Source of the DNA: Erysipelotrichaceae bacterium
GTDB lineage: Bacteria > Bacillota_I > Bacilli_A > Erysipelotrichales > Erysipelotrichaceae
Reading direction: 5' to 3'
Assembly: GCA_017432545.1 (NCBI GenBank)
Contig: JAFRJA010000057.1
Coordinates: forward strand, 1-64,000
Length of the DNA: 64,000 bases
The position numbers were made by a program, and so were the translations under genes. Shown piece after piece: positions 1-64,000 of this stretch (positions within the stretch are counted from its first letter, which is position 1; each line of letters starts with the position of its first letter). The notes beneath the pieces were generated by a model. The model saw only the letters and a program-made list of their open reading frames with translations. It was not told the origin of the DNA and did not search any database.

Positions 1-246
1 TCAATAAGTTGGCAAAGATATCCATTATATCTTCTTTTCATAATGGATTAAGTAGAAGAAAACCGCAGTCATCATCGTAAACGATGAAACTGCGGTTATA
101 AGTCCAATAAGTCACAGAATTAGGTTAGTGACATTACTTAACAGGGCTTTTTCTATAAACAGATATTTGAAAAAAACAGATAAAACAAAGGCTGATACAT
201 TGTTTTCGTAACAGCCTTTAAGACATAAAATATGTTTATTGTTTGA
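1..246. other. Intergenic stretch with two strong hairpins, no gene seen
   Basis: No coding frame is supported here. Positions 61-97 form a long near-perfect hairpin: a 9-bp outer stem (61-69 with 89-97) and a 6-bp inner stem (73-78 with 81-86). Read on the minus strand it is followed by a T/C-rich tract, so it may be a back-up terminator for the minus-strand gene at 247-1398 or for a gene outside the window. A second hairpin lies at 187-219 and is listed separately. Confidence 0.6.
187..219 (-). terminator. Intrinsic terminator of the FucO-like gene
   Basis: AAAGGCTG (187-194) pairs perfectly with CAGCCTTT (212-219). Read on the minus strand the stem runs into a T-rich tract (TTTGTTTTAT), about 30 bases past the stop codon of the minus-strand alcohol dehydrogenase. 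Confidence 0.75.
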
Positions 247-1398
247 TTACTTCATTAAAGACAGGAACATTTCCTTGATGTCTTCGACAGTTACCGGACG
301 TGGGTTACCAGGTGTGCAGGCATCCTTGAGGGCGTCAGCTGATAAGGCATCGACATCTTCCATCGGAACGACATCCTTTAAGGACATTTCGATACCGACA
401 TCTTCACCGAGCTTCTTGACAGCCGCAACAGCCGCAGCTCTGGCTTCTTCTAAAGGCAAAGTGTAGGCGCCTTCAACACCGAAGGCTGCTGCGATATCAC
501 GATATTTTTCACCGGTAACCGGAGCATTGTAAGCCATGACAGTCGGAAGTAAGGTCGCACAAGCCTTGCCATGCGGCATGTTGTAGTAGGCAGAAAGGGT
601 ATGAGCCATGGAGTGGTCAACACCGAGTCCGACATTGGAGAAGCCCATGCCGGCGATGTATTGTGCTAAAGCCATAGCTTCACGTCCTGCCGGTTCATTC
701 TTAACGGCACCACGCAGATTCTTGGCGATCATCTGGATAGCTTTGAGGTGGAACATGTCAGAGAGTTCCCAGGCACCACCGGTGATATAGCCTTCGATCG
801 CATGGGTCAGGGCATCCATACCGGTTGCGGCTGTTAAGCCCGCTGGCATGGAAGCCATCATTTCCGGATCAACGAAAGCTACGACCGGGATATCGTGGAC
901 GTCGACACAGACGAATTTACGTTTGTTTTCCGGATCGGTGATGACGTAGTTGATCGTAACTTCAGCAGCTGTACCAGCCGTAGTCGGAACGGCTAAGATC
1001 GGTGTACAAGGATTCTTGGTCGGGGCAACACCTTCAAGTGATCTGACATCAGCGAATTCCGGGTTGGTATTGATGATACCGATAGCTTTGGCAGTATCCA
1101 TTGAAGAACCGCCACCGATCGCGACGATGCAGTCAGCACCGGCTTCCGCAAAAGCCTTGACACCGGACTGAACGTTTTCGATCGTCGGGTTAGGCTGAAT
1201 ATTTGAATATAATACATAAGGAATGTCTGCTTCCTTAAGCAGATCAGTTACTCTGTCGGTAATGCCGAATTTGACCAGATCCGGGTCTGAAGCAACGAAT
1301 GCTTTTTTAAAGCCACGGGCTTTGATCTCATTGACGATCTCTTTGATCGCACCGGCTCCATGATAAGAAGTTTCATTCAAGATAAAACGATTTGCCAT
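247..1398 (-). CDS. fucO: Iron-dependent alcohol dehydrogenase, lactaldehyde reductase (FucO) type
   Basis: Group III iron-dependent alcohol dehydrogenase, most like lactaldehyde:1,2-propanediol oxidoreductase, which uses NADH to reduce L-lactaldehyde from fucose or rhamnose breakdown. The 383 residues match the family length. Visible are the nucleotide-binding GGGS motif (residues 95-98) and the metal ligands Asp195, His199, His266 and His276. The start ATG at 1398 follows an AGGAG-type site; TATACT (1434-1439) and TTGTGA (1457-1462), 17 bases apart, make a reasonable promoter. The neighbouring genes are not fucose or rhamnose genes, so the substrate could be another short aldehyde or alcohol. 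Family assignment is firm; substrate is inferred from resemblance to E. coli FucO. Confidence 0.88.
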   Translation of the reverse strand: MANRFILNETSYHGAGAIKEIVNEIKARGFKKAFVASDPDLVKFGITDRVTDLLKEADIPYVLYSNIQPNPTIENVQSGVKAFAEAGADCIVAIGGGSSMDTAKAIGIINTNPEFADVRSLEGVAPTKNPCTPILAVPTTAGTAAEVTINYVITDPENKRKFVCVDVHDIPVVAFVDPEMMASMPAGLTAATGMDALTHAIEGYITGGAWELSDMFHLKAIQMIAKNLRGAVKNEPAGREAMALAQYIAGMGFSNVGLGVDHSMAHTLSAYYNMPHGKACATLLPTVMAYNAPVTGEKYRDIAAAFGVEGAYTLPLEEARAAAVAAVKKLGEDVGIEMSLKDVVPMEDVDALSADALKDACTPGNPRPVTVEDIKEMFLSLMK

Positions 1399-1564
1399 AA
1401 TTATTTCTCCTTTGCTGTTTATCTTCTAATAACAGTATAATGAGTTGTTAAAAAAATCACAAATAATTTGCCTGATGAGCATATAAATAAAGAAATAAAA
1501 TAGTTTTGAGTATAATTATGTATTGAAAAAGAAATAAAAACTAAGACAAAGGGGGAAGGTAAAT

Positions 1565-3025
1565 ATGTCTTGTACAACGATATTAGCAGGAAAGAAAGCT
1601 ACATATGATGGTTCAACGATGATCGCGAGAAACGATGACGGACGCTATGATCCAAAGAAGCTGATCGTCGTTACACCTGACAGACAGGCCAGAAAATATA
1701 AGAGTAAGATCTCTCATCTCGAGATCGAATTGCCGGCTAATCCCATGAGTTATACTTCAACACCGAATGTTGATCTCAAGGACGGATTCTGGGCAGCTAA
1801 TGGTATAAATGAGGCTAATGTCGGTATGACAGCTACCGAGACCACGACGACCAATCCGCTGGTCTTAGGGGCCGATCCTTATGTGATCTATCAGGAAAGA
1901 AAAGGCAAAAACAAAGAAGTTCCGGGTGGTATCGGTGAAGAAGATCTGGTCTATCTCGTCTTACCATATATAAAAAGCGCCCGAGAAGGTGTACTGCGTT
2001 TAGGTTCTTTGTTGGAGAAATACGGTACTTATGAATCAAACGGTATTGCCTTCAATGATGAGAATGAAGTCTGGTGGTTAGAGACGATCGGCGGTCATCA
2101 TTGGATGGCTAAAAGAGTCAAGGATGATGAATATGTCATCATGCCTAATCAGTTCGGTATCGATAACTTTGATCTGAATGATGCCTATGGCGAAAAGAAG
2201 GATCATTTATGTTGCAAAGATCTGAAGAGATTCATCAAGGATAATCATCTTGATCTGAACAAAGGCAAGACTTTCAATCCTAGATATGTCTTTGGTTCTC
2301 ATTCCGATGGCGATCATGTCTACAACACGCCGCGTGCCTGGTTCATGGGCCGTTACTTCAATCCTAATACCTATAAGTGGGAAGGAGAGAATGCCGACTT
2401 TACACCGGAGAGCGATAATATCCCATGGTCAATGGTTCCGGAGAAAAAGATCACGGTCGAGGATATCAAATACATCCTGTCTTCTCATTACCAGGGAACT
2501 AAATACAACCCTTATCAGAAGGCTGATTGTCCGGAGAAACACATCTATCGTCCGATCGCGGTAAGCAAGACCAATGTCATGGCGATCTTACAGATCAGAG
2601 GCTATATGCCTAAACAGTTAAAGGGCGTGGAATGGATCTGTTTCGGTGCCAATCCGTTCAATACGGTCGTACCGCTTTATACCTATACCGATAGGATGCC
2701 TAAGTATGTATCTGATACCACGAAAGAAATCTCGACGGATAACTTCTACTGGAGTTCAAGACTGATCGGGGCTTTGGCTGATCCGCATTTCTACAGCTGT
2801 GCTCAGCTGATCGAACGCTACCAGTTAAAGGTCGCTTCTAAGGGTCATAAACTGATCAATGATTATGATCAGAAGATGATCAAGAATAAGAAGTACGATC
2901 TGATAAAGGAAGCCAACGAAGAGATATGTGCCATGGCTAAGAAAGAAACACTCGATGTCTTGGACAAGGTGCTGCTTGATGCGAGTATCCATATGAAATG
3001 TACCTTTGCGCGTACTGATAATTAA
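1565..3025 (+). CDS. pepD: C69-family dipeptidase
   Basis: Peptidase family C69 (dipeptidase A type), an N-terminal nucleophile hydrolase that splits a broad range of dipeptides. The protein opens MSCTTI; Cys3 corresponds to the catalytic nucleophile seen near the start of lactobacillar PepD proteins. Length (486 residues) is typical of the family. There is no signal peptide, so it is probably cytoplasmic. The ATG at 1565 follows a GGGGGAAGG site. A -10 box TATAAT lies at 1511-1516. The next gene starts 2 bases after this stop, so the two are probably co-transcribed. Several peptide-degrading genes in the window (M29, Pcp, M14-type) suggest an amino-acid-using lifestyle. Confidence 0.9.
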   Translation: MSCTTILAGKKATYDGSTMIARNDDGRYDPKKLIVVTPDRQARKYKSKISHLEIELPANPMSYTSTPNVDLKDGFWAANGINEANVGMTATETTTTNPLVLGADPYVIYQERKGKNKEVPGGIGEEDLVYLVLPYIKSAREGVLRLGSLLEKYGTYESNGIAFNDENEVWWLETIGGHHWMAKRVKDDEYVIMPNQFGIDNFDLNDAYGEKKDHLCCKDLKRFIKDNHLDLNKGKTFNPRYVFGSHSDGDHVYNTPRAWFMGRYFNPNTYKWEGENADFTPESDNIPWSMVPEKKITVEDIKYILSSHYQGTKYNPYQKADCPEKHIYRPIAVSKTNVMAILQIRGYMPKQLKGVEWICFGANPFNTVVPLYTYTDRMPKYVSDTTKEISTDNFYWSSRLIGALADPHFYSCAQLIERYQLKVASKGHKLINDYDQKMIKNKKYDLIKEANEEICAMAKKETLDVLDKVLLDASIHMKCTFARTDN

Positions 3026-3027
3026 AA

Positions 3028-3744
3028 ATGAATAAAAGAACAGTTATTATATTTATCTTATTGATCCTGTTATGTGGCTGCGCCAAAAAGACCAGCAGTG
3101 GTGGTTGCGATCTTTTTGAAGACTGTACGGATATAGTCGAAACAAGCGGGACTGATTTCAAAAGCAGACACGAAGAACTGAACGGTTTAGCAAATAAGTC
3201 AGGAAAAGTACATCGCAGTATTGTGATTCCTGATGATCATCCTTTTGTCCAGGTCGAAGCAGAAGAAGTACTGGAGAAGATAAAGAATAAAGAGACTTTC
3301 TATGTCTATGTCGGAGATGAAGCATGTCCATGGTGTCGTTCCAATATCGAGATGGCGATCAAGGTGGCTAAGGATGCCGGAATAAACAGGATATACTATA
3401 TCGAGATCTGGGATGATGAAGGAAACGAGATACTCAGGGATCAGTACAAGCTTGAAGACGGTAAGATCGTCAAGACAATGGAAGGAACCGATACTTATAA
3501 AGAATTCTTAAAGTACTGGGAAAGTTTTTTGGAAGATTATACTCTGAAAGATGATGATGGGAATGAAATTGAAGTCGGTGAAAAGAGGATCTATGCGCCG
3601 AATTATTTCTATATCGAAAACGGCGAACTGGAAAGGTTTACTGATGGTTCATCTGAGCTTCAGGAAGGTTCAAGAGATGAACTTACTGAAGAGATCCTGA
3701 AGGATCAGGAAATGTTGTTCAGATCATTATTTGGAGCGAAGTAA
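3028..3744 (+). CDS. Lipoprotein with thioredoxin-like CPWC motif
   Basis: 238 residues. A short hydrophobic signal ends in a lipobox at about residues 15-18 (LCGC), so Cys18 should be lipidated and the protein anchored outside the membrane. A CPWC motif near residue 100, after a short beta strand, is the redox-active CxxC of thioredoxin-fold proteins; the arrangement resembles bacteriocin-transport accessory (PedC/BrcD-like) thiol-disulfide proteins. Extra cysteines lie at about residues 27 and 33. The ATG at 3028 is only 2 bases after the upstream stop and has no Shine-Dalgarno, so translation is probably coupled. Role as extracytoplasmic thiol-disulfide oxidoreductase is inferred from the motif. 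Confidence 0.75.
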   Translation: MNKRTVIIFILLILLCGCAKKTSSGGCDLFEDCTDIVETSGTDFKSRHEELNGLANKSGKVHRSIVIPDDHPFVQVEAEEVLEKIKNKETFYVYVGDEACPWCRSNIEMAIKVAKDAGINRIYYIEIWDDEGNEILRDQYKLEDGKIVKTMEGTDTYKEFLKYWESFLEDYTLKDDDGNEIEVGEKRIYAPNYFYIENGELERFTDGSSELQEGSRDELTEEILKDQEMLFRSLFGAK

Positions 3745-3745
3745 T

Positions 3746-4147
3746 ATGAAAAAAATAATCGTAATTGACGGCCAGGGTGGTAATATCGGCAAGCAGCTGG
3801 TGAAAAGGATCAGAGAAGAACTGCCGGATGCCTATATCAGAGCGGTCGGTACCAATTCAACAGCTACCGGAAATATGTTGAAAGCGGGAGCCGATGAGGC
3901 AGCGACCGGTGAGAATGCGGTGGTCGTTGCGGCTAAGCAAGCCGATATCATAACCGGGCCGATCGGTATCATTGTTCCCGATGCCTTGCTTGGAGAAGTG
4001 ACGGTTACTATGGCAAAAGCCGTAAGTGATTCAAAGGCAGTTAAGGTCCTGATCCCTATGAACAAGTGTGACATCATGATCGCCGGAGTCCAGGATAAAA
4101 GTATCAGTGAGCTTATTGAGGCAGCTGTAAAGCAGATAGTGTTATAA
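3746..4147 (+). CDS. DUF3842 family protein
   Basis: 133 residues. The N-terminus is a Rossmann-like strand-glycine-loop (IVIDGQGGNIGKQ), and the rest matches the short DUF3842 proteins of Clostridia and Erysipelotrichia, whose function is unknown. The ATG at 3746 is preferred over TTG at 3731 because GGAG (3733-3736) sits at the right distance and the stop of the lipoprotein gene is at 3742-3744. Placed just before an ECF transporter S component, but separated from it by a regulated leader. Confidence 0.75.
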   Translation: MKKIIVIDGQGGNIGKQLVKRIREELPDAYIRAVGTNSTATGNMLKAGADEAATGENAVVVAAKQADIITGPIGIIVPDALLGEVTVTMAKAVSDSKAVKVLIPMNKCDIMIAGVQDKSISELIEAAVKQIVL

Positions 4148-4154
4148 TTAAAAC

Positions 4155-4264
4155 ATCTTTTACAGGAAGTAAAAGATAAACGCCGAAGCGTAATCTTAAC
4201 CAAAACGAATCGATATCATGAAGGTATCATGTTTTCCCGCAGGAAAAGGATACCTTTTATTTTT
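4155..4264 (+). promoter_or_regulatory. Terminator-controlled structured leader of the ECF transporter gene; ligand unknown
   Basis: Several mutually exclusive hairpins can be drawn. Stem A: ATCTTTTAC (4155-4163) with GTAAAAGAT (4169-4177), loop AGGAA. Stem B: AAGAT..ACGC with GCGT..ATCTT (about 4173-4196, tetraloop CGAA), which shares bases with stem A. Stem C: GATATC (4212-4217) with GGTATC (4223-4228). Terminator: AAGGTATC (4221-4228) with GATACCTT (4249-4256), inner stem TTTTCC/GGAAAA (4232-4247), followed by TTTATTTTT. Stem C uses the 5' arm of the terminator, the classic antiterminator arrangement. I cannot match the sequence to a riboswitch class I know, and it lacks a T-box motif. Confidence 0.7.
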
Positions 4265-4275
4265 GGAGGAGAAAT

Positions 4276-4791
4276 ATGAACAGAACAAGACAACTGGTAT
4301 TAACTGCGATGTTTATTGCGATCGGCGTCATCCTGCCGCAGGCTTTCCATGCGATCCCGAATGCGGGCAGCATCTTTCTGCCTATGCATATCCCGGTACT
4401 GGTAGCGGGTTTTGTAGTCGGACCATTGTTCGGAGCTTTATGCGGAATCCTTACCCCGATCCTTTCCCATCTTATCTTCGGTATGCCTCCGGCACCGATG
4501 TTAGGACAGATGATCTGTGAACTGGCAACCTATGGCTTAGTCGCCGGACTCTTATTCAGATATCTGAAAATTGAAAATCAGCTTCTGAAGGTCTATGCAA
4601 CACTGATCGGAGCTATGCTGGCAGGAAGACTGGTATACGGTGTACTGAACGCTTTGATCTTCAAGGCAGGTTCCTATTCACTTAATGCCTGGCTTTCAGC
4701 AGCGTTTGTGACGGCGATCCCCGGCATCATCATCCAACTGATCCTGATACCTTTACTGATATCAAGACTTCAGAAAGCAAAACTAATCTGA
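4276..4791 (+). CDS. ECF transporter substrate-binding (S) component, substrate unknown
   Basis: 171-residue, strongly hydrophobic protein with about five to six membrane segments and the N-terminal basic/hydrophobic start (NRTRQLVLTAMF) typical of energy-coupling-factor S components. Such proteins capture a vitamin or trace nutrient and share the EcfA-EcfA'-EcfT module encoded elsewhere. The stretch FLPMHIPVLVAGF belongs to a Firmicutes subgroup for which I cannot name the substrate. Start ATG at 4276 with GGAGGAG. Expression is probably controlled by the attenuator leader directly upstream, which suggests repression by its vitamin or a derivative. Confidence 0.82.
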   Translation: MNRTRQLVLTAMFIAIGVILPQAFHAIPNAGSIFLPMHIPVLVAGFVVGPLFGALCGILTPILSHLIFGMPPAPMLGQMICELATYGLVAGLLFRYLKIENQLLKVYATLIGAMLAGRLVYGVLNALIFKAGSYSLNAWLSAAFVTAIPGIIIQLILIPLLISRLQKAKLI

Positions 4792-4796
4792 CAGAA

Positions 4797-4818
4797 ACGG
4801 GAGGCATGAAGCCCCCGT
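4797..4818. terminator. Hairpin after the ECF gene
   Basis: ACGGG-GGC pairs with GCC-CCCGT across a short ATGAA loop, just after the stop codon of the ECF S component. There is no T tract, so termination ability is uncertain. Confidence 0.4.
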
Positions 4819-4941
4819 AATCATATTAAAGATATTACTATTTGTGTTTCGTCCTGATTTTAGTAAGTACTTTTAAAGTTTGTTGTTTCTGCAATTATAA
4901 TAAAGTTCAAATAAACAAAAAGAAGAAACAAGAGGATAACG

Positions 4942-5886
4942 ATGATAACGATCAACGAAATAAAAGCTGACAGAGGAGAAAAGATACAGTTCGAACTGAA
5001 ACCTTGTGAAACTTATTCTATGCCCGCTACTCTGATAAGGGGCAGTAAACCAGGAAAGAACGTTCTGGTCTGTGCCGGTACGCACAGCAGTGAATATCCC
5101 GGTATCCCCGCACTGATCAGGGTTGCCGAAAAACTGGATCCCATGAAGATACATGGAGACCTTCTTTTTATCCATTGTGTAAACACCTCTGGTTTCAAGG
5201 CACGTAACGATTCGATCGTTCCGGAAGATGAAGGGAACCTCAATAGAGATCTTCCCGGAAATGTTAACGGGACTTTGACCCAACAGATAGCTGCTTACTT
5301 CGCTGAAACGATCCTGCCGCAGATGGATTTCTGTATCGATCTGCACAGCGGTTCCCTGCATGAAGATCTGACTCCGTGTATCTTTTTTCCGAAAGAGGAA
5401 AAGATTAGCGATGAGGTTCTTTCAGCAGCAAAAAGTACTGACATACCTTATCTTATCGCTTCAGAAAATAACGGCGGGATCATCGGTTATGCCGGTAATA
5501 TTTTGTATATCCCTGCTCTGTTGCTGGAAAGAGGAGGTAAAGGTGAATGCAGACCTGAATGGGTAAGAGAATATGAAAAAGATATCTATCGTCTGTTTAC
5601 ACACCTGGGTGATTTTGGCAAACAGAATGAAACCGAAAAACATAAGCACACTGTTTTTGAAGAAGCCATCTATCTTGAAGCCGATTGTGAAGGCCTCTGG
5701 TATCCGAATGTCCATCCCGATATGACCGTCAAAAGTGGCGATCTTCTTGGCCATATCGAAGACATGTATGGTCATAACTTAAGAGAATACAAAGCTGAAA
5801 AAGACGGTATCGTAATGTATCATACGATAAGCCTTGCGATAAACAGGAACGATCCTCTTGTCGCATACGTGATTAAAAAAGAATAA
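4942..5886 (+). CDS. M14-like succinylglutamate desuccinylase/aspartoacylase family protein
   Basis: 314 residues of the zinc-dependent AstE/AspA family, which deacylates N-acyl amino acids. The zinc site is visible as GTHSSEYPG near residue 50 (His and Glu of the HxxE motif) and the third ligand in DLHSG near residue 135; a NRxxPG-type segment (LNRDLPG) lies between. A biotinyl-like beta domain at the C-terminus (about residues 230-310) is common in the family. Start ATG at 4942 follows AGAGGA. It stands alone, with no arginine-succinyl pathway beside it, so the substrate is unknown. Confidence 0.82.
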   Translation: MITINEIKADRGEKIQFELKPCETYSMPATLIRGSKPGKNVLVCAGTHSSEYPGIPALIRVAEKLDPMKIHGDLLFIHCVNTSGFKARNDSIVPEDEGNLNRDLPGNVNGTLTQQIAAYFAETILPQMDFCIDLHSGSLHEDLTPCIFFPKEEKISDEVLSAAKSTDIPYLIASENNGGIIGYAGNILYIPALLLERGGKGECRPEWVREYEKDIYRLFTHLGDFGKQNETEKHKHTVFEEAIYLEADCEGLWYPNVHPDMTVKSGDLLGHIEDMYGHNLREYKAEKDGIVMYHTISLAINRNDPLVAYVIKKE

Positions 5887-6031
5887 CGCAATAACTATTC
5901 AACAATAAAATAACAACAGAAAATCATCATGTAACGATGAGTATCGATACTGAAGTCACAGACGCTGGTCAACCTGCATCTGTTGACTATATGGTTAATG
6001 AAAACAGATAAAGCTAAACCGTGAATGTAAA

Positions 6032-6061
6032 AATATGAGCCATTGAATTGGCTCATTTTTT
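6032..6061. terminator. Bidirectional terminator between convergent genes
   Basis: ATGAGCCA pairs with TGGCTCAT across a 6-base loop and is followed by six T bases on the plus strand; on the minus strand it is followed by ATTTTTAC. It overlaps the last codons and stop of the minus-strand GH3 gene, whose Lys-Lys-stop end is encoded by the T run. Confidence 0.75.
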
Positions 6062-8458
6062 AAGATTGTCTATAACTTTCAACAAGTGACTCGCATTGAT
6101 CATCAGCTGTTCCCGCGTAACTGTATTGTTTTTCAGACCGCGCATGATCTGTTTATAATCTCTTTTACTTCCCGGCATGAACAGGCTGTTTCCTGCAGCT
6201 GCGACTTTGCCAGCGTTTGGTGGAGCGTATTTCGGGCTGGCATTGAGCAATAATCCCCCGGTTATCCAGTCGGTCATCAGTAAACCTTTAAAGTCAAATT
6301 CATCTCTGAGGATGTTTTCGGATAAAACTCTGCTTTCAGAAGTATGAGTTCCATTTAGCAGATTATAGGAAGACATGACGGCTGCAGGGTCTGCTTCTTT
6401 TATGCATAAACCGAAAGCTTTGAGATAGATCTCTCTTAATGCTCTTTCCGAAACGATCGAGTTGGAAGCGTAACGATTTCTTTCCTGATTGTTGGCCGCA
6501 AAGTGTTTGATCGTTACACCGCGTCCTTCGTGCTTCTGCACACCTTTGGTGATAGCGCTTGCCATATGGGCAGTCAATATTGGATCTTCAGAGAAGTATT
6601 CAAAGTTACGTCCGCACAGTACATTACGATGAATGTTCATAGCCGGTGCCAGCCACAGGTCAACACCATAAGCTTCCATTTCTTCACCGACGATATAACC
6701 GCAAATATACGCAAACTCATCATTGAAACTTTGGGCGATCGCAGTCTCGATCGGTAAAGCTGTTGCGAACTGTTCTTTGATCTCGATGTTTTTAGGCTGT
6801 TTGTCCTGATGTTTCAAAAACCACTTGATGATCTTAGGTAAAACTTCAAGAATGGTCTCAGGAATATTCGAGCCAAGAGAATGTATTCCTTTTGAATCTT
6901 CATAAAAATAACGTGAGAGTCTGAGTCCTGCCGGCCCATCAGCCATGATCAGTTTTTGTACTTCTTTTATTTCACCATAAGATTCACCGGCCGCTCCGGC
7001 AACAGTGGTTGAAGCTGATCCGATGACATTGGCCATAAAACCTTTATAAGCTCCGATATTGAGTAAAGCCAGTTGTGAATCGCTGAGATGTTTAAGACGT
7101 TCATCGAAATGTTCATTCTGTTCGTAGGTTATGATCTCAGTTTTTTCTTTGGACAGATCAAGGTCGATCTCTGTGAGATCTTTCTTATCATATTCAAGTG
7201 AACGGTGATTCTGATAATCTGAAAAATCAGTTTCGGGGAAAAGATTCTTCACTTTTCTGACGGTGAAATTCTTTTTGAGATTAAGAATCGCGATCGGTAG
7301 TGTATCAGAAGCGTTCTTACCAAGCAGTAAAACATACTTTCCTTTTTCCAGAATATAAGAAGCTTTATCTCCGTCATAGGAAGAGAAATCTTTCAGATCG
7401 AAAGAAAGCTCCAGAGTCTGTGATCTGTTTGGTTCAAGAATTTTGGTCTTCTTATAGGCGACCAGGCTTTTGACTTCCTTGTCCAGTTTATGAACAGGAC
7501 ATGAAAGATAAAGCTGTATCGTTTCTTTTCCAGGATATTTACCAATGTTCTTGACAGTTATCTTGACGCTGACCTTCGATCCTTCGGTTTTGATATCTTT
7601 AAACGATGATCTGAACTCGGTATAAGAAAGGCCATAGCCAAAAGGATATAATGGTTTTTTGTCTATCGAATCAAAGTAGCGGTATCCGACATAGATGCCT
7701 TCTCTATAACGGGTATCATCCCAATTACCGAAGTCATCAGTGAAACCGTAATCTTCATAAGCTGACCAGGTCGTCGTGAGTCTTCCTGAAGGGTTTGTTT
7801 TCCCTAAGAAGATATCACTTAAGACATGTCCGGTTTCAACACCAAGCTGTGAAAGTACCAGGATATTGGAGACATCTTTGACCGGAGTCAGATCAAGCGG
7901 TCCCCCGGCATTTATTACCAGCATGAATTTCTCATAATTCTTATTGAGTTTGAGGATATCTCTGATCTCGGAATCAGTAAGTTTGAAATCGCCTTTGATG
8001 TTGTTGCGGTCATTGCCTTCACCGGATATTCGTGAGACGACATAGATCGCTGCCTCAGCCGTATAATCCAATGCGAGATCATATTCCGGCTGTTTCATCA
8101 CGGCGCCCATGGCTGCGACCAGGACATTTGTCTTTTCTTCTTTGGCTTTGGCCTTGAGGAATTTGGTGAATTCAGCTTTAGCCTGTTCGAGTGCCTTTTC
8201 AAAATCTTCGTGCCATGATTTGTGGACAAGCGTAAAACCGGCTTCTTCCAGGCCTTGTTCGATATTGACGAAATATCTTGAGTTTACTTCTCCTGATCCG
8301 GTCCCGCCTTTGATCGTATGTCTGACGCCATGACCATAAGCAGCAATAAAACATGGTGAATCCAAAGGAAAAGAACCGTCTTTTTTAAGTAGGACGCAGC
8401 ATTCCCCCAGATATGGTCTTAACATCTCAATATGTTTTTTCTCCAGTGAGTCATTCAT
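6053..8458 (-). CDS. Glycoside hydrolase family 3 beta-glucosidase with permuted domain order
   Basis: About 801 residues from ATG 8458. The GH3 C-terminal (alpha/beta sandwich) domain comes first (roughly residues 15-245), then a fibronectin-III-like domain (about 310-390), then the GH3 N-terminal TIM-barrel domain (about 470-790). The barrel carries KHFAANNQE and the nucleophile region LLMTDW, where Asp is the expected catalytic residue. This reversed order is known from some rumen Butyrivibrio and Ruminococcus beta-glucosidases. No signal peptide, so cytoplasmic. I reject the upstream TTG at 8506 because the extra 16 codons would come from the Hsp20 terminator. Probably acts on beta-glucosides or cello-oligosaccharides. 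Confidence 0.85.
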   Translation of the reverse strand: MNDSLEKKHIEMLRPYLGECCVLLKKDGSFPLDSPCFIAAYGHGVRHTIKGGTGSGEVNSRYFVNIEQGLEEAGFTLVHKSWHEDFEKALEQAKAEFTKFLKAKAKEEKTNVLVAAMGAVMKQPEYDLALDYTAEAAIYVVSRISGEGNDRNNIKGDFKLTDSEIRDILKLNKNYEKFMLVINAGGPLDLTPVKDVSNILVLSQLGVETGHVLSDIFLGKTNPSGRLTTTWSAYEDYGFTDDFGNWDDTRYREGIYVGYRYFDSIDKKPLYPFGYGLSYTEFRSSFKDIKTEGSKVSVKITVKNIGKYPGKETIQLYLSCPVHKLDKEVKSLVAYKKTKILEPNRSQTLELSFDLKDFSSYDGDKASYILEKGKYVLLLGKNASDTLPIAILNLKKNFTVRKVKNLFPETDFSDYQNHRSLEYDKKDLTEIDLDLSKEKTEIITYEQNEHFDERLKHLSDSQLALLNIGAYKGFMANVIGSASTTVAGAAGESYGEIKEVQKLIMADGPAGLRLSRYFYEDSKGIHSLGSNIPETILEVLPKIIKWFLKHQDKQPKNIEIKEQFATALPIETAIAQSFNDEFAYICGYIVGEEMEAYGVDLWLAPAMNIHRNVLCGRNFEYFSEDPILTAHMASAITKGVQKHEGRGVTIKHFAANNQERNRYASNSIVSERALREIYLKAFGLCIKEADPAAVMSSYNLLNGTHTSESRVLSENILRDEFDFKGLLMTDWITGGLLLNASPKYAPPNAGKVAAAGNSLFMPGSKRDYKQIMRGLKNNTVTREQLMINASHLLKVIDNLKK

Positions 8459-8470
8459 AGTCTCTATTAA

Positions 8471-8491
8471 TTTTAATAAAAAAAGCTCCCG
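8471..8491 (-). terminator. Terminator of the Hsp20 gene
   Basis: On the minus strand GCTCC-TTCG-GGAGC is followed by seven T bases, 17-37 bases past the Hsp20 stop. It ends just before the start of the GH3 gene and sets the real start of that gene downstream of it. Confidence 0.8.
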
Positions 8492-8507
8492 AAGGAGCGA
8501 GGACAAG

Positions 8508-8924
8508 TTATTCGATCGTTACAGTCTGTTTGGTTTCGATCGATTTCTGTTCCTTTGAAGGCATTACGATATTCAGGATACCGTTGTCGAATTTTGCCTT
8601 GACATCTTCTGCCTTGATGTTTTCACCAACGTAGAAGCTTCTTGAGCAGGAACCGAAACTTCTTTCCGATCTGATCAGATTGCCTTTGGCATCTTTTTCT
8701 TCATTAGTAACATTGTGAGCAGCTTTGATGTTGAGATAGCCATCTACCAGATCCATCTGGACATCTTCCTTTTTGTAACCAGGAAGTTCAATATCCAGGT
8801 TGTAGTAGCCGTCTTTTTCATAGACATCAGTCTTCATTACGCTACCGGTGTATGTTGCTTCTCTAGGCCAGAAACCATCGAACATGTCATCAAATACATT
8901 TAAATTTCTTGGAAAATACTTCAT
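8508..8924 (-). CDS. Small heat shock protein, Hsp20/alpha-crystallin family
   Basis: 138 residues. An alpha-crystallin domain spans about residues 28-130, with the conserved ELPGYKKEDV segment near residue 45 and GILNIVMP near residue 115; the C-terminus lacks an obvious separate IxI tail. It is an ATP-independent holdase for unfolding proteins in the cytoplasm. Start ATG at 8924 has a strong GGAGG site. A promoter overlapped by a CIRCE operator lies upstream, so it is expected to be repressed by HrcA and induced by heat or protein stress. Confidence 0.93.
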   Translation of the reverse strand: MKYFPRNLNVFDDMFDGFWPREATYTGSVMKTDVYEKDGYYNLDIELPGYKKEDVQMDLVDGYLNIKAAHNVTNEEKDAKGNLIRSERSFGSCSRSFYVGENIKAEDVKAKFDNGILNIVMPSKEQKSIETKQTVTIE

Positions 8925-8968
8925 TTTTATTTACCTCCATCCGGGTCTTATATTTACCCTACACATAT

Positions 8969-8996
8969 ATAATACCACAATTTTTAGCACTGTCAA
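8969..8996 (-). promoter_or_regulatory. Sigma-A promoter of the Hsp20 gene
   Basis: On the minus strand a perfect -35 TTGACA (8991-8996) and a -10 TATTAT (8969-8974) are separated by 16 bases. The CIRCE operator covers the -35 box and part of the spacer. Confidence 0.8.
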
Positions 8997-9010
8997 GCAT
9001 AAAGTGCTAG
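8984..9010 (-). promoter_or_regulatory. CIRCE operator (HrcA binding site)
   Basis: TTAGCACTG - 9 bases - AAGTGCTAG matches the CIRCE consensus TTAGCACTC-N9-GAGTGCTAA at 16 of 18 arm positions, with correct 9-base spacing. A further half-site-like GTGTGCTAA lies at 9025-9033, just outside. Confidence 0.85.
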
Positions 9011-9084
9011 CAAATTAAATATTTGTGTGCTAAAGGAATTTGGGATAAAAACAGTCATTTTTCGGCTGAAAAGGCCTGATTTAG

Positions 9085-9090
9085 TATACT
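9085..9090 (+). promoter_or_regulatory. -10 box TATACT 12 nt before the ATG at 9103
   Basis: TATACT ends 12 bases before the ATG, so the predicted 5' leader is about 6 bases and holds no Shine-Dalgarno. No good -35 box is visible. Confidence 0.5.
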
Positions 9091-9102
9091 AATCTTATAA
9101 AT

Positions 9103-9723
9103 ATGAAAGAAAAGAAAACGAAACTCAGAGGATATATCCGTAAACATCCAATGTTTACGACGGTATTGTCGGCTCTGTTTGATATAGTCTATGGTTTGTT
9201 ATATGGGTTTTTGGCTTATAGAGGATCATCATACTGGTTTCTTACTTTATGCGTTTACTATCTGATCATCGGTATTATGAGACTGATTCTGACGACTATG
9301 GATCTTAAAGATGAAAAGGTCGAGTCTCGCGCATTAAAGATATATGGTTTCTGTTTCTTATTTCTTTCAATCATCTTTTCTGGTCTGACTTTTCTGACGA
9401 TCTATGAAAACAGAAACATGAATAAAAATCAGATCGTCATGATCGCAATTGCGACATATACTTTTGCGATATTGATCATGGCGATAGTCAACACGATCAA
9501 AGCCCGGAAAAGCAGTTCAGTCAAGATGATCATCCTGAGGAATATTTCGCTTATTGCGGCCGCCGGATCTATGATGTCTTTAACCAGAGGCATGCTTGGG
9601 ACATTCGCGGATGGACAGAGTGATTTTGCGTTTATTATGAATGCAGTTTCAGGTGCCTTAGTGTTTATACTGACGTTGTATATTTCGGTAAAGATGATAA
9701 AGAATAAGAAAGTGATTTTATGA
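9103..9723 (+). CDS. Integral membrane protein, unknown function
   Basis: 206 residues with about six predicted membrane segments (around residues 15-35, 42-62, 80-100, 110-130, 145-160, 178-198) and a basic N-terminus. I do not recognise a family. The stop overlaps the start of the next gene by 4 bases (ATGA), so the two are translated together and probably work together. The start has no Shine-Dalgarno; a TATACT box close upstream suggests a leaderless mRNA. Confidence 0.6.
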   Translation: MKEKKTKLRGYIRKHPMFTTVLSALFDIVYGLLYGFLAYRGSSYWFLTLCVYYLIIGIMRLILTTMDLKDEKVESRALKIYGFCFLFLSIIFSGLTFLTIYENRNMNKNQIVMIAIATYTFAILIMAIVNTIKARKSSSVKMIILRNISLIAAAGSMMSLTRGMLGTFADGQSDFAFIMNAVSGALVFILTLYISVKMIKNKKVIL

Positions 9724-10934
9724 TCGGCTATCTGGAAAGTTTTATTGAACAGTATCATAAGTGGACTCTGGATTACACTTATCCTTTCATCACTTCAACA
9801 CAACTGAATTACTATCTGTCTCAGAAAAAGAAGCGTCTGGAAAATAAGGGCTTAAGGATCGAAGAAGATTATGAACACGTAAAAGGTGAAATAACCGGTG
9901 ATCTTGAAAAGAAGTCCAATCCCTATTCTGTACATGTCCTGCATCGGGAAGCCAGACATATCCTGAAGTATTTCAAAGGGGATAAGGTCATTGCTTCTTT
10001 TAAGGAACCGGTAGTTTTATATGCCTCACTGTTGGATAAGGATGGCTATGAAGACCATATTGTAAAATGTGACAACTGCGGACAGGAAGCGATGGCTTCA
10101 GTAATGCGTAATGGTTGTCCTTATTGCGGGACCAGATTTGAAATGGAAGACGTTTATCCCTGTTTCACATCTTTCTATTCAGTACCGGGTCTTGTTGAAA
10201 GAGAAAAACTGAAAGAAGATATCAAGAAGTTTCTGCTGATCACGGGCGTCGGTTCTGCGATCATTGTATTTATCTTAAGTTTTATTTCTTATAAAGAATT
10301 TGTGCTCTGGGGCAGGATCCTGATATCGTTATTTTCAGCTGCTTTTGGTGGCGGCATGTTTATGGTCTCGATGTATATGCTGATGAGTATAACGTTGCTG
10401 ATAAGAGCGTTTTGGGAAGCAGGACGTTCACTTCCTCTGTTAGGTGGTATCAATACGGATAAGAAACTGAAAGAGAAAATGAAGAAATATGATCCTGATT
10501 TCTCCTATGCCTATTTTGAAGGCAGACTGATCTCCTTGTTCAGAAGTATTGCTTTCTCTGATTCAAGAAAGGATCTGAGTATCTATACCGGTGACAGTGA
10601 TCTTTCTTTCCTTGATGATGTACTGGATCTTTCCTATCGCGGCGTTTCAAAACTGCAGAACTTTGCGGTAGAAGAGGGGCGGATAAAGATCGATATGAAG
10701 ATCTTTATGCATAATACCTATGCGGATAATAAACTGAAGAGAAAAGATGAAAACTTTACCGTAACGATCGAAAAAGACGGAAAACCCGACGATCTGAATT
10801 TCAATATTACTAAAGTTCATTGTCCTAACTGCGGAAGCAGCTTTGATGCGATGCATAAGAAGAAGTGTCCGTATTGTGGATCTGAATACAAACTCGTACA
10901 TGATGATTGGGTCATCAGCAATATAACAAGGTAG
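9720..10934 (+). CDS. Membrane protein with two zinc-ribbon motifs
   Basis: 404 residues. A first CxxC...CPYC pair lies near residues 119-138 (CDNC and CPYC), two adjacent membrane segments near 170-235, and a second pair near 375-395 (CPNC and CPYC). The region between the membrane part and the second ribbon (about 280-360) resembles a Tim44-like domain as found in other bacterial zinc-ribbon membrane proteins; this is a weak inference. ATGA overlap with the upstream six-pass protein indicates a two-gene unit. Function unknown. Confidence 0.6.
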   Translation: MIGYLESFIEQYHKWTLDYTYPFITSTQLNYYLSQKKKRLENKGLRIEEDYEHVKGEITGDLEKKSNPYSVHVLHREARHILKYFKGDKVIASFKEPVVLYASLLDKDGYEDHIVKCDNCGQEAMASVMRNGCPYCGTRFEMEDVYPCFTSFYSVPGLVEREKLKEDIKKFLLITGVGSAIIVFILSFISYKEFVLWGRILISLFSAAFGGGMFMVSMYMLMSITLLIRAFWEAGRSLPLLGGINTDKKLKEKMKKYDPDFSYAYFEGRLISLFRSIAFSDSRKDLSIYTGDSDLSFLDDVLDLSYRGVSKLQNFAVEEGRIKIDMKIFMHNTYADNKLKRKDENFTVTIEKDGKPDDLNFNITKVHCPNCGSSFDAMHKKKCPYCGSEYKLVHDDWVISNITR

Positions 10935-10948
10935 GGGGGAATATAAAA

Positions 10949-12175
10949 ATGAAACTTGATCGTAAATTCTGGATAGCCATGCTGATATTCGGCCTGATGG
11001 GTCAGATCGCCTGGGTCGTGGAAAACATGTATTTCAATGTCTTTATCTACAAGATGTTCAATGCGACGGCGGCCGATATCTCTCTGATGGTCATGGCCAG
11101 TGCCGTTATGGCAGCTGTCACAACCCTGATCATGGGAACTTTATCTGATAAACTGGGCAAGCGTAAAGCTTTCATGAGCTGGGGCTATATCCTCTGGGGT
11201 ATCTCGATCATTACCTTTGCCTATATCAGAAGTGTTACCTTAACGATCGTGATGGATTGCGTGATGACTTTCTTTGGTTCAACGGCTAATGATGCAGCAT
11301 ACAATGCCTGGCTGACGGACAGAGGCGACAGTGAGAACCGCGGCAAGATCGAAGGTATCAATTCGATGATGCCTTTGATATCCATACTTATCGTTTTCGG
11401 TGGTTTCATGAGTTTCAATCTTGATGAGATGTCAGCCTGGAAGACGATCTACTATATCATCGGTATCGCAACTTTACTGATCGGTATTTCAGGATTATTC
11501 ATCATTGAAGATGATCCGAATCTTAAAAAGAGTGAAGATTCCTTTCTTGATACTTTACTGTATTCCTTCAGAATAAGCACCTTTAAGGAAAACAGATATC
11601 TGTATATGATACTGTTTGCTTTTGCGGTATTCGGGATCTCGATCCAGATCTTCATGCCATACCTGATCATCTACTATGAAAAGACTTTGGGCTTAACCAA
11701 TTACGTCCTGATCATGGCACCGGCTATTATCATCGCTGCCGTGATCACCGCCTTATATGGAAGAGTCTATGATAAAAAAGGTTTTGAAGCTTCGATCGAT
11801 CTGCCTCTGATCCTGTTGTTTGTAGGCTATGGTTTACTGATCGCTTTTACCAATACGGCGATCGTCTTCATTGGTTCACTATTGAGTTATGCGGGCTATC
11901 TCTGTGGCATGTCCGTGTTTGGGGCCAAGATCAGGGATCTGATCCCGGAAAACAGATCAGGTCAGTTCCAGGGTATCAGGATCATCAATCAGGTCTTCAT
12001 ACCGGGAGTCATCGGTCCGTTTATCGGTCAGAGCGTTTTGAAGAATGCGGAGCTTATCTATAACTCAGATGGCACGACCAGTTTCATTCCGAATACGAAT
12101 ATCTTTTTAGCGGCTATGGTCGTGATAATAATATTGATGATCGTTCTGAAATTTATTAAAAGGAAGGAAGCCTGA
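10949..12175 (+). CDS. MFS transporter
   Basis: 408 residues from ATG 10949, chosen because GGGGGG (10934-10939) precedes it; the earlier ATG at 10907 lies inside the upstream gene. Twelve-helix major facilitator architecture with the loop 2-3 motif GTLSDKLGKRKAF near residue 70. The sequence resembles the glycoside-pentoside-hexuronide/SLC45-like branch. It shares one base with the adenosine deaminase start (TGATG), so the pair may import and degrade a nucleoside or a similar solute; that link is inference from position. Confidence 0.75.
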   Translation: MKLDRKFWIAMLIFGLMGQIAWVVENMYFNVFIYKMFNATAADISLMVMASAVMAAVTTLIMGTLSDKLGKRKAFMSWGYILWGISIITFAYIRSVTLTIVMDCVMTFFGSTANDAAYNAWLTDRGDSENRGKIEGINSMMPLISILIVFGGFMSFNLDEMSAWKTIYYIIGIATLLIGISGLFIIEDDPNLKKSEDSFLDTLLYSFRISTFKENRYLYMILFAFAVFGISIQIFMPYLIIYYEKTLGLTNYVLIMAPAIIIAAVITALYGRVYDKKGFEASIDLPLILLFVGYGLLIAFTNTAIVFIGSLLSYAGYLCGMSVFGAKIRDLIPENRSGQFQGIRIINQVFIPGVIGPFIGQSVLKNAELIYNSDGTTSFIPNTNIFLAAMVVIIILMIVLKFIKRKEA

Positions 12176-13164
12176 TGAACAGAAAATTTGTTGACTTGCA
12201 CTTACATATCGACGGTTCTTTGAATATTGCCTGGATGTATGAAAGAGCCAGGAAAAGAAAAGTCATTCCGGATAACATGAGTTTTGAAGATTACTATCTG
12301 ACCTTAATTCCAAGCGGTGAAGATATTAAAGCTGTCTTTGACCGGTTCGATGTGCCATTGGCGATCATGCAACGTGAAGAAGATATCCATGACTGCTGCT
12401 ATGAGCTGTTGAAAGAGATAAGCAGAGATAATGTGATCTATGCGGAACTGCGCTTTGCACCACAGCTTCATACAAGAGAAGGATTATCGCAGGAAGAAGC
12501 CTTGAGGGCAGCCATAAAAGGTGTTGAGGATGCCATGGATGATTATCCGGTGACAGCCAATATCTTAGTTGCCCTTATGCATCAGGGTGATAGTGCAGCT
12601 GTCAATTATGATGAAAACATGGAAAGCTTACTGTTGTGTGAAAAGTATCTCGGCCATTGTGTATGCGGTCTTGATCTGGCGGGTTTTGAAAACAATTGTG
12701 ACCTCGATGAGTATGCGCCGTTATTCAAAATAGCCAAGGAAAAAGAGATACCATTCACGATCCATGCGGGTGAGATGGGTAATGGTGAGAATGTCAGAAA
12801 AGCTCTGAACATGGGAGCTGATAGAATAGGTCATGGCATCAATTCTATTCAGGATGAAACGATCGTTGAAGAACTGGTAAGAACTCAGATCCCACTGGAG
12901 ATCTGCGTCACTTCCAATCTCTATTTCGGTTTCACTTATGCTTCTCATCCGATCCATGAACTGATAAGAAGAGGATGTAAGATCACGATCTGCACTGATG
13001 ACATGTCATTCTGCCTCAACAACATGGCTTATGAATACAATATGTTGAATAAAGTCGGAATAAGCGATGAGATGCTGGATCAGTTTACTTTAAATTCGAT
13101 CGAGGCTGCTTTCATCAGTGAAGCTGATAAGGAAGTTTTAAGGAAACAATTAAAAAACGCCTAA
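12175..13164 (+). CDS. Adenosine deaminase family protein
   Basis: 329 residues of the adenosine/AMP deaminase family, which hydrolyses adenosine (or adenine or a related purine) to the hydroxy form plus ammonia. Metal and catalytic residues are visible: HxH at residues 9 and 11 (DLHLH), HAGE near residue 197, HG near 220, and CTDD near 280. It overlaps the MFS gene by one base. Whether it takes adenosine or adenine cannot be told from motifs alone. Confidence 0.88.
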   Translation: MNRKFVDLHLHIDGSLNIAWMYERARKRKVIPDNMSFEDYYLTLIPSGEDIKAVFDRFDVPLAIMQREEDIHDCCYELLKEISRDNVIYAELRFAPQLHTREGLSQEEALRAAIKGVEDAMDDYPVTANILVALMHQGDSAAVNYDENMESLLLCEKYLGHCVCGLDLAGFENNCDLDEYAPLFKIAKEKEIPFTIHAGEMGNGENVRKALNMGADRIGHGINSIQDETIVEELVRTQIPLEICVTSNLYFGFTYASHPIHELIRRGCKITICTDDMSFCLNNMAYEYNMLNKVGISDEMLDQFTLNSIEAAFISEADKEVLRKQLKNA

Positions 13165-13179
13165 TCAAATAAAGGCGTT
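13152..13179 (-). terminator. Terminator of the cysteine-synthase-like gene, inside the opposing gene's 3' end
   Basis: AACGCC (13156-13161) pairs with GGCGTT (13174-13179); on the minus strand the hairpin is followed by a T run. The left arm encodes the last codons of the plus-strand deaminase gene, and the two stop codons overlap. Confidence 0.65.
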
Positions 13180-14084
13180 GAGTAATATCTTTCACCGGTA
13201 TCGGGACAGATCGTTACGACTTTCTTTCCTTTGCCGAATTTCTTCGCAAGTTTAAGGGCAGCTGCGACATTGGTACCGGAACTGATACCACACAGCAGTC
13301 CTTCTTTTTTGGCGAGCAGTTTACTTGTGGCGATCGCTTCTTCATCAGTTACGATACAGATCTCGTCATAGATATCCAGATTCATGATCTTAGGTATTAC
13401 CCCGTCACCAATCCCCATCTGTAAGTGAGAGGAGATCTCTTTGCCTGATAATATGGCGGCATTCTCCGGTTCGGCGACCCAGATCTCAACATCGGGATTT
13501 TTTTCTTTGAGAACTTCACCGATACCGCTTATCGTACCACCGGTCCCGAAACCTGATACAAAACCATCGATCTGCTTGAGATCGGCAACTATCTCTTCGC
13601 CGGTCTGTCTTTGCGCCATGACATTGGCCGGGTTGTCAAACTGACCCGGGACAAAGACGAAAGGATCTTGTTTGGCGGAATTTTCAACGATCTGCTGACA
13701 TTTTTTAATACATTCACCGATATTGCCTTCATCATGAACGAGTCTGACCTGAGCACCGTACATCTCGATCAGTTTCCTTCTTTCCACGGAGACTGAATCA
13801 GGCATGACGATGATGACGCGATAGCCTTTGACGGCTCCAATCATTGCCAAGGCAATACCCTGATTGCCTGAGGTGCATTCTACGATCAGTGAATTTTCGT
13901 TTAAAAGGCCTTTTTTTTCGGCATCTTCGATCATTCCGTAAGCTGTTCTGGTTTTGATCGAAGCGCCGATATTGACGGCTTCATATTTTACGTAGATCTC
14001 AGCCGAGTCTTCATCGGCTATTCTGTTTAATCTGATCAGCGGTGTATGTCCGATCGCTTCTAAAGCTGAGTTATATAACATCAT
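13161..14084 (-). CDS. Cysteine synthase-like PLP enzyme
   Basis: 307 residues of fold-type II PLP enzymes (O-acetylserine sulfhydrylase family). Seen are the PLP lysine context (GASIKTRTAY, near residue 43), a substrate loop SGNQG near 70, the phosphate-binding glycine loop GTGGTISG near 175, and the C-terminal PDTGERY near 297. Canonical CysK has SVKDR and SGNTG at the first two sites, so this enzyme differs next to the lysine and in the substrate loop and might use another beta-replacement substrate. The start lacks a Shine-Dalgarno, with TATGCT/TATATT just upstream, suggesting a leaderless message. No other cysteine genes are adjacent. Confidence 0.75.
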   Translation of the reverse strand: MMLYNSALEAIGHTPLIRLNRIADEDSAEIYVKYEAVNIGASIKTRTAYGMIEDAEKKGLLNENSLIVECTSGNQGIALAMIGAVKGYRVIIVMPDSVSVERRKLIEMYGAQVRLVHDEGNIGECIKKCQQIVENSAKQDPFVFVPGQFDNPANVMAQRQTGEEIVADLKQIDGFVSGFGTGGTISGIGEVLKEKNPDVEIWVAEPENAAILSGKEISSHLQMGIGDGVIPKIMNLDIYDEICIVTDEEAIATSKLLAKKEGLLCGISSGTNVAAALKLAKKFGKGKKVVTICPDTGERYYSTPLFD

Positions 14085-14126
14085 TTCAAATATAGCATAA
14101 TTCGCTGTTAAATTGGTCTGATTTGG

Positions 14127-14132
14127 TATACT
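14127..14132 (+). promoter_or_regulatory. Extended -10 box TGG-TATACT, 8 nt before the ATG at 14141
   Basis: The TGn extension plus TATACT sits 8 bases before the ATG, placing the expected transcript start about 2 bases before the start codon. No Shine-Dalgarno fits in that space. Confidence 0.6.
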
Positions 14133-14140
14133 TAAATAGG

Positions 14141-16118
<1,978 letters not shown>

Positions 16119-16135
16119 ACATAATTATTCAACAG

Positions 16136-16162
16136 GCACAGATCAGATGGTCTGTGCTTTTT
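16136..16162 (+). terminator. Terminator after the GH1 gene
   Basis: GCACAGA (16136-16142) pairs with TCTGTGC (16151-16157), followed by five T bases. It ends 9 bases before the -10 box of the next gene. Confidence 0.8.
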
Positions 16163-16170
16163 GTTGGGTT

Positions 16171-16176
16171 TACAAT
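16171..16176 (+). promoter_or_regulatory. -10 box TACAAT, 6 nt before the ATG at 16183
   Basis: The box ends exactly 6 bases before the ATG, so the A of the start codon is the predicted first transcribed base. No Shine-Dalgarno is present and the upstream hairpin is a terminator. Confidence 0.55.
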
Positions 16177-16182
16177 ATAAAT

Positions 16183-17343
16183 ATGGTGAAGAAGATCATT
16201 GTATTGTTAACCTGTATGATAATTCTGGCTGGTTGCATGCCGAAATCCAAACACGAAGATGCGGACTTTTATGAGGACGGCAAGTGTGTCGTCTTTTATC
16301 CGCTGAATAATTCAGAAATAGAAGAATATGCGAAGAGTCTGTGCACAGATCCAAACGAAAAGAAACACATCGATTATGAACTTGAAGAAGTCGGTGATTT
16401 TCTGAAGGTCATCTATCCTGATAAGTATTTTTATACCGAGAAATATTTTGAAAAGATAAAGCTTGAAGTTAAGGATCATGTGGATATCCTGGCTGATTCT
16501 TTGCGTTATCAGATGAAGAAAGATGATCTGGATGTTGCCTATACGTCGCAATTTATTCTTGATACCAAGGAAGACACGCTGGATTATTCTGGTGTAAAGA
16601 TCAGCTTTACAGAAGATGATCAGCTTAATTTCTATTTCCCGCAGTATGACTATGATCTGATCATGCCTTTAGAATATGCGCAGCAGATCGTCAAGAGAAA
16701 TTTCGGAGTGGAAGATAAAACGTATGAAAAAAGAAGATATCTGAATGAAAACCGTCCAATGGTCGCCATCACCTATGATGACGGACCGTTCCCACCGGTC
16801 GATGATGATATCTATGAGACGATGGACATGTATGATGCCAGATGTACCTTCTATATAGTCGGCGACAGATTATCACCAAGTTATCTGGAAAGTGTTGAAA
16901 AAGCCATTAATTACGGCCATGAGATCGGTTCCCATTCTGAGAATCACCAGTATCTTTCCAAATGTACAGCTGAAGAAGCACTGAAATATGTGACGATGGT
17001 AAATGACTATGTCTATGAAAAACTCGGTTATGAGATAAAGACATACAGGCCGCCATATGGTGCGCGCAATTATGATATGGAAGAGCTCACTGATATGCCT
17101 TGTATCATGTGGAATGTGGATTCCAAGGACTGGAAGTATCGCGATGATGACGATACATATGAAAGAGTCATGAACGGTGTGAGTCCGGATGATGTCATCC
17201 TGATGCATGCCTTGTATTATTCGACCGGCCGGGCTACCAGAAGGATCGTTCCGGATCTGATCGATCAGGGCTATCAGCTGGTCACGATCAGTGAACTGCT
17301 GGATCATCTGAATTTTGAAGGCAAGTATTTTGAAGGAGAATGA
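16183..17343 (+). CDS. Polysaccharide deacetylase (NodB) lipoprotein
   Basis: 386 residues. A signal peptide ends in a textbook lipobox LAGC at residues 15-18. The middle (about 90-180) looks like a DUF3298/RsiV-type domain. The NodB domain (about 190-370) has all motifs: TYDDGP, HSENH, RPPYG, DSKDW and ILMHAL. Such carbohydrate-esterase-4 enzymes remove N-acetyl groups from peptidoglycan or a surface glycan, often giving lysozyme resistance. The start ATG 16183 is chosen because the lipoprotein signal begins there; longer in-frame starts would read back through the GH1 gene. It ends base-to-base with the convergent ABC transporter gene. Confidence 0.88.
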   Translation: MVKKIIVLLTCMIILAGCMPKSKHEDADFYEDGKCVVFYPLNNSEIEEYAKSLCTDPNEKKHIDYELEEVGDFLKVIYPDKYFYTEKYFEKIKLEVKDHVDILADSLRYQMKKDDLDVAYTSQFILDTKEDTLDYSGVKISFTEDDQLNFYFPQYDYDLIMPLEYAQQIVKRNFGVEDKTYEKRRYLNENRPMVAITYDDGPFPPVDDDIYETMDMYDARCTFYIVGDRLSPSYLESVEKAINYGHEIGSHSENHQYLSKCTAEEALKYVTMVNDYVYEKLGYEIKTYRPPYGARNYDMEELTDMPCIMWNVDSKDWKYRDDDDTYERVMNGVSPDDVILMHALYYSTGRATRRIVPDLIDQGYQLVTISELLDHLNFEGKYFEGE

Positions 17344-20300
17344 TCACTCGCTTCTTAATGCGATGACCGGATCCTGCTTGGCGGCTTTCTTGGAAGGGAT
17401 GAATCCGGCAACGATCGTCAAAACGACAGAGATGATGACTAAAACGATCGCCGCTCTTAGTTCCAGTACCGCATTGATCTTGGTGGCATCCGTCAGTTTG
17501 TGAATGATCTTGTTTATCGGAATGATCAGAAGCCAGGAGGTGCCGACACCGATCACGCCGGATAATAAACCGATGATGAAAGTCTCAGCCGAGAAGATCG
17601 AAGAGACGTTGTGCTTGCTGGCACCCATGGCGCGCAAGATACCGATCTCCTTGGTCCTTTCCATGACGGAGATCAAAGTGATGACCGCGATCATGATCGA
17701 AGAGACGATCAATGAGATCGAAACAAAGGCGATCAGCACATAAGTTACACCGCTGATGATCGTCTGAACTGAAGACATTAGTATACCGGTTATATCGGTA
17801 TATTTTATTTTATGGTCTTCATCGATGGCCTTGTCATTATAGTCATCGAGTAAAGATAGGAAATGTTCCTTGGCATCGAAGTCTTTGAAGTAAAGCGAAA
17901 TGGTCGTCGGATCATCCAGATCCTGATAACCGAGATTGATCAGGTTGTTGGAATAAGAAGCTGAAGAACTCGTCAGCATCGAAGACATCAGACGGGAGAG
18001 TTCATCTTCATCCATATTGAAATTGAAAGCTTTCGCAAACGCATCCGTGTCCACAGTCATGAAATCTTCATTGAACAGATCGCCCAAAGAGGAGAATGAT
18101 TCCATCATCGGTTCCAGCATCTTCGCAGTAGCCATACCGATCTGACCGGCGATCATCGCCACAACGTATTGGTTCATCAGTTTGTTTATGATGGCGGTGG
18201 TGTTGCTCAGGGCACTTTCATCAGAAAGAGCGGTTGCGATCAGGATATTCCTGCTTAAACCGATAGTGCCGTAACGGATATTGTTAGGATCGGAATCGTC
18301 ATACGGGATCGAATTATCTTCACCGTTATAACCAGGTGTCGTTTTAAGCGTATTGAAATAGATGTCAAACATATGACAGACATCTGTTGCCATACCGGCA
18401 TAGTCTTCATCAGTAAACATCATCTTAAGCATGCTGGCGATCTCGGCCGGCACATCCATGCCTTCCGGTAAGTTGTTGAGAATGTTCAAAAGAGCAGTCT
18501 TGTAGCTTTCGCCGTTTATTGAATTCCTGATATTCTGTAATTCTTCATCTTTGATAAGCAGATACTTAGTGATAACAGTCTGATCATCAACGATCGTTTC
18601 TTCCGTTCTGATGACATCAGGAATCTTTTCATAATCATTTATATAATTATTCAGCATCGTTGAATTCAGAAGTGTGAATAACGAGATCAATGTTGTCTTA
18701 TCCGGGCCATTGACGATGGCCTGCGCTGCCGTATTGGCCGAGTTCATGACGATCGTCTGCATCTGATCTTCTGAGAGTGTATCAAAAGCGAAATCATCAG
18801 CGCTGATGTTTATCTTGAAGGCATTCTTCAGCATGTCCTCATCAACGGAGATCATATCGTTGAAATCAAGATCTGATTTCTTGTTTTCTTCATCAAAACT
18901 GTTACCGGAGAAGACATCGGTATCTTTATCAGATAGCTGCTTGTTGACTAAAGCAGACTCAGAGGCCATATTGATCACGTGTCTGATCAGATCGTGGGAA
19001 TAGATGACACCGGCCATGGATGAATTATCTCCGGTCGTATAGGCAACACCGGTGATTTTCAGTGTCTCGCCGTTATCAAACACCTTGTTCATAAAGACCC
19101 GATCATCAGACATGTCTTCATAGGTGTTGTATTTATCGTTGTATTTATAAAGATCGGAAACATCCACAAGCTTGAGTTTCACATTCATGAGATCTTCATA
19201 AGTAAAGGTCATCGGTTCATTCTTGATCTTGGTCTCGCTACCGGACATGACATCGGATATTAAAGTCTTTAATTCGGAATTGTCTCTTAAACCAAGTGAG
19301 TAGACCAGAAGATCAGGGATCTTGCCTTTCTCGGAAAGCACGATAATTACTTCGTCATAGCTGTCAGGCCATTCACCTTTGATCAGTTCACAGTTCTCTT
19401 TGACTTTTTCGATATCGTACTCGGTAAAGACACCCATCGAAGAAGAGGAAGAGATCGAAGTCAGAAGAGAGGCTGCAGAATCGGAATAGATCGAAGACAT
19501 CAGAGTGTTGGGATTCAACTGAACTATCGCTCCGGTCACATCTCTGGTATAGATACGTGGTGATATTGAGTAGGTATAGACGATGTTGGTCAGATCATCA
19601 CCATAGAGCTCACGGTTGTTTTCCAGCCACTCTTTAAATGATTTGAGATCGTTGGAACCGACAGAGTTCATCATCGAAGTGATCATCATCTGTTCCCTGA
19701 CCAGATCATCATCAGTTTCTTCATTCGTTTCGATACGCGAAGATAAAAGGGCACCGAAGATATTTGAGGTCTCGGATTGGATCGTTAAAGGATAGGAAGA
19801 CATCGTATCTTCCTGGATCTCATCGATATAATTCTGGAAACCGGTCGATAAGGCCAGGATCAGAGCGATACCGATAATACCGATCGATCCCGCAAAAGCG
19901 GTCAGGATGGTCCTTCCTTTTTTGGTCAGCAGATTATTGAAAGAAAGTGATAAGGATGTCAGGTAGGACATGCGGGCTTTTTTGACTTTAGCCGGTTTAT
20001 CGTTCAAAGGTACTTCAGGAACCTCAAAAGGATTGGTGTCTGAAGTTATATGACCGTCTTTCAGTTTAATGATCCTGTTGGCGTAGGTGTTGGCCAGCTC
20101 GGGATTATGGGTGACCATGACGACCAGACGGTCTTTGGCAACTTCCTTGAGCAGTTCCATGACCTGAATCGAAGTCTTGGAGTCAAGAGCTCCGGTCGGC
20201 TCATCAGCCAGCAGAATATCGGGATTGTTTACTAAAGCCCTGGCAATCGCCACTCTTTGCATCTGCCCGCCGGAAAGCTGATTAGGTCTTTTATGGGTAT

Positions 20301-20700
20301 GTTCCAGAAGTCCTACTCTTTCAAGAGCGTCTTTGGCGCGCTGCTTTCTTTCTTTGGCACTGATACCACCGATCGTCAAAGCCAGCTCAACATTGCGAAG
20401 CACACTCTGATGCGGGATCAGGTTATATGATTGAAAGACAAAACCGACGGTATGATTGCGATAGGTATCCCAGTCTCTGTCCTTGTAGTTTTTGGTCGAG
20501 ACATTGTTTATGATCAGATCACCTTCATCATATCTGTCCAGTCCGCCGATGATGTTTAAAAGGGTCGTCTTGCCCGATCCTGAGGGACCGAGAATGGCGA
20601 CGAATTCGTTGTCACGCAGATTTAAGGAAACATCGTCCAAAGCCTGCTGGATCAGTTCACCGGTCCGATAGGTCTTGAAGATGTGTTTCAGTTGCAGCAT
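17344..20700 (-). CDS. MacB-type ABC transporter, fused ATPase and permease
   Basis: 1118 residues. Residues 1-225 are an ABC ATPase of the LolD/MacB class: Walker A GPSGSGKTT near 38, signature LSGGQMQRVAIARAL near 143, Walker B ILLADEPTGALD near 163. A membrane helix near 265 is followed by a roughly 700-residue extracytoplasmic region, and an FtsX-like permease domain with three helices fills residues 990-1110. Fused exporters of this kind are common in Firmicutes and may move peptides, lipids or signals, or act as mechanotransmitters. TAAAAT with a TGn extension (20707-20712) lies 6 bases before the ATG and no Shine-Dalgarno is seen. Cargo unknown. Confidence 0.9.
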   Translation of the reverse strand: MLQLKHIFKTYRTGELIQQALDDVSLNLRDNEFVAILGPSGSGKTTLLNIIGGLDRYDEGDLIINNVSTKNYKDRDWDTYRNHTVGFVFQSYNLIPHQSVLRNVELALTIGGISAKERKQRAKDALERVGLLEHTHKRPNQLSGGQMQRVAIARALVNNPDILLADEPTGALDSKTSIQVMELLKEVAKDRLVVMVTHNPELANTYANRIIKLKDGHITSDTNPFEVPEVPLNDKPAKVKKARMSYLTSLSLSFNNLLTKKGRTILTAFAGSIGIIGIALILALSTGFQNYIDEIQEDTMSSYPLTIQSETSNIFGALLSSRIETNEETDDDLVREQMMITSMMNSVGSNDLKSFKEWLENNRELYGDDLTNIVYTYSISPRIYTRDVTGAIVQLNPNTLMSSIYSDSAASLLTSISSSSSMGVFTEYDIEKVKENCELIKGEWPDSYDEVIIVLSEKGKIPDLLVYSLGLRDNSELKTLISDVMSGSETKIKNEPMTFTYEDLMNVKLKLVDVSDLYKYNDKYNTYEDMSDDRVFMNKVFDNGETLKITGVAYTTGDNSSMAGVIYSHDLIRHVINMASESALVNKQLSDKDTDVFSGNSFDEENKKSDLDFNDMISVDEDMLKNAFKINISADDFAFDTLSEDQMQTIVMNSANTAAQAIVNGPDKTTLISLFTLLNSTMLNNYINDYEKIPDVIRTEETIVDDQTVITKYLLIKDEELQNIRNSINGESYKTALLNILNNLPEGMDVPAEIASMLKMMFTDEDYAGMATDVCHMFDIYFNTLKTTPGYNGEDNSIPYDDSDPNNIRYGTIGLSRNILIATALSDESALSNTTAIINKLMNQYVVAMIAGQIGMATAKMLEPMMESFSSLGDLFNEDFMTVDTDAFAKAFNFNMDEDELSRLMSSMLTSSSASYSNNLINLGYQDLDDPTTISLYFKDFDAKEHFLSLLDDYNDKAIDEDHKIKYTDITGILMSSVQTIISGVTYVLIAFVSISLIVSSIMIAVITLISVMERTKEIGILRAMGASKHNVSSIFSAETFIIGLLSGVIGVGTSWLLIIPINKIIHKLTDATKINAVLELRAAIVLVIISVVLTIVAGFIPSKKAAKQDPVIALRSE

Positions 20701-20706
20701 ATCTAG

Positions 20707-20712
20707 ATTTTA
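20707..20712 (-). promoter_or_regulatory. Extended -10 box TGT-TAAAAT, 6 nt before the ATG at 20700
   Basis: On the minus strand the TGn-TAAAAT box ends 6 bases before the start codon, so the predicted transcript begins at the A of the ATG. Confidence 0.55.
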
Positions 20713-20770
20713 ACATTTATAGATTAGTCTTACACGTCTTAAGCATAAAGACAAAACAGGCGGTTGGGCT

Positions 20771-20776
20771 TATAAT
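20771..20776 (+). promoter_or_regulatory. -10 box TATAAT, 7 nt before the ATG at 20784
   Basis: A perfect TATAAT with AAGACA 17 bases upstream (20748-20753). The predicted leader is 0-1 base and no Shine-Dalgarno exists. Confidence 0.65.
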
Positions 20777-20783
20777 AGTTTCG

Positions 20784-21119
20784 ATGAGAAACAAATATAA
20801 AAGCTGTGGTCTGGACTATGACCTGATCATTGAAAAATTTCCTGACCTCAATCATTATGAAGAGACAGTAAATGCTTATCTTGATGATGAGTTTTTCAAG
20901 GATCTCAAAGGGATGCTGGAGAATGAAGATTATGCGATGGCTAAGGATGCTGTCAAAGGTCTCTACATTCTGGCGAGTGAATTATGTCTGTTCCCTTTAT
21001 ATGAAAAACTGCTGGAGATCTATGAAGATCTGGAGTATGAAGAATATAAGAATGTCATGACTCACTACGATGAGATGATGGTCACTTACGAAAAGATCAG
21101 AGGTATCTTTAATGCGTGA
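20784..21119 (+). CDS. Hypothetical protein upstream of mnmG
   Basis: 111 residues, acidic and probably all helical, with no signal peptide, membrane segment or family I recognise. It overlaps the start of mnmG by 8 bases, so the two are co-translated. A perfect -10 box sits 7 bases before its ATG with no Shine-Dalgarno, making this one of the best leaderless candidates of the window. Confidence 0.65.
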   Translation: MRNKYKSCGLDYDLIIEKFPDLNHYEETVNAYLDDEFFKDLKGMLENEDYAMAKDAVKGLYILASELCLFPLYEKLLEIYEDLEYEEYKNVMTHYDEMMVTYEKIRGIFNA

Positions 21120-22974
21120 TTGCGTCGTCGTCGGGGCAGGTCATGCGGGAGTAGAAGCAGCGATGTCTTTAGCTCATGCGGGCAAAGACACCGTTTTAGT
21201 TACGATCAAATTGGATCATATCGCCAAGATGCCCTGCAATCCTTCGATCGGCGGACCAGCTAAAGGTGTAGTCGTTCGAGAGATCGACGCTTTAGGCGGC
21301 GTCATGCCTAAGATCGCGGATAAGACCGCTTTACAGTTCAAGATGCTCAATACGACCAAAGGTCCGGGTGTCTGGAATATGAGAGTACAGTCCGATAAAC
21401 TGGAATACTCTAAGACGATGAAGGAGCTTTGCCTTTCAACTGATAATCTTGAAGTTATCGAAGATATCGTTGAAGAGGTTATCTGTGAAGATGACAAATT
21501 CAAAGCCGTCAGATTACAGAATCACGGTATCATTGAAGCTAAGGCCTGTATCCTTACGACCGGTACCTATATGGCTTCAACTGTCATGATCTCTTCTGAT
21601 ACGAGATCCGAAGGACCGGATGGTGACAAGACGACCAAGAATCTTTCTCTTTCTTTAGCTTCTTTAGGCCTTAAACTGTTCAGACTCAAGACCGGTACAC
21701 CGCCAAGAGTCTTAACTTCTTCGATCGATTTTTCGAAAACGAAATATGAACCGGGAGCTGATCACTTCTTACATTTCTCAGAAGAAACAAAGCAAGAAGA
21801 TGTTCGTCCTTTGAATGAACAGATACCGTGTTATCTGACATATACGACAGCGGAAACACTTGAAATAATCAAAGAAAACCTCAATCGTTCTTCGATGTAT
21901 TCCGGAGTAGTAAAAGGTGTCGGCCCGCGTTATTGTCCGTCCATTGAAGACAAGGTCGTACGTTTTGCGGATAAAGAAAGACATCAGCTGTTCTTAGAAC
22001 CTGAATCACTTTCTTTGAATACGACTTATGTCCAGGGCTTTTCAACGTCCATGCCTCGAGATGTACAAGAGAAGATGGTCCATTCATTAATCGGTTTAGA
22101 GAATGCCGAGATCATTAAATATGCCTATGCGATCGAATATGATGCGATCGATCCTTTACAGGTCAAGGCTTCTTTGGAATTAAAGAAGATAGAGAATCTT
22201 TTTATTGGTGGTCAGATCTTAGGAACCTCCGGATATGAGGAAGCAGCCGGATTGGGACTTATGGCTGGTATCAATGTCAGAAGAAAACTTGATGGCTTGG
22301 AGCCACTCATTCTGAAGAGAGATGAATCATATATCGGTGTCATGATCGATGATCTGGTCACCAAGGGAACAAATGAGCCATACAGACTGTTAACTTCCAG
22401 AGCGGAATACAGATTACTGTTGAGACACGACAATGCGGATCAGCGTCTGATCCGATATGGTTATGAGAATAAACTGATAAGTGAAGAAAGATATAACCGA
22501 TATCTCAAAAAGATGGAAGATATCGCTTCTTTAAAGGATTATTTGAAGGATGCCAAGGTCGATAAGGACAGTGGCATCAATGAATATCTGAATACTCTTG
22601 GTTTCAATAATGAGACCGGTTCCCATAACGCCTATGAGCTGCTTAAAAGGCCGGGCGTGAAGTTAAAAGAGATACTGAAATATCTGAATGAAGAATATGA
22701 TGATGAGATAGTTGATCAGGTCGAGATCGAGATCAAGTATGAAGGCTATATCGAAAAGGCCCGTAAAGAAGCAGATCGCATGCGCAAGATGGACAATATC
22801 CGTTTAGCAGAAGATATCGATTATCTGCATCTCGATAATCTGGCTTTGGAGGCCAGGCAGAAACTTGATAAGATCAGACCGGCTTCTTTGGGACAGGCTT
22901 CCAGGATCTCGGGTATCAATCCAAGCGATCTTCAGGTCTTGGCTATCTATCTGAAACAGAGGAACAACTCTTAA
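21112..22974 (+). CDS. mnmG: tRNA uridine-5-carboxymethylaminomethyl modification enzyme MnmG (GidA)
   Basis: 620 residues, full length for MnmG. The FAD-binding GAGHAGVEAA motif starts at residue 8, the family signature with PCNPSIGG and EIDALGG lies near 41-65, and the second signature RYCPSIEDK lies near 275. With MnmE it modifies the wobble uridine of several tRNAs. In many Firmicutes mnmG is next to mnmE, which is absent here; instead a small unknown gene overlaps its start. Confidence 0.96.
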   Translation: MRDCVVVGAGHAGVEAAMSLAHAGKDTVLVTIKLDHIAKMPCNPSIGGPAKGVVVREIDALGGVMPKIADKTALQFKMLNTTKGPGVWNMRVQSDKLEYSKTMKELCLSTDNLEVIEDIVEEVICEDDKFKAVRLQNHGIIEAKACILTTGTYMASTVMISSDTRSEGPDGDKTTKNLSLSLASLGLKLFRLKTGTPPRVLTSSIDFSKTKYEPGADHFLHFSEETKQEDVRPLNEQIPCYLTYTTAETLEIIKENLNRSSMYSGVVKGVGPRYCPSIEDKVVRFADKERHQLFLEPESLSLNTTYVQGFSTSMPRDVQEKMVHSLIGLENAEIIKYAYAIEYDAIDPLQVKASLELKKIENLFIGGQILGTSGYEEAAGLGLMAGINVRRKLDGLEPLILKRDESYIGVMIDDLVTKGTNEPYRLLTSRAEYRLLLRHDNADQRLIRYGYENKLISEERYNRYLKKMEDIASLKDYLKDAKVDKDSGINEYLNTLGFNNETGSHNAYELLKRPGVKLKEILKYLNEEYDDEIVDQVEIEIKYEGYIEKARKEADRMRKMDNIRLAEDIDYLHLDNLALEARQKLDKIRPASLGQASRISGINPSDLQVLAIYLKQRNNS

Positions 22975-22984
22975 ATCAAACCAT

Positions 22985-23012
22985 AAAACAATCGTGAATA
23001 TACGGTTGTTTT
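22985..23012 (+). terminator. Terminator after mnmG
   Basis: AAAACAA (22985-22991) and a following CGT pair with ACG and TTGTTTT (23006-23012) and end in a short T run. Confidence 0.65.
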
Positions 23013-23050
23013 CTGATGGTCAACGGATTTTTTGATTAGTTATGATAAAG

Positions 23051-23056
23051 TATAAT
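23051..23056 (+). promoter_or_regulatory. -10 box TATAAT for the AIM24-like gene
   Basis: Perfect TATAAT followed by an AAAGGAGG ribosome site at 23061-23068 and ATG at 23077. No convincing -35 box at 17 bases. Confidence 0.55.
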
Positions 23057-23076
23057 TATAAAAGGAGGACTTTTAA

Positions 23077-23805
23077 ATGAAATATGAAATAATTGGCGGA
23101 CCATTCCCGGCTGCTAACATTACCCTCAATACCGGCGAGTCAGTGAGAACACAATCCGGCGCAATGGCTTGGGCTGATTCCAGTGTTACGATGGAAACCA
23201 ATGCTGAAGGCGGTTTACTGAAGTCAATCGGCAGAATGTTCTCAGGAACCAGCCTGATGTTTGTTACGCATACCGGTACAGAAGATGGTTCCAAGATCAC
23301 TTTCTCTTCTTCTTTCCCAGGCACTATCTTACCTTTCCAGGTCGACAGCGAACATGAATATTTCGCTCAGAAATCAGCTTTCTTAGTAGCTGATCCGGGT
23401 GTTGAAGTTGATGCGACCGTAAACAAGAATTTCTGGGCCGGTTTACTCGGTGGTGAAGGTTTCATCCTGCAGAAATTCTCCGGTGAAGGTACTTTACTGG
23501 CTGAGATCGATGGTTCAGTAGTTGAAGTTGATCTGGCCGCAGGTCAGTCAATCAAGATCGAAACCGGACATGTAGCTTTATTTGAATCAACAGTTTCCTA
23601 CGATGTTGAATCAGTATCCGGTGCGAAGAATATCTTCTTCGGTGGACAGGGATTATTCTTAACTACTCTGACTGGTCCGGGCAAAGTATGGCTGCAGACT
23701 CTGACAGCTCATGATATGGCTCAGAAGCTTTCTCCGTACATTTCTTCATCAAGCGGTGTAAACGTCAGCTCCAGCTCATCATCAAGCGCTTCATCAGGTA
23801 GCTAA
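23077..23805 (+). CDS. AIM24/TIGR00266 family protein
   Basis: 242 residues rich in beta strands and glycine, matching the TIGR00266/AIM24 family, whose fold resembles the trp RNA-binding attenuation protein; bacterial function is unknown. The family opening (about residues 1-30, FPAANITLNTGESV) and the GGEGFILQKFSGEGTL segment near 127-142 are present. The C-terminal 25 residues are a low-complexity serine tail. It stands alone between terminators with a strong ribosome site, so it is probably well expressed. Confidence 0.85.
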   Translation: MKYEIIGGPFPAANITLNTGESVRTQSGAMAWADSSVTMETNAEGGLLKSIGRMFSGTSLMFVTHTGTEDGSKITFSSSFPGTILPFQVDSEHEYFAQKSAFLVADPGVEVDATVNKNFWAGLLGGEGFILQKFSGEGTLLAEIDGSVVEVDLAAGQSIKIETGHVALFESTVSYDVESVSGAKNIFFGGQGLFLTTLTGPGKVWLQTLTAHDMAQKLSPYISSSSGVNVSSSSSSSASSGS

Positions 23806-23815
23806 CAGATAGCAC

Positions 23816-23844
23816 AAAGGACTGTTTAGAAGCAGTCCTTTTTT
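23816..23844 (+). terminator. Terminator after the AIM24-like gene
   Basis: AAAGGACTG (23816-23824) pairs with CAGTCCTTT (23833-23841), followed by T bases. Confidence 0.85.
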
Positions 23845-23856
23845 CTGGTTTGATAG

Positions 23857-23877
23857 AGGTGTTGTAAACACCTTTTT
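23857..23877 (+). terminator. Second hairpin with T run
   Basis: AGGTGTT (23857-23863) and AACACCT (23867-23873) are perfectly complementary around a 3-base loop and are followed by TTTTC. It may be a tandem terminator or a remnant of a leader for the antiterminator gene downstream. Confidence 0.5.
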
Positions 23878-23996
23878 CGTTTGTGAGAGATTTATCTTTC
23901 CTGTTAATTGAATAGTCTTCGTTTGACTAAACCGAAAGCCATTAACTAAACTATTAATAGAAAAGCTGATATTTCTTAGCGTTTTTTAGAAATGCC

Positions 23997-24821
23997 ATGA
24001 AAGTAATTAAAAACATCAATAACAACGTTGCTCAATGTGTCGACTCCAAAGGAAGAGAAGTCGTTGTTTTCGGCAAAGGCGTTGGTTTCTATAAGAGCGG
24101 TGAAGATATACCTTTAGATAAGATCAACCGTACTTTCTACAATATCAAAGATTCTGATTACGGGATCATCCGCAGTATTCCGACCAAGGTCATCAATACG
24201 GCGATCGCCATCGTGGACTCTGTCTCCGATAAGCTTTCCTTGGTCTTTCCTTCTTCATCGGCAATTGCTTTGGCGGACCATCTGCAGTTTGCGATCGAAA
24301 GAAAGGACAAGAATATCTATCTGCCTCAACCTCTTATCCAGGATATCATGCAGCTGTATCCTGATGAGATGAATGCCGCCATGGATGCCTTGGAGATCAT
24401 CCGTCGCATGACCGGAGTAAGACTCCCCCGCCAGGAGGCCGGGACGATCGCGATGCATTTTATCAATGACCGTATCAAGGAAAATGAAAAAAACATCAAC
24501 ACCGTTGATTATATAGAAGAGATCACGGAAATAATTGAAAAGGAATTTTCTAAAAAAATCGACAGGAACAGTTTCAACTACTCCCGTTTCGTGACCCATC
24601 TTGATTATCTGATCAGAAGGCTGATGAACAGTGAACAGATCGAGTCCCAGAATAAGGAGATCTATGATCAGGTCAGGGAAAAATACAAAGAATCGGTAGA
24701 ATGCGCAAATAAGATAAAAGATTATCTGTATGATAAATTTCATATTGAGATAAACAATGAAGAGCTGCTGTATCTTTCGATCCATATAAACAGGCTGATA
24801 AGCAGAATCGACGAACTTTAA
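23997..24821 (+). CDS. licT: BglG/LicT-family transcription antiterminator
   Basis: 274 residues. The N-terminal CAT RNA-binding domain (1-55, IKNINNNVAQCVDSKGRE then GKGVGF) is followed by two PTS regulation domains. The four PRD histidines are visible in DHLQFAI, MHFINDR, THLDYLI and IHINRLI. When PTS phosphorylation shows that its sugar is present, such a protein binds an RNA antiterminator hairpin and blocks a terminator. A matching RNA site lies at 25703-25736, before the DUF871-PTS-GH1 operon. The ATG at 23997 has no Shine-Dalgarno. Promoter uncertain, with TTGACT about 23922. Confidence 0.92.
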   Translation: MKVIKNINNNVAQCVDSKGREVVVFGKGVGFYKSGEDIPLDKINRTFYNIKDSDYGIIRSIPTKVINTAIAIVDSVSDKLSLVFPSSSAIALADHLQFAIERKDKNIYLPQPLIQDIMQLYPDEMNAAMDALEIIRRMTGVRLPRQEAGTIAMHFINDRIKENEKNINTVDYIEEITEIIEKEFSKKIDRNSFNYSRFVTHLDYLIRRLMNSEQIESQNKEIYDQVREKYKESVECANKIKDYLYDKFHIEINNEELLYLSIHINRLISRIDEL

Positions 24822-25491
24822 AGCGGTTTTCTTTGGAAATATAGCAGACCGTTTCGTTAAAAAAGAGGAAACAAAACCTGAACCGAAACCGGATTATCAT
24901 GAACCGCTTCCGGATGTCTATGTCGACGCATCGGATTCATTCCCTTTATCTTATGATTCCTTCAGCGGCTTTAACATGCCTTACGATCAGGATTATATCA
25001 AGTCAACTACCGCTGTTCCAAATGGAAACAATTATGTAATAGATGGTGAAAATATATCCTTCAATCTTCCGGATGACTATTTTATGCTGGAATTCGCAAG
25101 CGAATTCGAAACAGGTTCACGCGGAACAATGGCTTATTCCCGTAACGGTGTACAGCTTAAGGGAAGGATATCAGGAAGTAATGATTATTCAATATCCGGC
25201 AGCATTGATTCCATATCTAACGGTATTACCGGAATTTATGAACTGAATTCTCATTATACTGATAGCGGTAAAACCCATACGACATATCGTATCGAAGAGA
25301 CCGGCATGCAAAAGATCGATCCATCTTCTTTCTGGTTTGAAATCTCCTTAAGTAATGGAAAAGTCACCAAGGTCAGGATCGATCTGATGGGTACTTATAC
25401 TGTACATATCCTGGAAAAATCTGATGATAAAACCATTATTGACAGCACCAACGATTTTGACAGAGGCCTGACGATCAGATTGGTGGATTAA
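24802..25491 (+). pseudogene. N-terminally truncated secreted or anchored protein
   Basis: The frame is open from 24802, inside the end of the antiterminator gene, to the stop at 25489-25491, but the first ATG is at 24976. The roughly 50 codons before it read like real protein: a hydrophobic end, then a proline-rich linker (KPEPKPDYHEPLPD) typical after a membrane anchor. That suggests the start and anchor were lost by a deletion. Residues after 24976 form a 171-residue beta-rich domain of unknown family. If ATG 24976 is used, a short cytoplasmic protein could still be made, but there is no ribosome site. No function assigned. Confidence 0.55.
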
Positions 25492-25547
25492 TAAACGAAG
25501 ACCTTTTTGACGATCGTTGATGAAAAACCTGACTGAAAGAAAGAAAT

Positions 25548-25573
25548 GAAACCTGCCGCTGTTGGCAGGTTTC
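25548..25573 (+). terminator. Intrinsic terminator
   Basis: GAAACCTGCC (25548-25557) pairs perfectly with GGCAGGTTTC (25564-25573), then TTCT. It separates the truncated gene from the sugar operon. Confidence 0.75.
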
Positions 25574-25659
25574 TTCTGATCCAGAGCTCATCACATTTCA
25601 TTAATTAACAGAACAGCTGGATATAATGAAAAATAATTATCAGATTGAGTAAGATCTTA

Positions 25660-25689
25660 TTGACAGTGTTTTAATTTCTGTATTAGTAT
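25660..25689 (+). promoter_or_regulatory. Promoter of the DUF871-PTS-GH1 operon
   Basis: Perfect -35 TTGACA (25660-25665) and -10 TAGTAT (25684-25689) with an 18-base spacer. Transcription would start just before the RNA antiterminator site. Confidence 0.65.
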
Positions 25690-25702
25690 GTAAATAGAAG
25701 TT

Positions 25703-25736
25703 AAGGTTTGTAACTCGAACTCCGAGGCTTATCCTT
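25703..25736 (+). promoter_or_regulatory. RNA antiterminator (RAT) site for the LicT-type protein
   Basis: AAGG, TTTGTAA, CTCG, a 5-base loop, CGAG, GCTTAT, CCTT. This reproduces the LicT/SacY RAT layout (AGG-ATTGTTA-CTGC-loop-GCAG-GCAAAA-CCT): an outer stem, an asymmetric internal loop and an inner stem. Its 3' half overlaps the terminator arm ACTCCG, so the two folds exclude each other. Confidence 0.8.
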
Positions 25737-25785
25737 AAAACAGAAATCCGTTTTTTGTTTTAATGATGTCGCGGAGTTTTTGTTT
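25719..25785 (+). terminator. Conditional terminator under LicT control
   Basis: ACTCCG (25719-25724) pairs with CGGAGT (25772-25777); an inner stem joins TTAAAACA (25735-25742) to TGTTTTAA (25756-25763); a T run TTTTTGTTTT follows. The first arm lies in the RAT loop and inner stem. Confidence 0.75.
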
Positions 25786-25820
25786 TAAGGACAATAATCA
25801 ATTATGCAGGGGAGAAATCA

Positions 25821-26981
25821 ATGTTATCATTAGGCGTTTCGTTATATCCGGAACAGGAAACAAAGCAGGAGATAGAAGAATATCTTTCCTTGGCGAAGAA
25901 GTACGGTTTCAGTAAGATCTTTACTTCAATGTTTTCGGTTGAGGGATCAGTTGAAGAAGTTCTGACTTATTTCAAGGATCTTTGTGATATAGCTCATCGC
26001 TATGATATGGAGGTTTACGGCGATTGTAATGCCCGCTTCTTCATGCAGGTAGGGGCGAGTGCTGATGATCTGTCTTTCTTCAAGAAGATGGGTCTTGATG
26101 TATTGCGACTTGATCTGATGTTCAATGATGAGCGCGATGTGAAGATCGTCAATAATAAGGAAGGCCTGGGTGTGCAGCTTAACGCGTCTTTAGTCGATTC
26201 GGTAAAAAAGATCATTGAATTAGGCGGAGACAAGGAAAGAATCATCGGATCGTATAACTTCTATCCTTTAAGGAATACGGGTGCTGATGATGAGGATATT
26301 ATCGCAACGAATAAATTCTTCAAGGAAGAAGGCATGAAGACCCAGATCTTCATCACTTCCACGAGAAATGGTACTCATGGCCCCTGGCCGATATCGGATG
26401 GACTGCCGACGATCGAAAAAGACAGAGATCTGCCGATCGGTTTACAGGTCAGACACAATCTGGCTCTAGGTTCTGATGAGCTCATTATCGGTAATGCCTT
26501 CGCCAGTGAAGATGAACTAAAGGAAGTTTCCGATACGATGAAACAGATCTATGTCTATGGGGAAGACAGGCCATTCTATTTCCCGGGCATCAGAGATCAG
26601 ATCCCGATCGGCGATATCGAAAGAGTTCCTTTAAGGATAAAACTGGCTGAGGGGGTATCGGATATAGAAAAAGAACTGCTGTTTAAATTTACTAAACATA
26701 ACGTTTCTGAATATATCCATACGATCATCAGGTCAAGATGGGGAAGATTTGATTTCCGTCCTATACCGATAGAAGCAAGAAAATGTGATAAGGAATACTT
26801 TGAAAACGGTGATGTGCTGATCATCAATGATAAGGTAGGGCGTTATAGAGGTGAGGTCCATATCGCCAGAAAGAAGATCAGAAACGATGGAACGATGAAC
26901 TATGCGGGAAGGATCAGAGAAGAAGAAATGTTCTTACTGGATCTCTTGAAGTACAACATGAATTTCGGTTTCATCGAATAA
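25821..26981 (+). CDS. DUF871/MupG family protein (putative 6-phospho-glycosidase)
   Basis: 386 residues of the DUF871 family. S. aureus MupG of this family is a GH170 6-phospho-N-acetylmuramidase that cleaves MurNAc-6-phosphate-GlcNAc after PTS import. A TIM-barrel N-terminal part (about 1-240, opening with GVSLYPEQE) is followed by a small C-terminal domain. Start ATG 25821 with GGGGAG. It is the first gene of an operon with a PTS permease and a GH1 enzyme. The context could equally mean a beta-glucoside pathway, so the natural substrate is open. Confidence 0.85.
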   Translation: MLSLGVSLYPEQETKQEIEEYLSLAKKYGFSKIFTSMFSVEGSVEEVLTYFKDLCDIAHRYDMEVYGDCNARFFMQVGASADDLSFFKKMGLDVLRLDLMFNDERDVKIVNNKEGLGVQLNASLVDSVKKIIELGGDKERIIGSYNFYPLRNTGADDEDIIATNKFFKEEGMKTQIFITSTRNGTHGPWPISDGLPTIEKDRDLPIGLQVRHNLALGSDELIIGNAFASEDELKEVSDTMKQIYVYGEDRPFYFPGIRDQIPIGDIERVPLRIKLAEGVSDIEKELLFKFTKHNVSEYIHTIIRSRWGRFDFRPIPIEARKCDKEYFENGDVLIINDKVGRYRGEVHIARKKIRNDGTMNYAGRIREEEMFLLDLLKYNMNFGFIE

Positions 26982-27053
26982 TCAAGGTTTTAATATCCTG
27001 TTTAAGGGGATATCAAAATAAACATAATTATTTAAAAAGAAAGGAAAAACATT

Positions 27054-28544
27054 ATGGCAAAAACAGAAAAAGATTTTGAGCAACTTGCCTCCTCGATCGT
27101 CGAACTGGTCGGCGGAAAAGACAATATCGCTCATGCCGCTCACTGTCTTACCAGATTACGTATCACTCCGAAAGATACAAGTTTGGTAAAACTGGATGAG
27201 ATCAAGAAACTTGGTGTCATCGGTGCCCAGATGATCGGTGATCAGGTCCAGGTCATCATCGGCAATGACATCACGGAAGTTTATGATGCCTTTGTCAAAG
27301 CATCCGGAGTTGAAAGAGTAGCTGCGATCGATGAGAATCTCGATCCGGAACTCACCAAGAAGAAGAGTGTCAAGGAAGTTCTCGGTTCGATCTTCCCGGC
27401 TATCGTATCCTGTGTGTTCCCGATCTTACCGGCCTTACTGGCTTGCGGTATGCTGCAGTCGATCGTAATGATCCTGACCAACTTCAAGATCGTTCCGGCT
27501 GATTCACCAACTATCGCAACACTAACATGGATCTACAACGTAGCCTTCTATTTCCTGCCGATCTTTGTCGGCTATGCAGCTGCCAAGAGATTCGGCGTCA
27601 AGACGGCAATGGGCCTTCTGATGGGCGCGATCCTTGTTTATCCGACTTTCGTTGAACTGGTCAAAGCCGGTGCCGGCTATACCGTTCCTAATCCGGGTGG
27701 CCCACCAACGGTCGTTCCTGGTACAGGCAATGCCGGATACCTGTTTGGTATTCCTATTTATCCTGGTGATTACACCAGCACGATCATTCCGGTCATCGTC
27801 TGTGTATTCGTTCAGAGCTATGTAGAAAAATTCCTGAACAAGATCGTTCCGAAAAGCATCCGTTTCGTTCTCGTACCGACACTTGAGATCCTGATCATGG
27901 CTCCATTGGCCCTGTTAGTCTTAGCTCCGATCAGCCATAGACTCTCAACTGCCTTTGCTGGATTACTGATCACACTGTTCCATATTCCTGGTTTCGGTCC
28001 GATCCTTATCTGTCTGTTCTCAGCTTTATATCCATTCATCGTCATTACGGGTATGCATTTCAACCTGATGGCAGTGGCCATGGCTATGGGCCAGCAGCTG
28101 GGCAAGAACCCATTAACTTCCGTTGCGGGCTTCCTGTTCCAGTACACTCAGGCTGCCGCCTGTCTGGCTGTCGGTATCAAGGCTAAGGATCCAGAACGCA
28201 AATCACTGGCCTTCTCATGTGCCTTCTCTGATGCCGTTCCGGGTATTTCCGAACCTGGTATGTATGGTATTACCTTCAAATACAAGACACCTTTATATGC
28301 CGCAATGATCGGTTCGGCCGTTGGCGGACTTATCGCTGCCTTGCTGAATGTCGGTGCATACGCCGGTGGTCCACCAAACCTGTTTACCTGGGCAATGTTC
28401 ATCAACCCGGCTCCTGTACCTGATCCAATGGCTGATCTCAAGTATATGATCATCTGTACAGTACTTGGTTCGATCATTTCCTTTGTTGCTACACTCTTCC
28501 TTTACAAGGATGAGGCAGCTGATGCGATCGATAAGGGAGTTTAA
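27054..28544 (+). CDS. PTS EIIBC permease, glucose/beta-glucoside superfamily
   Basis: 496 residues. EIIB occupies about 1-90 with the phospho-accepting Cys in AAHCLTRLR near residue 32; a linker leads to an EIIC domain with about ten membrane segments (from about residue 115). There is no EIIA domain, so phosphate must come from an EIIA-Glc protein encoded elsewhere. The domain make-up is shared by BglP-like, sucrose, trehalose and MurNAc (MurP) permeases. It lies between a DUF871 gene and a GH1 gene and is probably induced through the RAT site. Start ATG 27054 with AAAGGAAA. Confidence 0.9.
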   Translation: MAKTEKDFEQLASSIVELVGGKDNIAHAAHCLTRLRITPKDTSLVKLDEIKKLGVIGAQMIGDQVQVIIGNDITEVYDAFVKASGVERVAAIDENLDPELTKKKSVKEVLGSIFPAIVSCVFPILPALLACGMLQSIVMILTNFKIVPADSPTIATLTWIYNVAFYFLPIFVGYAAAKRFGVKTAMGLLMGAILVYPTFVELVKAGAGYTVPNPGGPPTVVPGTGNAGYLFGIPIYPGDYTSTIIPVIVCVFVQSYVEKFLNKIVPKSIRFVLVPTLEILIMAPLALLVLAPISHRLSTAFAGLLITLFHIPGFGPILICLFSALYPFIVITGMHFNLMAVAMAMGQQLGKNPLTSVAGFLFQYTQAAACLAVGIKAKDPERKSLAFSCAFSDAVPGISEPGMYGITFKYKTPLYAAMIGSAVGGLIAALLNVGAYAGGPPNLFTWAMFINPAPVPDPMADLKYMIICTVLGSIISFVATLFLYKDEAADAIDKGV

Positions 28545-28547
28545 TAA

Positions 28548-30044
28548 ATGTCAAAATTCCCAGAGAATTTCTTATGGGGAGGAGCTACATCTGCCGCTCA
28601 GATCGAGGGCGGCAGGTGCTTAGATGGTAAAGGCTTGTGCCATCTGGATTATGTCTATTTCCGCGGTCCAAAGACACCGTGTAACTTCATGCTGAAGAAG
28701 GACTACGAAAAAGCCAAAGCCGAAGAAGCTATACTGAATTTCCCTAACCGGAGAGGTATCGACTTCTTCCATCATTACAAGGAAGATATCGCTCTGCTGG
28801 CGGAAATGGGTTTCAGATCATTCCGCATGTCGGTGTCCTGGACAAGACTGTTTCCGACCGGTCTGGAGGAAACACCTGATCCTGAAGGCGTGCAGTTCTA
28901 TCACAACGTCTTTAAAGAACTGCATAAATATGGGATCGAGCCGCTGGTAACGATGATCCATTATGAGCTGCCGATCATCTTTGTGGAGAAGTATGACGGC
29001 TGGGTATCGCCGGAAGTCATACCTCACTGCTACAGATATCTGAAGTTTCTCATCGATGAATATAAGGATGAGGTGAAATACTGGCTGACTTTCAATGAGA
29101 TCAACATGGTCACCGCTGTGCCATGGCTCGGCGGCGGTATCATCCTTGACCGTCATGGTGAATTCGAGATGCCGAAAGATTTCCGTCCATTTGGTCCGTT
29201 ACCACCGGAAATGGCCGATCGCTGGGAGAATGCTTCCCATCAGGCTCTGCATCATCAGTTCATTGCTTCGGCAATGATCGTGAAGTATGCCCATGAAACG
29301 GCACCGCAGTGTCTGATCGGTAACATGTTCAACCTGCATCATCTCTATCCTGAAACACCTTCACCGGAAGATGCCTTGAGGGCTCATCAGGAAACCGAGT
29401 TCAACATGTTCTTCTGCGACGTCATGGCCGGAGGCTCATATCCTAAGTGGATATTGTCCTACTACAGAAAGAACAATATCAACATCAAATGGTACGATGG
29501 CTATGAAGAGATCCTTACCAATGGTAAGGTGGACTTCATCTCCCTGAGTTACTATCTGTCTTCGATCGTGACTGCAGATCCAAAACGTCAGGAAAGGATC
29601 GGTTCCTTTATCAGGACTCTTCATAATCCTTATCTTGAGACCAGTGATTTCGGCTGGCAGATCGATCCGACCGCCTTGCGTATCTCGCTCAACGAACTCA
29701 GAGACAGATTCCATCTGCCTATCTACATCGTTGAAAACGGAATCGGGGCCTTTGAAGAGCCGGATTCAGAAGGCAAGATCCATGATGATTATCGTATCGC
29801 CTACCTTCGTTCCCACATCAACTGTATCGCCGATGCGATTCAAGATGGGGTCGATGTCATAGGCTATACACCATGGGGCTGTATCGATCTGGTATCATGT
29901 TCACTGGTATCGATGTCCAAACGTTATGGATTCGTCTATGTAGATGCGGATGATTTCGGAAACGGCACATATGATCGTTCCCGTAAAGATTCATTCTATT
30001 GGTATAAGAAGGTCATTGCCTCAAACGGCGAAGACCTTGACTGA
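28548..30044 (+). CDS. 6-phospho-beta-glucosidase, GH1
   Basis: 498 residues, starting 4 bases after the PTS gene stop with AAGGGAG as ribosome site. The acid/base Glu is in TFNEI near residue 184, the nucleophile in IVENGIG near 394. The phosphate-binding pattern SMSKRYGFVYVD near 455-467 marks it as a phospho-glycosidase. It is related to the enzyme at 14658 but clearly not a recent copy. It should hydrolyse the 6-phosphate disaccharide brought in by the upstream permease. Confidence 0.9.
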   Translation: MSKFPENFLWGGATSAAQIEGGRCLDGKGLCHLDYVYFRGPKTPCNFMLKKDYEKAKAEEAILNFPNRRGIDFFHHYKEDIALLAEMGFRSFRMSVSWTRLFPTGLEETPDPEGVQFYHNVFKELHKYGIEPLVTMIHYELPIIFVEKYDGWVSPEVIPHCYRYLKFLIDEYKDEVKYWLTFNEINMVTAVPWLGGGIILDRHGEFEMPKDFRPFGPLPPEMADRWENASHQALHHQFIASAMIVKYAHETAPQCLIGNMFNLHHLYPETPSPEDALRAHQETEFNMFFCDVMAGGSYPKWILSYYRKNNINIKWYDGYEEILTNGKVDFISLSYYLSSIVTADPKRQERIGSFIRTLHNPYLETSDFGWQIDPTALRISLNELRDRFHLPIYIVENGIGAFEEPDSEGKIHDDYRIAYLRSHINCIADAIQDGVDVIGYTPWGCIDLVSCSLVSMSKRYGFVYVDADDFGNGTYDRSRKDSFYWYKKVIASNGEDLD

Positions 30045-30057
30045 TATTGCCTAACGC

Positions 30058-30088
30058 AAAACAGAGCAGGAAATCCTGCTCTGTTTTG
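30058..30088 (+). terminator. Terminator of the carbohydrate operon
   Basis: AAACAGAGCAGG pairs with CCTGCTCTGTTT across a 4-base loop and is followed by TTTG. The stem is 12 bp. Confidence 0.85.
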
Positions 30089-30110
30089 TATAACTGCCTA
30101 ATTTATATTA

Positions 30111-30602
30111 TTATCCTTCTTTATGATCAGGAATTTCTATTCCGTTTCTTTCAAAGATGATCTTCTGATAGACAGGTGTAATAAAGTAGATCAGAACAAA
30201 GGAAGCGATAAAACTTATCACCTGTGATCTGAGCATCATAGGTCCGAACGGGATCTTTGCTCCGTGAGCACTTGCCTGCCTGTAGGCAATGAACACCATG
30301 ATGAAGGTCATGATCGGTGAATAGAAGATATTGGAGATTAAAGTTTCCAGCAGCCTTTGCTTAAGACTTCCCTGAGGAAAACTGCATTTCTTAACGGCAG
30401 CTTCCGTGATCTTTCTGACCGGAATGATCCGGGTGACGATCTGGGAGATCACAAAACTGATCAGAAAACTGCTGAAGAAACGTCCCGGGGTAAACTGACC
30501 GGCACTCAACAAACCTATGATCGTCAGAACCAGGCTGACTGTAGCTCCCATCAGCAGGCTCATCTCATTTCCGACCTTTTTCAATTTCTGTTCCATATTC
30601 AT
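30111..30602 (-). CDS. Four-helix membrane protein, unknown
   Basis: 163 residues with about four membrane segments (roughly 15-38, 42-62, 93-113, 130-150) and charged ends. I recognise no family. On the minus strand TAAAAT (30610-30615) lies 7 bases before the ATG and there is no Shine-Dalgarno, as for other leaderless candidates here. A second in-frame ATG lies two codons inside. Confidence 0.55.
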   Translation of the reverse strand: MNMEQKLKKVGNEMSLLMGATVSLVLTIIGLLSAGQFTPGRFFSSFLISFVISQIVTRIIPVRKITEAAVKKCSFPQGSLKQRLLETLISNIFYSPIMTFIMVFIAYRQASAHGAKIPFGPMMLRSQVISFIASFVLIYFITPVYQKIIFERNGIEIPDHKEG

Positions 30603-30609
30603 CGATACT

Positions 30610-30615
30610 ATTTTA
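30610..30615 (-). promoter_or_regulatory. -10 box TAAAAT, 7 nt before the ATG at 30602
   Basis: The box ends 7 bases before the start codon on the minus strand; predicted leader 0-1 base. Confidence 0.45.
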
Positions 30616-30840
30616 AATCAATCAGGTCTTTTTTAACAGCTCAGCAGTCTGATAACATCACAAAAGAAGATAAGACCCATTCAAAGCATCCTGTGTCACC
30701 TCGAAAAGTAAGCAGATATTATACGGTATTGCCACAAACTGCAGAAAGGTGACGATCTGTTTTTCCGTTAACATGTATCCTTACTTAATAAAAATTATGG
30801 TTTAAAATATATCTATAAATAATTATTGGAGATTGCTGAA

Positions 30841-32487
30841 ATGAAAAAACTTATTAGTATCCTTGTTTCACTTCTGATCGCCTTATCGCTGTTTGGCTGT
30901 CAGAAACAGCAGAAACAGACAGAAGACATCTATATCGTCTTTACTTCAGATGTCCACTGCGGTTATGAAACCAACATCAACTGGGCTTCACTGAAGTCTT
31001 ATGTGAATTCCCTGAAGAGTGAACATAATGATGTCATGCTGGTGGACTGCGGTGATTATCTGCAAGGCGGTACGATCGGTACCCTTTCCAAAGGCCAGTA
31101 TGTCGTAGATCTGATGAATAAGATGGATTATGACATCATCACGATCGGCAACCATGAATTTGACTACACTGTCGACAGATTGTCTGAACTGATGGATCAG
31201 ATGGAAGCTGAGATCGTGCTTTCCAATGTCATCTATACCGGAAGCAGAGAGAATATCTTTAAGGATACTCCTGAATATATCATCAAGGAGATCAATGGTG
31301 TCAAAGTCGGTTTCATCGGTCTGCTGACCCCGACGACGCCATTAACTTCGACTCCTTCGCATTTTAAGGAAAATGATGAATTCGTCTACGATTTCTATTA
31401 CGGAGATGACGGACATAAGCTGTTCAACAAAACTCAGGAAGTTGTTGATGAAGTAAGAAAACAAGGCGCGAAATATGTTGTGGCACTTTCACACCTCGGT
31501 TCCAATGAGACCAAATCAGGTGTCTACACTTCGATCAACTTGATCGCTAACACTGAAGGTATCGATGTCGTACTGGATGGCCATTCCCATTCCGTATATA
31601 CGGAAGAAAGATTCCCGAACAGAAACGGTGAAGATGTCGTGCTCTCCTCGGTGGGAACCAAACTGCAGGAGATCGGAACTCTGATCATCGATACGGAAGG
31701 AAACATCTCGACCATGCTTATATCCGAGTATGCCGATCAGGATCAGGAGACACTGAATCAGCTTGAGGAAGTTAAGAAAAAGCTTGACGTCATCCTTCAG
31801 GAGAAAGTCGGAGAAACAGATTTTGACTTAGCCAATGCCGATGAAGAAGGAATCAGAATGTGCAGAAGCAGAGAAGTAAATGCTGGCGATTTGATGGCTG
31901 ATGCCTTCCGTTATGAGACAGGTACACAGATCGCTTTCTGTAACGGCGGCGGTGTCAGAACGACGATCAAAGCCGGCGATATCACCTATGGAGATATTCT
32001 TGATCTGGCGCCTTTCCAGAACACGGTTGCCTCGATCTATGCGACCGGTCAGCAGATCCTCGATTTTATGGAATACAGCGTCATGAAGACAGAAAGGATC
32101 TACAAACTCGACGGCAATGCGGTAGGAGAATTTGGCGCCTTCCCGCAGTGCTCAGGAATCAAATACACTATCGATACTTCAAAAGATGCCGGAGTAGAAC
32201 TGGATGAAAACGGAGTGTTCAAACAGTTTACTTCCGATGAACGGCGTATCAAAGATGTTTATGTCCTGGAAGGTGATGAATATGTGCCGCTCGACAAAGA
32301 TAAGACATACACAGTAGGCGGTATAAGCTATCTGTTCTTTGAACCGGGAGACGGCAACAACATCTTCAACAACTGTGAGCCGATCATCGAAGAAGGTATC
32401 ACTGATGTTGAAGCGATCAAAAACTATATTGAAAAATTCGGTGTCGAGCAGTATCGGACGACCGGTGATCGCATTAGAGTCGAATAA
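30841..32487 (+). CDS. 5'-nucleotidase family lipoprotein
   Basis: 548 residues from ATG 30841, preferred over TTG 30826 because GGAG precedes it and the lipoprotein signal starts there (lipid Cys20, LFGC). A metallophosphoesterase domain (about 30-290) has SDVHCG, CGDYLQGG, GNHEFDY and DGHSHS; the C-terminal 5'-nucleotidase domain (about 320-520) has NAGDLMADAFRY and NGGGVR. Such surface enzymes dephosphorylate nucleotides (or cyclic 2',3'-nucleotides) so that nucleosides can be taken up. This would fit with the nucleoside-type genes at 11-13 kb. Confidence 0.9.
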   Translation: MKKLISILVSLLIALSLFGCQKQQKQTEDIYIVFTSDVHCGYETNINWASLKSYVNSLKSEHNDVMLVDCGDYLQGGTIGTLSKGQYVVDLMNKMDYDIITIGNHEFDYTVDRLSELMDQMEAEIVLSNVIYTGSRENIFKDTPEYIIKEINGVKVGFIGLLTPTTPLTSTPSHFKENDEFVYDFYYGDDGHKLFNKTQEVVDEVRKQGAKYVVALSHLGSNETKSGVYTSINLIANTEGIDVVLDGHSHSVYTEERFPNRNGEDVVLSSVGTKLQEIGTLIIDTEGNISTMLISEYADQDQETLNQLEEVKKKLDVILQEKVGETDFDLANADEEGIRMCRSREVNAGDLMADAFRYETGTQIAFCNGGGVRTTIKAGDITYGDILDLAPFQNTVASIYATGQQILDFMEYSVMKTERIYKLDGNAVGEFGAFPQCSGIKYTIDTSKDAGVELDENGVFKQFTSDERRIKDVYVLEGDEYVPLDKDKTYTVGGISYLFFEPGDGNNIFNNCEPIIEEGITDVEAIKNYIEKFGVEQYRTTGDRIRVE

Positions 32488-32513
32488 TGCTTAAATTAAA
32501 GGGAGATTTGCAA

Positions 32514-33046
32514 ATGAAGAAGATCACAAAATTACTGACAGTAACTTATTATTGTTTTTACTTGTCGCCTGCGGCGGCGGAAACAGCAGTGGTACTGTTG
32601 AAGAAACAGTAAACGATGACCAGCAGGAGGAAACAACCGAAACTGTTGAAGAGCCGGTTAGCGAAAAAGATAAAAGCGATGAACAGCTGATGGCTTAAAC
32701 AAAACAACAGCTTGTCGGAGAGTGGTATTGTCCAAATTATGATTTTGAGCACCTGACATTCAATGAAGACGGTACCGGTCACTGTGCCGGTCTTGATAAG
32801 GAACATGATTTTACATGCTCATTCGTCGTCGACCGTCTTGAGTCTGAGAATAACGGAAGGGATATTGAGTACATCATGACTGTCAATTATGATTCCGGTG
32901 AAACTGAAGATATCAGATTCATCATATACTATGAAGGAATCGTCGGGAATCCGGAAGATCTGAAGATGCTTTTCCAGACAGTGGATTTTGGCGGATATTC
33001 CGGGGTAATGAATTTCTTTGATCCGTGGGTCAAAAAAGTTAGTTAG
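32514..33046 (+). pseudogene. Broken lipoprotein: one-base deletion in signal peptide and a stop
   Basis: An ATG at 32514 with GGGAG opens MKKITKLLTVT, then the frame is lost. Adding one T at about 32546 restores a normal lipoprotein signal ending LLLFLLVACGGG and about 40 acidic codons; a TAA at 32696-32698 then interrupts the frame, which continues for 116 more codons to the stop at 33044. The distal part (LVGEWYCPNYDFEHLTFNEDG) resembles lipocalin-like domains of small secreted proteins. Two independent lesions argue for a real pseudogene. It is 26 bases after the nucleotidase gene. Confidence 0.8.
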
Positions 33047-33081
33047 TGAGATCATTTACTTAAAAATATTTATTCCTATAT

Positions 33082-33123
33082 AAAGAAGCGATTATGGACA
33101 TATCCTCATAGTCGCTTCTTTTC
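33082..33123 (+). terminator. Terminator after the broken lipoprotein
   Basis: AAAGAAGCGA (33082-33091) pairs with TCGCTTCTTT (33112-33121), followed by T bases; the interior is partly paired. Confidence 0.75.
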
Positions 33124-33281
33124 AGTATCGGGAAAAAATCCTGTTTATAAACACATAAGTTTATACGAAGATTATCTGAACAGGTCATATGGTAAAATTT
33201 AATTGTTAAGCTGATATAAGATAATTGCGTTGAATTAAAAATTCAAACAGAAAAATATTAATCATCATATAGGAAAGGATA

Positions 33282-33590
33282 ATGTTACAGATGGAAGAAA
33301 AAGTTCTGAAGGAAGAAGAAAACGAAAAAGTCGTTGGCGGTGCATATCGTGAAGATGCCAGAATGGCGAAAGTATATGCCCTTGATGGCGGTGATGTAAA
33401 GTTTTATCATGATCCGATCGAAGGTAATCCGCCTTATATGTTTGCGCCAAGCGGCAGTGAGATGAAAGTCGATCCGAATATGGAACAGGAGGGAAAGTAT
33501 CTCTTCAAAAAGACTGAGGCCTGCTACTGGGCCTGCTACAACAACAGATGGTCAGTTCTGAAAGCACATGAAATAAGGATCGAGTGGTGA
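33282..33590 (+). CDS. Small protein with double-glycine leader
   Basis: 102 residues. The N-terminus is acidic and ends in VVGG (residues 18-21), the form of leader cleaved by C39 peptidase-ABC exporters. The mature part of about 80 residues would have two cysteines (ACYWACYNN), several Tyr/Trp, and an SH3-like look near the C-terminus. AGGAAAGG precedes ATG 33282. No exporter or immunity gene is adjacent. It may be a bacteriocin-like or signalling peptide; the role is inferred only from the leader. Confidence 0.6.
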   Translation: MLQMEEKVLKEEENEKVVGGAYREDARMAKVYALDGGDVKFYHDPIEGNPPYMFAPSGSEMKVDPNMEQEGKYLFKKTEACYWACYNNRWSVLKAHEIRIEW

Positions 33591-33637
33591 TTTTAAATAA
33601 TATCATCTTCGCAGATGCGCAGATTGATAAACAGACA

Positions 33638-33700
33638 CCGAAAGGGGCTGAAAAAAGCTGATTGTTTTATAGACAACGAAGAACGGCTCCTTTTCTTTTA
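33638..33700 (+). terminator. Imperfect hairpin with T-rich tail
   Basis: AAAGGGGC and GGCTCCTTTTCTTTT can form an imperfect stem around a long loop upstream of the nfn operon. A weak terminator candidate. Confidence 0.4.
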
Positions 33701-33793
33701 TCTATCATATAAATAAAAATCTGGTTATAGATGTTCTGTTTTATAGGATAAAATGACTAAAATAGATTAGGAAGAAAAAAACAGGAGGAAACA

Positions 33794-34648
33794 ATGTATA
33801 AAGTAGTAAGCAGAAGACCTCTTAACGACAGTGTTACCCAGCTGGAGATCGAAGCACCGTTAGTTGCACGCAAGGCCAGACCGGGTCAGTTCATCATTCT
33901 TAGAGTTGATGAAGAAGGCGAAAGGATCCCTTTGACGATTGCGGGAAGCGATCCGGAAAAAGGGAAAGTGAAGATCATTTTTCAGATCGTCGGAGCAACG
34001 ACTGAAGCATTGAATCATAAGATGGAAGGTGATCATCTTGAAGATTTTGCCGGTCCTTTAGGTGAACCGACCAGAACGGAAGGGATCAGGAAAGTCTGTA
34101 TCATCGGTGGCGGTGTAGGCTGTGCGATAGCCATGCCGGTAGCTCAGGAATTTCATCGTCTGGGTGCTGAAGTTACCAGCATCATCGGATTCAGGAATAA
34201 GGACATCGTCATCCTGGAAGAGGAGTTTGATAAGTGTTCAGATCATCTCTATGTGATGACTGATGACGGATCATATGGACGACCCGGCAATGTCACGGTG
34301 CCGTTAAAAGAACTGCTTGAAGCAGGAGAACAGTTTGATGAGATAATCACGATCGGTCCGCTGATCATGATGAAGTTTGTTACGCTTACGGCTGAACCGT
34401 TTAAGGTACCGGTGACTGTATCCATGAATCCGATCATGATCGATGGCACCGGTATGTGCGGGTGCTGCAGACTGACACTTATTCAGGATGGAAAACGCGT
34501 GACTAAGTTTGCCTGTGTTGATGGTCCGGACTTCAACGGTTATGAAGTGGATTTTGATGAAGCAATGTCAAGAAACAGAATGTATTCTGATTTTGAAAGA
34601 CACGCTTATGAGAAGACATGTAATCTCTTCAAAAAGGAGGAAGCATAA
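33794..34648 (+). CDS. nfnA: NADH-dependent ferredoxin:NADP+ oxidoreductase subunit A (NfnA/SudB-like)
   Basis: 284 residues. An N-terminal FAD-binding ferredoxin-reductase barrel (1-95) is followed by an NAD domain with GGGVGCAIAMP near 109, and a C-terminal cysteine cluster (GMCGCC, then CVDGP near 222-243) that binds a 2Fe-2S centre. With the larger subunit it forms an electron-bifurcating transhydrogenase that exchanges electrons among ferredoxin, NADH and NADPH. AGGAGG before ATG 33794; the stop overlaps the next start by one base. Confidence 0.87.
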   Translation: MYKVVSRRPLNDSVTQLEIEAPLVARKARPGQFIILRVDEEGERIPLTIAGSDPEKGKVKIIFQIVGATTEALNHKMEGDHLEDFAGPLGEPTRTEGIRKVCIIGGGVGCAIAMPVAQEFHRLGAEVTSIIGFRNKDIVILEEEFDKCSDHLYVMTDDGSYGRPGNVTVPLKELLEAGEQFDEIITIGPLIMMKFVTLTAEPFKVPVTVSMNPIMIDGTGMCGCCRLTLIQDGKRVTKFACVDGPDFNGYEVDFDEAMSRNRMYSDFERHAYEKTCNLFKKEEA

Positions 34649-36063
34649 TGGCCGGTATAGTTCAGAAAAGAAATCCCATGCCCAGCCAGGCTCCAGAGAT
34701 CAGAGCTCATAACTTTGAAGAAGTTGCCTTGGGCTATGATGAAGAAACAGCAATAAATGAGGCCAGCCGCTGTCTTGGCTGCAAGAATCAGCCTTGCGTG
34801 TCAGGGTGTCCGGTAAATATCCATATTCCGGAATTCATCGCCAAAGTAAAAGAAGGCAAATTCGAAGAAGCCTATCAGATCATAAATGAAACTTCATCAT
34901 TGCCTGCTGTCTGTGGCCGAGTCTGCCCGCAGGAATCACAGTGTGAATCCAAGTGTACGATGGGTATCAGGTTTGAACCGGTCGGCATCGGCAGACTGGA
35001 AAGATTTGTTGCAGACTATCATAATCAGAATTCTGATGGAACAGTCAATAAACCGGAGTCAAACGGTCATAAGGTGGCGATCATCGGTTCCGGCCCTTCG
35101 GGACTTACCTGTGCCGGTGATCTGGCAAAGAAGGGTTATAAGGTAAGTATCTTTGAAGCCTTACATACAGCCGGTGGTGTACTGGTTTATGGTATTCCGG
35201 AATTCCGTCTGCCTAAAAAGATCGTAGCCAAGGAAGTCGATACTTTAAAAGCTTTAGGTGTTGATGTGAAAACAAACGTCATCATCGGTAAGACTCTGAC
35301 GGTCGATGAACTTTTTGAAATGGGTTATGAAGCGATTTTTATCGGCTCCGGTGCAGGTTTACCAAGATTCATGAATATCCCTGGTGAAGCTCTTAAAGGT
35401 GTCTACAGTGCCAATGAGTTTTTAACCAGATCCAATCTTATGAAAGCCTACAAGGATGATCCGATCACCCCGATCATGAAGGACGGCAAGGTCGCAGTTG
35501 TCGGTGGTGGCAATGTCGCGATGGATGCGGCCAGGACCGCTTTAAGATTAGGAGCTGAAAAGGTATATATCGTTTACAGACGTTCCATGGAAGAGTTGCC
35601 GGCGCGAAAAGAAGAAGTCGAACACGCTCAAGAAGAAGGGATCGATTTCAGATTGTTGAACAACCCTGTTGAGATCCTCGGTTACAACAATCCCGATGAT
35701 CCAAGAGATCCCAAGAACGGTTTTGTTACAGGGATCAAGTGTATAAAGATGGAATTGGGTGAACCGGACGCTTCAGGAAGAAGAAGTCCGGTCGAAGTGC
35801 CTGGTTCGGAATTTGTTCTGGATGTCGATACGGTCATCATGGCGATCGGTACCTCACCAAATCCATTGATCAAAAATACGACCGCAGGTCTTGAGGTAAA
35901 TAATCGCGGTGGCATAATAATAAATGAAGACGGACTCACTTCTAGAGTTGCAGTATACGCGGGTGGAGATGCCGTGACGGGAGCCGCGACAGTCATTTCC
36001 GCGATGGGTGCCGGCAAACTCGCGGCCAAGTCGATCGATGACTATTTAAGCAATAGACAATGA
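34648..36063 (+). CDS. nfnB: NfnB / NADPH-dependent glutamate synthase small-subunit family
   Basis: 471 residues. The N-terminal domain has two 4Fe-4S cysteine groups (CLGCKNQPCVSGCP near 45-60 and CGRVCPQESQCESKC near 88-103), then FAD (GSGPSGLTCAG near 147) and NADPH (VGGGNVAMDAAR near 287) domains. It is the large subunit of NfnAB. The same fold serves as GltD, but no large glutamate synthase subunit is nearby and the NfnA partner is upstream. ATGA overlap joins it to nadK. Confidence 0.88.
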   Translation: MAGIVQKRNPMPSQAPEIRAHNFEEVALGYDEETAINEASRCLGCKNQPCVSGCPVNIHIPEFIAKVKEGKFEEAYQIINETSSLPAVCGRVCPQESQCESKCTMGIRFEPVGIGRLERFVADYHNQNSDGTVNKPESNGHKVAIIGSGPSGLTCAGDLAKKGYKVSIFEALHTAGGVLVYGIPEFRLPKKIVAKEVDTLKALGVDVKTNVIIGKTLTVDELFEMGYEAIFIGSGAGLPRFMNIPGEALKGVYSANEFLTRSNLMKAYKDDPITPIMKDGKVAVVGGGNVAMDAARTALRLGAEKVYIVYRRSMEELPARKEEVEHAQEEGIDFRLLNNPVEILGYNNPDDPRDPKNGFVTGIKCIKMELGEPDASGRRSPVEVPGSEFVLDVDTVIMAIGTSPNPLIKNTTAGLEVNNRGGIIINEDGLTSRVAVYAGGDAVTGAATVISAMGAGKLAAKSIDDYLSNRQ

Positions 36064-36767
36064 AACTATATCTTTTACCAAATTCATATACCGAAGAACA
36101 GTTAAGAGATTCTGAAGCTATCAGAACGGTTTTAAGTGGCTTGGGACACACTTTTACCGATAAGGCAGATGAGAGTGAACTGATCGTATCTTTAGGCGGT
36201 GATGGGGCTTTATTGAAAGCGGCAAATGCAGCTCTTGAATACGATCTGCCTCTGATCGGTATCAACTCCGGACGTTTGGGACATCTTTGTGCCTTAAGGA
36301 TCGAAAAGATCGAAAACTTCAATGAAGTCTTAAAAAAGACAAAGATCTCCAATCGAACGGTTCTGGAATGTTCGATAGAAGGCAAGACTTATCTGGCCCT
36401 TAACGACATCATCATTTCCAAGACCAACTTTGGCCAGACGGTGGATCTTGATGTCTCGATCAGAAAGGTCCGTGATTTCAAGATGAGAGGTGACGGTCTG
36501 ATCATTTCCACACCGACCGGTTCGACTGCTTATAATATCTCTGCAGGCGGTCCGATCATCGACAGGACTTCACCGGTCTTAGCGATCACGCCGATCTGTG
36601 CGCACAATTCCGATGTCTATCCGCTTATCATCAATGATGATAAACAGGTGCTCATCAAGATCAATCATGATAAAGCTGAAGTCTATAACGACGGTGTCTG
36701 CTGTGGCATCATCGATGATGAACTGATCGTGAAACGTTCAGACAGAAAGCTTAAGCTGATAGTATAA
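36060..36767 (+). CDS. nadK: NAD kinase
   Basis: 235 residues. The GGDG motif lies near 47-50, GINSGRLGHL near 68, LNDI near 120, and the GDGLIISTPTGSTAYNISAGGP core near 141-161. It makes NADP from NAD using ATP. It is fused into the nfnAB operon by a 4-base overlap, placing NADP synthesis and NADPH-linked transhydrogenation under one promoter. Slightly shorter than average but all core motifs are present. Confidence 0.93.
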   Translation: MKLYLLPNSYTEEQLRDSEAIRTVLSGLGHTFTDKADESELIVSLGGDGALLKAANAALEYDLPLIGINSGRLGHLCALRIEKIENFNEVLKKTKISNRTVLECSIEGKTYLALNDIIISKTNFGQTVDLDVSIRKVRDFKMRGDGLIISTPTGSTAYNISAGGPIIDRTSPVLAITPICAHNSDVYPLIINDDKQVLIKINHDKAEVYNDGVCCGIIDDELIVKRSDRKLKLIV

Positions 36768-36768
36768 G

Positions 36769-36792
36769 CCATATCAAAAGGATATGGTTTTT
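36769..36792 (+). terminator. Terminator after nadK, merged with the next promoter
   Basis: CCATATC (36769-36775) pairs with GATATGG (36781-36787), then five T bases. The T run continues directly into TATAAT at 36794-36799. Confidence 0.8.
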
Positions 36793-36793
36793 A

Positions 36794-36799
36794 TATAAT
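36794..36799 (+). promoter_or_regulatory. -10 box TATAAT, 7 nt before the ATG at 36807
   Basis: Perfect TATAAT whose upstream side is the terminator hairpin of nadK. The seven bases between box and ATG (AGAGAAG) are too close to serve as a Shine-Dalgarno. Confidence 0.55.
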
Positions 36800-36806
36800 A
36801 GAGAAG

Positions 36807-37673
36807 ATGAAGACCTTAAGAGTAGTCGCAGCAATAATTGAAAAAGATGATCATATCCTGATCGCCAAAAGATCATATGGTGAATACGCTGATCATTGGG
36901 AGTTTCCCGGTGGCAAGTATGAGCAAGGTGAAAGCGGCGGTGAAGCGATCAAAAGAGAGATAAGAGAAGAACTTGATGTCGATATAAGGGTAAGAGATTA
37001 TCTTTGCACGATACAGCATCAGTATGATTCTTTCTATCTGGTCATGGATTGTTTTATCTGTGAATTATTGAATGAGGATATGGTCTTGCATGATCATTCC
37101 AAGATCAGATGGATCAAAGAAGATGAAGAAGGCATCAACTGGCAACCTGCCGATCGCAAAGCCATACAAGCTTATCGAGAAAGAAAGAGAAAACATATGT
37201 GGAGAGAGATCAACCGCAAGAAGCAGATCTTAAGTGAAGATGAGTGTCATGAAATTTTAAAGAATGAGTTAAGAGGAGTTCTGTCAGTTAATGGTGATGA
37301 TGGCTATCCTTATGGTTTGCCGATCAATCATTACTATAATGAAGAAGATAACTGCCTGTATTTCCACAGTGGCAAATTCGGTTATAAAGTAGATTGTTTC
37401 AAAAGAGATGACAAAGCATCTTTCTGTGTGATGGATAAGGGTCAGTTAAAAGAAAATGACTGGGCTTTGAATATCAGAAGTGTGATCGTGTTCGGGCGTA
37501 TTGAGATCGTGGACGATGAAAACAAGATCATCGATATCTGTAAGAAACTCAGTCATAAGTTTACGGATGATGAAGATTATATCGAAGATGAGATAAAAAG
37601 ATCTTTAAAGGGCACACTGATGTTTAAACTGAAGATCGAACACATGAGTGGTAAGATCGTGAATGAGAAATAG
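36807..37673 (+). CDS. Nudix hydrolase fused to a pyridoxamine-phosphate-oxidase-like domain
   Basis: 288 residues. The N-terminal half (1-130) is MutT-like: the Nudix box Gx5Ex7REUxEE is complete around residues 36-58 (GKYEQGE ... REIREEL). The C-terminal half (about 140-285) resembles small flavin-binding split-barrel proteins of the PNPOx/NimA type (NDELRGVLSVNGDDGYPYGLPINH-like region near 153-176). The first could clean oxidised nucleotides; the second could bind FMN, F420 or heme. I do not know a characterised protein with this fusion. Likely leaderless start. Confidence 0.75.
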   Translation: MKTLRVVAAIIEKDDHILIAKRSYGEYADHWEFPGGKYEQGESGGEAIKREIREELDVDIRVRDYLCTIQHQYDSFYLVMDCFICELLNEDMVLHDHSKIRWIKEDEEGINWQPADRKAIQAYRERKRKHMWREINRKKQILSEDECHEILKNELRGVLSVNGDDGYPYGLPINHYYNEEDNCLYFHSGKFGYKVDCFKRDDKASFCVMDKGQLKENDWALNIRSVIVFGRIEIVDDENKIIDICKKLSHKFTDDEDYIEDEIKRSLKGTLMFKLKIEHMSGKIVNEK

Positions 37674-37699
37674 TATAATTATCAGGGCGAGATATTATT

Positions 37700-38176
37700 A
37701 TGAACTAAGACAAGAAGAATCTGAATGAAGAAGCGCTTAATGAAGTATCGGGTGGAGTTGATCTGGCGAGTCTTAAACAGCAACTGCTGGACAAAATTCC
37801 ATCAGAAGTTAAACAGAAACTGGCTACAGCCAAATCTGATATCGAAGCTTGCCGGATCCTGGCGGAAAACAACATCAATGTGGAAGAGATCGAAAAAAAG
37901 ATCGTGGATGCCGGCTTGAATCTTAAGAGGATCGGTCTGCAACTTTCCGATGATCTGATGGACAAGATCAATGGCGGATATGTCGATAAGGATTTCTCCA
38001 GCGATGTAAAATGCGAATGCGGTAATGCCAATCGCGATGATTTTTCCAAACAGATCTTTGCCTCTTTACTGGCATCTAATGCGAAAGCATTTTATCGTTG
38101 CAAGAAGTGTAATAAATACGTCATCATTCTTAATGATGGCAGAATTACTTACGCCGATGGCATAGACTGGTTTTAA
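37700..38176 (+). pseudogene. Double-glycine-leader protein with a stop at codon 3
   Basis: ATG AAC TAA at 37700-37708 is followed by a perfectly open frame of about 156 codons. It reads LNEEALNEVSGG, a strong double-glycine leader, then helices, a second similar motif LSDDLMDKINGG near codon 93, and a zinc-ribbon-like end (CECG ... CKKC). Without the TAA the product would be 158 residues. Either a single nonsense mutation silenced it or a non-ATG codon downstream (CTG about 37718, GTG 37880) is used. The weak ribosome site before 37700 supports that ATG as the ancestral start. Confidence 0.65.
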
Positions 38177-38206
38177 GATCAGTAAACAAGTTATAAGAAT
38201 CCACAA

Positions 38207-38230
38207 GGCCCGGGACATTTCCGGGTTTTT
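38207..38230 (+). terminator. Intrinsic terminator
   Basis: CCCGG (38209-38213) with CCGGG (38221-38225) and a T5 run. Confidence 0.75.
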
Positions 38231-38249
38231 GTTATGGCGGGTTAAATGA

Positions 38250-38255
38250 TAAAAT
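38250..38255 (+). promoter_or_regulatory. Extended -10 box TGA-TAAAAT, 12 nt before the ATG at 38268
   Basis: TGn plus TAAAAT, giving a predicted leader of about 6 bases with no Shine-Dalgarno. It drives the three-gene surface protein operon. Confidence 0.55.
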
Positions 38256-38267
38256 GTGACTGTACAC

Positions 38268-38762
38268 ATGAATATTATTCACTTTATTGAAAAGATCTTT
38301 TTTATTGAAATCGAATTTCTGGAGAAGATATCGCTGCCGTATTTTCTGATCATATATGTGATCGATGCCAGCTGCATCTGCAGGATCTGCAAGATGTTCA
38401 ATGAACCTGTGTGGCAAGCTTTAATCCCTTTCTATAACTGGCGGGTAATCTTCAAGTACTGCTGGAATGATAAGGCCTTCAAGGAGCACCTGATTCTGGA
38501 ACTGCTTAATATCGTGATCCCGGTGATCTATGAAGAGCTCATTACTCACGAGTTTATCGAACTGATAATACTGATAGTAGATCTGATATTGGCGATCATC
38601 GGTTTCAGACATTCGATCGAGATCATGAGTTATCTGCTGGAATCGTTTGGCTATGAAAAGAAAAGGTATAAGATCCTGATGTTTATCTTTGATATACCGC
38701 TGATCATGTGTGCCTATGGCAAGAATAAATATCTGTATAATGCTTCTTTGAAGAAAAAATAG
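38268..38762 (+). CDS. DUF5684-like membrane protein
   Basis: 164 residues from ATG 38268 (GTG 38256 would abut the -10 box). About four membrane segments; the segment ICRICKMFNEPVWQALIPFYNWRV near residues 36-58 matches the pattern of DUF5684 proteins, small membrane proteins often encoded with secreted-protein or signal-peptidase genes. It is first in an operon with two lipoproteins, separated by 15 bases from the next start. Confidence 0.6.
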   Translation: MNIIHFIEKIFFIEIEFLEKISLPYFLIIYVIDASCICRICKMFNEPVWQALIPFYNWRVIFKYCWNDKAFKEHLILELLNIVIPVIYEELITHEFIELIILIVDLILAIIGFRHSIEIMSYLLESFGYEKKRYKILMFIFDIPLIMCAYGKNKYLYNASLKKK

Positions 38763-38777
38763 ATGGGGGAGATCGTT

Positions 38778-40016
38778 ATGTTTAAGAAGATACTGATCAC
38801 CTTGATGGTGATAATGATGCTTTATGGTTGTGCATCGCAAAAGAAAGAGGAACAGAATCTCAACGTTGAGACTTTGAGCTTCAATGGTCTGAGGATGCCT
38901 TCAGGTGGCTTGAGTGAGATTAAGCTGCAGGAGACAAATGATCTGTCTGAAGAAGAGGTCGCGGAAGTAAACCGAGCGATGCGAGCTTATTCGCCTTCCA
39001 GCAAGACTCCATTAATTAATAACGCAAAAGAGTTCTATTACTATTCACAACTTGATAAGGATGAGAAGGATATCTATGATGCTTTGATGATGTTGGTGGA
39101 GGATCCGGTCGATCCTAATAATGTCATCATGTATTCTACGGAAATGGATCTGAATTCCGATGAGTTTGTGAATAAATTAAGAATTGCCTATTATTCCGTG
39201 CTCTATGATCATCCGGAACTGTTCTGGTTGTATAACGATATCAATGCGTCGGTGATGTTTGGTACTTCAAGCCAGCCTTCTTCACCGGGCTATAATGATG
39301 TCTATCTGTATTTTGATAAGCCATATACGAATTTTGAAGCTGATGTAAAGGAGTTTAATCAGGCAGTCGAAGAATTTCTGAGTGATATCGATCTGAATCA
39401 GTCAGAGACGGATATTGCCAAGGCGATCCATGACAAACTGATTAATATGGTCACTTATGATCAGAAGGTATTGGATGAAGATATCTATGCGGATCTGGCT
39501 CATACGGCTTACGGTGCTTTAGTAAAAAACAGCCGAGGTGATAAGAATACGGCCGTCTGTGATGGTTATTCTTTAGCCTATGAATATCTTCTGCAGCAGG
39601 CTGGTTTAGAAGCGGCGGTCATCGTCGGCAATGCCGGAGGAAGTGAAGCCGATGCGGGTGGCCATGCCTGGAACATCATCAAGGTCGATGATACCTGGTA
39701 TGAAGTCGATTCCTGCTGGGATGATTTCGGAACGCTTGAAGAACAGCTTGAAGACTATAAGAGTGAAAACATCTATCCATACTACATGGAAGCTTTGAAT
39801 GATGAAGCTTATCGTGAAGCTGTTGAACACTATCTCTACAGAGTAAGTACGGATAAGATCAGTGATTTTGAAGCAGGCAATGATTATGTCTATTACTCCA
39901 AGGATGGCAAATATATGTATTCTTTAGTATCTGATGGTATCCACATCAGAGCTTCGGAAGTTGCTGACTGGATCCCGGTAAATGAACTGATCAGACTGGC
40001 GCCGATCGCCAAATAG
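38778..40016 (+). CDS. Lipoprotein with transglutaminase-like domain
   Basis: 412 residues from ATG 38778, with GGGGGAG (38765-38771) as ribosome site. The signal ends in LYGC (lipid Cys18). The transglutaminase/protease core has Cys261 (AVCDGYS), His296 (GGHAWN) and an Asp in EVDSCWDD near 311. Such secreted domains act as cysteine proteases, cross-linkers or peptidoglycan-interacting enzymes. It lies 7 bases before the large clostripain-LRR lipoprotein gene, suggesting joint function at the cell surface. Confidence 0.85.
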   Translation: MFKKILITLMVIMMLYGCASQKKEEQNLNVETLSFNGLRMPSGGLSEIKLQETNDLSEEEVAEVNRAMRAYSPSSKTPLINNAKEFYYYSQLDKDEKDIYDALMMLVEDPVDPNNVIMYSTEMDLNSDEFVNKLRIAYYSVLYDHPELFWLYNDINASVMFGTSSQPSSPGYNDVYLYFDKPYTNFEADVKEFNQAVEEFLSDIDLNQSETDIAKAIHDKLINMVTYDQKVLDEDIYADLAHTAYGALVKNSRGDKNTAVCDGYSLAYEYLLQQAGLEAAVIVGNAGGSEADAGGHAWNIIKVDDTWYEVDSCWDDFGTLEEQLEDYKSENIYPYYMEALNDEAYREAVEHYLYRVSTDKISDFEAGNDYVYYSKDGKYMYSLVSDGIHIRASEVADWIPVNELIRLAPIAK

Positions 40017-40023
40017 ATAGCCT

Positions 40024-43000
40024 ATGTATAGGAAACTGCTCTGCTTACTTATCGCTTTATTTCTGATAAGTGGCTGTACCGGTAATAAAGAAGAAACAGC
40101 CAAACCGCGTCTGGAACTTCTTGGTGTGGCTGAGACCAATACGGCCAAGGCCATGGATCAGAAGGCCAAACAGGTAGACAGTAAGGATGCAGAGATAAAC
40201 AAACTGACCAGCATTTCTTCAGGAAAAAAAGATTTTACGCTGATGATCTATATGGTCGGTTCCAATCTGGAATCAAGAGGCGGGGCAGCAACTTCTGATC
40301 TAAGAGAGATCGAAGCAGTCGATCTTGATTACAATAAAAACAATATCATCGTCTATACCGGCGGTTCACGTCGCTGGAACAGCGATATACCGAATACGAA
40401 TAATTCCATTCTGGATATGTCCAAAGATAAGGAAGAAAGAATCGTCGCTCAGACGGCTGTTTCAGCCGACATGGGAGCGACGCCGACCCTTTCTTCTTTT
40501 ATAAATTTCTGTACCGATAATTATCCGGCTGAACATTACGGCTTGGTCTGCTGGGATCACGGTGGTGGCCCGGTCTGGGGCTATGGAGCTGATGAACTCT
40601 ATGACAATGATTCCCTGCTGTTACAGGAAATGAATGAAGCGATGAGCCAGACTATCTTCAAGAATGGCAAGAAACTGGATTTCATCGGTTTTGATGCCTG
40701 TCTGATGTGTTCTCTGGAACTGGCAGAACTCTGGAAAGATCACGCTTCCTATATGGTCGCTTCGCAGGAACTGGAGGCAGGTGATGGCTGGGATTACAGT
40801 TTCCTTAAGACCCTTAACAGTTCCAGTGCTGGTGAAGATATCGTTAAAGCGATCGTTGATTCCTATGGCAGATACTACGAAGAAAACCAGAGTGAGTTCT
40901 ATCATCCGGAAGCTACTCTTTCTGCGATCGATCTGAGTAAGATCGACGATCTTTCCAAGAGCCTCGATAGTTTCTTAGAAGCTTTGTCCGATGACTATGA
41001 CGAAGAATCAAGAGCCGAGTTATATAAGATCCTGGCGGAAGTCAAGATGTTTGGCCTGGCAGCCGGAACAGGCGAAGACGGTTACGATCTGCTCGATGTC
41101 GTGGATCTATTGGAAAACTATAAGGATGAATACCCGGAACTTTCAGATAAGATAATAAACGGTGTAAAAGAAGCGGTGATCTTAGAAAGCAGTAATGTCG
41201 AAAATACCTCGGGTATCTCAATTTATTTCCCGGGTGCTAATAAACAGTTATATGAAGCTTCAAAGGAGCTTGATATCTATCAGAGCGAGGCGATGAACCG
41301 CTTCAATGATACCTATGTCAGAGCTATCAGGCCTGATAAGAATGTGGACTGGAACTTTGGTGAGATCAGTTATGGTGAAGATTCTCTGGATCTGAAACTG
41401 AGTGATGATCAGATAAGTGAACTGGCCAGCGCGACCTATACAGTCTTAAGACGCAATTCCTTTGGCCGCTATGGCTATACCTTATGTAATATCTCGATCA
41501 GACCTGATGAAGATAATATCTTGCATATCCCATCTGATCCGAAAGTGATCGGGGCCGTATCCGATCTGTCTGAGAGTTTTATTCCATGGACCTTCATGGA
41601 ACTGGATAACACCTCTGATGGCAAGAATCTGCGTACCGTCCTGTCTTATCTTTCGGCAGGTGCAGACTTTACCGATTTTGATCGCAACGCCGATGAGAAG
41701 ATCCAGATCTCGATCAGGACCTATGATGATTCCGATAAGGTCGTCATCAAGGATGTCGTCGCTGAACAGAGTGGGGCCGGTCTATCCGGTAAAGGTTCGA
41801 TCGATGTCTCCCACTACAAGACGATCATCGATGGGGCTTTCGGCGCCTATACGCCTTCTCGAGATGAAGAAGGTCATATGAATCCATTCTATGACTGGGA
41901 TATAGCCGGTATCGAATACTATCCGCTGGATCTAGAAAACAACTTCCATTTCGTATCTAAAAAACTGTCTGAATATGACGGTGAATATGTCGTTCAGGTC
42001 ATCTGTAAAGATATCGATGGCAACATCCACGCTTCGGATATCTATGAAATGCTCAGACAAGCTGATCAGAAAATAACCATCAAGACAAATAATGGTTCGA
42101 TGTATTTCCGTTTCATGGAAGATCATTTTGAAATGGTCGGTTATGAAGGCGAAGATGAGATATTGAATATTCCGGAACAGATCTCTTCCTATCCGGTAAC
42201 GGTGATTTCAAATTCACAAACTTCCGCTAATGAGACAGTAAAAGAATTAAATCTATCAGCAAATATCACTGAAATAAAAGATGAAGCTTTCCGCGGTTGG
42301 AAGGCTTTAGAGAAAGTCAGTCTTGATGAAAATTTAAGTATCATCGGTGCTTCCGCTTTTAAACGCTGTCAGAATCTGAAGGAAATAAATTTGCCTTCAT
42401 CCTTAACATCACTCGGCAGAGGCGCTTTCTCCTATTGTGATCTTGAAGAAGTTGAACTGCCGGAAGGCTTAAGCTATATCGGAGCTATTCCTTTTACCGG
42501 CAATGAGAATCTGAAAGCCATCAATGTCGAAGCAGGAAATAAGAATTATGTCAGTATTGATGGAGTATTATTTTCGGCTGATAAGAAGATCCTGATCAAT
42601 TATCCGGCCAAGGCCATTGATACATACAATATTCCGGAAGGAACTGTGGAGATCAATTACGGAGCATTTGCGGAATGTCCTCTTAAACACGTGAAGTTCC
42701 CTTCTTCTTTAAAGAAGATAGGCAATAACGCTTTCTTTGAGTGTCCGTATCTGGAAGAACTGGAATTCAATGAAGAACTGGAAGAGATCGGGGAAAGAGC
42801 TTTCGGCGAACTGTTGCTGTTCAGTTTCGGTCTTAATGAAAGACCTGTGCTGAAGGAAGTTCATATCGGACCAAACGTTAACTATATCGGTCAGAAAGTC
42901 TTCAATGGTTTATTGATCGAAAGTTTCAGTGTCGATGAAAACAATGAGACCTATGCTTCAGCCGGTGGCTTTATCACCAATAAGGCTAAAGATACGATCA

Positions 43001-44421
43001 AGGAAGCACCTAGAGCGATGAAAGAACTTGTAGAGATACCTCAATCAGTTACGACCCTTAATCCTGGTATCTTTGCGGATTGTGAATATGTTGAAGAATT
43101 CTTTATTCCGGATTCAACTTTCCGTTTTGCCAAGGATGTCTTCCCGATCGCGGGTTATGAATATGACGAAGAAGGTAACTCGATCGAAGTATATGACGTT
43201 ATCATACATTGCAGTGAAGGAAGTGCCGCAGAAGAATATGCGATGATGTTCAATATCCCTTATGATCATATCGAAGATGTGGAACTCAGAGTCAAAGAAA
43301 GATTCACGCAGGATACAGAAAAAGGTCAGTTTGAATTCGATGTCTATAAGGATCATGTGGCTTTAGTCGGTTATAAGGGTGATGATGAAGTACTGGAGAT
43401 CCCTGATGAATTCAATGATCTGAAAGTGACGGAGATCTATAAGCGCAAAGCCAGTGATTATTCCGATACCGTCTATGATGGCACCAAGATCAAAAAGATC
43501 GTTTTACCAGATCATCTGGAAAAGATGGATGTGAGTATCTTTAATGGTTTCTATTATCTTGAAGATATAGCTTTCAATAACGAGGCTGATAACTTTGTGA
43601 TCAAGGATCAGATGATCATGGATAAAGATCAGAAGAAACTGCTATATTATTTCGCAAGTGATTCAGAAACAGTTGAACTTCCTCAAGGACTGGAAGTTAT
43701 CTGCACAGATGCATTCAGAAGAATTTTCAATATAAAGAAAGTCGTATTACCGGCTTCGCTTGTAACGATCCAAAGCAGTTCCATGAACGGTCTATATGAT
43801 CTGGAAGAAGTCGTCTTTAATGAAGGACTCAAAACGATCGAAAGAAATGCTTTCGGTATGAATGAACTAAAGAATATCAAACTTCCTTCAACATTGGAAA
43901 CGATCGGTTCCTATGCGTTCAGGATCGCAGCTGATCAGGAAGAATTACGGATCAGTGAAAACCTGAAGAGTATAGCGGACAATGCCTTCTATGGAAGTGA
44001 TGGTCAGTTCTATTGCGCTGACAGGTATATACATATTGGTAAAGATACAAAGGTTAGTGCTTCTTCGTTCTCAGGACTGTTGTTTGAAGGCTATGAAGTT
44101 GATAAGGATAACAGTGAATACGAAGCCGATGGATTATTCCTGTTTGATAAGGAACACAAGAAGATCATAGCTTGCGCAACTCTGACACCGGAAGCAGTCA
44201 GAGTTCCTGAAGGAACTGAAGAACTTGGTCCGGGAAGCTTTGAATACAGTACAAAATTAAAAGATATCTATGTACCGGATTCAATGTTGAGGATCTATTC
44301 GACGACCTTTAAAGCTGATTACAGTTCAGATGAAAGATATCATATGACAGTTCACTGTAAGAAGGGTTCGGAGGTTAGCAGATATCTGAAGGCCAATAAT
44401 ATTCCTTGTGTGGAAGAGTGA
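40024..44421 (+). CDS. Clostripain-family (C11) protease lipoprotein with BspA-type leucine-rich repeats
   Basis: 1465 residues. Signal with lipobox ending at Cys18 (ISGC). A C11 peptidase domain spans about 65-420, with His179 in CWDHGGG and Cys226 in FDACLM as the catalytic pair. After a beta-rich spacer (about 430-690), two blocks of BspA/LRR_5-type repeats (about 710-1030 and 1115-1440; for example EIKDEAFRGWKALEKVSL) form a surface adhesion-like array, interrupted by a repeated linker with VGYEGEDE / VGYKGDDE. It should be an anchored surface protease with a binding array, possibly a host- or neighbour-directed factor. Intact despite its size. Confidence 0.88.
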   Translation: MYRKLLCLLIALFLISGCTGNKEETAKPRLELLGVAETNTAKAMDQKAKQVDSKDAEINKLTSISSGKKDFTLMIYMVGSNLESRGGAATSDLREIEAVDLDYNKNNIIVYTGGSRRWNSDIPNTNNSILDMSKDKEERIVAQTAVSADMGATPTLSSFINFCTDNYPAEHYGLVCWDHGGGPVWGYGADELYDNDSLLLQEMNEAMSQTIFKNGKKLDFIGFDACLMCSLELAELWKDHASYMVASQELEAGDGWDYSFLKTLNSSSAGEDIVKAIVDSYGRYYEENQSEFYHPEATLSAIDLSKIDDLSKSLDSFLEALSDDYDEESRAELYKILAEVKMFGLAAGTGEDGYDLLDVVDLLENYKDEYPELSDKIINGVKEAVILESSNVENTSGISIYFPGANKQLYEASKELDIYQSEAMNRFNDTYVRAIRPDKNVDWNFGEISYGEDSLDLKLSDDQISELASATYTVLRRNSFGRYGYTLCNISIRPDEDNILHIPSDPKVIGAVSDLSESFIPWTFMELDNTSDGKNLRTVLSYLSAGADFTDFDRNADEKIQISIRTYDDSDKVVIKDVVAEQSGAGLSGKGSIDVSHYKTIIDGAFGAYTPSRDEEGHMNPFYDWDIAGIEYYPLDLENNFHFVSKKLSEYDGEYVVQVICKDIDGNIHASDIYEMLRQADQKITIKTNNGSMYFRFMEDHFEMVGYEGEDEILNIPEQISSYPVTVISNSQTSANETVKELNLSANITEIKDEAFRGWKALEKVSLDENLSIIGASAFKRCQNLKEINLPSSLTSLGRGAFSYCDLEEVELPEGLSYIGAIPFTGNENLKAINVEAGNKNYVSIDGVLFSADKKILINYPAKAIDTYNIPEGTVEINYGAFAECPLKHVKFPSSLKKIGNNAFFECPYLEELEFNEELEEIGERAFGELLLFSFGLNERPVLKEVHIGPNVNYIGQKVFNGLLIESFSVDENNETYASAGGFITNKAKDTIKEAPRAMKELVEIPQSVTTLNPGIFADCEYVEEFFIPDSTFRFAKDVFPIAGYEYDEEGNSIEVYDVIIHCSEGSAAEEYAMMFNIPYDHIEDVELRVKERFTQDTEKGQFEFDVYKDHVALVGYKGDDEVLEIPDEFNDLKVTEIYKRKASDYSDTVYDGTKIKKIVLPDHLEKMDVSIFNGFYYLEDIAFNNEADNFVIKDQMIMDKDQKKLLYYFASDSETVELPQGLEVICTDAFRRIFNIKKVVLPASLVTIQSSSMNGLYDLEEVVFNEGLKTIERNAFGMNELKNIKLPSTLETIGSYAFRIAADQEELRISENLKSIADNAFYGSDGQFYCADRYIHIGKDTKVSASSFSGLLFEGYEVDKDNSEYEADGLFLFDKEHKKIIACATLTPEAVRVPEGTEELGPGSFEYSTKLKDIYVPDSMLRIYSTTFKADYSSDERYHMTVHCKKGSEVSRYLKANNIPCVEE

Positions 44422-44430
44422 TAAAACAGT

Positions 44431-44454
44431 AAAGGTCAGCGAGAGCTGACCTTT
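44431..44454. terminator. Hairpin between convergent genes
   Basis: AAAGGTCAGC (44431-44440), tetraloop GAGA, GCTGACCTTT (44445-44454): a perfect 10-bp stem. T tracts are weak on both sides. Confidence 0.7.
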
Positions 44455-44483
44455 AAAGACAAAAAATAAAATAGTTTAACCCA

Positions 44484-44716
44484 TTATCCTTCGCTCGTTT
44501 CTTCTTCAGCTTCTGATCCACGCGGACCGAAACGTGATTCATAGATCGAAGTAAGTTCATCGATGCAGGTCTGACAGGCTTCAACGATATTCTGATTGGT
44601 TTCTTCATCGTTGACGGTGTTTTTTTGGTCTCCGCCTTAAGATTCTTGTAGTGACCGATCAGATCCTGCAGTTCAGATTTGGATATCGTCTCCGGATCAC
44701 CGGTACCATGATCCAT
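44484..44716 (-). pseudogene. Small acidic protein, frameshifted in a homopolymer
   Basis: From ATG 44716 the frame reads MDHGTGDPETISKSELQDL for about 31 codons, then shifts at a run of seven A (plus-strand T run 44620-44626). With eight A the frame continues as NTVNDEETNQNIVEACQTC and ends at TAA 44484-44486 after an acidic tail, giving about 77 residues with a CxxC. Either a real one-base deletion, transcriptional slippage, or a read error. No family recognised. Confidence 0.6.
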
Positions 44717-44813
44717 ACTTAATTCTTTTCTTCCTGTCCGATATTGATTATTTTGTTATTTACATTATTGATAGTATTATAAACAAAAAAATATGGATGT
44801 TTCTTTTTTGACC

Positions 44814-45083
44814 GCTTTAGTTTTTGGCTTGTTGAAGTTTTTTGAAAATGTCACCAGCAGACGATCAAATACCTATTTAGGAAAGGTGATTGTTATTGAT
44901 TAATCTCAAAGTTTAAGATTCGATATAAATACGATATCGCAAGCGTTTATCATCGTATTTATATCGAATTAAAAGTAGCTTTCAATTTTCCGGAACAAGA
45001 CTATGGTTTCTTGACTGGTGACAAAGTCAAAAAACGAAGCGGTGACAAAATCAAAAGATGACAACAGCTTTAGTTTTTGGCTT
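44814..45083. repeat. Possible degenerate mobile element: 17-nt direct repeats with repeated TGACAAA ends
   Basis: GCTTTAGTTTTTGGCTT occurs exactly at 44814-44830 and 45067-45083. Just inside the right copy are GGTGACAAAGTCAAAA and GGTGACAAAATCAAAA in tandem (about 45018-45056), and inside the left copy, inverted, is GGTGACATTTTCAAAA (about 44838-44853). Multiple terminal repeats of this kind are known from IS21-type ends. No transposase remains. Confidence 0.5.
44918..44969. repeat. Perfect 18-bp inverted repeat
   Basis: ATTCGATATAAATACGAT (44918-44935) and its exact reverse complement (44952-44969) flank a 16-base loop. No T run follows. It lies in the middle of the IS-like stretch. Confidence 0.75.
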
Positions 45084-45137
45084 TACATCTGAGATTTCTC
45101 CATTATAATAGGAAATACATCTTTAAAAGAGGTCTTG

Positions 45138-45704
45138 ATGAAAAAGCTTTATAAGGGAATTAATTATACAGCGATCGGTCTGCTGTTCATGGTACTCAGT
45201 ATAAACATCGATTTTGGTGTTTTCAGGATAAATATCATTCCGGATTGGGTCGGTTTCATCTTAATGTTTTTTGCGTTATGTGAATTTGAAGATGACAGAC
45301 ATAAACATCTTCTGCTTAAGATAGTCAGTATCATAGGAGCTTTGTTTGCGATCGCGGAATGGATCATTGAGATCCTGAATAATCCGATTGACATCACAAT
45401 GTTCAGTTTTGTTTTCTCACTGCTGAAACTGCTGATGATATTTGCTGTATTAGGCATCGTGATCAGGATCGCCAAGGCGGTAAAATCGCCATATGCGCAA
45501 AAGCTCAATGTCACCAGGACCGTGATGCTGCTGGGTCTCGTGCTTACGCTGATCGCGGCGATACTGACTTATTATCTCGATGAGATGTTTGCCTTAGCTG
45601 CTACGGTGGCCGGAGCAGTAGTACTGATCTGTGCCGTGATCACGATCATCATGATGAACGGCTTCAAGAAGGAACTTAAAAACCTAGAAGCGCAATCAGA
45701 ATGA
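45138..45704 (+). CDS. Membrane protein, unknown
   Basis: 188 residues from ATG 45138, with AGAGG as ribosome site (the TTG at 45135 is discounted). About six membrane segments. I recognise no family. It lies alone between two IS-like scarred stretches. Confidence 0.6.
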   Translation: MKKLYKGINYTAIGLLFMVLSINIDFGVFRINIIPDWVGFILMFFALCEFEDDRHKHLLLKIVSIIGALFAIAEWIIEILNNPIDITMFSFVFSLLKLLMIFAVLGIVIRIAKAVKSPYAQKLNVTRTVMLLGLVLTLIAAILTYYLDEMFALAATVAGAVVLICAVITIIMMNGFKKELKNLEAQSE

Positions 45705-45790
45705 TCCTGCGCTACGGAAGACAATGAAGGTTAACTGTCTGCTGAGATTGACTTGCAAAAACCATTGTTGACTAAAAGAGAGTTATAAAA

Positions 45791-46032
45791 ATGAAAGAAA
45801 ATTCTTTGTATGAAGAACTGTTAAATGATGTTTCCGGCGGTAGAGTACCGGCTGAAGACGATTTTAATGATCTTTTGGCTGCCATGGAGCAAACCGATGG
45901 GAAAAGATGCAGATGCTGTAATAAGGTTTTTCTAAAAACGAGGTCCTTTACGGCCACAAATCAGAGATTCTCAAAATCTGCAATGACTTTGTATTATATG
46001 GGAGAGATAAGCTGCCTTGTTATGGCTGCATG
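45791..46032 (+). pseudogene. Double-glycine-leader peptide, frameshifted after the cysteine motif
   Basis: ATG 45791 opens a leader ending ELLNDVSGG, then about 25 acidic codons and CRCCNKVFLK. The remaining codons in this frame look random. Shifting by one base at the A run near 45937 (five A instead of six) gives NEVLYGHKSEILKICND and ends LPCYGCMT at a TGA about 46038, adding CxxC-type cysteines that match the first group. So the ancestral product was probably about 82 residues with a zinc-ribbon-like pair. In its present form it makes an 80-residue protein with an unrelated tail. Confidence 0.55.
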
Positions 46033-46114
46033 ACATGACGTTTAATCAGTCCCGATTTTATCGGATCATAAATTTGTTCAGAAGAGGCTGTAAAGCCATA
46101 CGTCCGGATCATTT

Positions 46115-46176
46115 CGGGGTTCCACCTGGTCAGGAGAACTGTTCCACCTGCCAACTCAATTGAACCCCGCTTTTTT
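46115..46176. repeat. Inverted repeat with internal GTTCCACCTG direct repeats and T run
   Basis: CGGGGTTC (46115-46122) pairs with GAACCCCG (46162-46169), followed by CTTTTTT. Inside, GTTCCACCTG occurs at 46119-46128 and 46141-46150. It may be an IS end remnant or a terminator for the peptide gene upstream. Confidence 0.5.
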
Positions 46177-46270
46177 AATTACAATGTAAATAGTAACGAA
46201 TGGAAACTTATTATGAGAAGCTGAAGATCGTGGTTTTGAAACTTTGCAGACAGACTCTCACTGATCTACA

Positions 46271-46299
46271 TTGAAATGATTTTCTATAGTTTCTATAAT
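46271..46299 (+). promoter_or_regulatory. Sigma-A promoter of the ascorbate-type PTS operon
   Basis: TTGAAA (46271-46276), 17-base spacer, TATAAT (46294-46299). It decides the start of the next gene: an in-frame ATG at 46276 would lie inside the promoter. Confidence 0.8.
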
Positions 46300-46326
46300 A
46301 AAGTTAAGAAAGCGATTCAGACTATA

Positions 46327-46767
46327 ATGGAAATACTATCTCTTGATCACATTTTAACGGGAGTAAGAGTTGAAAACTGGCAACAGGCTGTAAAAGTCGC
46401 CGGGCAGATCCTTGTGGAAAAAGGCAGCATTACCTCTCAGTATATCGATAATATGATTCAGGCTGTCTATGATATGGGGCCATATATGGTCCTGATGCCG
46501 CATTTTGCTTTAGCTCATGCGGCTCCATGTGAAGCTGTTTTACGTGATGACATGTCATTGATCATTTTGGATGAGCCGGTTGTTTTCGGAAGTCCTAATG
46601 ATCCTGTCAAGGTAGTTCTATGTCTGGCATGTAAAGATAAAGAAAGTCACATCAGTGCTCTGTCCAAAGTTGCTGAAGCACTGATGGATGAAGCGGTTTT
46701 TGACGCCATAATGAAAGCTTCGACAGCAGCAGAAGCATATGAAGCTTTGAATAATTTTGGAATTTAG
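46327..46767 (+). CDS. PTS EIIA component, mannitol/ascorbate family
   Basis: 146 residues from ATG 46327. EIIA of the mannitol/fructose-ascorbate fold with the phospho-His region MPHFALAHA near residues 58-66. It passes phosphate from HPr to the EIIB encoded next. The upstream ATG at 46276 is rejected because the promoter overlaps it. It starts a three-gene EIIA-EIIB-EIIC operon of the UlaCBA type. Confidence 0.87.
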   Translation: MEILSLDHILTGVRVENWQQAVKVAGQILVEKGSITSQYIDNMIQAVYDMGPYMVLMPHFALAHAAPCEAVLRDDMSLIILDEPVVFGSPNDPVKVVLCLACKDKESHISALSKVAEALMDEAVFDAIMKASTAAEAYEALNNFGI

Positions 46768-46824
46768 GCTTTAGACAGTCATAGACTGTTAAGCATAAGC
46801 AGCGAATGAAAAAGGGGGTACTTT

Positions 46825-47121
46825 ATGGAAGAATTAACGATCCAGGCAGTATGCGGCTTTGGCTGCGGATCATCTCTGCTTCTGAGAATGAAGATCGATA
46901 AGGTCTTGAAGGAAGAGGGAATTACTGCCAGAACATTCTGCGGCGATGTCGCAACAGCTGCCGCAACACCATGCGACGTGATTTTCTGTTCGGAAGAAAT
47001 CGCGGACCGTCTGGTTGACAGAGCCAAGGTCCCGGTAATCACCGTCGTCAATTTCAATAACCCGGCTGAAGTAAAGGAAAAAGTCATGGGTTATATTCAG
47101 TCACTGGAAGAAACAAAATAA
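46825..47121 (+). CDS. PTS EIIB component, ascorbate (UlaB) family
   Basis: 98 residues. The phospho-accepting Cys lies in the N-terminal loop CGFGCGSS (residues 10-17), as in lactose/ascorbate-type EIIB. AAAGGGGG before ATG 46825. It lies 22 bases before the EIIC gene. Confidence 0.88.
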   Translation: MEELTIQAVCGFGCGSSLLLRMKIDKVLKEEGITARTFCGDVATAAATPCDVIFCSEEIADRLVDRAKVPVITVVNFNNPAEVKEKVMGYIQSLEETK

Positions 47122-47143
47122 TTTTTAAGGGGGAGAATAATTT

Positions 47144-48406
47144 ATGAATCCAGTATTAGACTTTATTATCAACCAGATCTTTGGGCAAGGTGCTATCTTT
47201 ATTTCCCTTATCGCTCTTGTAGGTCTGGTCCTGCAGAAGAAGAGTGTATCTGAAGTTATCAGGGGAACATTCATGACCGCAATCGGCTACTTTGTTCTGA
47301 CACAAGGCAGTTCGATGATACAAGGAGCTGTTACCGATGTTGGTACAGCATTCAGCGCCATCATGAATTCTCCGGCGCCTGGTGAATCCGTAGATATCGG
47401 TGGACAGTATGGTACCCAAATCGGTCTGGTTATGCTGATCGGTTTCTTTATTAACCTGCTGGTCGCACGCTTTACCAGGTTTAAAACAGTGTTCCTTACC
47501 GGGCACATGCTGTATTGGTTCCCGTTCGTCTTCGTAGCTGCCGGTGTTGATGCCGGAATGAAGGGTGTAGGCCTTGTTATTTTCGCTGGTATCTTTACCG
47601 CCATCTATATGGTTGTAGCTCCGAATCTGATGTATCCGTTAGTTAAAAAGGTTACAGGTGATGACAGCTTCTCACTGGCTCACCCGACGACCCCTCTGTC
47701 ATTGATCGCAGCCGGTGTTGCCAAACTCGTTGGTGACCCATCGCAGAGTACTGAGGATATCAAGTTCCCTAAAGCTTTGAACTTTTGCCGTGAAGTTTCC
47801 ATTATCTGCTCTATAGTCATTTTCCTGACTTATGTAGTAATGGCAATCCTGTTAGGTCCAAACGCAGATGCAGTGCTCTTTAACGGTACTGCTCCATTCG
47901 TATATTTCTTCAATAAGACTATGACATTCGGTGCCGGTGTTACCGTATTGCTGTTAGGTGTCCGTATGCTTATTGCTGAAATCGTTCCTGCTTTCACTGG
48001 CTTCTCAGAGAAACTGGTTCCGGGAGCTATTCCTGCGCTTGACTGCCCAACTCTGTTCCCTTATGGTCCTAATGCTAACGTATTAGGTTTCCTGTGCTCA
48101 CTGGTCGGCAGCATCGTTGCCATTCTCATCTTCAATCCAATGGGAATCTTCCCGGGAGTTGTTGTTCCATTGGCCTTCACCTGCTTCTTCGAGGCTGGTA
48201 CTGCCGCAATCATTGCCAATGCATATGGCGGTGTAAGAGGCTGTGTTATCGCTTCGTTCATTAATGGTATTGTAATGGTGCTTTTAGTAGGCTTCGGTGG
48301 CTACTTCTTCTCCAATACAATTCAGAACTGGATGCTGGTCTTTGGCGGAAACGACTTCGATCTGTGGGGCATCATTGCCGGTTTAGTCGCCAAAATTTTT
48401 GCTTAA
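47144..48406 (+). CDS. PTS EIIC component, ascorbate (UlaA/SgaT) family
   Basis: 420 residues, about ten to eleven membrane segments, resembling UlaA. It carries the sugar across the membrane while EIIB phosphorylates it. AGGGGGAG before ATG 47144. No ulaD/E/F/G-type catabolic gene is in the window, so the substrate may not be ascorbate; UlaA-family permeases with other pentose-type or unknown substrates are common. Confidence 0.88.
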   Translation: MNPVLDFIINQIFGQGAIFISLIALVGLVLQKKSVSEVIRGTFMTAIGYFVLTQGSSMIQGAVTDVGTAFSAIMNSPAPGESVDIGGQYGTQIGLVMLIGFFINLLVARFTRFKTVFLTGHMLYWFPFVFVAAGVDAGMKGVGLVIFAGIFTAIYMVVAPNLMYPLVKKVTGDDSFSLAHPTTPLSLIAAGVAKLVGDPSQSTEDIKFPKALNFCREVSIICSIVIFLTYVVMAILLGPNADAVLFNGTAPFVYFFNKTMTFGAGVTVLLLGVRMLIAEIVPAFTGFSEKLVPGAIPALDCPTLFPYGPNANVLGFLCSLVGSIVAILIFNPMGIFPGVVVPLAFTCFFEAGTAAIIANAYGGVRGCVIASFINGIVMVLLVGFGGYFFSNTIQNWMLVFGGNDFDLWGIIAGLVAKIFA

Positions 48407-48505
48407 CATAACAACCCTTGCTGCTTAATGCATAAAAAGGCAACTTAAACATACTTACTGGAAAACCACACTCAGGTTTACAGCCAAGCATGTTCAGGCT
48501 TAAAC

Positions 48506-48600
48506 AAAAAAAGAACCCGATTGTTTGGACACATTGATTATGAATGTCAGGAGTATCCTTGATATTCAGAATTCGTGCCAAGCAGGAGGGTTCTTTTTTT
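48506..48600. terminator. Long hairpin, bidirectional terminator
   Basis: A7-GAACCC (48506-48518) pairs perfectly with GGGTTC-T7 (48588-48600). The 69-base interior folds further: TTGTTTGG with CCAAGCAG, CAC with GTG, TGAAT with ATTCA, AGGA with TCCT. T runs on both strands suit the convergent PTS operon and aminopeptidase gene. Confidence 0.8.
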
Positions 48601-48653
48601 AATTATTTAGAATTTCAATGGGTCCGATATCGTTTTCTTATGATCTATGTTTT

Positions 48654-49625
48654 TTAACAGACGATCTCACCATCGACCATGATCGGCTTGCCATCAGCAG
48701 TGATGCTTGGATTATGGGTGACGATGTCGAAGTGACCGGCTGCTTCCTGTCGGCCGCCCAAGCCGATGTTTCGGCCCATGCCGATATGGAAAGTGTGGAA
48801 AGCTGATTCATCTTCGATGTAGGAGATGCCGCGGATCTTGGAGATGCGGTTAAGTCCGATGCCGAGTTCACCCGGTTTGAACATATTATCCGAATTGAAT
48901 GATTTTATATAGGAGATCAGCTTGTCAGCGTCTTTTCCTTCACTTTCCGCTGAGACGAGTCTTCCTTTTTCAAAGATTATTTTTACGGTGTTCTCAACTT
49001 TGCCCAGATAGCCGAATGATCCATCGAGGTATAACACACCGCTTGTTTCGTCTTCATTAGGGGCGACAAAGGCTTCAAAGGAAGAAGAACCGATCAGGCC
49101 TTTTCTGGCCGCGCGGCCATTGAAATAGCCCGGGGTTCGGTTGGCGATGTCAAAATACATGTCGGTTCCTTTTTCAGTGGTCACATGGATGTATCTTGTG
49201 CCTTTTAGCGCATTCAATATCCGACGGGCATCTTTATATGTAGTCCTGGGATCCATTTCGATAAAATCATTTTCCAGTAATGAACTGCCATCAGCACATG
49301 ATAAAGGCAGGGAAAGAAAACGTGCTCCCTTGGCAACGGCAGTTTTGATGGCGTTAGTCGTGATGAAGGAGAAGTTGGTAGCTCCGATGATGACATTTTC
49401 CTTGGCGAAGATGTCGGCCATACTTTCAATGACTTCACCTCTTTGGACGAGCTGTGAATTAAGGATCGTCGTTTTGAGGATTGCATCGGCACCATAGGCC
49501 CAGCGTTCAACGGCTTCCGCTTCTCTTAAGTGTGATTCGTCCGTTATGAAATGGACCAGTTCATCTTCATGGACATCCAGCCAGTCATGCAGGATTATGG
49601 AAACACCTTTATCGATATTTATCAT
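48654..49625 (-). CDS. M29-family aminopeptidase
   Basis: 323 residues, somewhat shorter than typical M29 aminopeptidases (about 370-410). The two-metal site is visible: Glu in GELGIGLN near 256, Glu in EDES near 274, His in FHIGMG near 281, and HFD near 303-305. It should remove N-terminal residues from peptides in the cytoplasm. ATG 49625 with a weak AGAAAGAAG site. Convergent with the PTS operon. Confidence 0.82.
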   Translation of the reverse strand: MINIDKGVSIILHDWLDVHEDELVHFITDESHLREAEAVERWAYGADAILKTTILNSQLVQRGEVIESMADIFAKENVIIGATNFSFITTNAIKTAVAKGARFLSLPLSCADGSSLLENDFIEMDPRTTYKDARRILNALKGTRYIHVTTEKGTDMYFDIANRTPGYFNGRAARKGLIGSSSFEAFVAPNEDETSGVLYLDGSFGYLGKVENTVKIIFEKGRLVSAESEGKDADKLISYIKSFNSDNMFKPGELGIGLNRISKIRGISYIEDESAFHTFHIGMGRNIGLGGRQEAAGHFDIVTHNPSITADGKPIMVDGEIVC

Positions 49626-49652
49626 AGATTAATCTTCTTTCTGTAAAAATGA

Positions 49653-49658
49653 TACAAT
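49653..49658 (+). promoter_or_regulatory. Extended -10 box TGA-TACAAT, 12 nt before the ATG at 49671
   Basis: TGn plus TACAAT, with a predicted leader of about 6 bases that holds no Shine-Dalgarno. Confidence 0.5.
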
Positions 49659-49670
49659 ATTCTAGTCAAC

Positions 49671-50069
49671 ATGAAAACGAAAAAGACCTTGGAGAAATAT
49701 GACTATTCAAAACCGATCAAACTCCTGCAGTTCAAGAGCCCGCGTTTTGATATCATCTTCTATTCGGCACTGGCCAGTGTCCTGATGTGCATCGTCGTCT
49801 ATCTGCTGTTTTATCATGACGGCAAATTCAAGATCGATTTTGTCTTGTGGAGAGTATGTGTAAGTATTCCGTTAGTTATGCTTATATACTGGATCAGGGA
49901 ACTGCTGGAAGAGTTAAGGATCTATCCGCAGAAACTCATGACCAAGCATATCTGGAGCATGAAGGAGCTCATGGAACTTACCGGCAAGGATGAGGAAAAG
50001 ACAGAGAAGATCATGAATCATGTCCTGGAATCCTGTTTCGTTGTTGATAAGAGCTGTATAAAAAAATAA
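49671..50069 (+). CDS. Small membrane protein, unknown
   Basis: 132 residues with two membrane segments (about 28-47 and 62-82) and a charged helical C-terminus. I recognise no family. The start has a -10 box close by and no ribosome site. Confidence 0.55.
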   Translation: MKTKKTLEKYDYSKPIKLLQFKSPRFDIIFYSALASVLMCIVVYLLFYHDGKFKIDFVLWRVCVSIPLVMLIYWIRELLEELRIYPQKLMTKHIWSMKELMELTGKDEEKTEKIMNHVLESCFVVDKSCIKK

Positions 50070-50106
50070 AGGTGTTTCTGAAAATATTTTCATTTTATTG
50101 AAATAT

Positions 50107-50135
50107 TTGCAAGACATCTTTTTAAATTCTATAAT
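50107..50135 (+). promoter_or_regulatory. Promoter of the DUF969-DUF979-pcp operon
   Basis: TTGCAA (50107-50112), 17-base spacer, TATAAT (50130-50135), followed by AAGGGGG and ATG at 50163. Confidence 0.8.
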
Positions 50136-50162
50136 TGTGTAATATAAGGGGGAAAATATACT

Positions 50163-50846
50163 ATGCTTATTAAATTAATAGGTGTACTTATTGTTGTTGT
50201 CGGACTTATTCTTAAGTTTGATACTATCGCAACAGTAGTACTCGCCGGTATCGTCACCGGATTAGTCGGCGGCATGAACATCATGGATATCCTGACTACG
50301 TTAGGTAATTCCTTTGTTTCTCAGCGTACGGCGACTTTATTCGTTCTGACTTTACCTGCTATCGGTATCTGTGAGAGATTTGGTCTTAAGGAAAAGGCTA
50401 TCGACTTCATCCGTTCTATCAAGTCTGCTACAGCCGGTAGAGTCATTATCGTTTATGAAGCAATCAGAACACTTGCTTCAGCTTTCTCTATCAGATTAGG
50501 TGGTCACCCGCAGTTTGTACGTCCAGTCGTTGTTCCAATGGCTGAAGGTGCTGCTGTTGCCAAGTATGGCGAGATCAATGATCAGATGTCTGACATCATC
50601 AGAGGTGGTTCTGCTGCTGCTGAAAACTATGGTAACTTCTTCGCTCAGAACTGTTTCATGGGTTCATCAGGCACACTGCTGATCGTTTCGACACTGGTTG
50701 GTTTAGGCTTTGAAGAAGTCAACGCTCTGAACGTTGCGAAATGGTCTATTCCGGTTGCTGTCATTTCCATGGTCCTCGGTTTTGCCAGAAACATCTGGTT
50801 AGACAAACAGCTTGATAAAGAAGCTGCCAAAGGAGGTAACAGATAA
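50163..50846 (+). CDS. DUF969 family membrane protein
   Basis: 227 residues, about five to six membrane segments. DUF969 and DUF979 proteins are encoded in pairs beside pyrrolidone-carboxylate peptidase in many Firmicutes; the pair looks like a two-part transporter, probably for 5-oxoproline or pyroglutamyl peptides. The segment RLGGHPQFVRPVVVPMAEGA near 112-131 is strongly conserved in the family as I recall it. One-base overlap with the next gene. Confidence 0.85.
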   Translation: MLIKLIGVLIVVVGLILKFDTIATVVLAGIVTGLVGGMNIMDILTTLGNSFVSQRTATLFVLTLPAIGICERFGLKEKAIDFIRSIKSATAGRVIIVYEAIRTLASAFSIRLGGHPQFVRPVVVPMAEGAAVAKYGEINDQMSDIIRGGSAAAENYGNFFAQNCFMGSSGTLLIVSTLVGLGFEEVNALNVAKWSIPVAVISMVLGFARNIWLDKQLDKEAAKGGNR

Positions 50847-51787
50847 TGACTGCTGCTCAGATTTTAGGTGAAGTTTTCTACTGTGTTATCGGTTTAGTAT
50901 TCATTCTTGTCGGTGTAAAAGCTTTAAAGGATGAAGGCTGCACAAAGAAATATACTACTGCTGCTTTCTGGTTCTTACTTGCGTTCACCTTCATTTGCGG
51001 ACCATGGGTTCCAAAATGGCTGGTTGGTGCAGCTATCGTTATCATGGCTGTTCTGACAGGTATACGCAGTGTTGTTCAGTCCAAAAATGATGTACCGGAT
51101 CCAAGAGATGTCAGAGCTGCTGCAGACAGATTCGGTTACAAGATCTTCATTCCGGCTCTGTGTATCGCGGTTGTCGCTGTTGTCGGCGCAACTTTAGGTT
51201 CAAAGGTTCCGGCTTTATCATGGTTAACTGCCAACAACGCTATCGGTCTTTCCGGTGTTGTTGCCTTGATCGCTGCTTTACTGTTAACTAAGTGTGATCC
51301 TAAGTATGCTGCTGTCGATGCTGCGAGACTGATGGATAACGTCAATACAACAGGTATCTTACCGCAGCTGCTGTCTGCCTTAGGTGCTCTGTTTACTGCT
51401 GCCGGTGTCGGTGATGCGATCTCTTACTACGTATCAATGGTCGTTCCAGAGAACAGCGTCCTGATCGCCTGCTTCGTTTACTGCTTAGGCATGGCTTTAT
51501 TCACAATGATTATGGGTAACGGTTTCGCCGCTTTCTCAGTCATCATGGTCGGTGTTGGTGTTCCGTTCCTTATTTCCAAAGGTGCAGATCCAACTATCGT
51601 CGGTGCTTTAGGTCTTACTGCTGCTTACTGTGGTACTCTGTGTACACCAATGGCTGCCAACTTCAATATCGTTCCGGCTGCCTTACTGGAGACTAAGTCT
51701 AAATACTCAGTCATCGTTTCACAGATCCCATTCGCAGTTTGCATGCTGCTGATTCACGTAATCTTACTTTACGTCTTAGCGTTCTAA
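50846..51787 (+). CDS. DUF979 family membrane protein
   Basis: 313 residues with about eight to nine membrane segments, partner of DUF969. Its start overlaps the DUF969 stop by one base, and pcp follows after 12 bases. Transport of pyroglutamate or its peptides is inferred from the constant gene neighbourhood; I know of no direct assay. Confidence 0.85.
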   Translation: MTAAQILGEVFYCVIGLVFILVGVKALKDEGCTKKYTTAAFWFLLAFTFICGPWVPKWLVGAAIVIMAVLTGIRSVVQSKNDVPDPRDVRAAADRFGYKIFIPALCIAVVAVVGATLGSKVPALSWLTANNAIGLSGVVALIAALLLTKCDPKYAAVDAARLMDNVNTTGILPQLLSALGALFTAAGVGDAISYYVSMVVPENSVLIACFVYCLGMALFTMIMGNGFAAFSVIMVGVGVPFLISKGADPTIVGALGLTAAYCGTLCTPMAANFNIVPAALLETKSKYSVIVSQIPFAVCMLLIHVILLYVLAF

Positions 51788-51799
51788 TAAGGAGAAAAA

Positions 51800-52411
51800 A
51801 TGAAAGTATTACTTACTGGCTTTGAGCCTTTTGGTGGCGAAAGTGTCAATCCGGCCCAGGAAGCGGTCAAATTGGTCAAGGAGCAGATCAAAGGTGCTGA
51901 GATCGTTAAATGCTACGTTCCGGTAGTATTTGGTAAAGCAATCGAAACAGTGCATGAGGCAATGAAAAAGGAAAATCCTGATGTTGTCTTCTGTATTGGT
52001 CAGGCAGGAGGTAGATACGAAATAACTCCTGAAAGAGTTGCGATCAACTGCGACGATGGACGTATTCCTGACAACGAAGGAAATCAGCCTGTTGATCAGC
52101 CGGTCTTCGCAGATGGTGAGAATGCTTACTTCTCAAGTCTGCCGATCAAAAAGATGGTCGAATATATGAAGGCTGCCAATGTTCCGGCTGCTGTATCCAA
52201 TACAGCCGGTACCTATGTCTGCAATCATCTTATGTACGGTGTTCTTTACTATATTGCTAAAGAATTCCCTGGCACAATCGGTGGTTTCATGCATGTACCA
52301 TACCTTCATGAACAGGTCATGAACAAGAAAGAGACAGCTTCTCTTTCCAAAGATGACGTTGTCAAAGGCATTGAAGCTTCCATCGAAGCGATCGTCGATT
52401 CACTCAGCTGA
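51800..52411 (+). CDS. pcp: Pyrrolidone-carboxylate peptidase
   Basis: 203 residues, family C15. The triad is visible as Glu78 (TPERVAINC), Cys141 ([11 protein letters not shown]) and His165 ([11 protein letters not shown]). It removes N-terminal pyroglutamate from peptides in the cytoplasm, releasing 5-oxoproline. AAGGAG before ATG 51800. Operon with DUF969-DUF979. Confidence 0.95.
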
Positions 52412-52431
52412 ATCATAGATCAGTAACTTGC

Positions 52432-52462
52432 AAAAGACAGATCTTAGTGGTCTGTCTTTTTT
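52432..52462 (+). terminator. Terminator of the pcp operon
   Basis: AAAAGACAGA (52432-52441) pairs perfectly with TCTGTCTTTT (52451-52460), then T bases. Confidence 0.88.
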
Positions 52463-52630
52463 GATATAAATAATTTCAATGCGTTCTGTGTGGCTTTTCA
52501 CTATCCGGTTGAAGATGCAGTTAAGTCAAATACCGGTTCAATGCTGAGAGCCTTTTTTTACAACGAGGTTTATTAAATGAATAACTATTAATGCTGTTCA
52601 AAAAATGGCGTTGTGTTACTGATAATAATA

Positions 52631-52636
52631 TATAGT
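52631..52636 (+). promoter_or_regulatory. -10 box TATAGT, 6 nt before the ATG at 52643
   Basis: The box ends 6 bases before the ATG and no Shine-Dalgarno is present. Confidence 0.4.
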
Positions 52637-52642
52637 TAAGAT

Positions 52643-53278
52643 ATGAACAAGGAAAGTTTAAACATCTTATCGGATGCCATTTCGGATGTCGGTTCCTGGC
52701 AATGGTGGTACACGGCAAAAGACATGTTCCAGCTGGAGTTCTGCGATGTACAGCTCTATGACAGCACTAAAGCTGAGAAGGAACCACACAGCAGTACCAT
52801 AGCACTTCGTTTCTATGGAAATTCTTTTGCAGTGTTTCTGGACAATCTGGAAGAAAATGATCGAAACTGGCCTCAAAGGTTCTATAAGGATGAGATACAG
52901 GTCATTGAGATAGATACCTATGATCTTGTTTTCGATGATATCGATTATGCCAAAGAGATATATGAAAACTACAGAAACAGGATCCCAATGAAAAGTTTTG
53001 AAGATCCAATCGTTTTCTCTTCTGCCAGGCATATCCTTGCAGCAAAGTGTGGAGACTATGGGTTTGTTGTCGGAGGAGATGATCTATCTGTTGTGAGCAA
53101 AATTGGAGAATACACGGAAGAAGAGATCATAAATGCAGCAAAACGCTGGTGGGCATACTGGCGGGATTACTGGCATCTGAGAAAAACAAAAGACGCCTAT
53201 GAAAAGGATTATGCCTGTGAAGTTACCATACCGGCAGACAAAGATAATCCAACAGGTAACTTTCCTGAAGAAGATTGA
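52643..53278 (+). CDS. Hypothetical protein
   Basis: 211 residues, acidic, rich in Trp and Tyr, no signal or membrane segment. An ancestral family is not recognised; the WWAYWRDYWHLRK region near 168-180 is distinctive. It stands alone with a likely leaderless start. Confidence 0.6.
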   Translation: MNKESLNILSDAISDVGSWQWWYTAKDMFQLEFCDVQLYDSTKAEKEPHSSTIALRFYGNSFAVFLDNLEENDRNWPQRFYKDEIQVIEIDTYDLVFDDIDYAKEIYENYRNRIPMKSFEDPIVFSSARHILAAKCGDYGFVVGGDDLSVVSKIGEYTEEEIINAAKRWWAYWRDYWHLRKTKDAYEKDYACEVTIPADKDNPTGNFPEED

Positions 53279-53358
53279 TCTTCAACAGAAACAGGTGATC
53301 AGTGATAATAATAAGAAAAAAATCAAGTTTTTGTTTAAAGGCGTGATAGGAGGATACA

Positions 53359-55437
53359 ATGGACAAAAGATATGAACCGCTGTTTACACCATGGAAGATA
53401 GGAAATGTCGAGATTAAAAACCGGATCGTAATGCTGCCGATGGAAGGCACAAACATGATCCAGTGGGAAGCCAAGACTGGTTTCGTCAAAGGCATTGATT
53501 CGTTATACCGGGACAGAAAAGATAACAACATCGGCCTGTTCATACCTGGTCTGATCCCGTTAGTGAGTATTGTCAAAGAAAAGTGGATCTATGATCATCC
53601 TGAGGTGTTTGAACCGGTCAAACCGATCGTTGAGGAAATACACAAGAGCGGCGCAAAGATCTTTTTCCAGTTAAGTGCCGGAGCAGGACGATCGATGATC
53701 CTTCCGCAGCTGCTTAAACCGTTTGTGAAAAAAGGCCTTCTGAAAGATCTTTCTTCCAAGCTGGTAATGTCCAAGTGGTGGTGGTCTGCACCGGATGATG
53801 ATGAACCCAACGTCTGGGATCCGGATGTAAAGATGGACCTTTTCACTAGTGAAATGATCAGCCGTTTTGTCTATGCCTTCGGTCAGACAGCCAAGTTGTG
53901 CAAGCAAGCAGGAATTGACGGTGTTGAAGTTCACGCAGTCCATGAGGGTTATCTGCTTGATCAGTTTGCGATGTCCTATACAAATCACAGGGATGACTGT
54001 TACGGAGGAAGTCTCCAAAACAGACTGCGCTTTGCCTGTGAGGTCGTAAAAGAGATTAAAAAAGTATGCGGTGAAGATTATCCTGTATCATTGCGTTATT
54101 CTGTCTGTTCGATGACCAGAGGCTTCAATGAAGGTGCTGTACCGGGAGAAGTATTTGAAGAAGTCGGCCGATCGATGAAAGAATCCGAAAAGGCAATAAA
54201 GATCCTTGAGGAAGCAGGGTATGATATGTTCAACTGTGACAACGGGACATACGATGCCTGGTACTGGGCTCATCCGCCTGTCTATGCGCCATTGAACATT
54301 AATCTTTCATATGTCGAGCACATAAAACAGTTTACTTCAAAACCGGTCGTCTGTGCCGGACGCATGCAGCCAAAAGAAGCTGCTGATTCCATTGCAGAAG
54401 GAAAGATCGATGCCATGGGTATAGGACGTCAGCTTCTGTGTGATCCGGAATATGTGACCAAGATCAAAGAAGAACGGATGGAAGATATACGTCCTTGTAT
54501 CGCCTGTCATGGCGCCTGTCTGCCGTTCAATGGCGCCAATGGCAAGGGAACCGATATCGATCCTTTACATGTGGAAATGGGAAGATGTGTCTTGAATCCC
54601 TGGACGAACAATGAGGCCAGATATTCTCTGAAACCATCAAGACATCCAAAGAAGATCGCCGTGATCGGTGGAGGCATCGGTGGTATGGAAACAGCCATTC
54701 AGGCCTCGTTGCGTGGTCATGAAGTAGATCTCTATGAAAAAAGCGATCGATTGGGCGGAGCGTTCAATGCGGCTGCTGCCATGTCTTTTAAAGAAAAGGA
54801 CAAAGATCTTTTAAGATGGTATCAGAACACTTTATATAAGACCGATACCAGAGTCCATCTGAACAGCGAAATTGACGATATAGACAGACTTGATGCGGAT
54901 GTAGTCGTAGTGGCGATCGGTGCTATATCCAGAACGCTTCCAATAAAAGGAGCAGAAAAAGCGATGACTGCCATCGATTTTTTAAACGGCAGCCAGGAAT
55001 GTAAAGAGAACGCAATAATCATCGGTGGTGGACTGACCGGATGTGAGATCGCCTATGAACTGGCTTTAAAAGGGAAAAAGCCGGTGATCGTCGAAGCAAC
55101 GGAAAACATCATCGGGGCCCGTGGTATCTGTATGGCCAATTCATCAATGCTGAAGGAACTGATACGCTTCCATAAGATTCCTGTATACACCTCTTCAACA
55201 GTTGAAGAGATCAATGAAGATACGGTAACGCTAAAAACTCCTGAAGGGAGTAAAGTCCTGCCTGCAGATATTGTGATTCTTTCGGTCGGCTATTTGCCGG
55301 ATAAGCGGTTTGCCGATAAGGACGACAAGAAGAAAAAGAATAAGAAAATTTATTTTGTCGGTGATTGTGATCAGGTTGGCAGTCTCAAGACCGTCATAAA
55401 ACAGGCGTATGAGACCGTACAGAAGATCTCGTACTGA
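53359..55437 (+). CDS. Old yellow enzyme/2-enoate reductase family NADH:flavin oxidoreductase
   Basis: 692 residues. An FMN-binding TIM barrel (1-370; GVEVHAVHEGYLLDQF near 186) is followed by a 4Fe-4S cysteine group (about 378-408) and FAD/NAD(P) domains (GGGIGGMETA near 438; GGGLTGCEIA near 555). Members reduce activated C=C bonds, for example 2-enoates or bile-acid intermediates (BaiCD/BaiH have the same VHEGYLLDQF signature as I recall them). The last Fe-S cysteine is 22 residues after the third, longer than the usual spacing of about 11-12. AGGAGG before ATG 53359. Substrate unknown. Confidence 0.88.
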   Translation: MDKRYEPLFTPWKIGNVEIKNRIVMLPMEGTNMIQWEAKTGFVKGIDSLYRDRKDNNIGLFIPGLIPLVSIVKEKWIYDHPEVFEPVKPIVEEIHKSGAKIFFQLSAGAGRSMILPQLLKPFVKKGLLKDLSSKLVMSKWWWSAPDDDEPNVWDPDVKMDLFTSEMISRFVYAFGQTAKLCKQAGIDGVEVHAVHEGYLLDQFAMSYTNHRDDCYGGSLQNRLRFACEVVKEIKKVCGEDYPVSLRYSVCSMTRGFNEGAVPGEVFEEVGRSMKESEKAIKILEEAGYDMFNCDNGTYDAWYWAHPPVYAPLNINLSYVEHIKQFTSKPVVCAGRMQPKEAADSIAEGKIDAMGIGRQLLCDPEYVTKIKEERMEDIRPCIACHGACLPFNGANGKGTDIDPLHVEMGRCVLNPWTNNEARYSLKPSRHPKKIAVIGGGIGGMETAIQASLRGHEVDLYEKSDRLGGAFNAAAAMSFKEKDKDLLRWYQNTLYKTDTRVHLNSEIDDIDRLDADVVVVAIGAISRTLPIKGAEKAMTAIDFLNGSQECKENAIIIGGGLTGCEIAYELALKGKKPVIVEATENIIGARGICMANSSMLKELIRFHKIPVYTSSTVEEINEDTVTLKTPEGSKVLPADIVILSVGYLPDKRFADKDDKKKKNKKIYFVGDCDQVGSLKTVIKQAYETVQKISY

Positions 55438-55584
55438 TCTCCCTATAAAACCTCTAAGAATCAATATCTTAATGCGGACATCAATGGCGCATTAAATATT
55501 CTAAAGAAAAGTAGTGTTGTGGACGTAAACGTCCTATACGGTAGAGACGCAGTGGACACACTGTTAAGAATAAGGATAGCTTAA
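55438..55584 (+). pseudogene. tnpB: 3' remnant of a TnpB (IS200/IS605-type) gene
   Basis: Directly after the reductase stop, a frame without start reads SPYKTSKNQYLNADINGALN and ends RDAVDTLLRIRIA at TAA 55582-55584. NADINGALNIL is the last RuvC (RuvC-III) motif of TnpB, the RNA-guided endonuclease of IS605 elements, and the RIRxA end is typical. Only about 48 codons are left; no TnpA or upstream part is seen. Confidence 0.85.
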
Positions 55585-55672
55585 CTATACTGATACAGTT
55601 AAGTGAACAAAGCTTAAATATCAAACTTCTTAATAAGTCCATAAATCTTCAGCTTATGGGAGGTTCACATAT
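55585..55672 (+). mobile_element. Possible right end / omega-RNA region of the IS605-type remnant
   Basis: Just after the tnpB stop CTTAACT (55580-55586) pairs with AGTTAAG (55597-55603), and further short stems follow up to about 55670. In intact elements the tnpB 3' end and right end give the guide (omega) RNA. The exact element boundary cannot be set without an intact copy. Confidence 0.45.
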
Positions 55673-55696
55673 GACCACTCCACACAGCGTTTGTGG

Positions 55697-55702
55697 TATT
55701 AT
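55697..55702 (+). promoter_or_regulatory. Extended -10 box TGG-TATTAT for the DUF3800 leader RNA
   Basis: TGn plus TATTAT; transcription is expected to start near 55709, just before the structured GC-rich segment. Confidence 0.55.
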
Positions 55703-55708
55703 ATTTAT

Positions 55709-55779
55709 GTAAGCGGGCTGGTCACAAAGACCCGGGTCCGACCGAACTGGCGAAGGATACTCTTCGCTTTTGTTTTCAT
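55709..55779 (+). ncRNA. Structured leader RNA before a DUF3800 gene
   Basis: A GC-rich 70-base segment unlike its AT-rich surroundings. CGG (55714-55716) can pair with CCG (55738-55740) and GGTC (55720-55723) with GACC (55729-55732); then GCGAAG (55750-55755) with CTTCGC (55762-55767) followed by TTTTGTTTT, an intrinsic terminator that ends 3 bases before the ATG. RNA motifs upstream of DUF3800 genes (the DUF3800-I to -XI motifs) were reported from comparative genomics; whether this is one of them needs a covariance search. Confidence 0.6.
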
Positions 55780-56457
55780 ATGAGATGTTTAAGTGTATTT
55801 GTAGATGAGAGTGGAGATTTCGGAATAAGTGAAAACTCATCGCTTTATTATGTCATTACGATGGTCTTTCATGATCAGAGTTTTGATATTCAGGATCAGA
55901 TATCCAGACTGGAAAAGGAATTGTCTAATCTTGGATAGAAAGATCATGTTGTTCACAGTGAACCGCTGATCATGAGAAGAGGTGAGTATGGATATCTGTC
56001 ACCACTGGAAAGAAAGGCAATATTCCAGAAGATCTATCACTTTGCGATAAGATGCAATATCAGATACAAGCAGTTCTACTTTGAAAAAAGAGAAGTCAAA
56101 GATGCTTTTGAGTTAAGAGCCAGGATTGCAAAGAGCATCTCTTTATTCATCAGACAGAAATATGATGTGATAAGCAGATTTGAAAAAGTCATTCTTTACT
56201 ATGACAACGGCCAGAAAGAGATCAACAATATTCTGAATACGGTATTCGCTACAGAATTGTCTGCACATGAAACAAGACTGGCATATCAGAAGGATTATCG
56301 TCTTTCTCAGGTTGCTGACATGATCTGTACATTGAAACTTCTGGAAGACAGAGCCAGTAACAATTCTTTAAGCCGCTCAGAGGAACTTGTCTTCGGATCC
56401 AGAAGAGTCTTGATAAAAGATTTTATTAAGCCAATCAAAAAACCGGAATGGAAGTAA
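55780..56457 (+). pseudogene. DUF3800 domain protein with one in-frame TAG
   Basis: From ATG 55780 (no ribosome site) the frame opens RCLSVFVDESGDFG, the DUF3800 (RNase H-like fold) signature with an acidic DESG. TAG at 55936-55938 interrupts after 52 codons; the same frame continues to TAA 56455-56457, giving about 225 codons in all. The later QVADMICTLKLLEDR segment is the family's conserved C-terminal part with its Asp. Only one lesion is seen, so the loss looks recent, or the TAG is read through, or it is an error. Confidence 0.72.
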
Positions 56458-56526
56458 AAAAGTTTTATTACACTATATGATTAATCTCAGTTAGTAAAGA
56501 GGCGGTTGAACTAGCAAACAGCATAT

Positions 56527-56549
56527 GATGGAAGACTCCATCTTTTTTT
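56527..56549 (+). terminator. Terminator after the DUF3800 gene
   Basis: GATGGA (56527-56532), tetraloop AGAC, TCCATC (56537-56542), then T7. Confidence 0.85.
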
Positions 56550-56554
56550 GATTG

Positions 56555-57730
56555 TTATCTTTTTTTCAACGCTTCAAACGCCTGTTCAAAGTCCGCGATC
56601 ATATCTCTTACATCTTCACAACCGCAGGATATCCTGATCAGATTGTCATAGGCTTTCTTTGGGAACATCAGCGTCACGACATCACCTAAAGAAGTAGCGA
56701 TCGGTGGGATCTTTGTTGCATCACAGAAGCGGCACATCTCTTCGTATCCACCCTTTAAATGTACACACAGCATGCCACCGTAGTTTCCATTGAGAAAGAG
56801 TTTGTTTGCGAGCTCGTGCTGTTTATGACTTTCAAGTCCCGGATAAGTGACGAAATCAACTTCCGGTCTTGCTTCAAACCATCTGGCTAAAGCCAAGGCA
56901 TTTTCAGATTGCTGCTTTACGCGAAGAGGCATCGTTCGCATGCTGCGCAAAGTAAGCCAGGCATTGAATGGAGAGATATGTGAACCGAAGTTGTCGTAGT
57001 AATAACGCACGCGATCCATGTCTTCCTTACTTCCGGCCACGATACCGCACAAGGCATCACCATGGCCGACATAATACTTTGTACCGGAATGGACGACGAT
57101 ATCAGCTCCCCAGTCCAGAGGTCTCATGACGCAAGGTGATAAGAAAGTATTATCAACGATGAATTTGCAACCATGATCATGAGCGATCTTGGCAATAGCA
57201 GGGATGTCCGCAAGTTTCAGCTGCGGGTTGGAGAGTGCTTCCAGATAGACTACTTTGGTATTGGGGCGGAATTCTTTTTCGATGTTGGAGAGTTCGAGAA
57301 CTTCGACTCTTGATGTTTCAATACCCTTGGAAGGCAGGATATCTGCAAACATACTGGAAGTGCACATGAAGGTATCATCAGAACAGATGACGTGATCTCC
57401 GGCATTAAGATTAGAGAATAAGGCATTGGCGATCGCGGCCATACCGCAGGCGCAGATTACTGCATCTTCAGCATTCTCCATAGCCATGACCTTCTTTTCC
57501 AGATCATTAGTCGTCGGATTGGTGGTTCTGGAATAGATATAGATATCCGGTTCCCATTCCGCACCTCTGGCTAACATCTCATCATACTGCTCAGCCGTTT
57601 CATAGGCGTAGGTAGAAGTCTCATAGATCGGTGTATTTAAAGCTCTGGTCCGGGGATCAGGTCCTTCGCCGGCTCTTACAGCTCTGGTCAATGTTTCCAT
57701 CTTACTGAAATCGGTATCGTATCTGCTCAT
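56555..57730 (-). CDS. Cys/Met metabolism PLP enzyme, methionine gamma-lyase type
   Basis: 391 residues, fold-type I. The PLP lysine is in HSGTKYYVGHGD near 216-227, with YSRTTNPT near 66-73 and CGMAAIANAL near 94. Members include methionine gamma-lyase, cystathionine gamma-synthase/lyase and O-acetylhomoserine sulfhydrylase; motifs alone do not separate them, but the GHGD-type loop (rather than GHSD) is found in several lyases. GGGAGG before ATG 57730. Monocistronic on the minus strand. Confidence 0.8.
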   Translation of the reverse strand: MSRYDTDFSKMETLTRAVRAGEGPDPRTRALNTPIYETSTYAYETAEQYDEMLARGAEWEPDIYIYSRTTNPTTNDLEKKVMAMENAEDAVICACGMAAIANALFSNLNAGDHVICSDDTFMCTSSMFADILPSKGIETSRVEVLELSNIEKEFRPNTKVVYLEALSNPQLKLADIPAIAKIAHDHGCKFIVDNTFLSPCVMRPLDWGADIVVHSGTKYYVGHGDALCGIVAGSKEDMDRVRYYYDNFGSHISPFNAWLTLRSMRTMPLRVKQQSENALALARWFEARPEVDFVTYPGLESHKQHELANKLFLNGNYGGMLCVHLKGGYEEMCRFCDATKIPPIATSLGDVVTLMFPKKAYDNLIRISCGCEDVRDMIADFEQAFEALKKR

Positions 57731-57857
57731 GGTAAATCCTCCCTGTTAAACCTTTACGAATTTAACATATGTTCTTTATCTAAACAAGTATTGAAAGAAT
57801 TTTCTATATACAAAGAAAAAAACGAAAATGATACCGTTAACATTTCATTAAGAGCGT

Positions 57858-57884
57858 TTGATAGACGCTGTTTCTGTTAGAATT
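57858..57884 (+). promoter_or_regulatory. Promoter of the icd-acn-cit operon
   Basis: TTGATA (about 57858) with an extended -10 TGT-TAGAAT or, at 17 bases, AATTAT. An AGGGGG ribosome site follows. Confidence 0.5.
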
Positions 57885-57907
57885 ATTAGAAATAGGGGGA
57901 AGAAATG

Positions 57908-58918
57908 ATGAAAGCTGTATTAATACCCGGAGATGGAATAGGAAAAGAGATCGCGGAGAGTGTCAAGGAAATTACTAAAGCCTTGAATTGTGATATCGAC
58001 TGGCTCGAATACAAAGCCGGTGCTGAATACTATGAGAAAGAAAATAAACTCATGGAAGACGGGCTTCTGGAAATGATCGCTGAGACCGGTCTGGCTTTGA
58101 AAGGCCCGACGGCCACTCCGTCAGGTAAAGGTTTCCGCAGTATCAATGTACAGCTTCGTCAGCACTTTGATACCTTTGCTAATCTGAGACCGTTAAGATC
58201 TTTGGAGGGGATCAAGAGCCGCTATGATGATGTGGATCTCGTGGTGGTGAGAGAAAACACCGAGGATCTTTATACCGGTATCGAACACATGGAGGATGAA
58301 GATACTGCTCATGCGACAAAAATCATTACCCGCAAAGCCAGCGAAAGGATCATCCGTTTTGCGTTTGATTATGCCAGGATCAATAAACGTAAGAAAGTCA
58401 CCTGTGTACATAAGGCCAATATCATGAAACTGACTGACGGCATGTTTCTTGATATCTGCAATCAGATCAAAGATGAATATCCGGATATCATGGCGGACAG
58501 CGTGATCATCGATGCCTTGTGTATGAAACTGGTCGTCGATCCGAAACAGTTTGATGTACTGGTAGCTCCGAATCTCTATGGCGATATCATCTCCGACCTT
58601 TGTGCCGGACTGGTTGGTGGATTGGGCTTTGCGCCAAGCGTCAATATAGGTGAGAAGGTAAGGATATATGAAGCGGTCCATGGCTCTGCGCCGGATATTG
58701 CCGGTCAGAATAAGGCCAATCCGACCGCGATCCTGATGGCTTTGGGCATGCTTCTGAAGGACAACGGTTATGAGAAAGAAGCTGAGATCTTAAATAAAGC
58801 TATCGAAGAAGAGATCAGAGAAGGAAAACATACAACATCAGATATCGGTGGAACAGCTACTTGTACAGAGTATACTGAAGCGCTGATAGGAAGGATCAAA
58901 GATGAAACTGATCGATAG
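57908..58918 (+). CDS. icd: NAD-type isocitrate dehydrogenase
   Basis: 336 residues from the second ATG at 57908 (57905 is equally close to AGGGGGAAG). The beta-decarboxylating dehydrogenase family shows GDGIGKE near 8, the substrate arginines in [18 protein letters not shown] near 80-97, and [11 protein letters not shown] and the metal-binding LYGDIISD near 220. Size and [12 protein letters not shown] near 256 fit the short NAD-dependent type. It turns isocitrate into 2-oxoglutarate. Its end overlaps the aconitase start by 17 bases. Confidence 0.9.
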
Positions 58919-61118
58919 TCCTGTCATATATGAAAACGGAATAATAAGAGACGCGGAAGTTTCTGATAAGCAAGTAGGTCAGAAGAAGACTCTGACTTAT
59001 AAGATCATGAAGGCTCACAATGCAGTTGAAGACATGGAGAAACTTCATCTGCGTTTTGATTCGCTCACTTCTCATGACATAACCTATGTCAGTATCATCC
59101 AGAGTGCCAGAGCTTCCGGGATGAAGGAATTCAATATCCCTTATGTACTGACTAATTGTCACAATTCCTTATGTGCCGTAGGCGGTACGATCAATGAAGA
59201 TGATCATCAGTTTGCCTTGTCGGCAGCTCATAAATATGGTGGTATCTATGTACCGGCTTTTTATGCGGTCATCCACAGTTATAGCAGAGAGATGATGAGT
59301 GGTTGCGGCAGGATGATCCTTGGTTCTGATTCCCATACCCGTTATGGAGCTTTAGGTACGATGGGTATAGGCGAAGGCGGCGGTGAACTGGTCAAGCAGC
59401 TTTTAAACAGGACTTATGACATCGCTTATCCGAAAGTCGTTTTAGTCAATCTTCATGGTAAGGTAAAAAACGGTGTCGGTCCTCATGATGTTGCGCTTGC
59501 GATCATCGCAAAGACTTACGCCAATGGTTTTGTGAAAAACAGCGTGATGGAGTTTGCGGGTGTAGGTATCAGGGATCTTTCTCAGGATTTCCGTAACGGA
59601 ATCGATGTGATGACTACGGAGACGACCTGTCTTTCCAGTATCTGGGAGACTGATGATAAAACGAAGGAATATTTTGAGATCCATAAACGCCCTGAAGCTT
59701 ATAAGGAACTTAAAATTGAAGATGGGGCATACTATGATGCCTGTATAGATGTCGATCTGAGTGAGATCGAATGTATGATCGCTTTACCTATGCATCCAAG
59801 CTTTGCCTTGCCGATAAATGAACTGAAAAAAGATCCTGTTCGCTATCTCAAGGAAGCTCAGGATAGGGCTAATGCCCAGCTCAAACATAATAAGCTCGAT
59901 CTTCTTTCCAAGGTCGATGACAAAGGACAGATCCATGTTGATCAAGGCGTCATTGGCGGCTGTTCAGGCGGAATCTATGAGAACGTCTGTGCTGCGGCGA
60001 AGATCCTCGAAGGCAAGGATTGCAGTAATGGCAAATTCAGACTCTCGATCTATCCGGATTCAATGCCTGTCAGTAAGGAACTGATAAAGAAAGGTGTTAC
60101 GGCTTCCCTGATCGAAAGCGGTGCCGTCTATCGTGAAGCTTTCTGCGGTCCGTGTTTCGGGGCCGGTGAGGTTCCAGCCAACAACGAGCTTTCGATCAGA
60201 CACACGACCCGTAATTTTCCAAACCGTGAAGGCTCAAGACCTGCAGATGGTCAGATCGCTTCGGTAGCTCTGATGGATGCCCGCTCGATCGCAGCTACCG
60301 CAGCCAATCATGGAGTATTGACAGCAGCCAGTGATCTGGATATACAGTTCACTGTTGAACCGGCAGCTTTCGATGAAAAGATCTATGAAAGAAAAGTCTA
60401 TGACGGTTATGGAAAAGCTGATGAGAGTTATGAACTGATCTACGGCCCTAACATCAAAGACTGGCCTGAAATGAGAAAACTTTCAAATGATATCCTGATA
60501 AAAGTAGTTTCACATATCGATGACGAAGTCACAACGACAGATGAACTGATACCTTCAGGTGAGACTTCAAGCTACCGTTCCAATCCTTTGAAGCTGGCTG
60601 AATACACATTGTCGAGAAGAGATCCTGATTATGTATCGGAAGCCAAAAGAGTTCAGAATATGAAAAATGATGATGAAGAACTCAGAAAAGTACTTGTTCA
60701 GTTTAAGGAAGTGGGTATCGATATCGATCTCAACAACACAAATATCGGTTCCACCATCTATGCGAATAAACCGGGTGATGGTTCAGCCCGTGAACAGGCA
60801 GCTTCATGTCAAAGAGTATTGGGAGCACAGGCCAACATCACTAAAGAATATGCGACGAAGCGTTACCGTTCCAACTGTATCAACTGGGGAATTCTTCCTT
60901 TTGTCTGTGCAAATGGGGAGGCTTTTGTGAAAGGAAGCTGGGTGTATATTAAAGGAATTAAAGAAGCATTATTAAATGATGATAAAGTGATCGCTTATAT
61001 CGCTTGTGATGGCCTGATCAGGAAGGAAGAGTTATCTTTAGGTGCTTTGACATCTCAAGAGAAACAGATCCTGTTGTCAGGTAACCTGATCAATTACTAC
61101 AAGGGGGAAAGAGAATGA
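58902..61118 (+). CDS. acn: Aconitate hydratase
   Basis: 738 residues. The SDSHTRYGALGTMGIGEGG region near 147-165 and the Fe-S ligands Cys in GGCSGG near 353 and CGPC near 412-415 are visible; the swivel domain fills the C-terminal third. The first cluster motif is GGCSGG instead of the usual GSCTN, so it is an unusual branch. It interconverts citrate and isocitrate. Overlaps icd by 17 bases and the citrate synthase gene by 4 bases, so the three enzymes are translated together. Confidence 0.9.
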   Translation: MKLIDSPVIYENGIIRDAEVSDKQVGQKKTLTYKIMKAHNAVEDMEKLHLRFDSLTSHDITYVSIIQSARASGMKEFNIPYVLTNCHNSLCAVGGTINEDDHQFALSAAHKYGGIYVPAFYAVIHSYSREMMSGCGRMILGSDSHTRYGALGTMGIGEGGGELVKQLLNRTYDIAYPKVVLVNLHGKVKNGVGPHDVALAIIAKTYANGFVKNSVMEFAGVGIRDLSQDFRNGIDVMTTETTCLSSIWETDDKTKEYFEIHKRPEAYKELKIEDGAYYDACIDVDLSEIECMIALPMHPSFALPINELKKDPVRYLKEAQDRANAQLKHNKLDLLSKVDDKGQIHVDQGVIGGCSGGIYENVCAAAKILEGKDCSNGKFRLSIYPDSMPVSKELIKKGVTASLIESGAVYREAFCGPCFGAGEVPANNELSIRHTTRNFPNREGSRPADGQIASVALMDARSIAATAANHGVLTAASDLDIQFTVEPAAFDEKIYERKVYDGYGKADESYELIYGPNIKDWPEMRKLSNDILIKVVSHIDDEVTTTDELIPSGETSSYRSNPLKLAEYTLSRRDPDYVSEAKRVQNMKNDDEELRKVLVQFKEVGIDIDLNNTNIGSTIYANKPGDGSAREQAASCQRVLGAQANITKEYATKRYRSNCINWGILPFVCANGEAFVKGSWVYIKGIKEALLNDDKVIAYIACDGLIRKEELSLGALTSQEKQILLSGNLINYYKGERE

Positions 61119-62452
61119 TTTATCCAAATGTAGCTAAACTGTCAGATAACGAGATAAAACTTCTGTGTGAAGAATATCGCACCAATAACTACATCGATCC
61201 GGAAGTATCGGAGAAACTTGGCGTCAAGCGCGGACTGCGTAATGCGGATGGTACCGGTGTACTGGCGGGTCTGACCAATATCTGTGATGTCGTAGGCTAT
61301 GACAAACAGGGTGATCAGATCATTCCGGCTGATGGCAAGCTGATCTATCGCGGTTATGATCTTGATGACATCATCGATACGGCGATCAGAGAAGACCGCT
61401 TCATGTTTGAAGAGGTGGCCTGGCTTTTACTGTTTGGTGTTTTCCCGAATGCCGATCAGTTAAAGAAATTCAAGACGATGATCGAAGAAAGAAGAGAACT
61501 GCCGGAAGGTTTTGCAGAGACGATGATCATGAACGCACCTTCTCCCAACATCATGAACAAGATGGCCCGTTCGGTACTGGCAATGTATTCCTATGATGAG
61601 AAGGCTGATGATACTTCTTTAGAGAATGTCATGAAACAGTCCATCAACCTGATCGCCCAGATGCCGACGATGATGATCTATGCCTATCAGACTTTCCGTC
61701 ACGCCTATGAACATAAGTCACTGTACTTCCACTATCCTAAAGAAGGATTAAGCACAGCCGAACATATCCTGGATATTTATCGTCAGGATCAGGTCTACAC
61801 ACATGAAGAAGCCAGACTTCTGGATCTGTGCCTGCTGGTACATGCGGACCATGGCGGAGGTAACAACTCCACGTTCGCTAACAGAGTACTGTCTTCGACA
61901 GGAACTGATACCTATTCCGCGATCGCCGGAGCGATCTGTTCACTGAAGGGTCCAAAACACGGCGGCGCCAATCTCAAGGTCATGGAACAGCTTGATGAGA
62001 TCCTGGCGAATGTGAATGATATCTATGATGATAATGAAATGAAGGATTATCTTGTGAAGATCATGAGAAAACAGGCTGGAGATGGCAGCGGACTGATCTA
62101 CGGTATAGGCCATGCGGTCTATACAAAGTCTGATCCAAGATGTCTGATCCTGCAGAAGTATTCAAAGGATATCGCTTATGACAAAGGTTTCAGAAAAGAA
62201 TATGATGCCCTGATGTCCATAAGCAGACTCGCTCCTGAAGTGTTTGCGCAGGAAAAAGGTCAGACCAAAAATGTCTGTGCCAACGTTGACCTGTTCTCCG
62301 GACTGGTTTATCGGATCCTGGGTATCGATGAAGTATTGTTTACCCCGATCTTTGCGATCGCCAGAGTCCCGGGCTGGTGTGCACATCGGATGGAGGAAAT
62401 CGAATTCTCCAACCGGCTCATGCGTCCGGCTTACAAATATATCGGAAATTAA
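61115..62452 (+). CDS. Citrate synthase
   Basis: 445 residues. Catalytic residues are in HADHGGG near 250 (His), GPKHGGAN near 286 (His) and the aspartate region VDLFSGL near 390. It condenses oxaloacetate and acetyl-CoA. With icd and acn it forms the oxidative arm from oxaloacetate to 2-oxoglutarate for glutamate synthesis, with no other TCA gene in view. AAGGGGG before ATG 61115. Confidence 0.93.
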   Translation: MIYPNVAKLSDNEIKLLCEEYRTNNYIDPEVSEKLGVKRGLRNADGTGVLAGLTNICDVVGYDKQGDQIIPADGKLIYRGYDLDDIIDTAIREDRFMFEEVAWLLLFGVFPNADQLKKFKTMIEERRELPEGFAETMIMNAPSPNIMNKMARSVLAMYSYDEKADDTSLENVMKQSINLIAQMPTMMIYAYQTFRHAYEHKSLYFHYPKEGLSTAEHILDIYRQDQVYTHEEARLLDLCLLVHADHGGGNNSTFANRVLSSTGTDTYSAIAGAICSLKGPKHGGANLKVMEQLDEILANVNDIYDDNEMKDYLVKIMRKQAGDGSGLIYGIGHAVYTKSDPRCLILQKYSKDIAYDKGFRKEYDALMSISRLAPEVFAQEKGQTKNVCANVDLFSGLVYRILGIDEVLFTPIFAIARVPGWCAHRMEEIEFSNRLMRPAYKYIGN

Positions 62453-62474
62453 AAATCCTCAATTGAGGATTTTT
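62451..62474. terminator. Bidirectional terminator
   Basis: AAAAATCCTC (62451-62460), loop AATT, GAGGATTTTT (62465-62474): a perfect 10-bp stem with T runs on both strands between the convergent citrate synthase and ADP-ribosylglycohydrolase genes. Confidence 0.9.
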
Positions 62475-62481
62475 GTATACA

Positions 62482-63870
62482 TTACTTGAGTTTGGCTGCC
62501 GCTTCGGCTGTGAGCTTCGCCAGTTCATGAATGGAGATCTTTTTGAGACCTCTGACATAGGTATCAAGATCATCACCGATCGGAGCTTTCCAGTAATCTC
62601 TGATCGAATCTGCTTTTACAATGGTGCCAATAATGGTCATGATCTGAGCGGCATTACAGTCAGCGTCCTGACCACAGCCGCCACAATAAGTCATCGTTTT
62701 GTCGAAATCGCCGTTTCCAAAGTACAAAGCGATGATCTCAGCACAAGCGTTAGGATAGCTGTGGATCCAGTTGTAGCGCTGATACTTTTCTTCACATACC
62801 ATCCAGGCACTGTAGTAATCGTCATGATCAAGACACTGTTTGTAGGCAAATCGAATGACCTGACCGTATTCGCTGTCGGATGGTATCAGTTCAATGCAGT
62901 CTTTGATGATCTTGCGGATATCTGCTTCGATATAGGCATAGGAGACCATCATCGCATTGAATACTTCACCCAATATGCCGTTGTGTTCATGAGAGATCGA
63001 GGCATCCATGAAAGCTGCTTTGGCGGCTTTTTTCAGGTCACCGGGATAAAGCTGTCCGCAGATAGCTCCCCGCATCTGGGCGCCGATCCATTCATTGAAT
63101 GGGTTGTGAAACTTGCCTGATTCCGGTGGCATGATGCCGGCTTTGAGATTTCTTAACGCAAAGTCTTCGGCTGACCAGCCCATCGGGATCCTGGACATCC
63201 ATTCATAGGCGATATCATCAGCGGTCACATCCTTGCCAAATTGTTTGTAGGCAAGTAAGAGACATAGCTCATAAGTGATATCGTCGTTGTAGGTATTGGG
63301 TTTACGGATATAGCGGTCGACTTCACCGTATTTCTTTTTAATGTTGGCACCGGTATAACCTTCGATGCATGTACCGTAAGCTCCGCCAATTATCTGTGAC
63401 AGCCATCCGGCATAGGTCCTTTCCAGATATTCATCATCGATCGGTACATCGACCGGTTTTGGATAATCAACAGCTTTCTCCAGATCTTCAAAGGTCTCAT
63501 AGAATTTCTGTTTCCAGTAAGGGCTTTCTTCATCTTTTTCGGCATTATATACAGCGTTGAAGACTTTATAGGTCATCTTATGAAGTTTTACGATATCATC
63601 ATCGTCAAACGCCTTAAAACCTTCCGCGAGCAGTTTTTCGCTGTCTTTGACGATATAGCCGCGGTTTTCCATAGCCTGTACGCTGGCATTGCAGATGGAT
63701 TCGGGAGCTCGGCTTCCCGGGACCTTGGAGTGCCAATACATCCTGCTCATGGCGTCCTGAGCCAGTTCGGGACCGGCCGCTTCCTCTTCCCAGATCGTCT
63801 CATTATCATCTTCCGTATAGCACGGTTCAACCTTCAGGATATTATCTCTTTCCCATTTCCAAGCTTTCAT
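62482..63870 (-). CDS. ADP-ribosylglycohydrolase (DraG) family protein
   Basis: 462 residues. The DraG-like domain spans about 150-440: AGWLSQIIGGAYG near 154, the first metal-site segment YNDDITYELCLL near 193, and GQDADCNAAQ near 409 as the second metal site. The first 150 residues are outside the usual domain. Such proteins remove ADP-ribose from proteins, nucleic acids or small molecules, and some act on other ribosylated substrates. No ADP-ribosyltransferase is adjacent. AAAGAGG before ATG 63870. Confidence 0.83.
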   Translation of the reverse strand: MKAWKWERDNILKVEPCYTEDDNETIWEEEAAGPELAQDAMSRMYWHSKVPGSRAPESICNASVQAMENRGYIVKDSEKLLAEGFKAFDDDDIVKLHKMTYKVFNAVYNAEKDEESPYWKQKFYETFEDLEKAVDYPKPVDVPIDDEYLERTYAGWLSQIIGGAYGTCIEGYTGANIKKKYGEVDRYIRKPNTYNDDITYELCLLLAYKQFGKDVTADDIAYEWMSRIPMGWSAEDFALRNLKAGIMPPESGKFHNPFNEWIGAQMRGAICGQLYPGDLKKAAKAAFMDASISHEHNGILGEVFNAMMVSYAYIEADIRKIIKDCIELIPSDSEYGQVIRFAYKQCLDHDDYYSAWMVCEEKYQRYNWIHSYPNACAEIIALYFGNGDFDKTMTYCGGCGQDADCNAAQIMTIIGTIVKADSIRDYWKAPIGDDLDTYVRGLKKISIHELAKLTAEAAAKLK

Positions 63871-63970
63871 TATATTTTGACCTCTTTCTTTAACTATATT
63901 TTACATTAAGAGTATTATCCTTATGTTAAAATTAAATTATAAATATAGCACAAAATCATCTAATAATATA

Positions 63971-64000
63971 AGGAGGAAAAGATGAAAAAGCTGTTTACAA
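63971..64000 (+). CDS. Start of a gene running off the window
   Basis: A perfect AGGAGG (63971-63976) precedes ATG 63982; only MKKLFT is inside. The lysine-rich hydrophobic start is typical of a signal peptide, so it is probably secreted or a lipoprotein. Confidence 0.6.

Follow-up and report, generated by a model that had tools for sequence, protein, structure and literature searches.

A DUF3800-XI-type RNA that commonly occurs without its gene: comparative analysis of an RNA-coupled putative nuclease

Among bacterial DUF3800-XI loci the short RNA commonly occurs without the DUF3800 gene that follows it, whereas no intact gene without the RNA is among those found. This comparative asymmetry is the new part of the present analysis, which set out from one copy in an Erysipelotrichaceae bacterium (assembly GCA_017432545.1, contig JAFRJA010000057.1, positions 1 to 64,000; this whole stretch of 64,000 nucleotides is referred to as the window). 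From sequence comparison, a fold model and analogy we tentatively propose, at a probability of roughly 45%, that the RNA restrains an RNase H-fold nuclease in the manner of a type III toxin-antitoxin pair, without being a member of that type.

The features of the window locus are compiled in Table 1. The locus shows an extended -10 promoter, an RNA of about 65 nt with two hairpins, a terminator, no ribosome site and one TAG, which bears out the preliminary description. The terminator stem spans 55749-55768 and is followed by TTTGTTTTC, and 3 nt lie between the end of the U-tract and the DUF3800 ATG (55780). A search of the sequence before this ATG revealed no Shine-Dalgarno motif; altogether 11 of the 93 relatives, among them the closest intact one, lack the motif too. 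The single-sequence fold of the RNA (-24.7 kcal/mol, z about -2) was equalled by 6 of 200 shuffles and is by itself weakly unusual. What lifts the window RNA above chance is homology, namely its Rfam match, three further RNA/DUF3800 pairs in the same genome and covariation. The remnant of a tnpB element, which is no part of the module, ends some 25 nt ahead of the RNA promoter, and C-terminal TnpB residues (NADINGALNI..) can be read from it; the remainder of the element is gone, and many copies occur in the genus.

Table 1. Features of the window locus.
Feature	Positions	Strand	Basis
IS605-type tnpB element, 3' remnant and right end (neighbour outside the module)	55440..55669	+	77-93% identical copies in the genus
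Extended -10 promoter of the RNA, TGG-TATTAT	55694..55702	+	sequence; same extended -10 in L072
Predicted DUF3800-XI-type RNA transcript (two hairpins, U-tract)	55709..55777	+	ends inferred; RF02975 match, covariation
Hairpin 1 (10 pairs, 2-nt bulge, small loop)	55714..55739	+	RF02975 match, folding, covariation
Hairpin 2, intrinsic terminator GGCGAAGGATACTCTTCGCT + TTTGTTTTC	55749..55777	+	folding, terminator call, covariation
DUF3800 gene, 225 codons, TAG at codon 53	55780..56457	+	PF12686; homology to L072
In-frame TAG, codon 53	55936..55938	+	TTA (Leu) in L072

When the Rfam DUF3800 motifs were searched permissively with cmscan, as had been suggested beforehand, DUF3800-XI (RF02975) emerged at 55714-55762 with an E-value of 1.9e-4 and 29.8 bits. 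This score lies under the curated gathering threshold of 37.8 bits, at which a search of the whole window gave no match. Judged by its sequence, the window RNA is a diverged, sub-threshold DUF3800-XI homologue outside the curated membership, and the family is catalogued but unexplained; the notion of an undescribed RNA did not hold. The motif itself is reportedly due to Weinberg et al. 2017. As in the RF02975 consensus, a hairpin 1 with a 2-nt bulge is followed by a second hairpin, both with covariation, and a same-strand DUF3800 gene lies directly downstream. The Rfam model ends within the second hairpin, which is really the full terminator. The window genome has four of each, DUF3800 gene and DUF3800-XI RNA, paired one-to-one on the same strand, the genes starting about 14-30 nt past the end of the model match, and two of the other RNAs pass the threshold (56.9 and 46.4 bits).

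Comparing the upstream regions of relatives, a check that had likewise been proposed, revealed strong covariation. In an alignment of 35 diverse RNAs, 97.1% of the pair cells hold standard pairs, and 13 of 17 pairs show changes on both sides (7/10 in hairpin 1, 6/7 in hairpin 2). Pairing falls to about 55% when the partner is slid by one column, and none of 500 shuffles reached the observed value by any measure. The linker between the two hairpins differs by a few nucleotides only. A match to at least five of the six TATAAT positions lies no more than 60 nt ahead of the RNA in 60 of 63 relatives, versus 32% of random positions. Some Lachnospiraceae versions (L131, L138, L145, L146, L148) carry an extra hairpin ahead of the terminator. 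Tandem RNAs were seen twice: at L239 (G940:C28) a degenerate copy precedes the main RNA by about 140 nt, and at L260 (G889:C4) two RNAs are 903 nt apart with no gene.

Scanning 84,980 species genomes gave more than 500 protein relatives, of which the best 80 were read together with 13 relatives from viral contigs. The order of promoter, hairpin 1, linker, terminator and start codon is kept in 92 of these 93; the single exception, L139, is truncated by a contig end. Homologous genes lacking a conserved upstream structure, which the preliminary description had named as counter-evidence, did not turn up among the 93 read. The layout occurs in Erysipelotrichaceae, Lachnospiraceae, Treponema, Fibrobacter, Salinivirgaceae and Flexilinea, spanning five phyla. 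Since a phage collection and a plasmid collection gave one match each, the module is mainly chromosomal. The closest relative (L072, genome G232) belongs to another species of the genus, has an intact gene for a protein 77% identical, and shares a near-identical terminator hairpin with the window copy.

Shortly downstream of this relative lies another DUF3800-like gene, different in type (L289, G232:C20, 824-1495), surrounded by several short GG-leader peptides that resemble bacteriocin precursors. DUF3800 genes of other subfamilies were also seen in the same family. A DUF3800-I RNA stands upstream on the same strand in L053, L054 and L056; in L046, L055, L066 and L069 it is downstream and convergent to the non-XI gene. 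As a plain count, 6 of 21 such non-XI loci (L044, L045, L048, L051, L058, L069) have tRNA genes within about 2 kb; three of these loci have arrays of 4-6 tRNAs, and L051 a duplicated Ile-Ala pair.

With the TAG read as X, the window protein scores 36.6 bits against Pfam DUF3800 (PF12686, cut-off 21) and the intact L072 protein 43.9 bits; DUF3800 is the sole Pfam family common to all 60 relatives. An AlphaFold2 model of the L072 protein, built with 60 relatives, reached a pLDDT of 93.8 and a pTM of 0.90. Its best solved structural match is RNase HII (1eke; Z 9.0 over 163 residues, 3.8 A), followed by Piwi/Argonaute (7yfq; Z 8.1), and Foldseek likewise pointed to RNase HII (E 3.4e-4). These match scores are moderate and are evidence of fold, not of function. 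With high confidence the protein is predicted to adopt an RNase H fold closest to that of RNase HII. Each of the 64 dereplicated relatives has D9, E10, D142 and D180, as expected for a metal-dependent RNase H-type active site; the protein is a putative nuclease. RNase HII has the motif DE-A/S-G; the DUF3800 protein shows an early D-E pair in strand 1 (DESGD) and two later aspartates, which would fit an active site of that type. In contrast to RNase HII, it has extra helices, a coupled RNA and no sequence-family match, and the likeness stems from the fold model. No PADLOC model covers the DUF3800-XI protein, and a PDB sequence search with it gave chance matches only. An RNase H fold of DUF3800 has already been recorded for a TPR-DUF3800 protein beside Cas12a2 (PMC10910872) and also in the 2025 CRISPR classification (PMC12669027).

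The window copy itself looks like a relic, in that promoter, RNA and terminator appear functional and the protein would end after residue 52. The TAG had been read beforehand as either a recent loss or a regulated recoding, and the first of these stands. Against L072, the gene has a pN of 0.159 and a (saturated) pS of 0.827; pN is similarly low before and after the TAG, and there is no frameshift. On this comparison the TAG appears to be a recent inactivation, an assembly error being less likely. Recoding was rejected: TAG ends 5 of the 31 window ORFs of more than 250 aa, L072 has a Leu codon at the site, and a second such TAG (G170) lies elsewhere in the gene. All four DUF3800 proteins of the window genome are damaged; one of the other copies carries D9N (C59), and two are cut short (C92, C103).

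The dependency of gene on RNA was assessed in 397 Lachnospiraceae genomes, the same set being searched for RNA and for protein. The RNA accompanies each of the 32 intact genes: Rfam detects 29 of these RNAs, 2 are sub-threshold variants, and 1 sits at a contig edge where the terminator alone is visible. Conversely, among 80 RNAs the gene is intact for 29, broken or stopped for 12 and missing for 36, and 3 RNAs lie at contig ends, so that an intact gene is wanting for 48 of the 77 that can be evaluated. The sample from the window's own family and phylum gave 22 of 29. Fifteen RNA-positive sampled genomes lack any XI-type gene, some of these matches being weak and one lying at a contig end. Near-consensus orphan RNAs exist as well (70.9 bits), and in L185 the gene was removed by an internal deletion that left the RNA, the first codons and the C-terminus. 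It is important to note that the mutational target of the RNA is about ten times smaller than that of the gene and includes the promoter; part of the asymmetry therefore arises without any need of an antitoxin.

An obligate pairing of gene and RNA would also fit if the RNA were a cofactor or specificity RNA of an RNP effector nuclease, the protein being inert alone and nothing acting as inhibitor. The structural likeness of the protein to RNase HII and Piwi, and DUF3800 proteins beside Cas12a2 and VI-F loci (PMC10910872, PMC12669027), argue in this direction. On the other hand, the RNA of about 62 nt has no variable guide region, and a cofactor RNA deprived of its protein should decay, whereas orphans retain covarying pairs and terminators. 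We consider a cofactor role somewhat unlikely. A guided nuclease of the OMEGA/TnpB-like kind found no support, since a search inside the RNA of relatives, their unmapped 5' tail aside, found no guide-like variable segment of guide length.

Whether orphans are maintained was judged mainly by features outside the Rfam model, because they had been collected with that model, which biases the set toward well-paired copies. A U-tract is present in 45 of 49 orphans, in 38 of 42 loci with intact genes and at 23% of random positions. A clear -10 was found in 34 of 49 orphans (69%), 40 of 42 intact-gene loci and 32% of random positions; as about a third of the orphans are without it, some are relics. 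The median CM score is 58.6 bits with intact genes and 47.6 in orphans. Broken base pairs, scaled by the number obtained when the same stem differences are placed at random, gave a ratio of 0.363 for orphans and 0.346 for intact genes; in broken-gene loci the pairing constraint is weaker (0.59, n=20). Orphans taken alone covary, with 42 cells showing both-side changes against a shuffle mean of 10.1, and the gene-less RNAs of G204, G472, G477 and G125 have 4-7 stem differences and zero broken pairs. Part of this divergence may predate gene loss. A search for orthologous orphans in two species found no colinear orphan pair, the genus of G477 comprising one genome. Altogether, these comparisons lend moderate confidence to the view that many orphan RNAs are maintained.

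These data also bear on the reading of the RNA as a mere cis leader, a promoter-proximal attenuator that sets DUF3800 expression with no role in trans, the orphans being leftovers. The terminator immediately 5' of the gene suits such a leader; with the promoter inside the unit no intact gene could lack the RNA, the small target size accounts for part of the orphan excess, and orphans do fall in promoter retention and CM score. However, hairpin 1 is conserved beyond what a terminator needs, the fold shows no alternative pairing with the terminator, the primary sequence is much alike over several phyla, and the gene-less orphans keep U-tracts and covarying pairs, down to the four without a broken pair. 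An attenuator acting in cis alone seems unlikely to us, and the pattern across relatives speaks for an RNA partner rather than a plain leader, as the preliminary description had supposed. That RNA and gene form a mobile element, with the hairpins as its end, DUF3800 as a transposase-like recombinase and gene-less copies as internal deletions, is very improbable: the scattered distribution over phyla, the gene-less and internally deleted copies and some flanks shared in shifted positions would agree with it, but copies within one genome are divergent and far from near-identical, the homology between most loci breaks off at the promoter and the gene end, where no terminal repeat common to them was seen, and the closest solved fold is RNase HII and no transposase.

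Several observations concern the surroundings of RNA loci. For three pairs of loci (L013/L023, L012/L027, L242/L231), flanking sequence that precedes the RNA in one genome follows it in the other, with 80-88% identity, which suggests that these loci lie where DNA is being rearranged or exchanged. The orphan or broken loci L204, L270, L231, L242, L032 and L029 adjoin toxin-antitoxin-type genes (nucleotidyltransferase, AbiE-like, Phd-like and HigB-like, from sequence reading and Pfam). Toxin-antitoxin or defence genes beside RNA loci without an intact gene include AbiEii, nucleotidyltransferase, mads and PDC-S09; for both sets presence alone is recorded. A third conserved gene was sought beside the RNA loci without an intact gene, and each of the 188 Pfam families found there occurs in at most 4 of 134 neighbour proteins.

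Among known systems, AbiF/RCd22 of C. difficile offers, by analogy, the closest experimentally tested precedent. There, work of 2025 showed the abiF-motif RNA to be a type III-like RNA antitoxin, which binds AbiF and neutralises it both in cis and in trans (PMC12373285). Both modules combine an own promoter, a short structured RNA, an intrinsic terminator and a protein gene reached by read-through. They differ in that RNA (abiF motif, RF03085) and protein families are unrelated, AbiF belonging to Abi_2 and having no RNase H fold, and in that RCd22 contains two copies of its own motif. In type III toxin-antitoxin systems (ToxIN, CptIN, TenpIN, AbiQ) a tandem-repeat RNA antitoxin, a terminator and the gene follow each other (PMC5086642). 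The DUF3800-XI module has the same order, including the intrinsic terminator, and likewise an RNA excess over protein is likely; unlike those systems, its RNA has no tandem repeats (hairpin 1 occurs once in the window copy and in nearly every relative), and the protein falls outside ToxN/AbiQ/CptN/TenpN, with RNase HII and Piwi as best folds. Strict membership in type III was rejected on these two grounds.

Restraint of the nuclease by its RNA remains our preferred reading. In the module, a short, separately transcribed and terminated DUF3800-XI-type RNA would be followed, behind the terminator, by a metal-dependent nuclease of RNase H fold. Much RNA would come from transcription and a little protein from rare read-through; the RNA would bind the nuclease and keep it inactive, following antitoxin logic, until some trigger releases it. 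If the RNA holds a toxic nuclease inactive, loss of the RNA would be barred for as long as the protein works, but the protein could disappear at any time. An RNA that neutralises a harmful nuclease would agree with the layout, a termination-driven RNA excess, the obligate RNA and the frequent cases in which just the protein was lost. Going further, the modules might constitute a new class of RNA-controlled toxins with a single-unit, non-repeat RNA, and gene-less RNAs might serve, in trans, for anti-addiction or for immunity when further DUF3800 modules come in; we regard this extension as conceivable, at odds well short of even.

Rfam holds a series of DUF3800 RNA motifs that lack a functional explanation. 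The one-way dependency makes this association testable, in that it predicts harm from the protein when the RNA is absent, and an action of the RNA in trans. Should this hold, an RNase H-fold branch would be added to the RNA-based toxin-antitoxin or defence systems of common gut bacteria.
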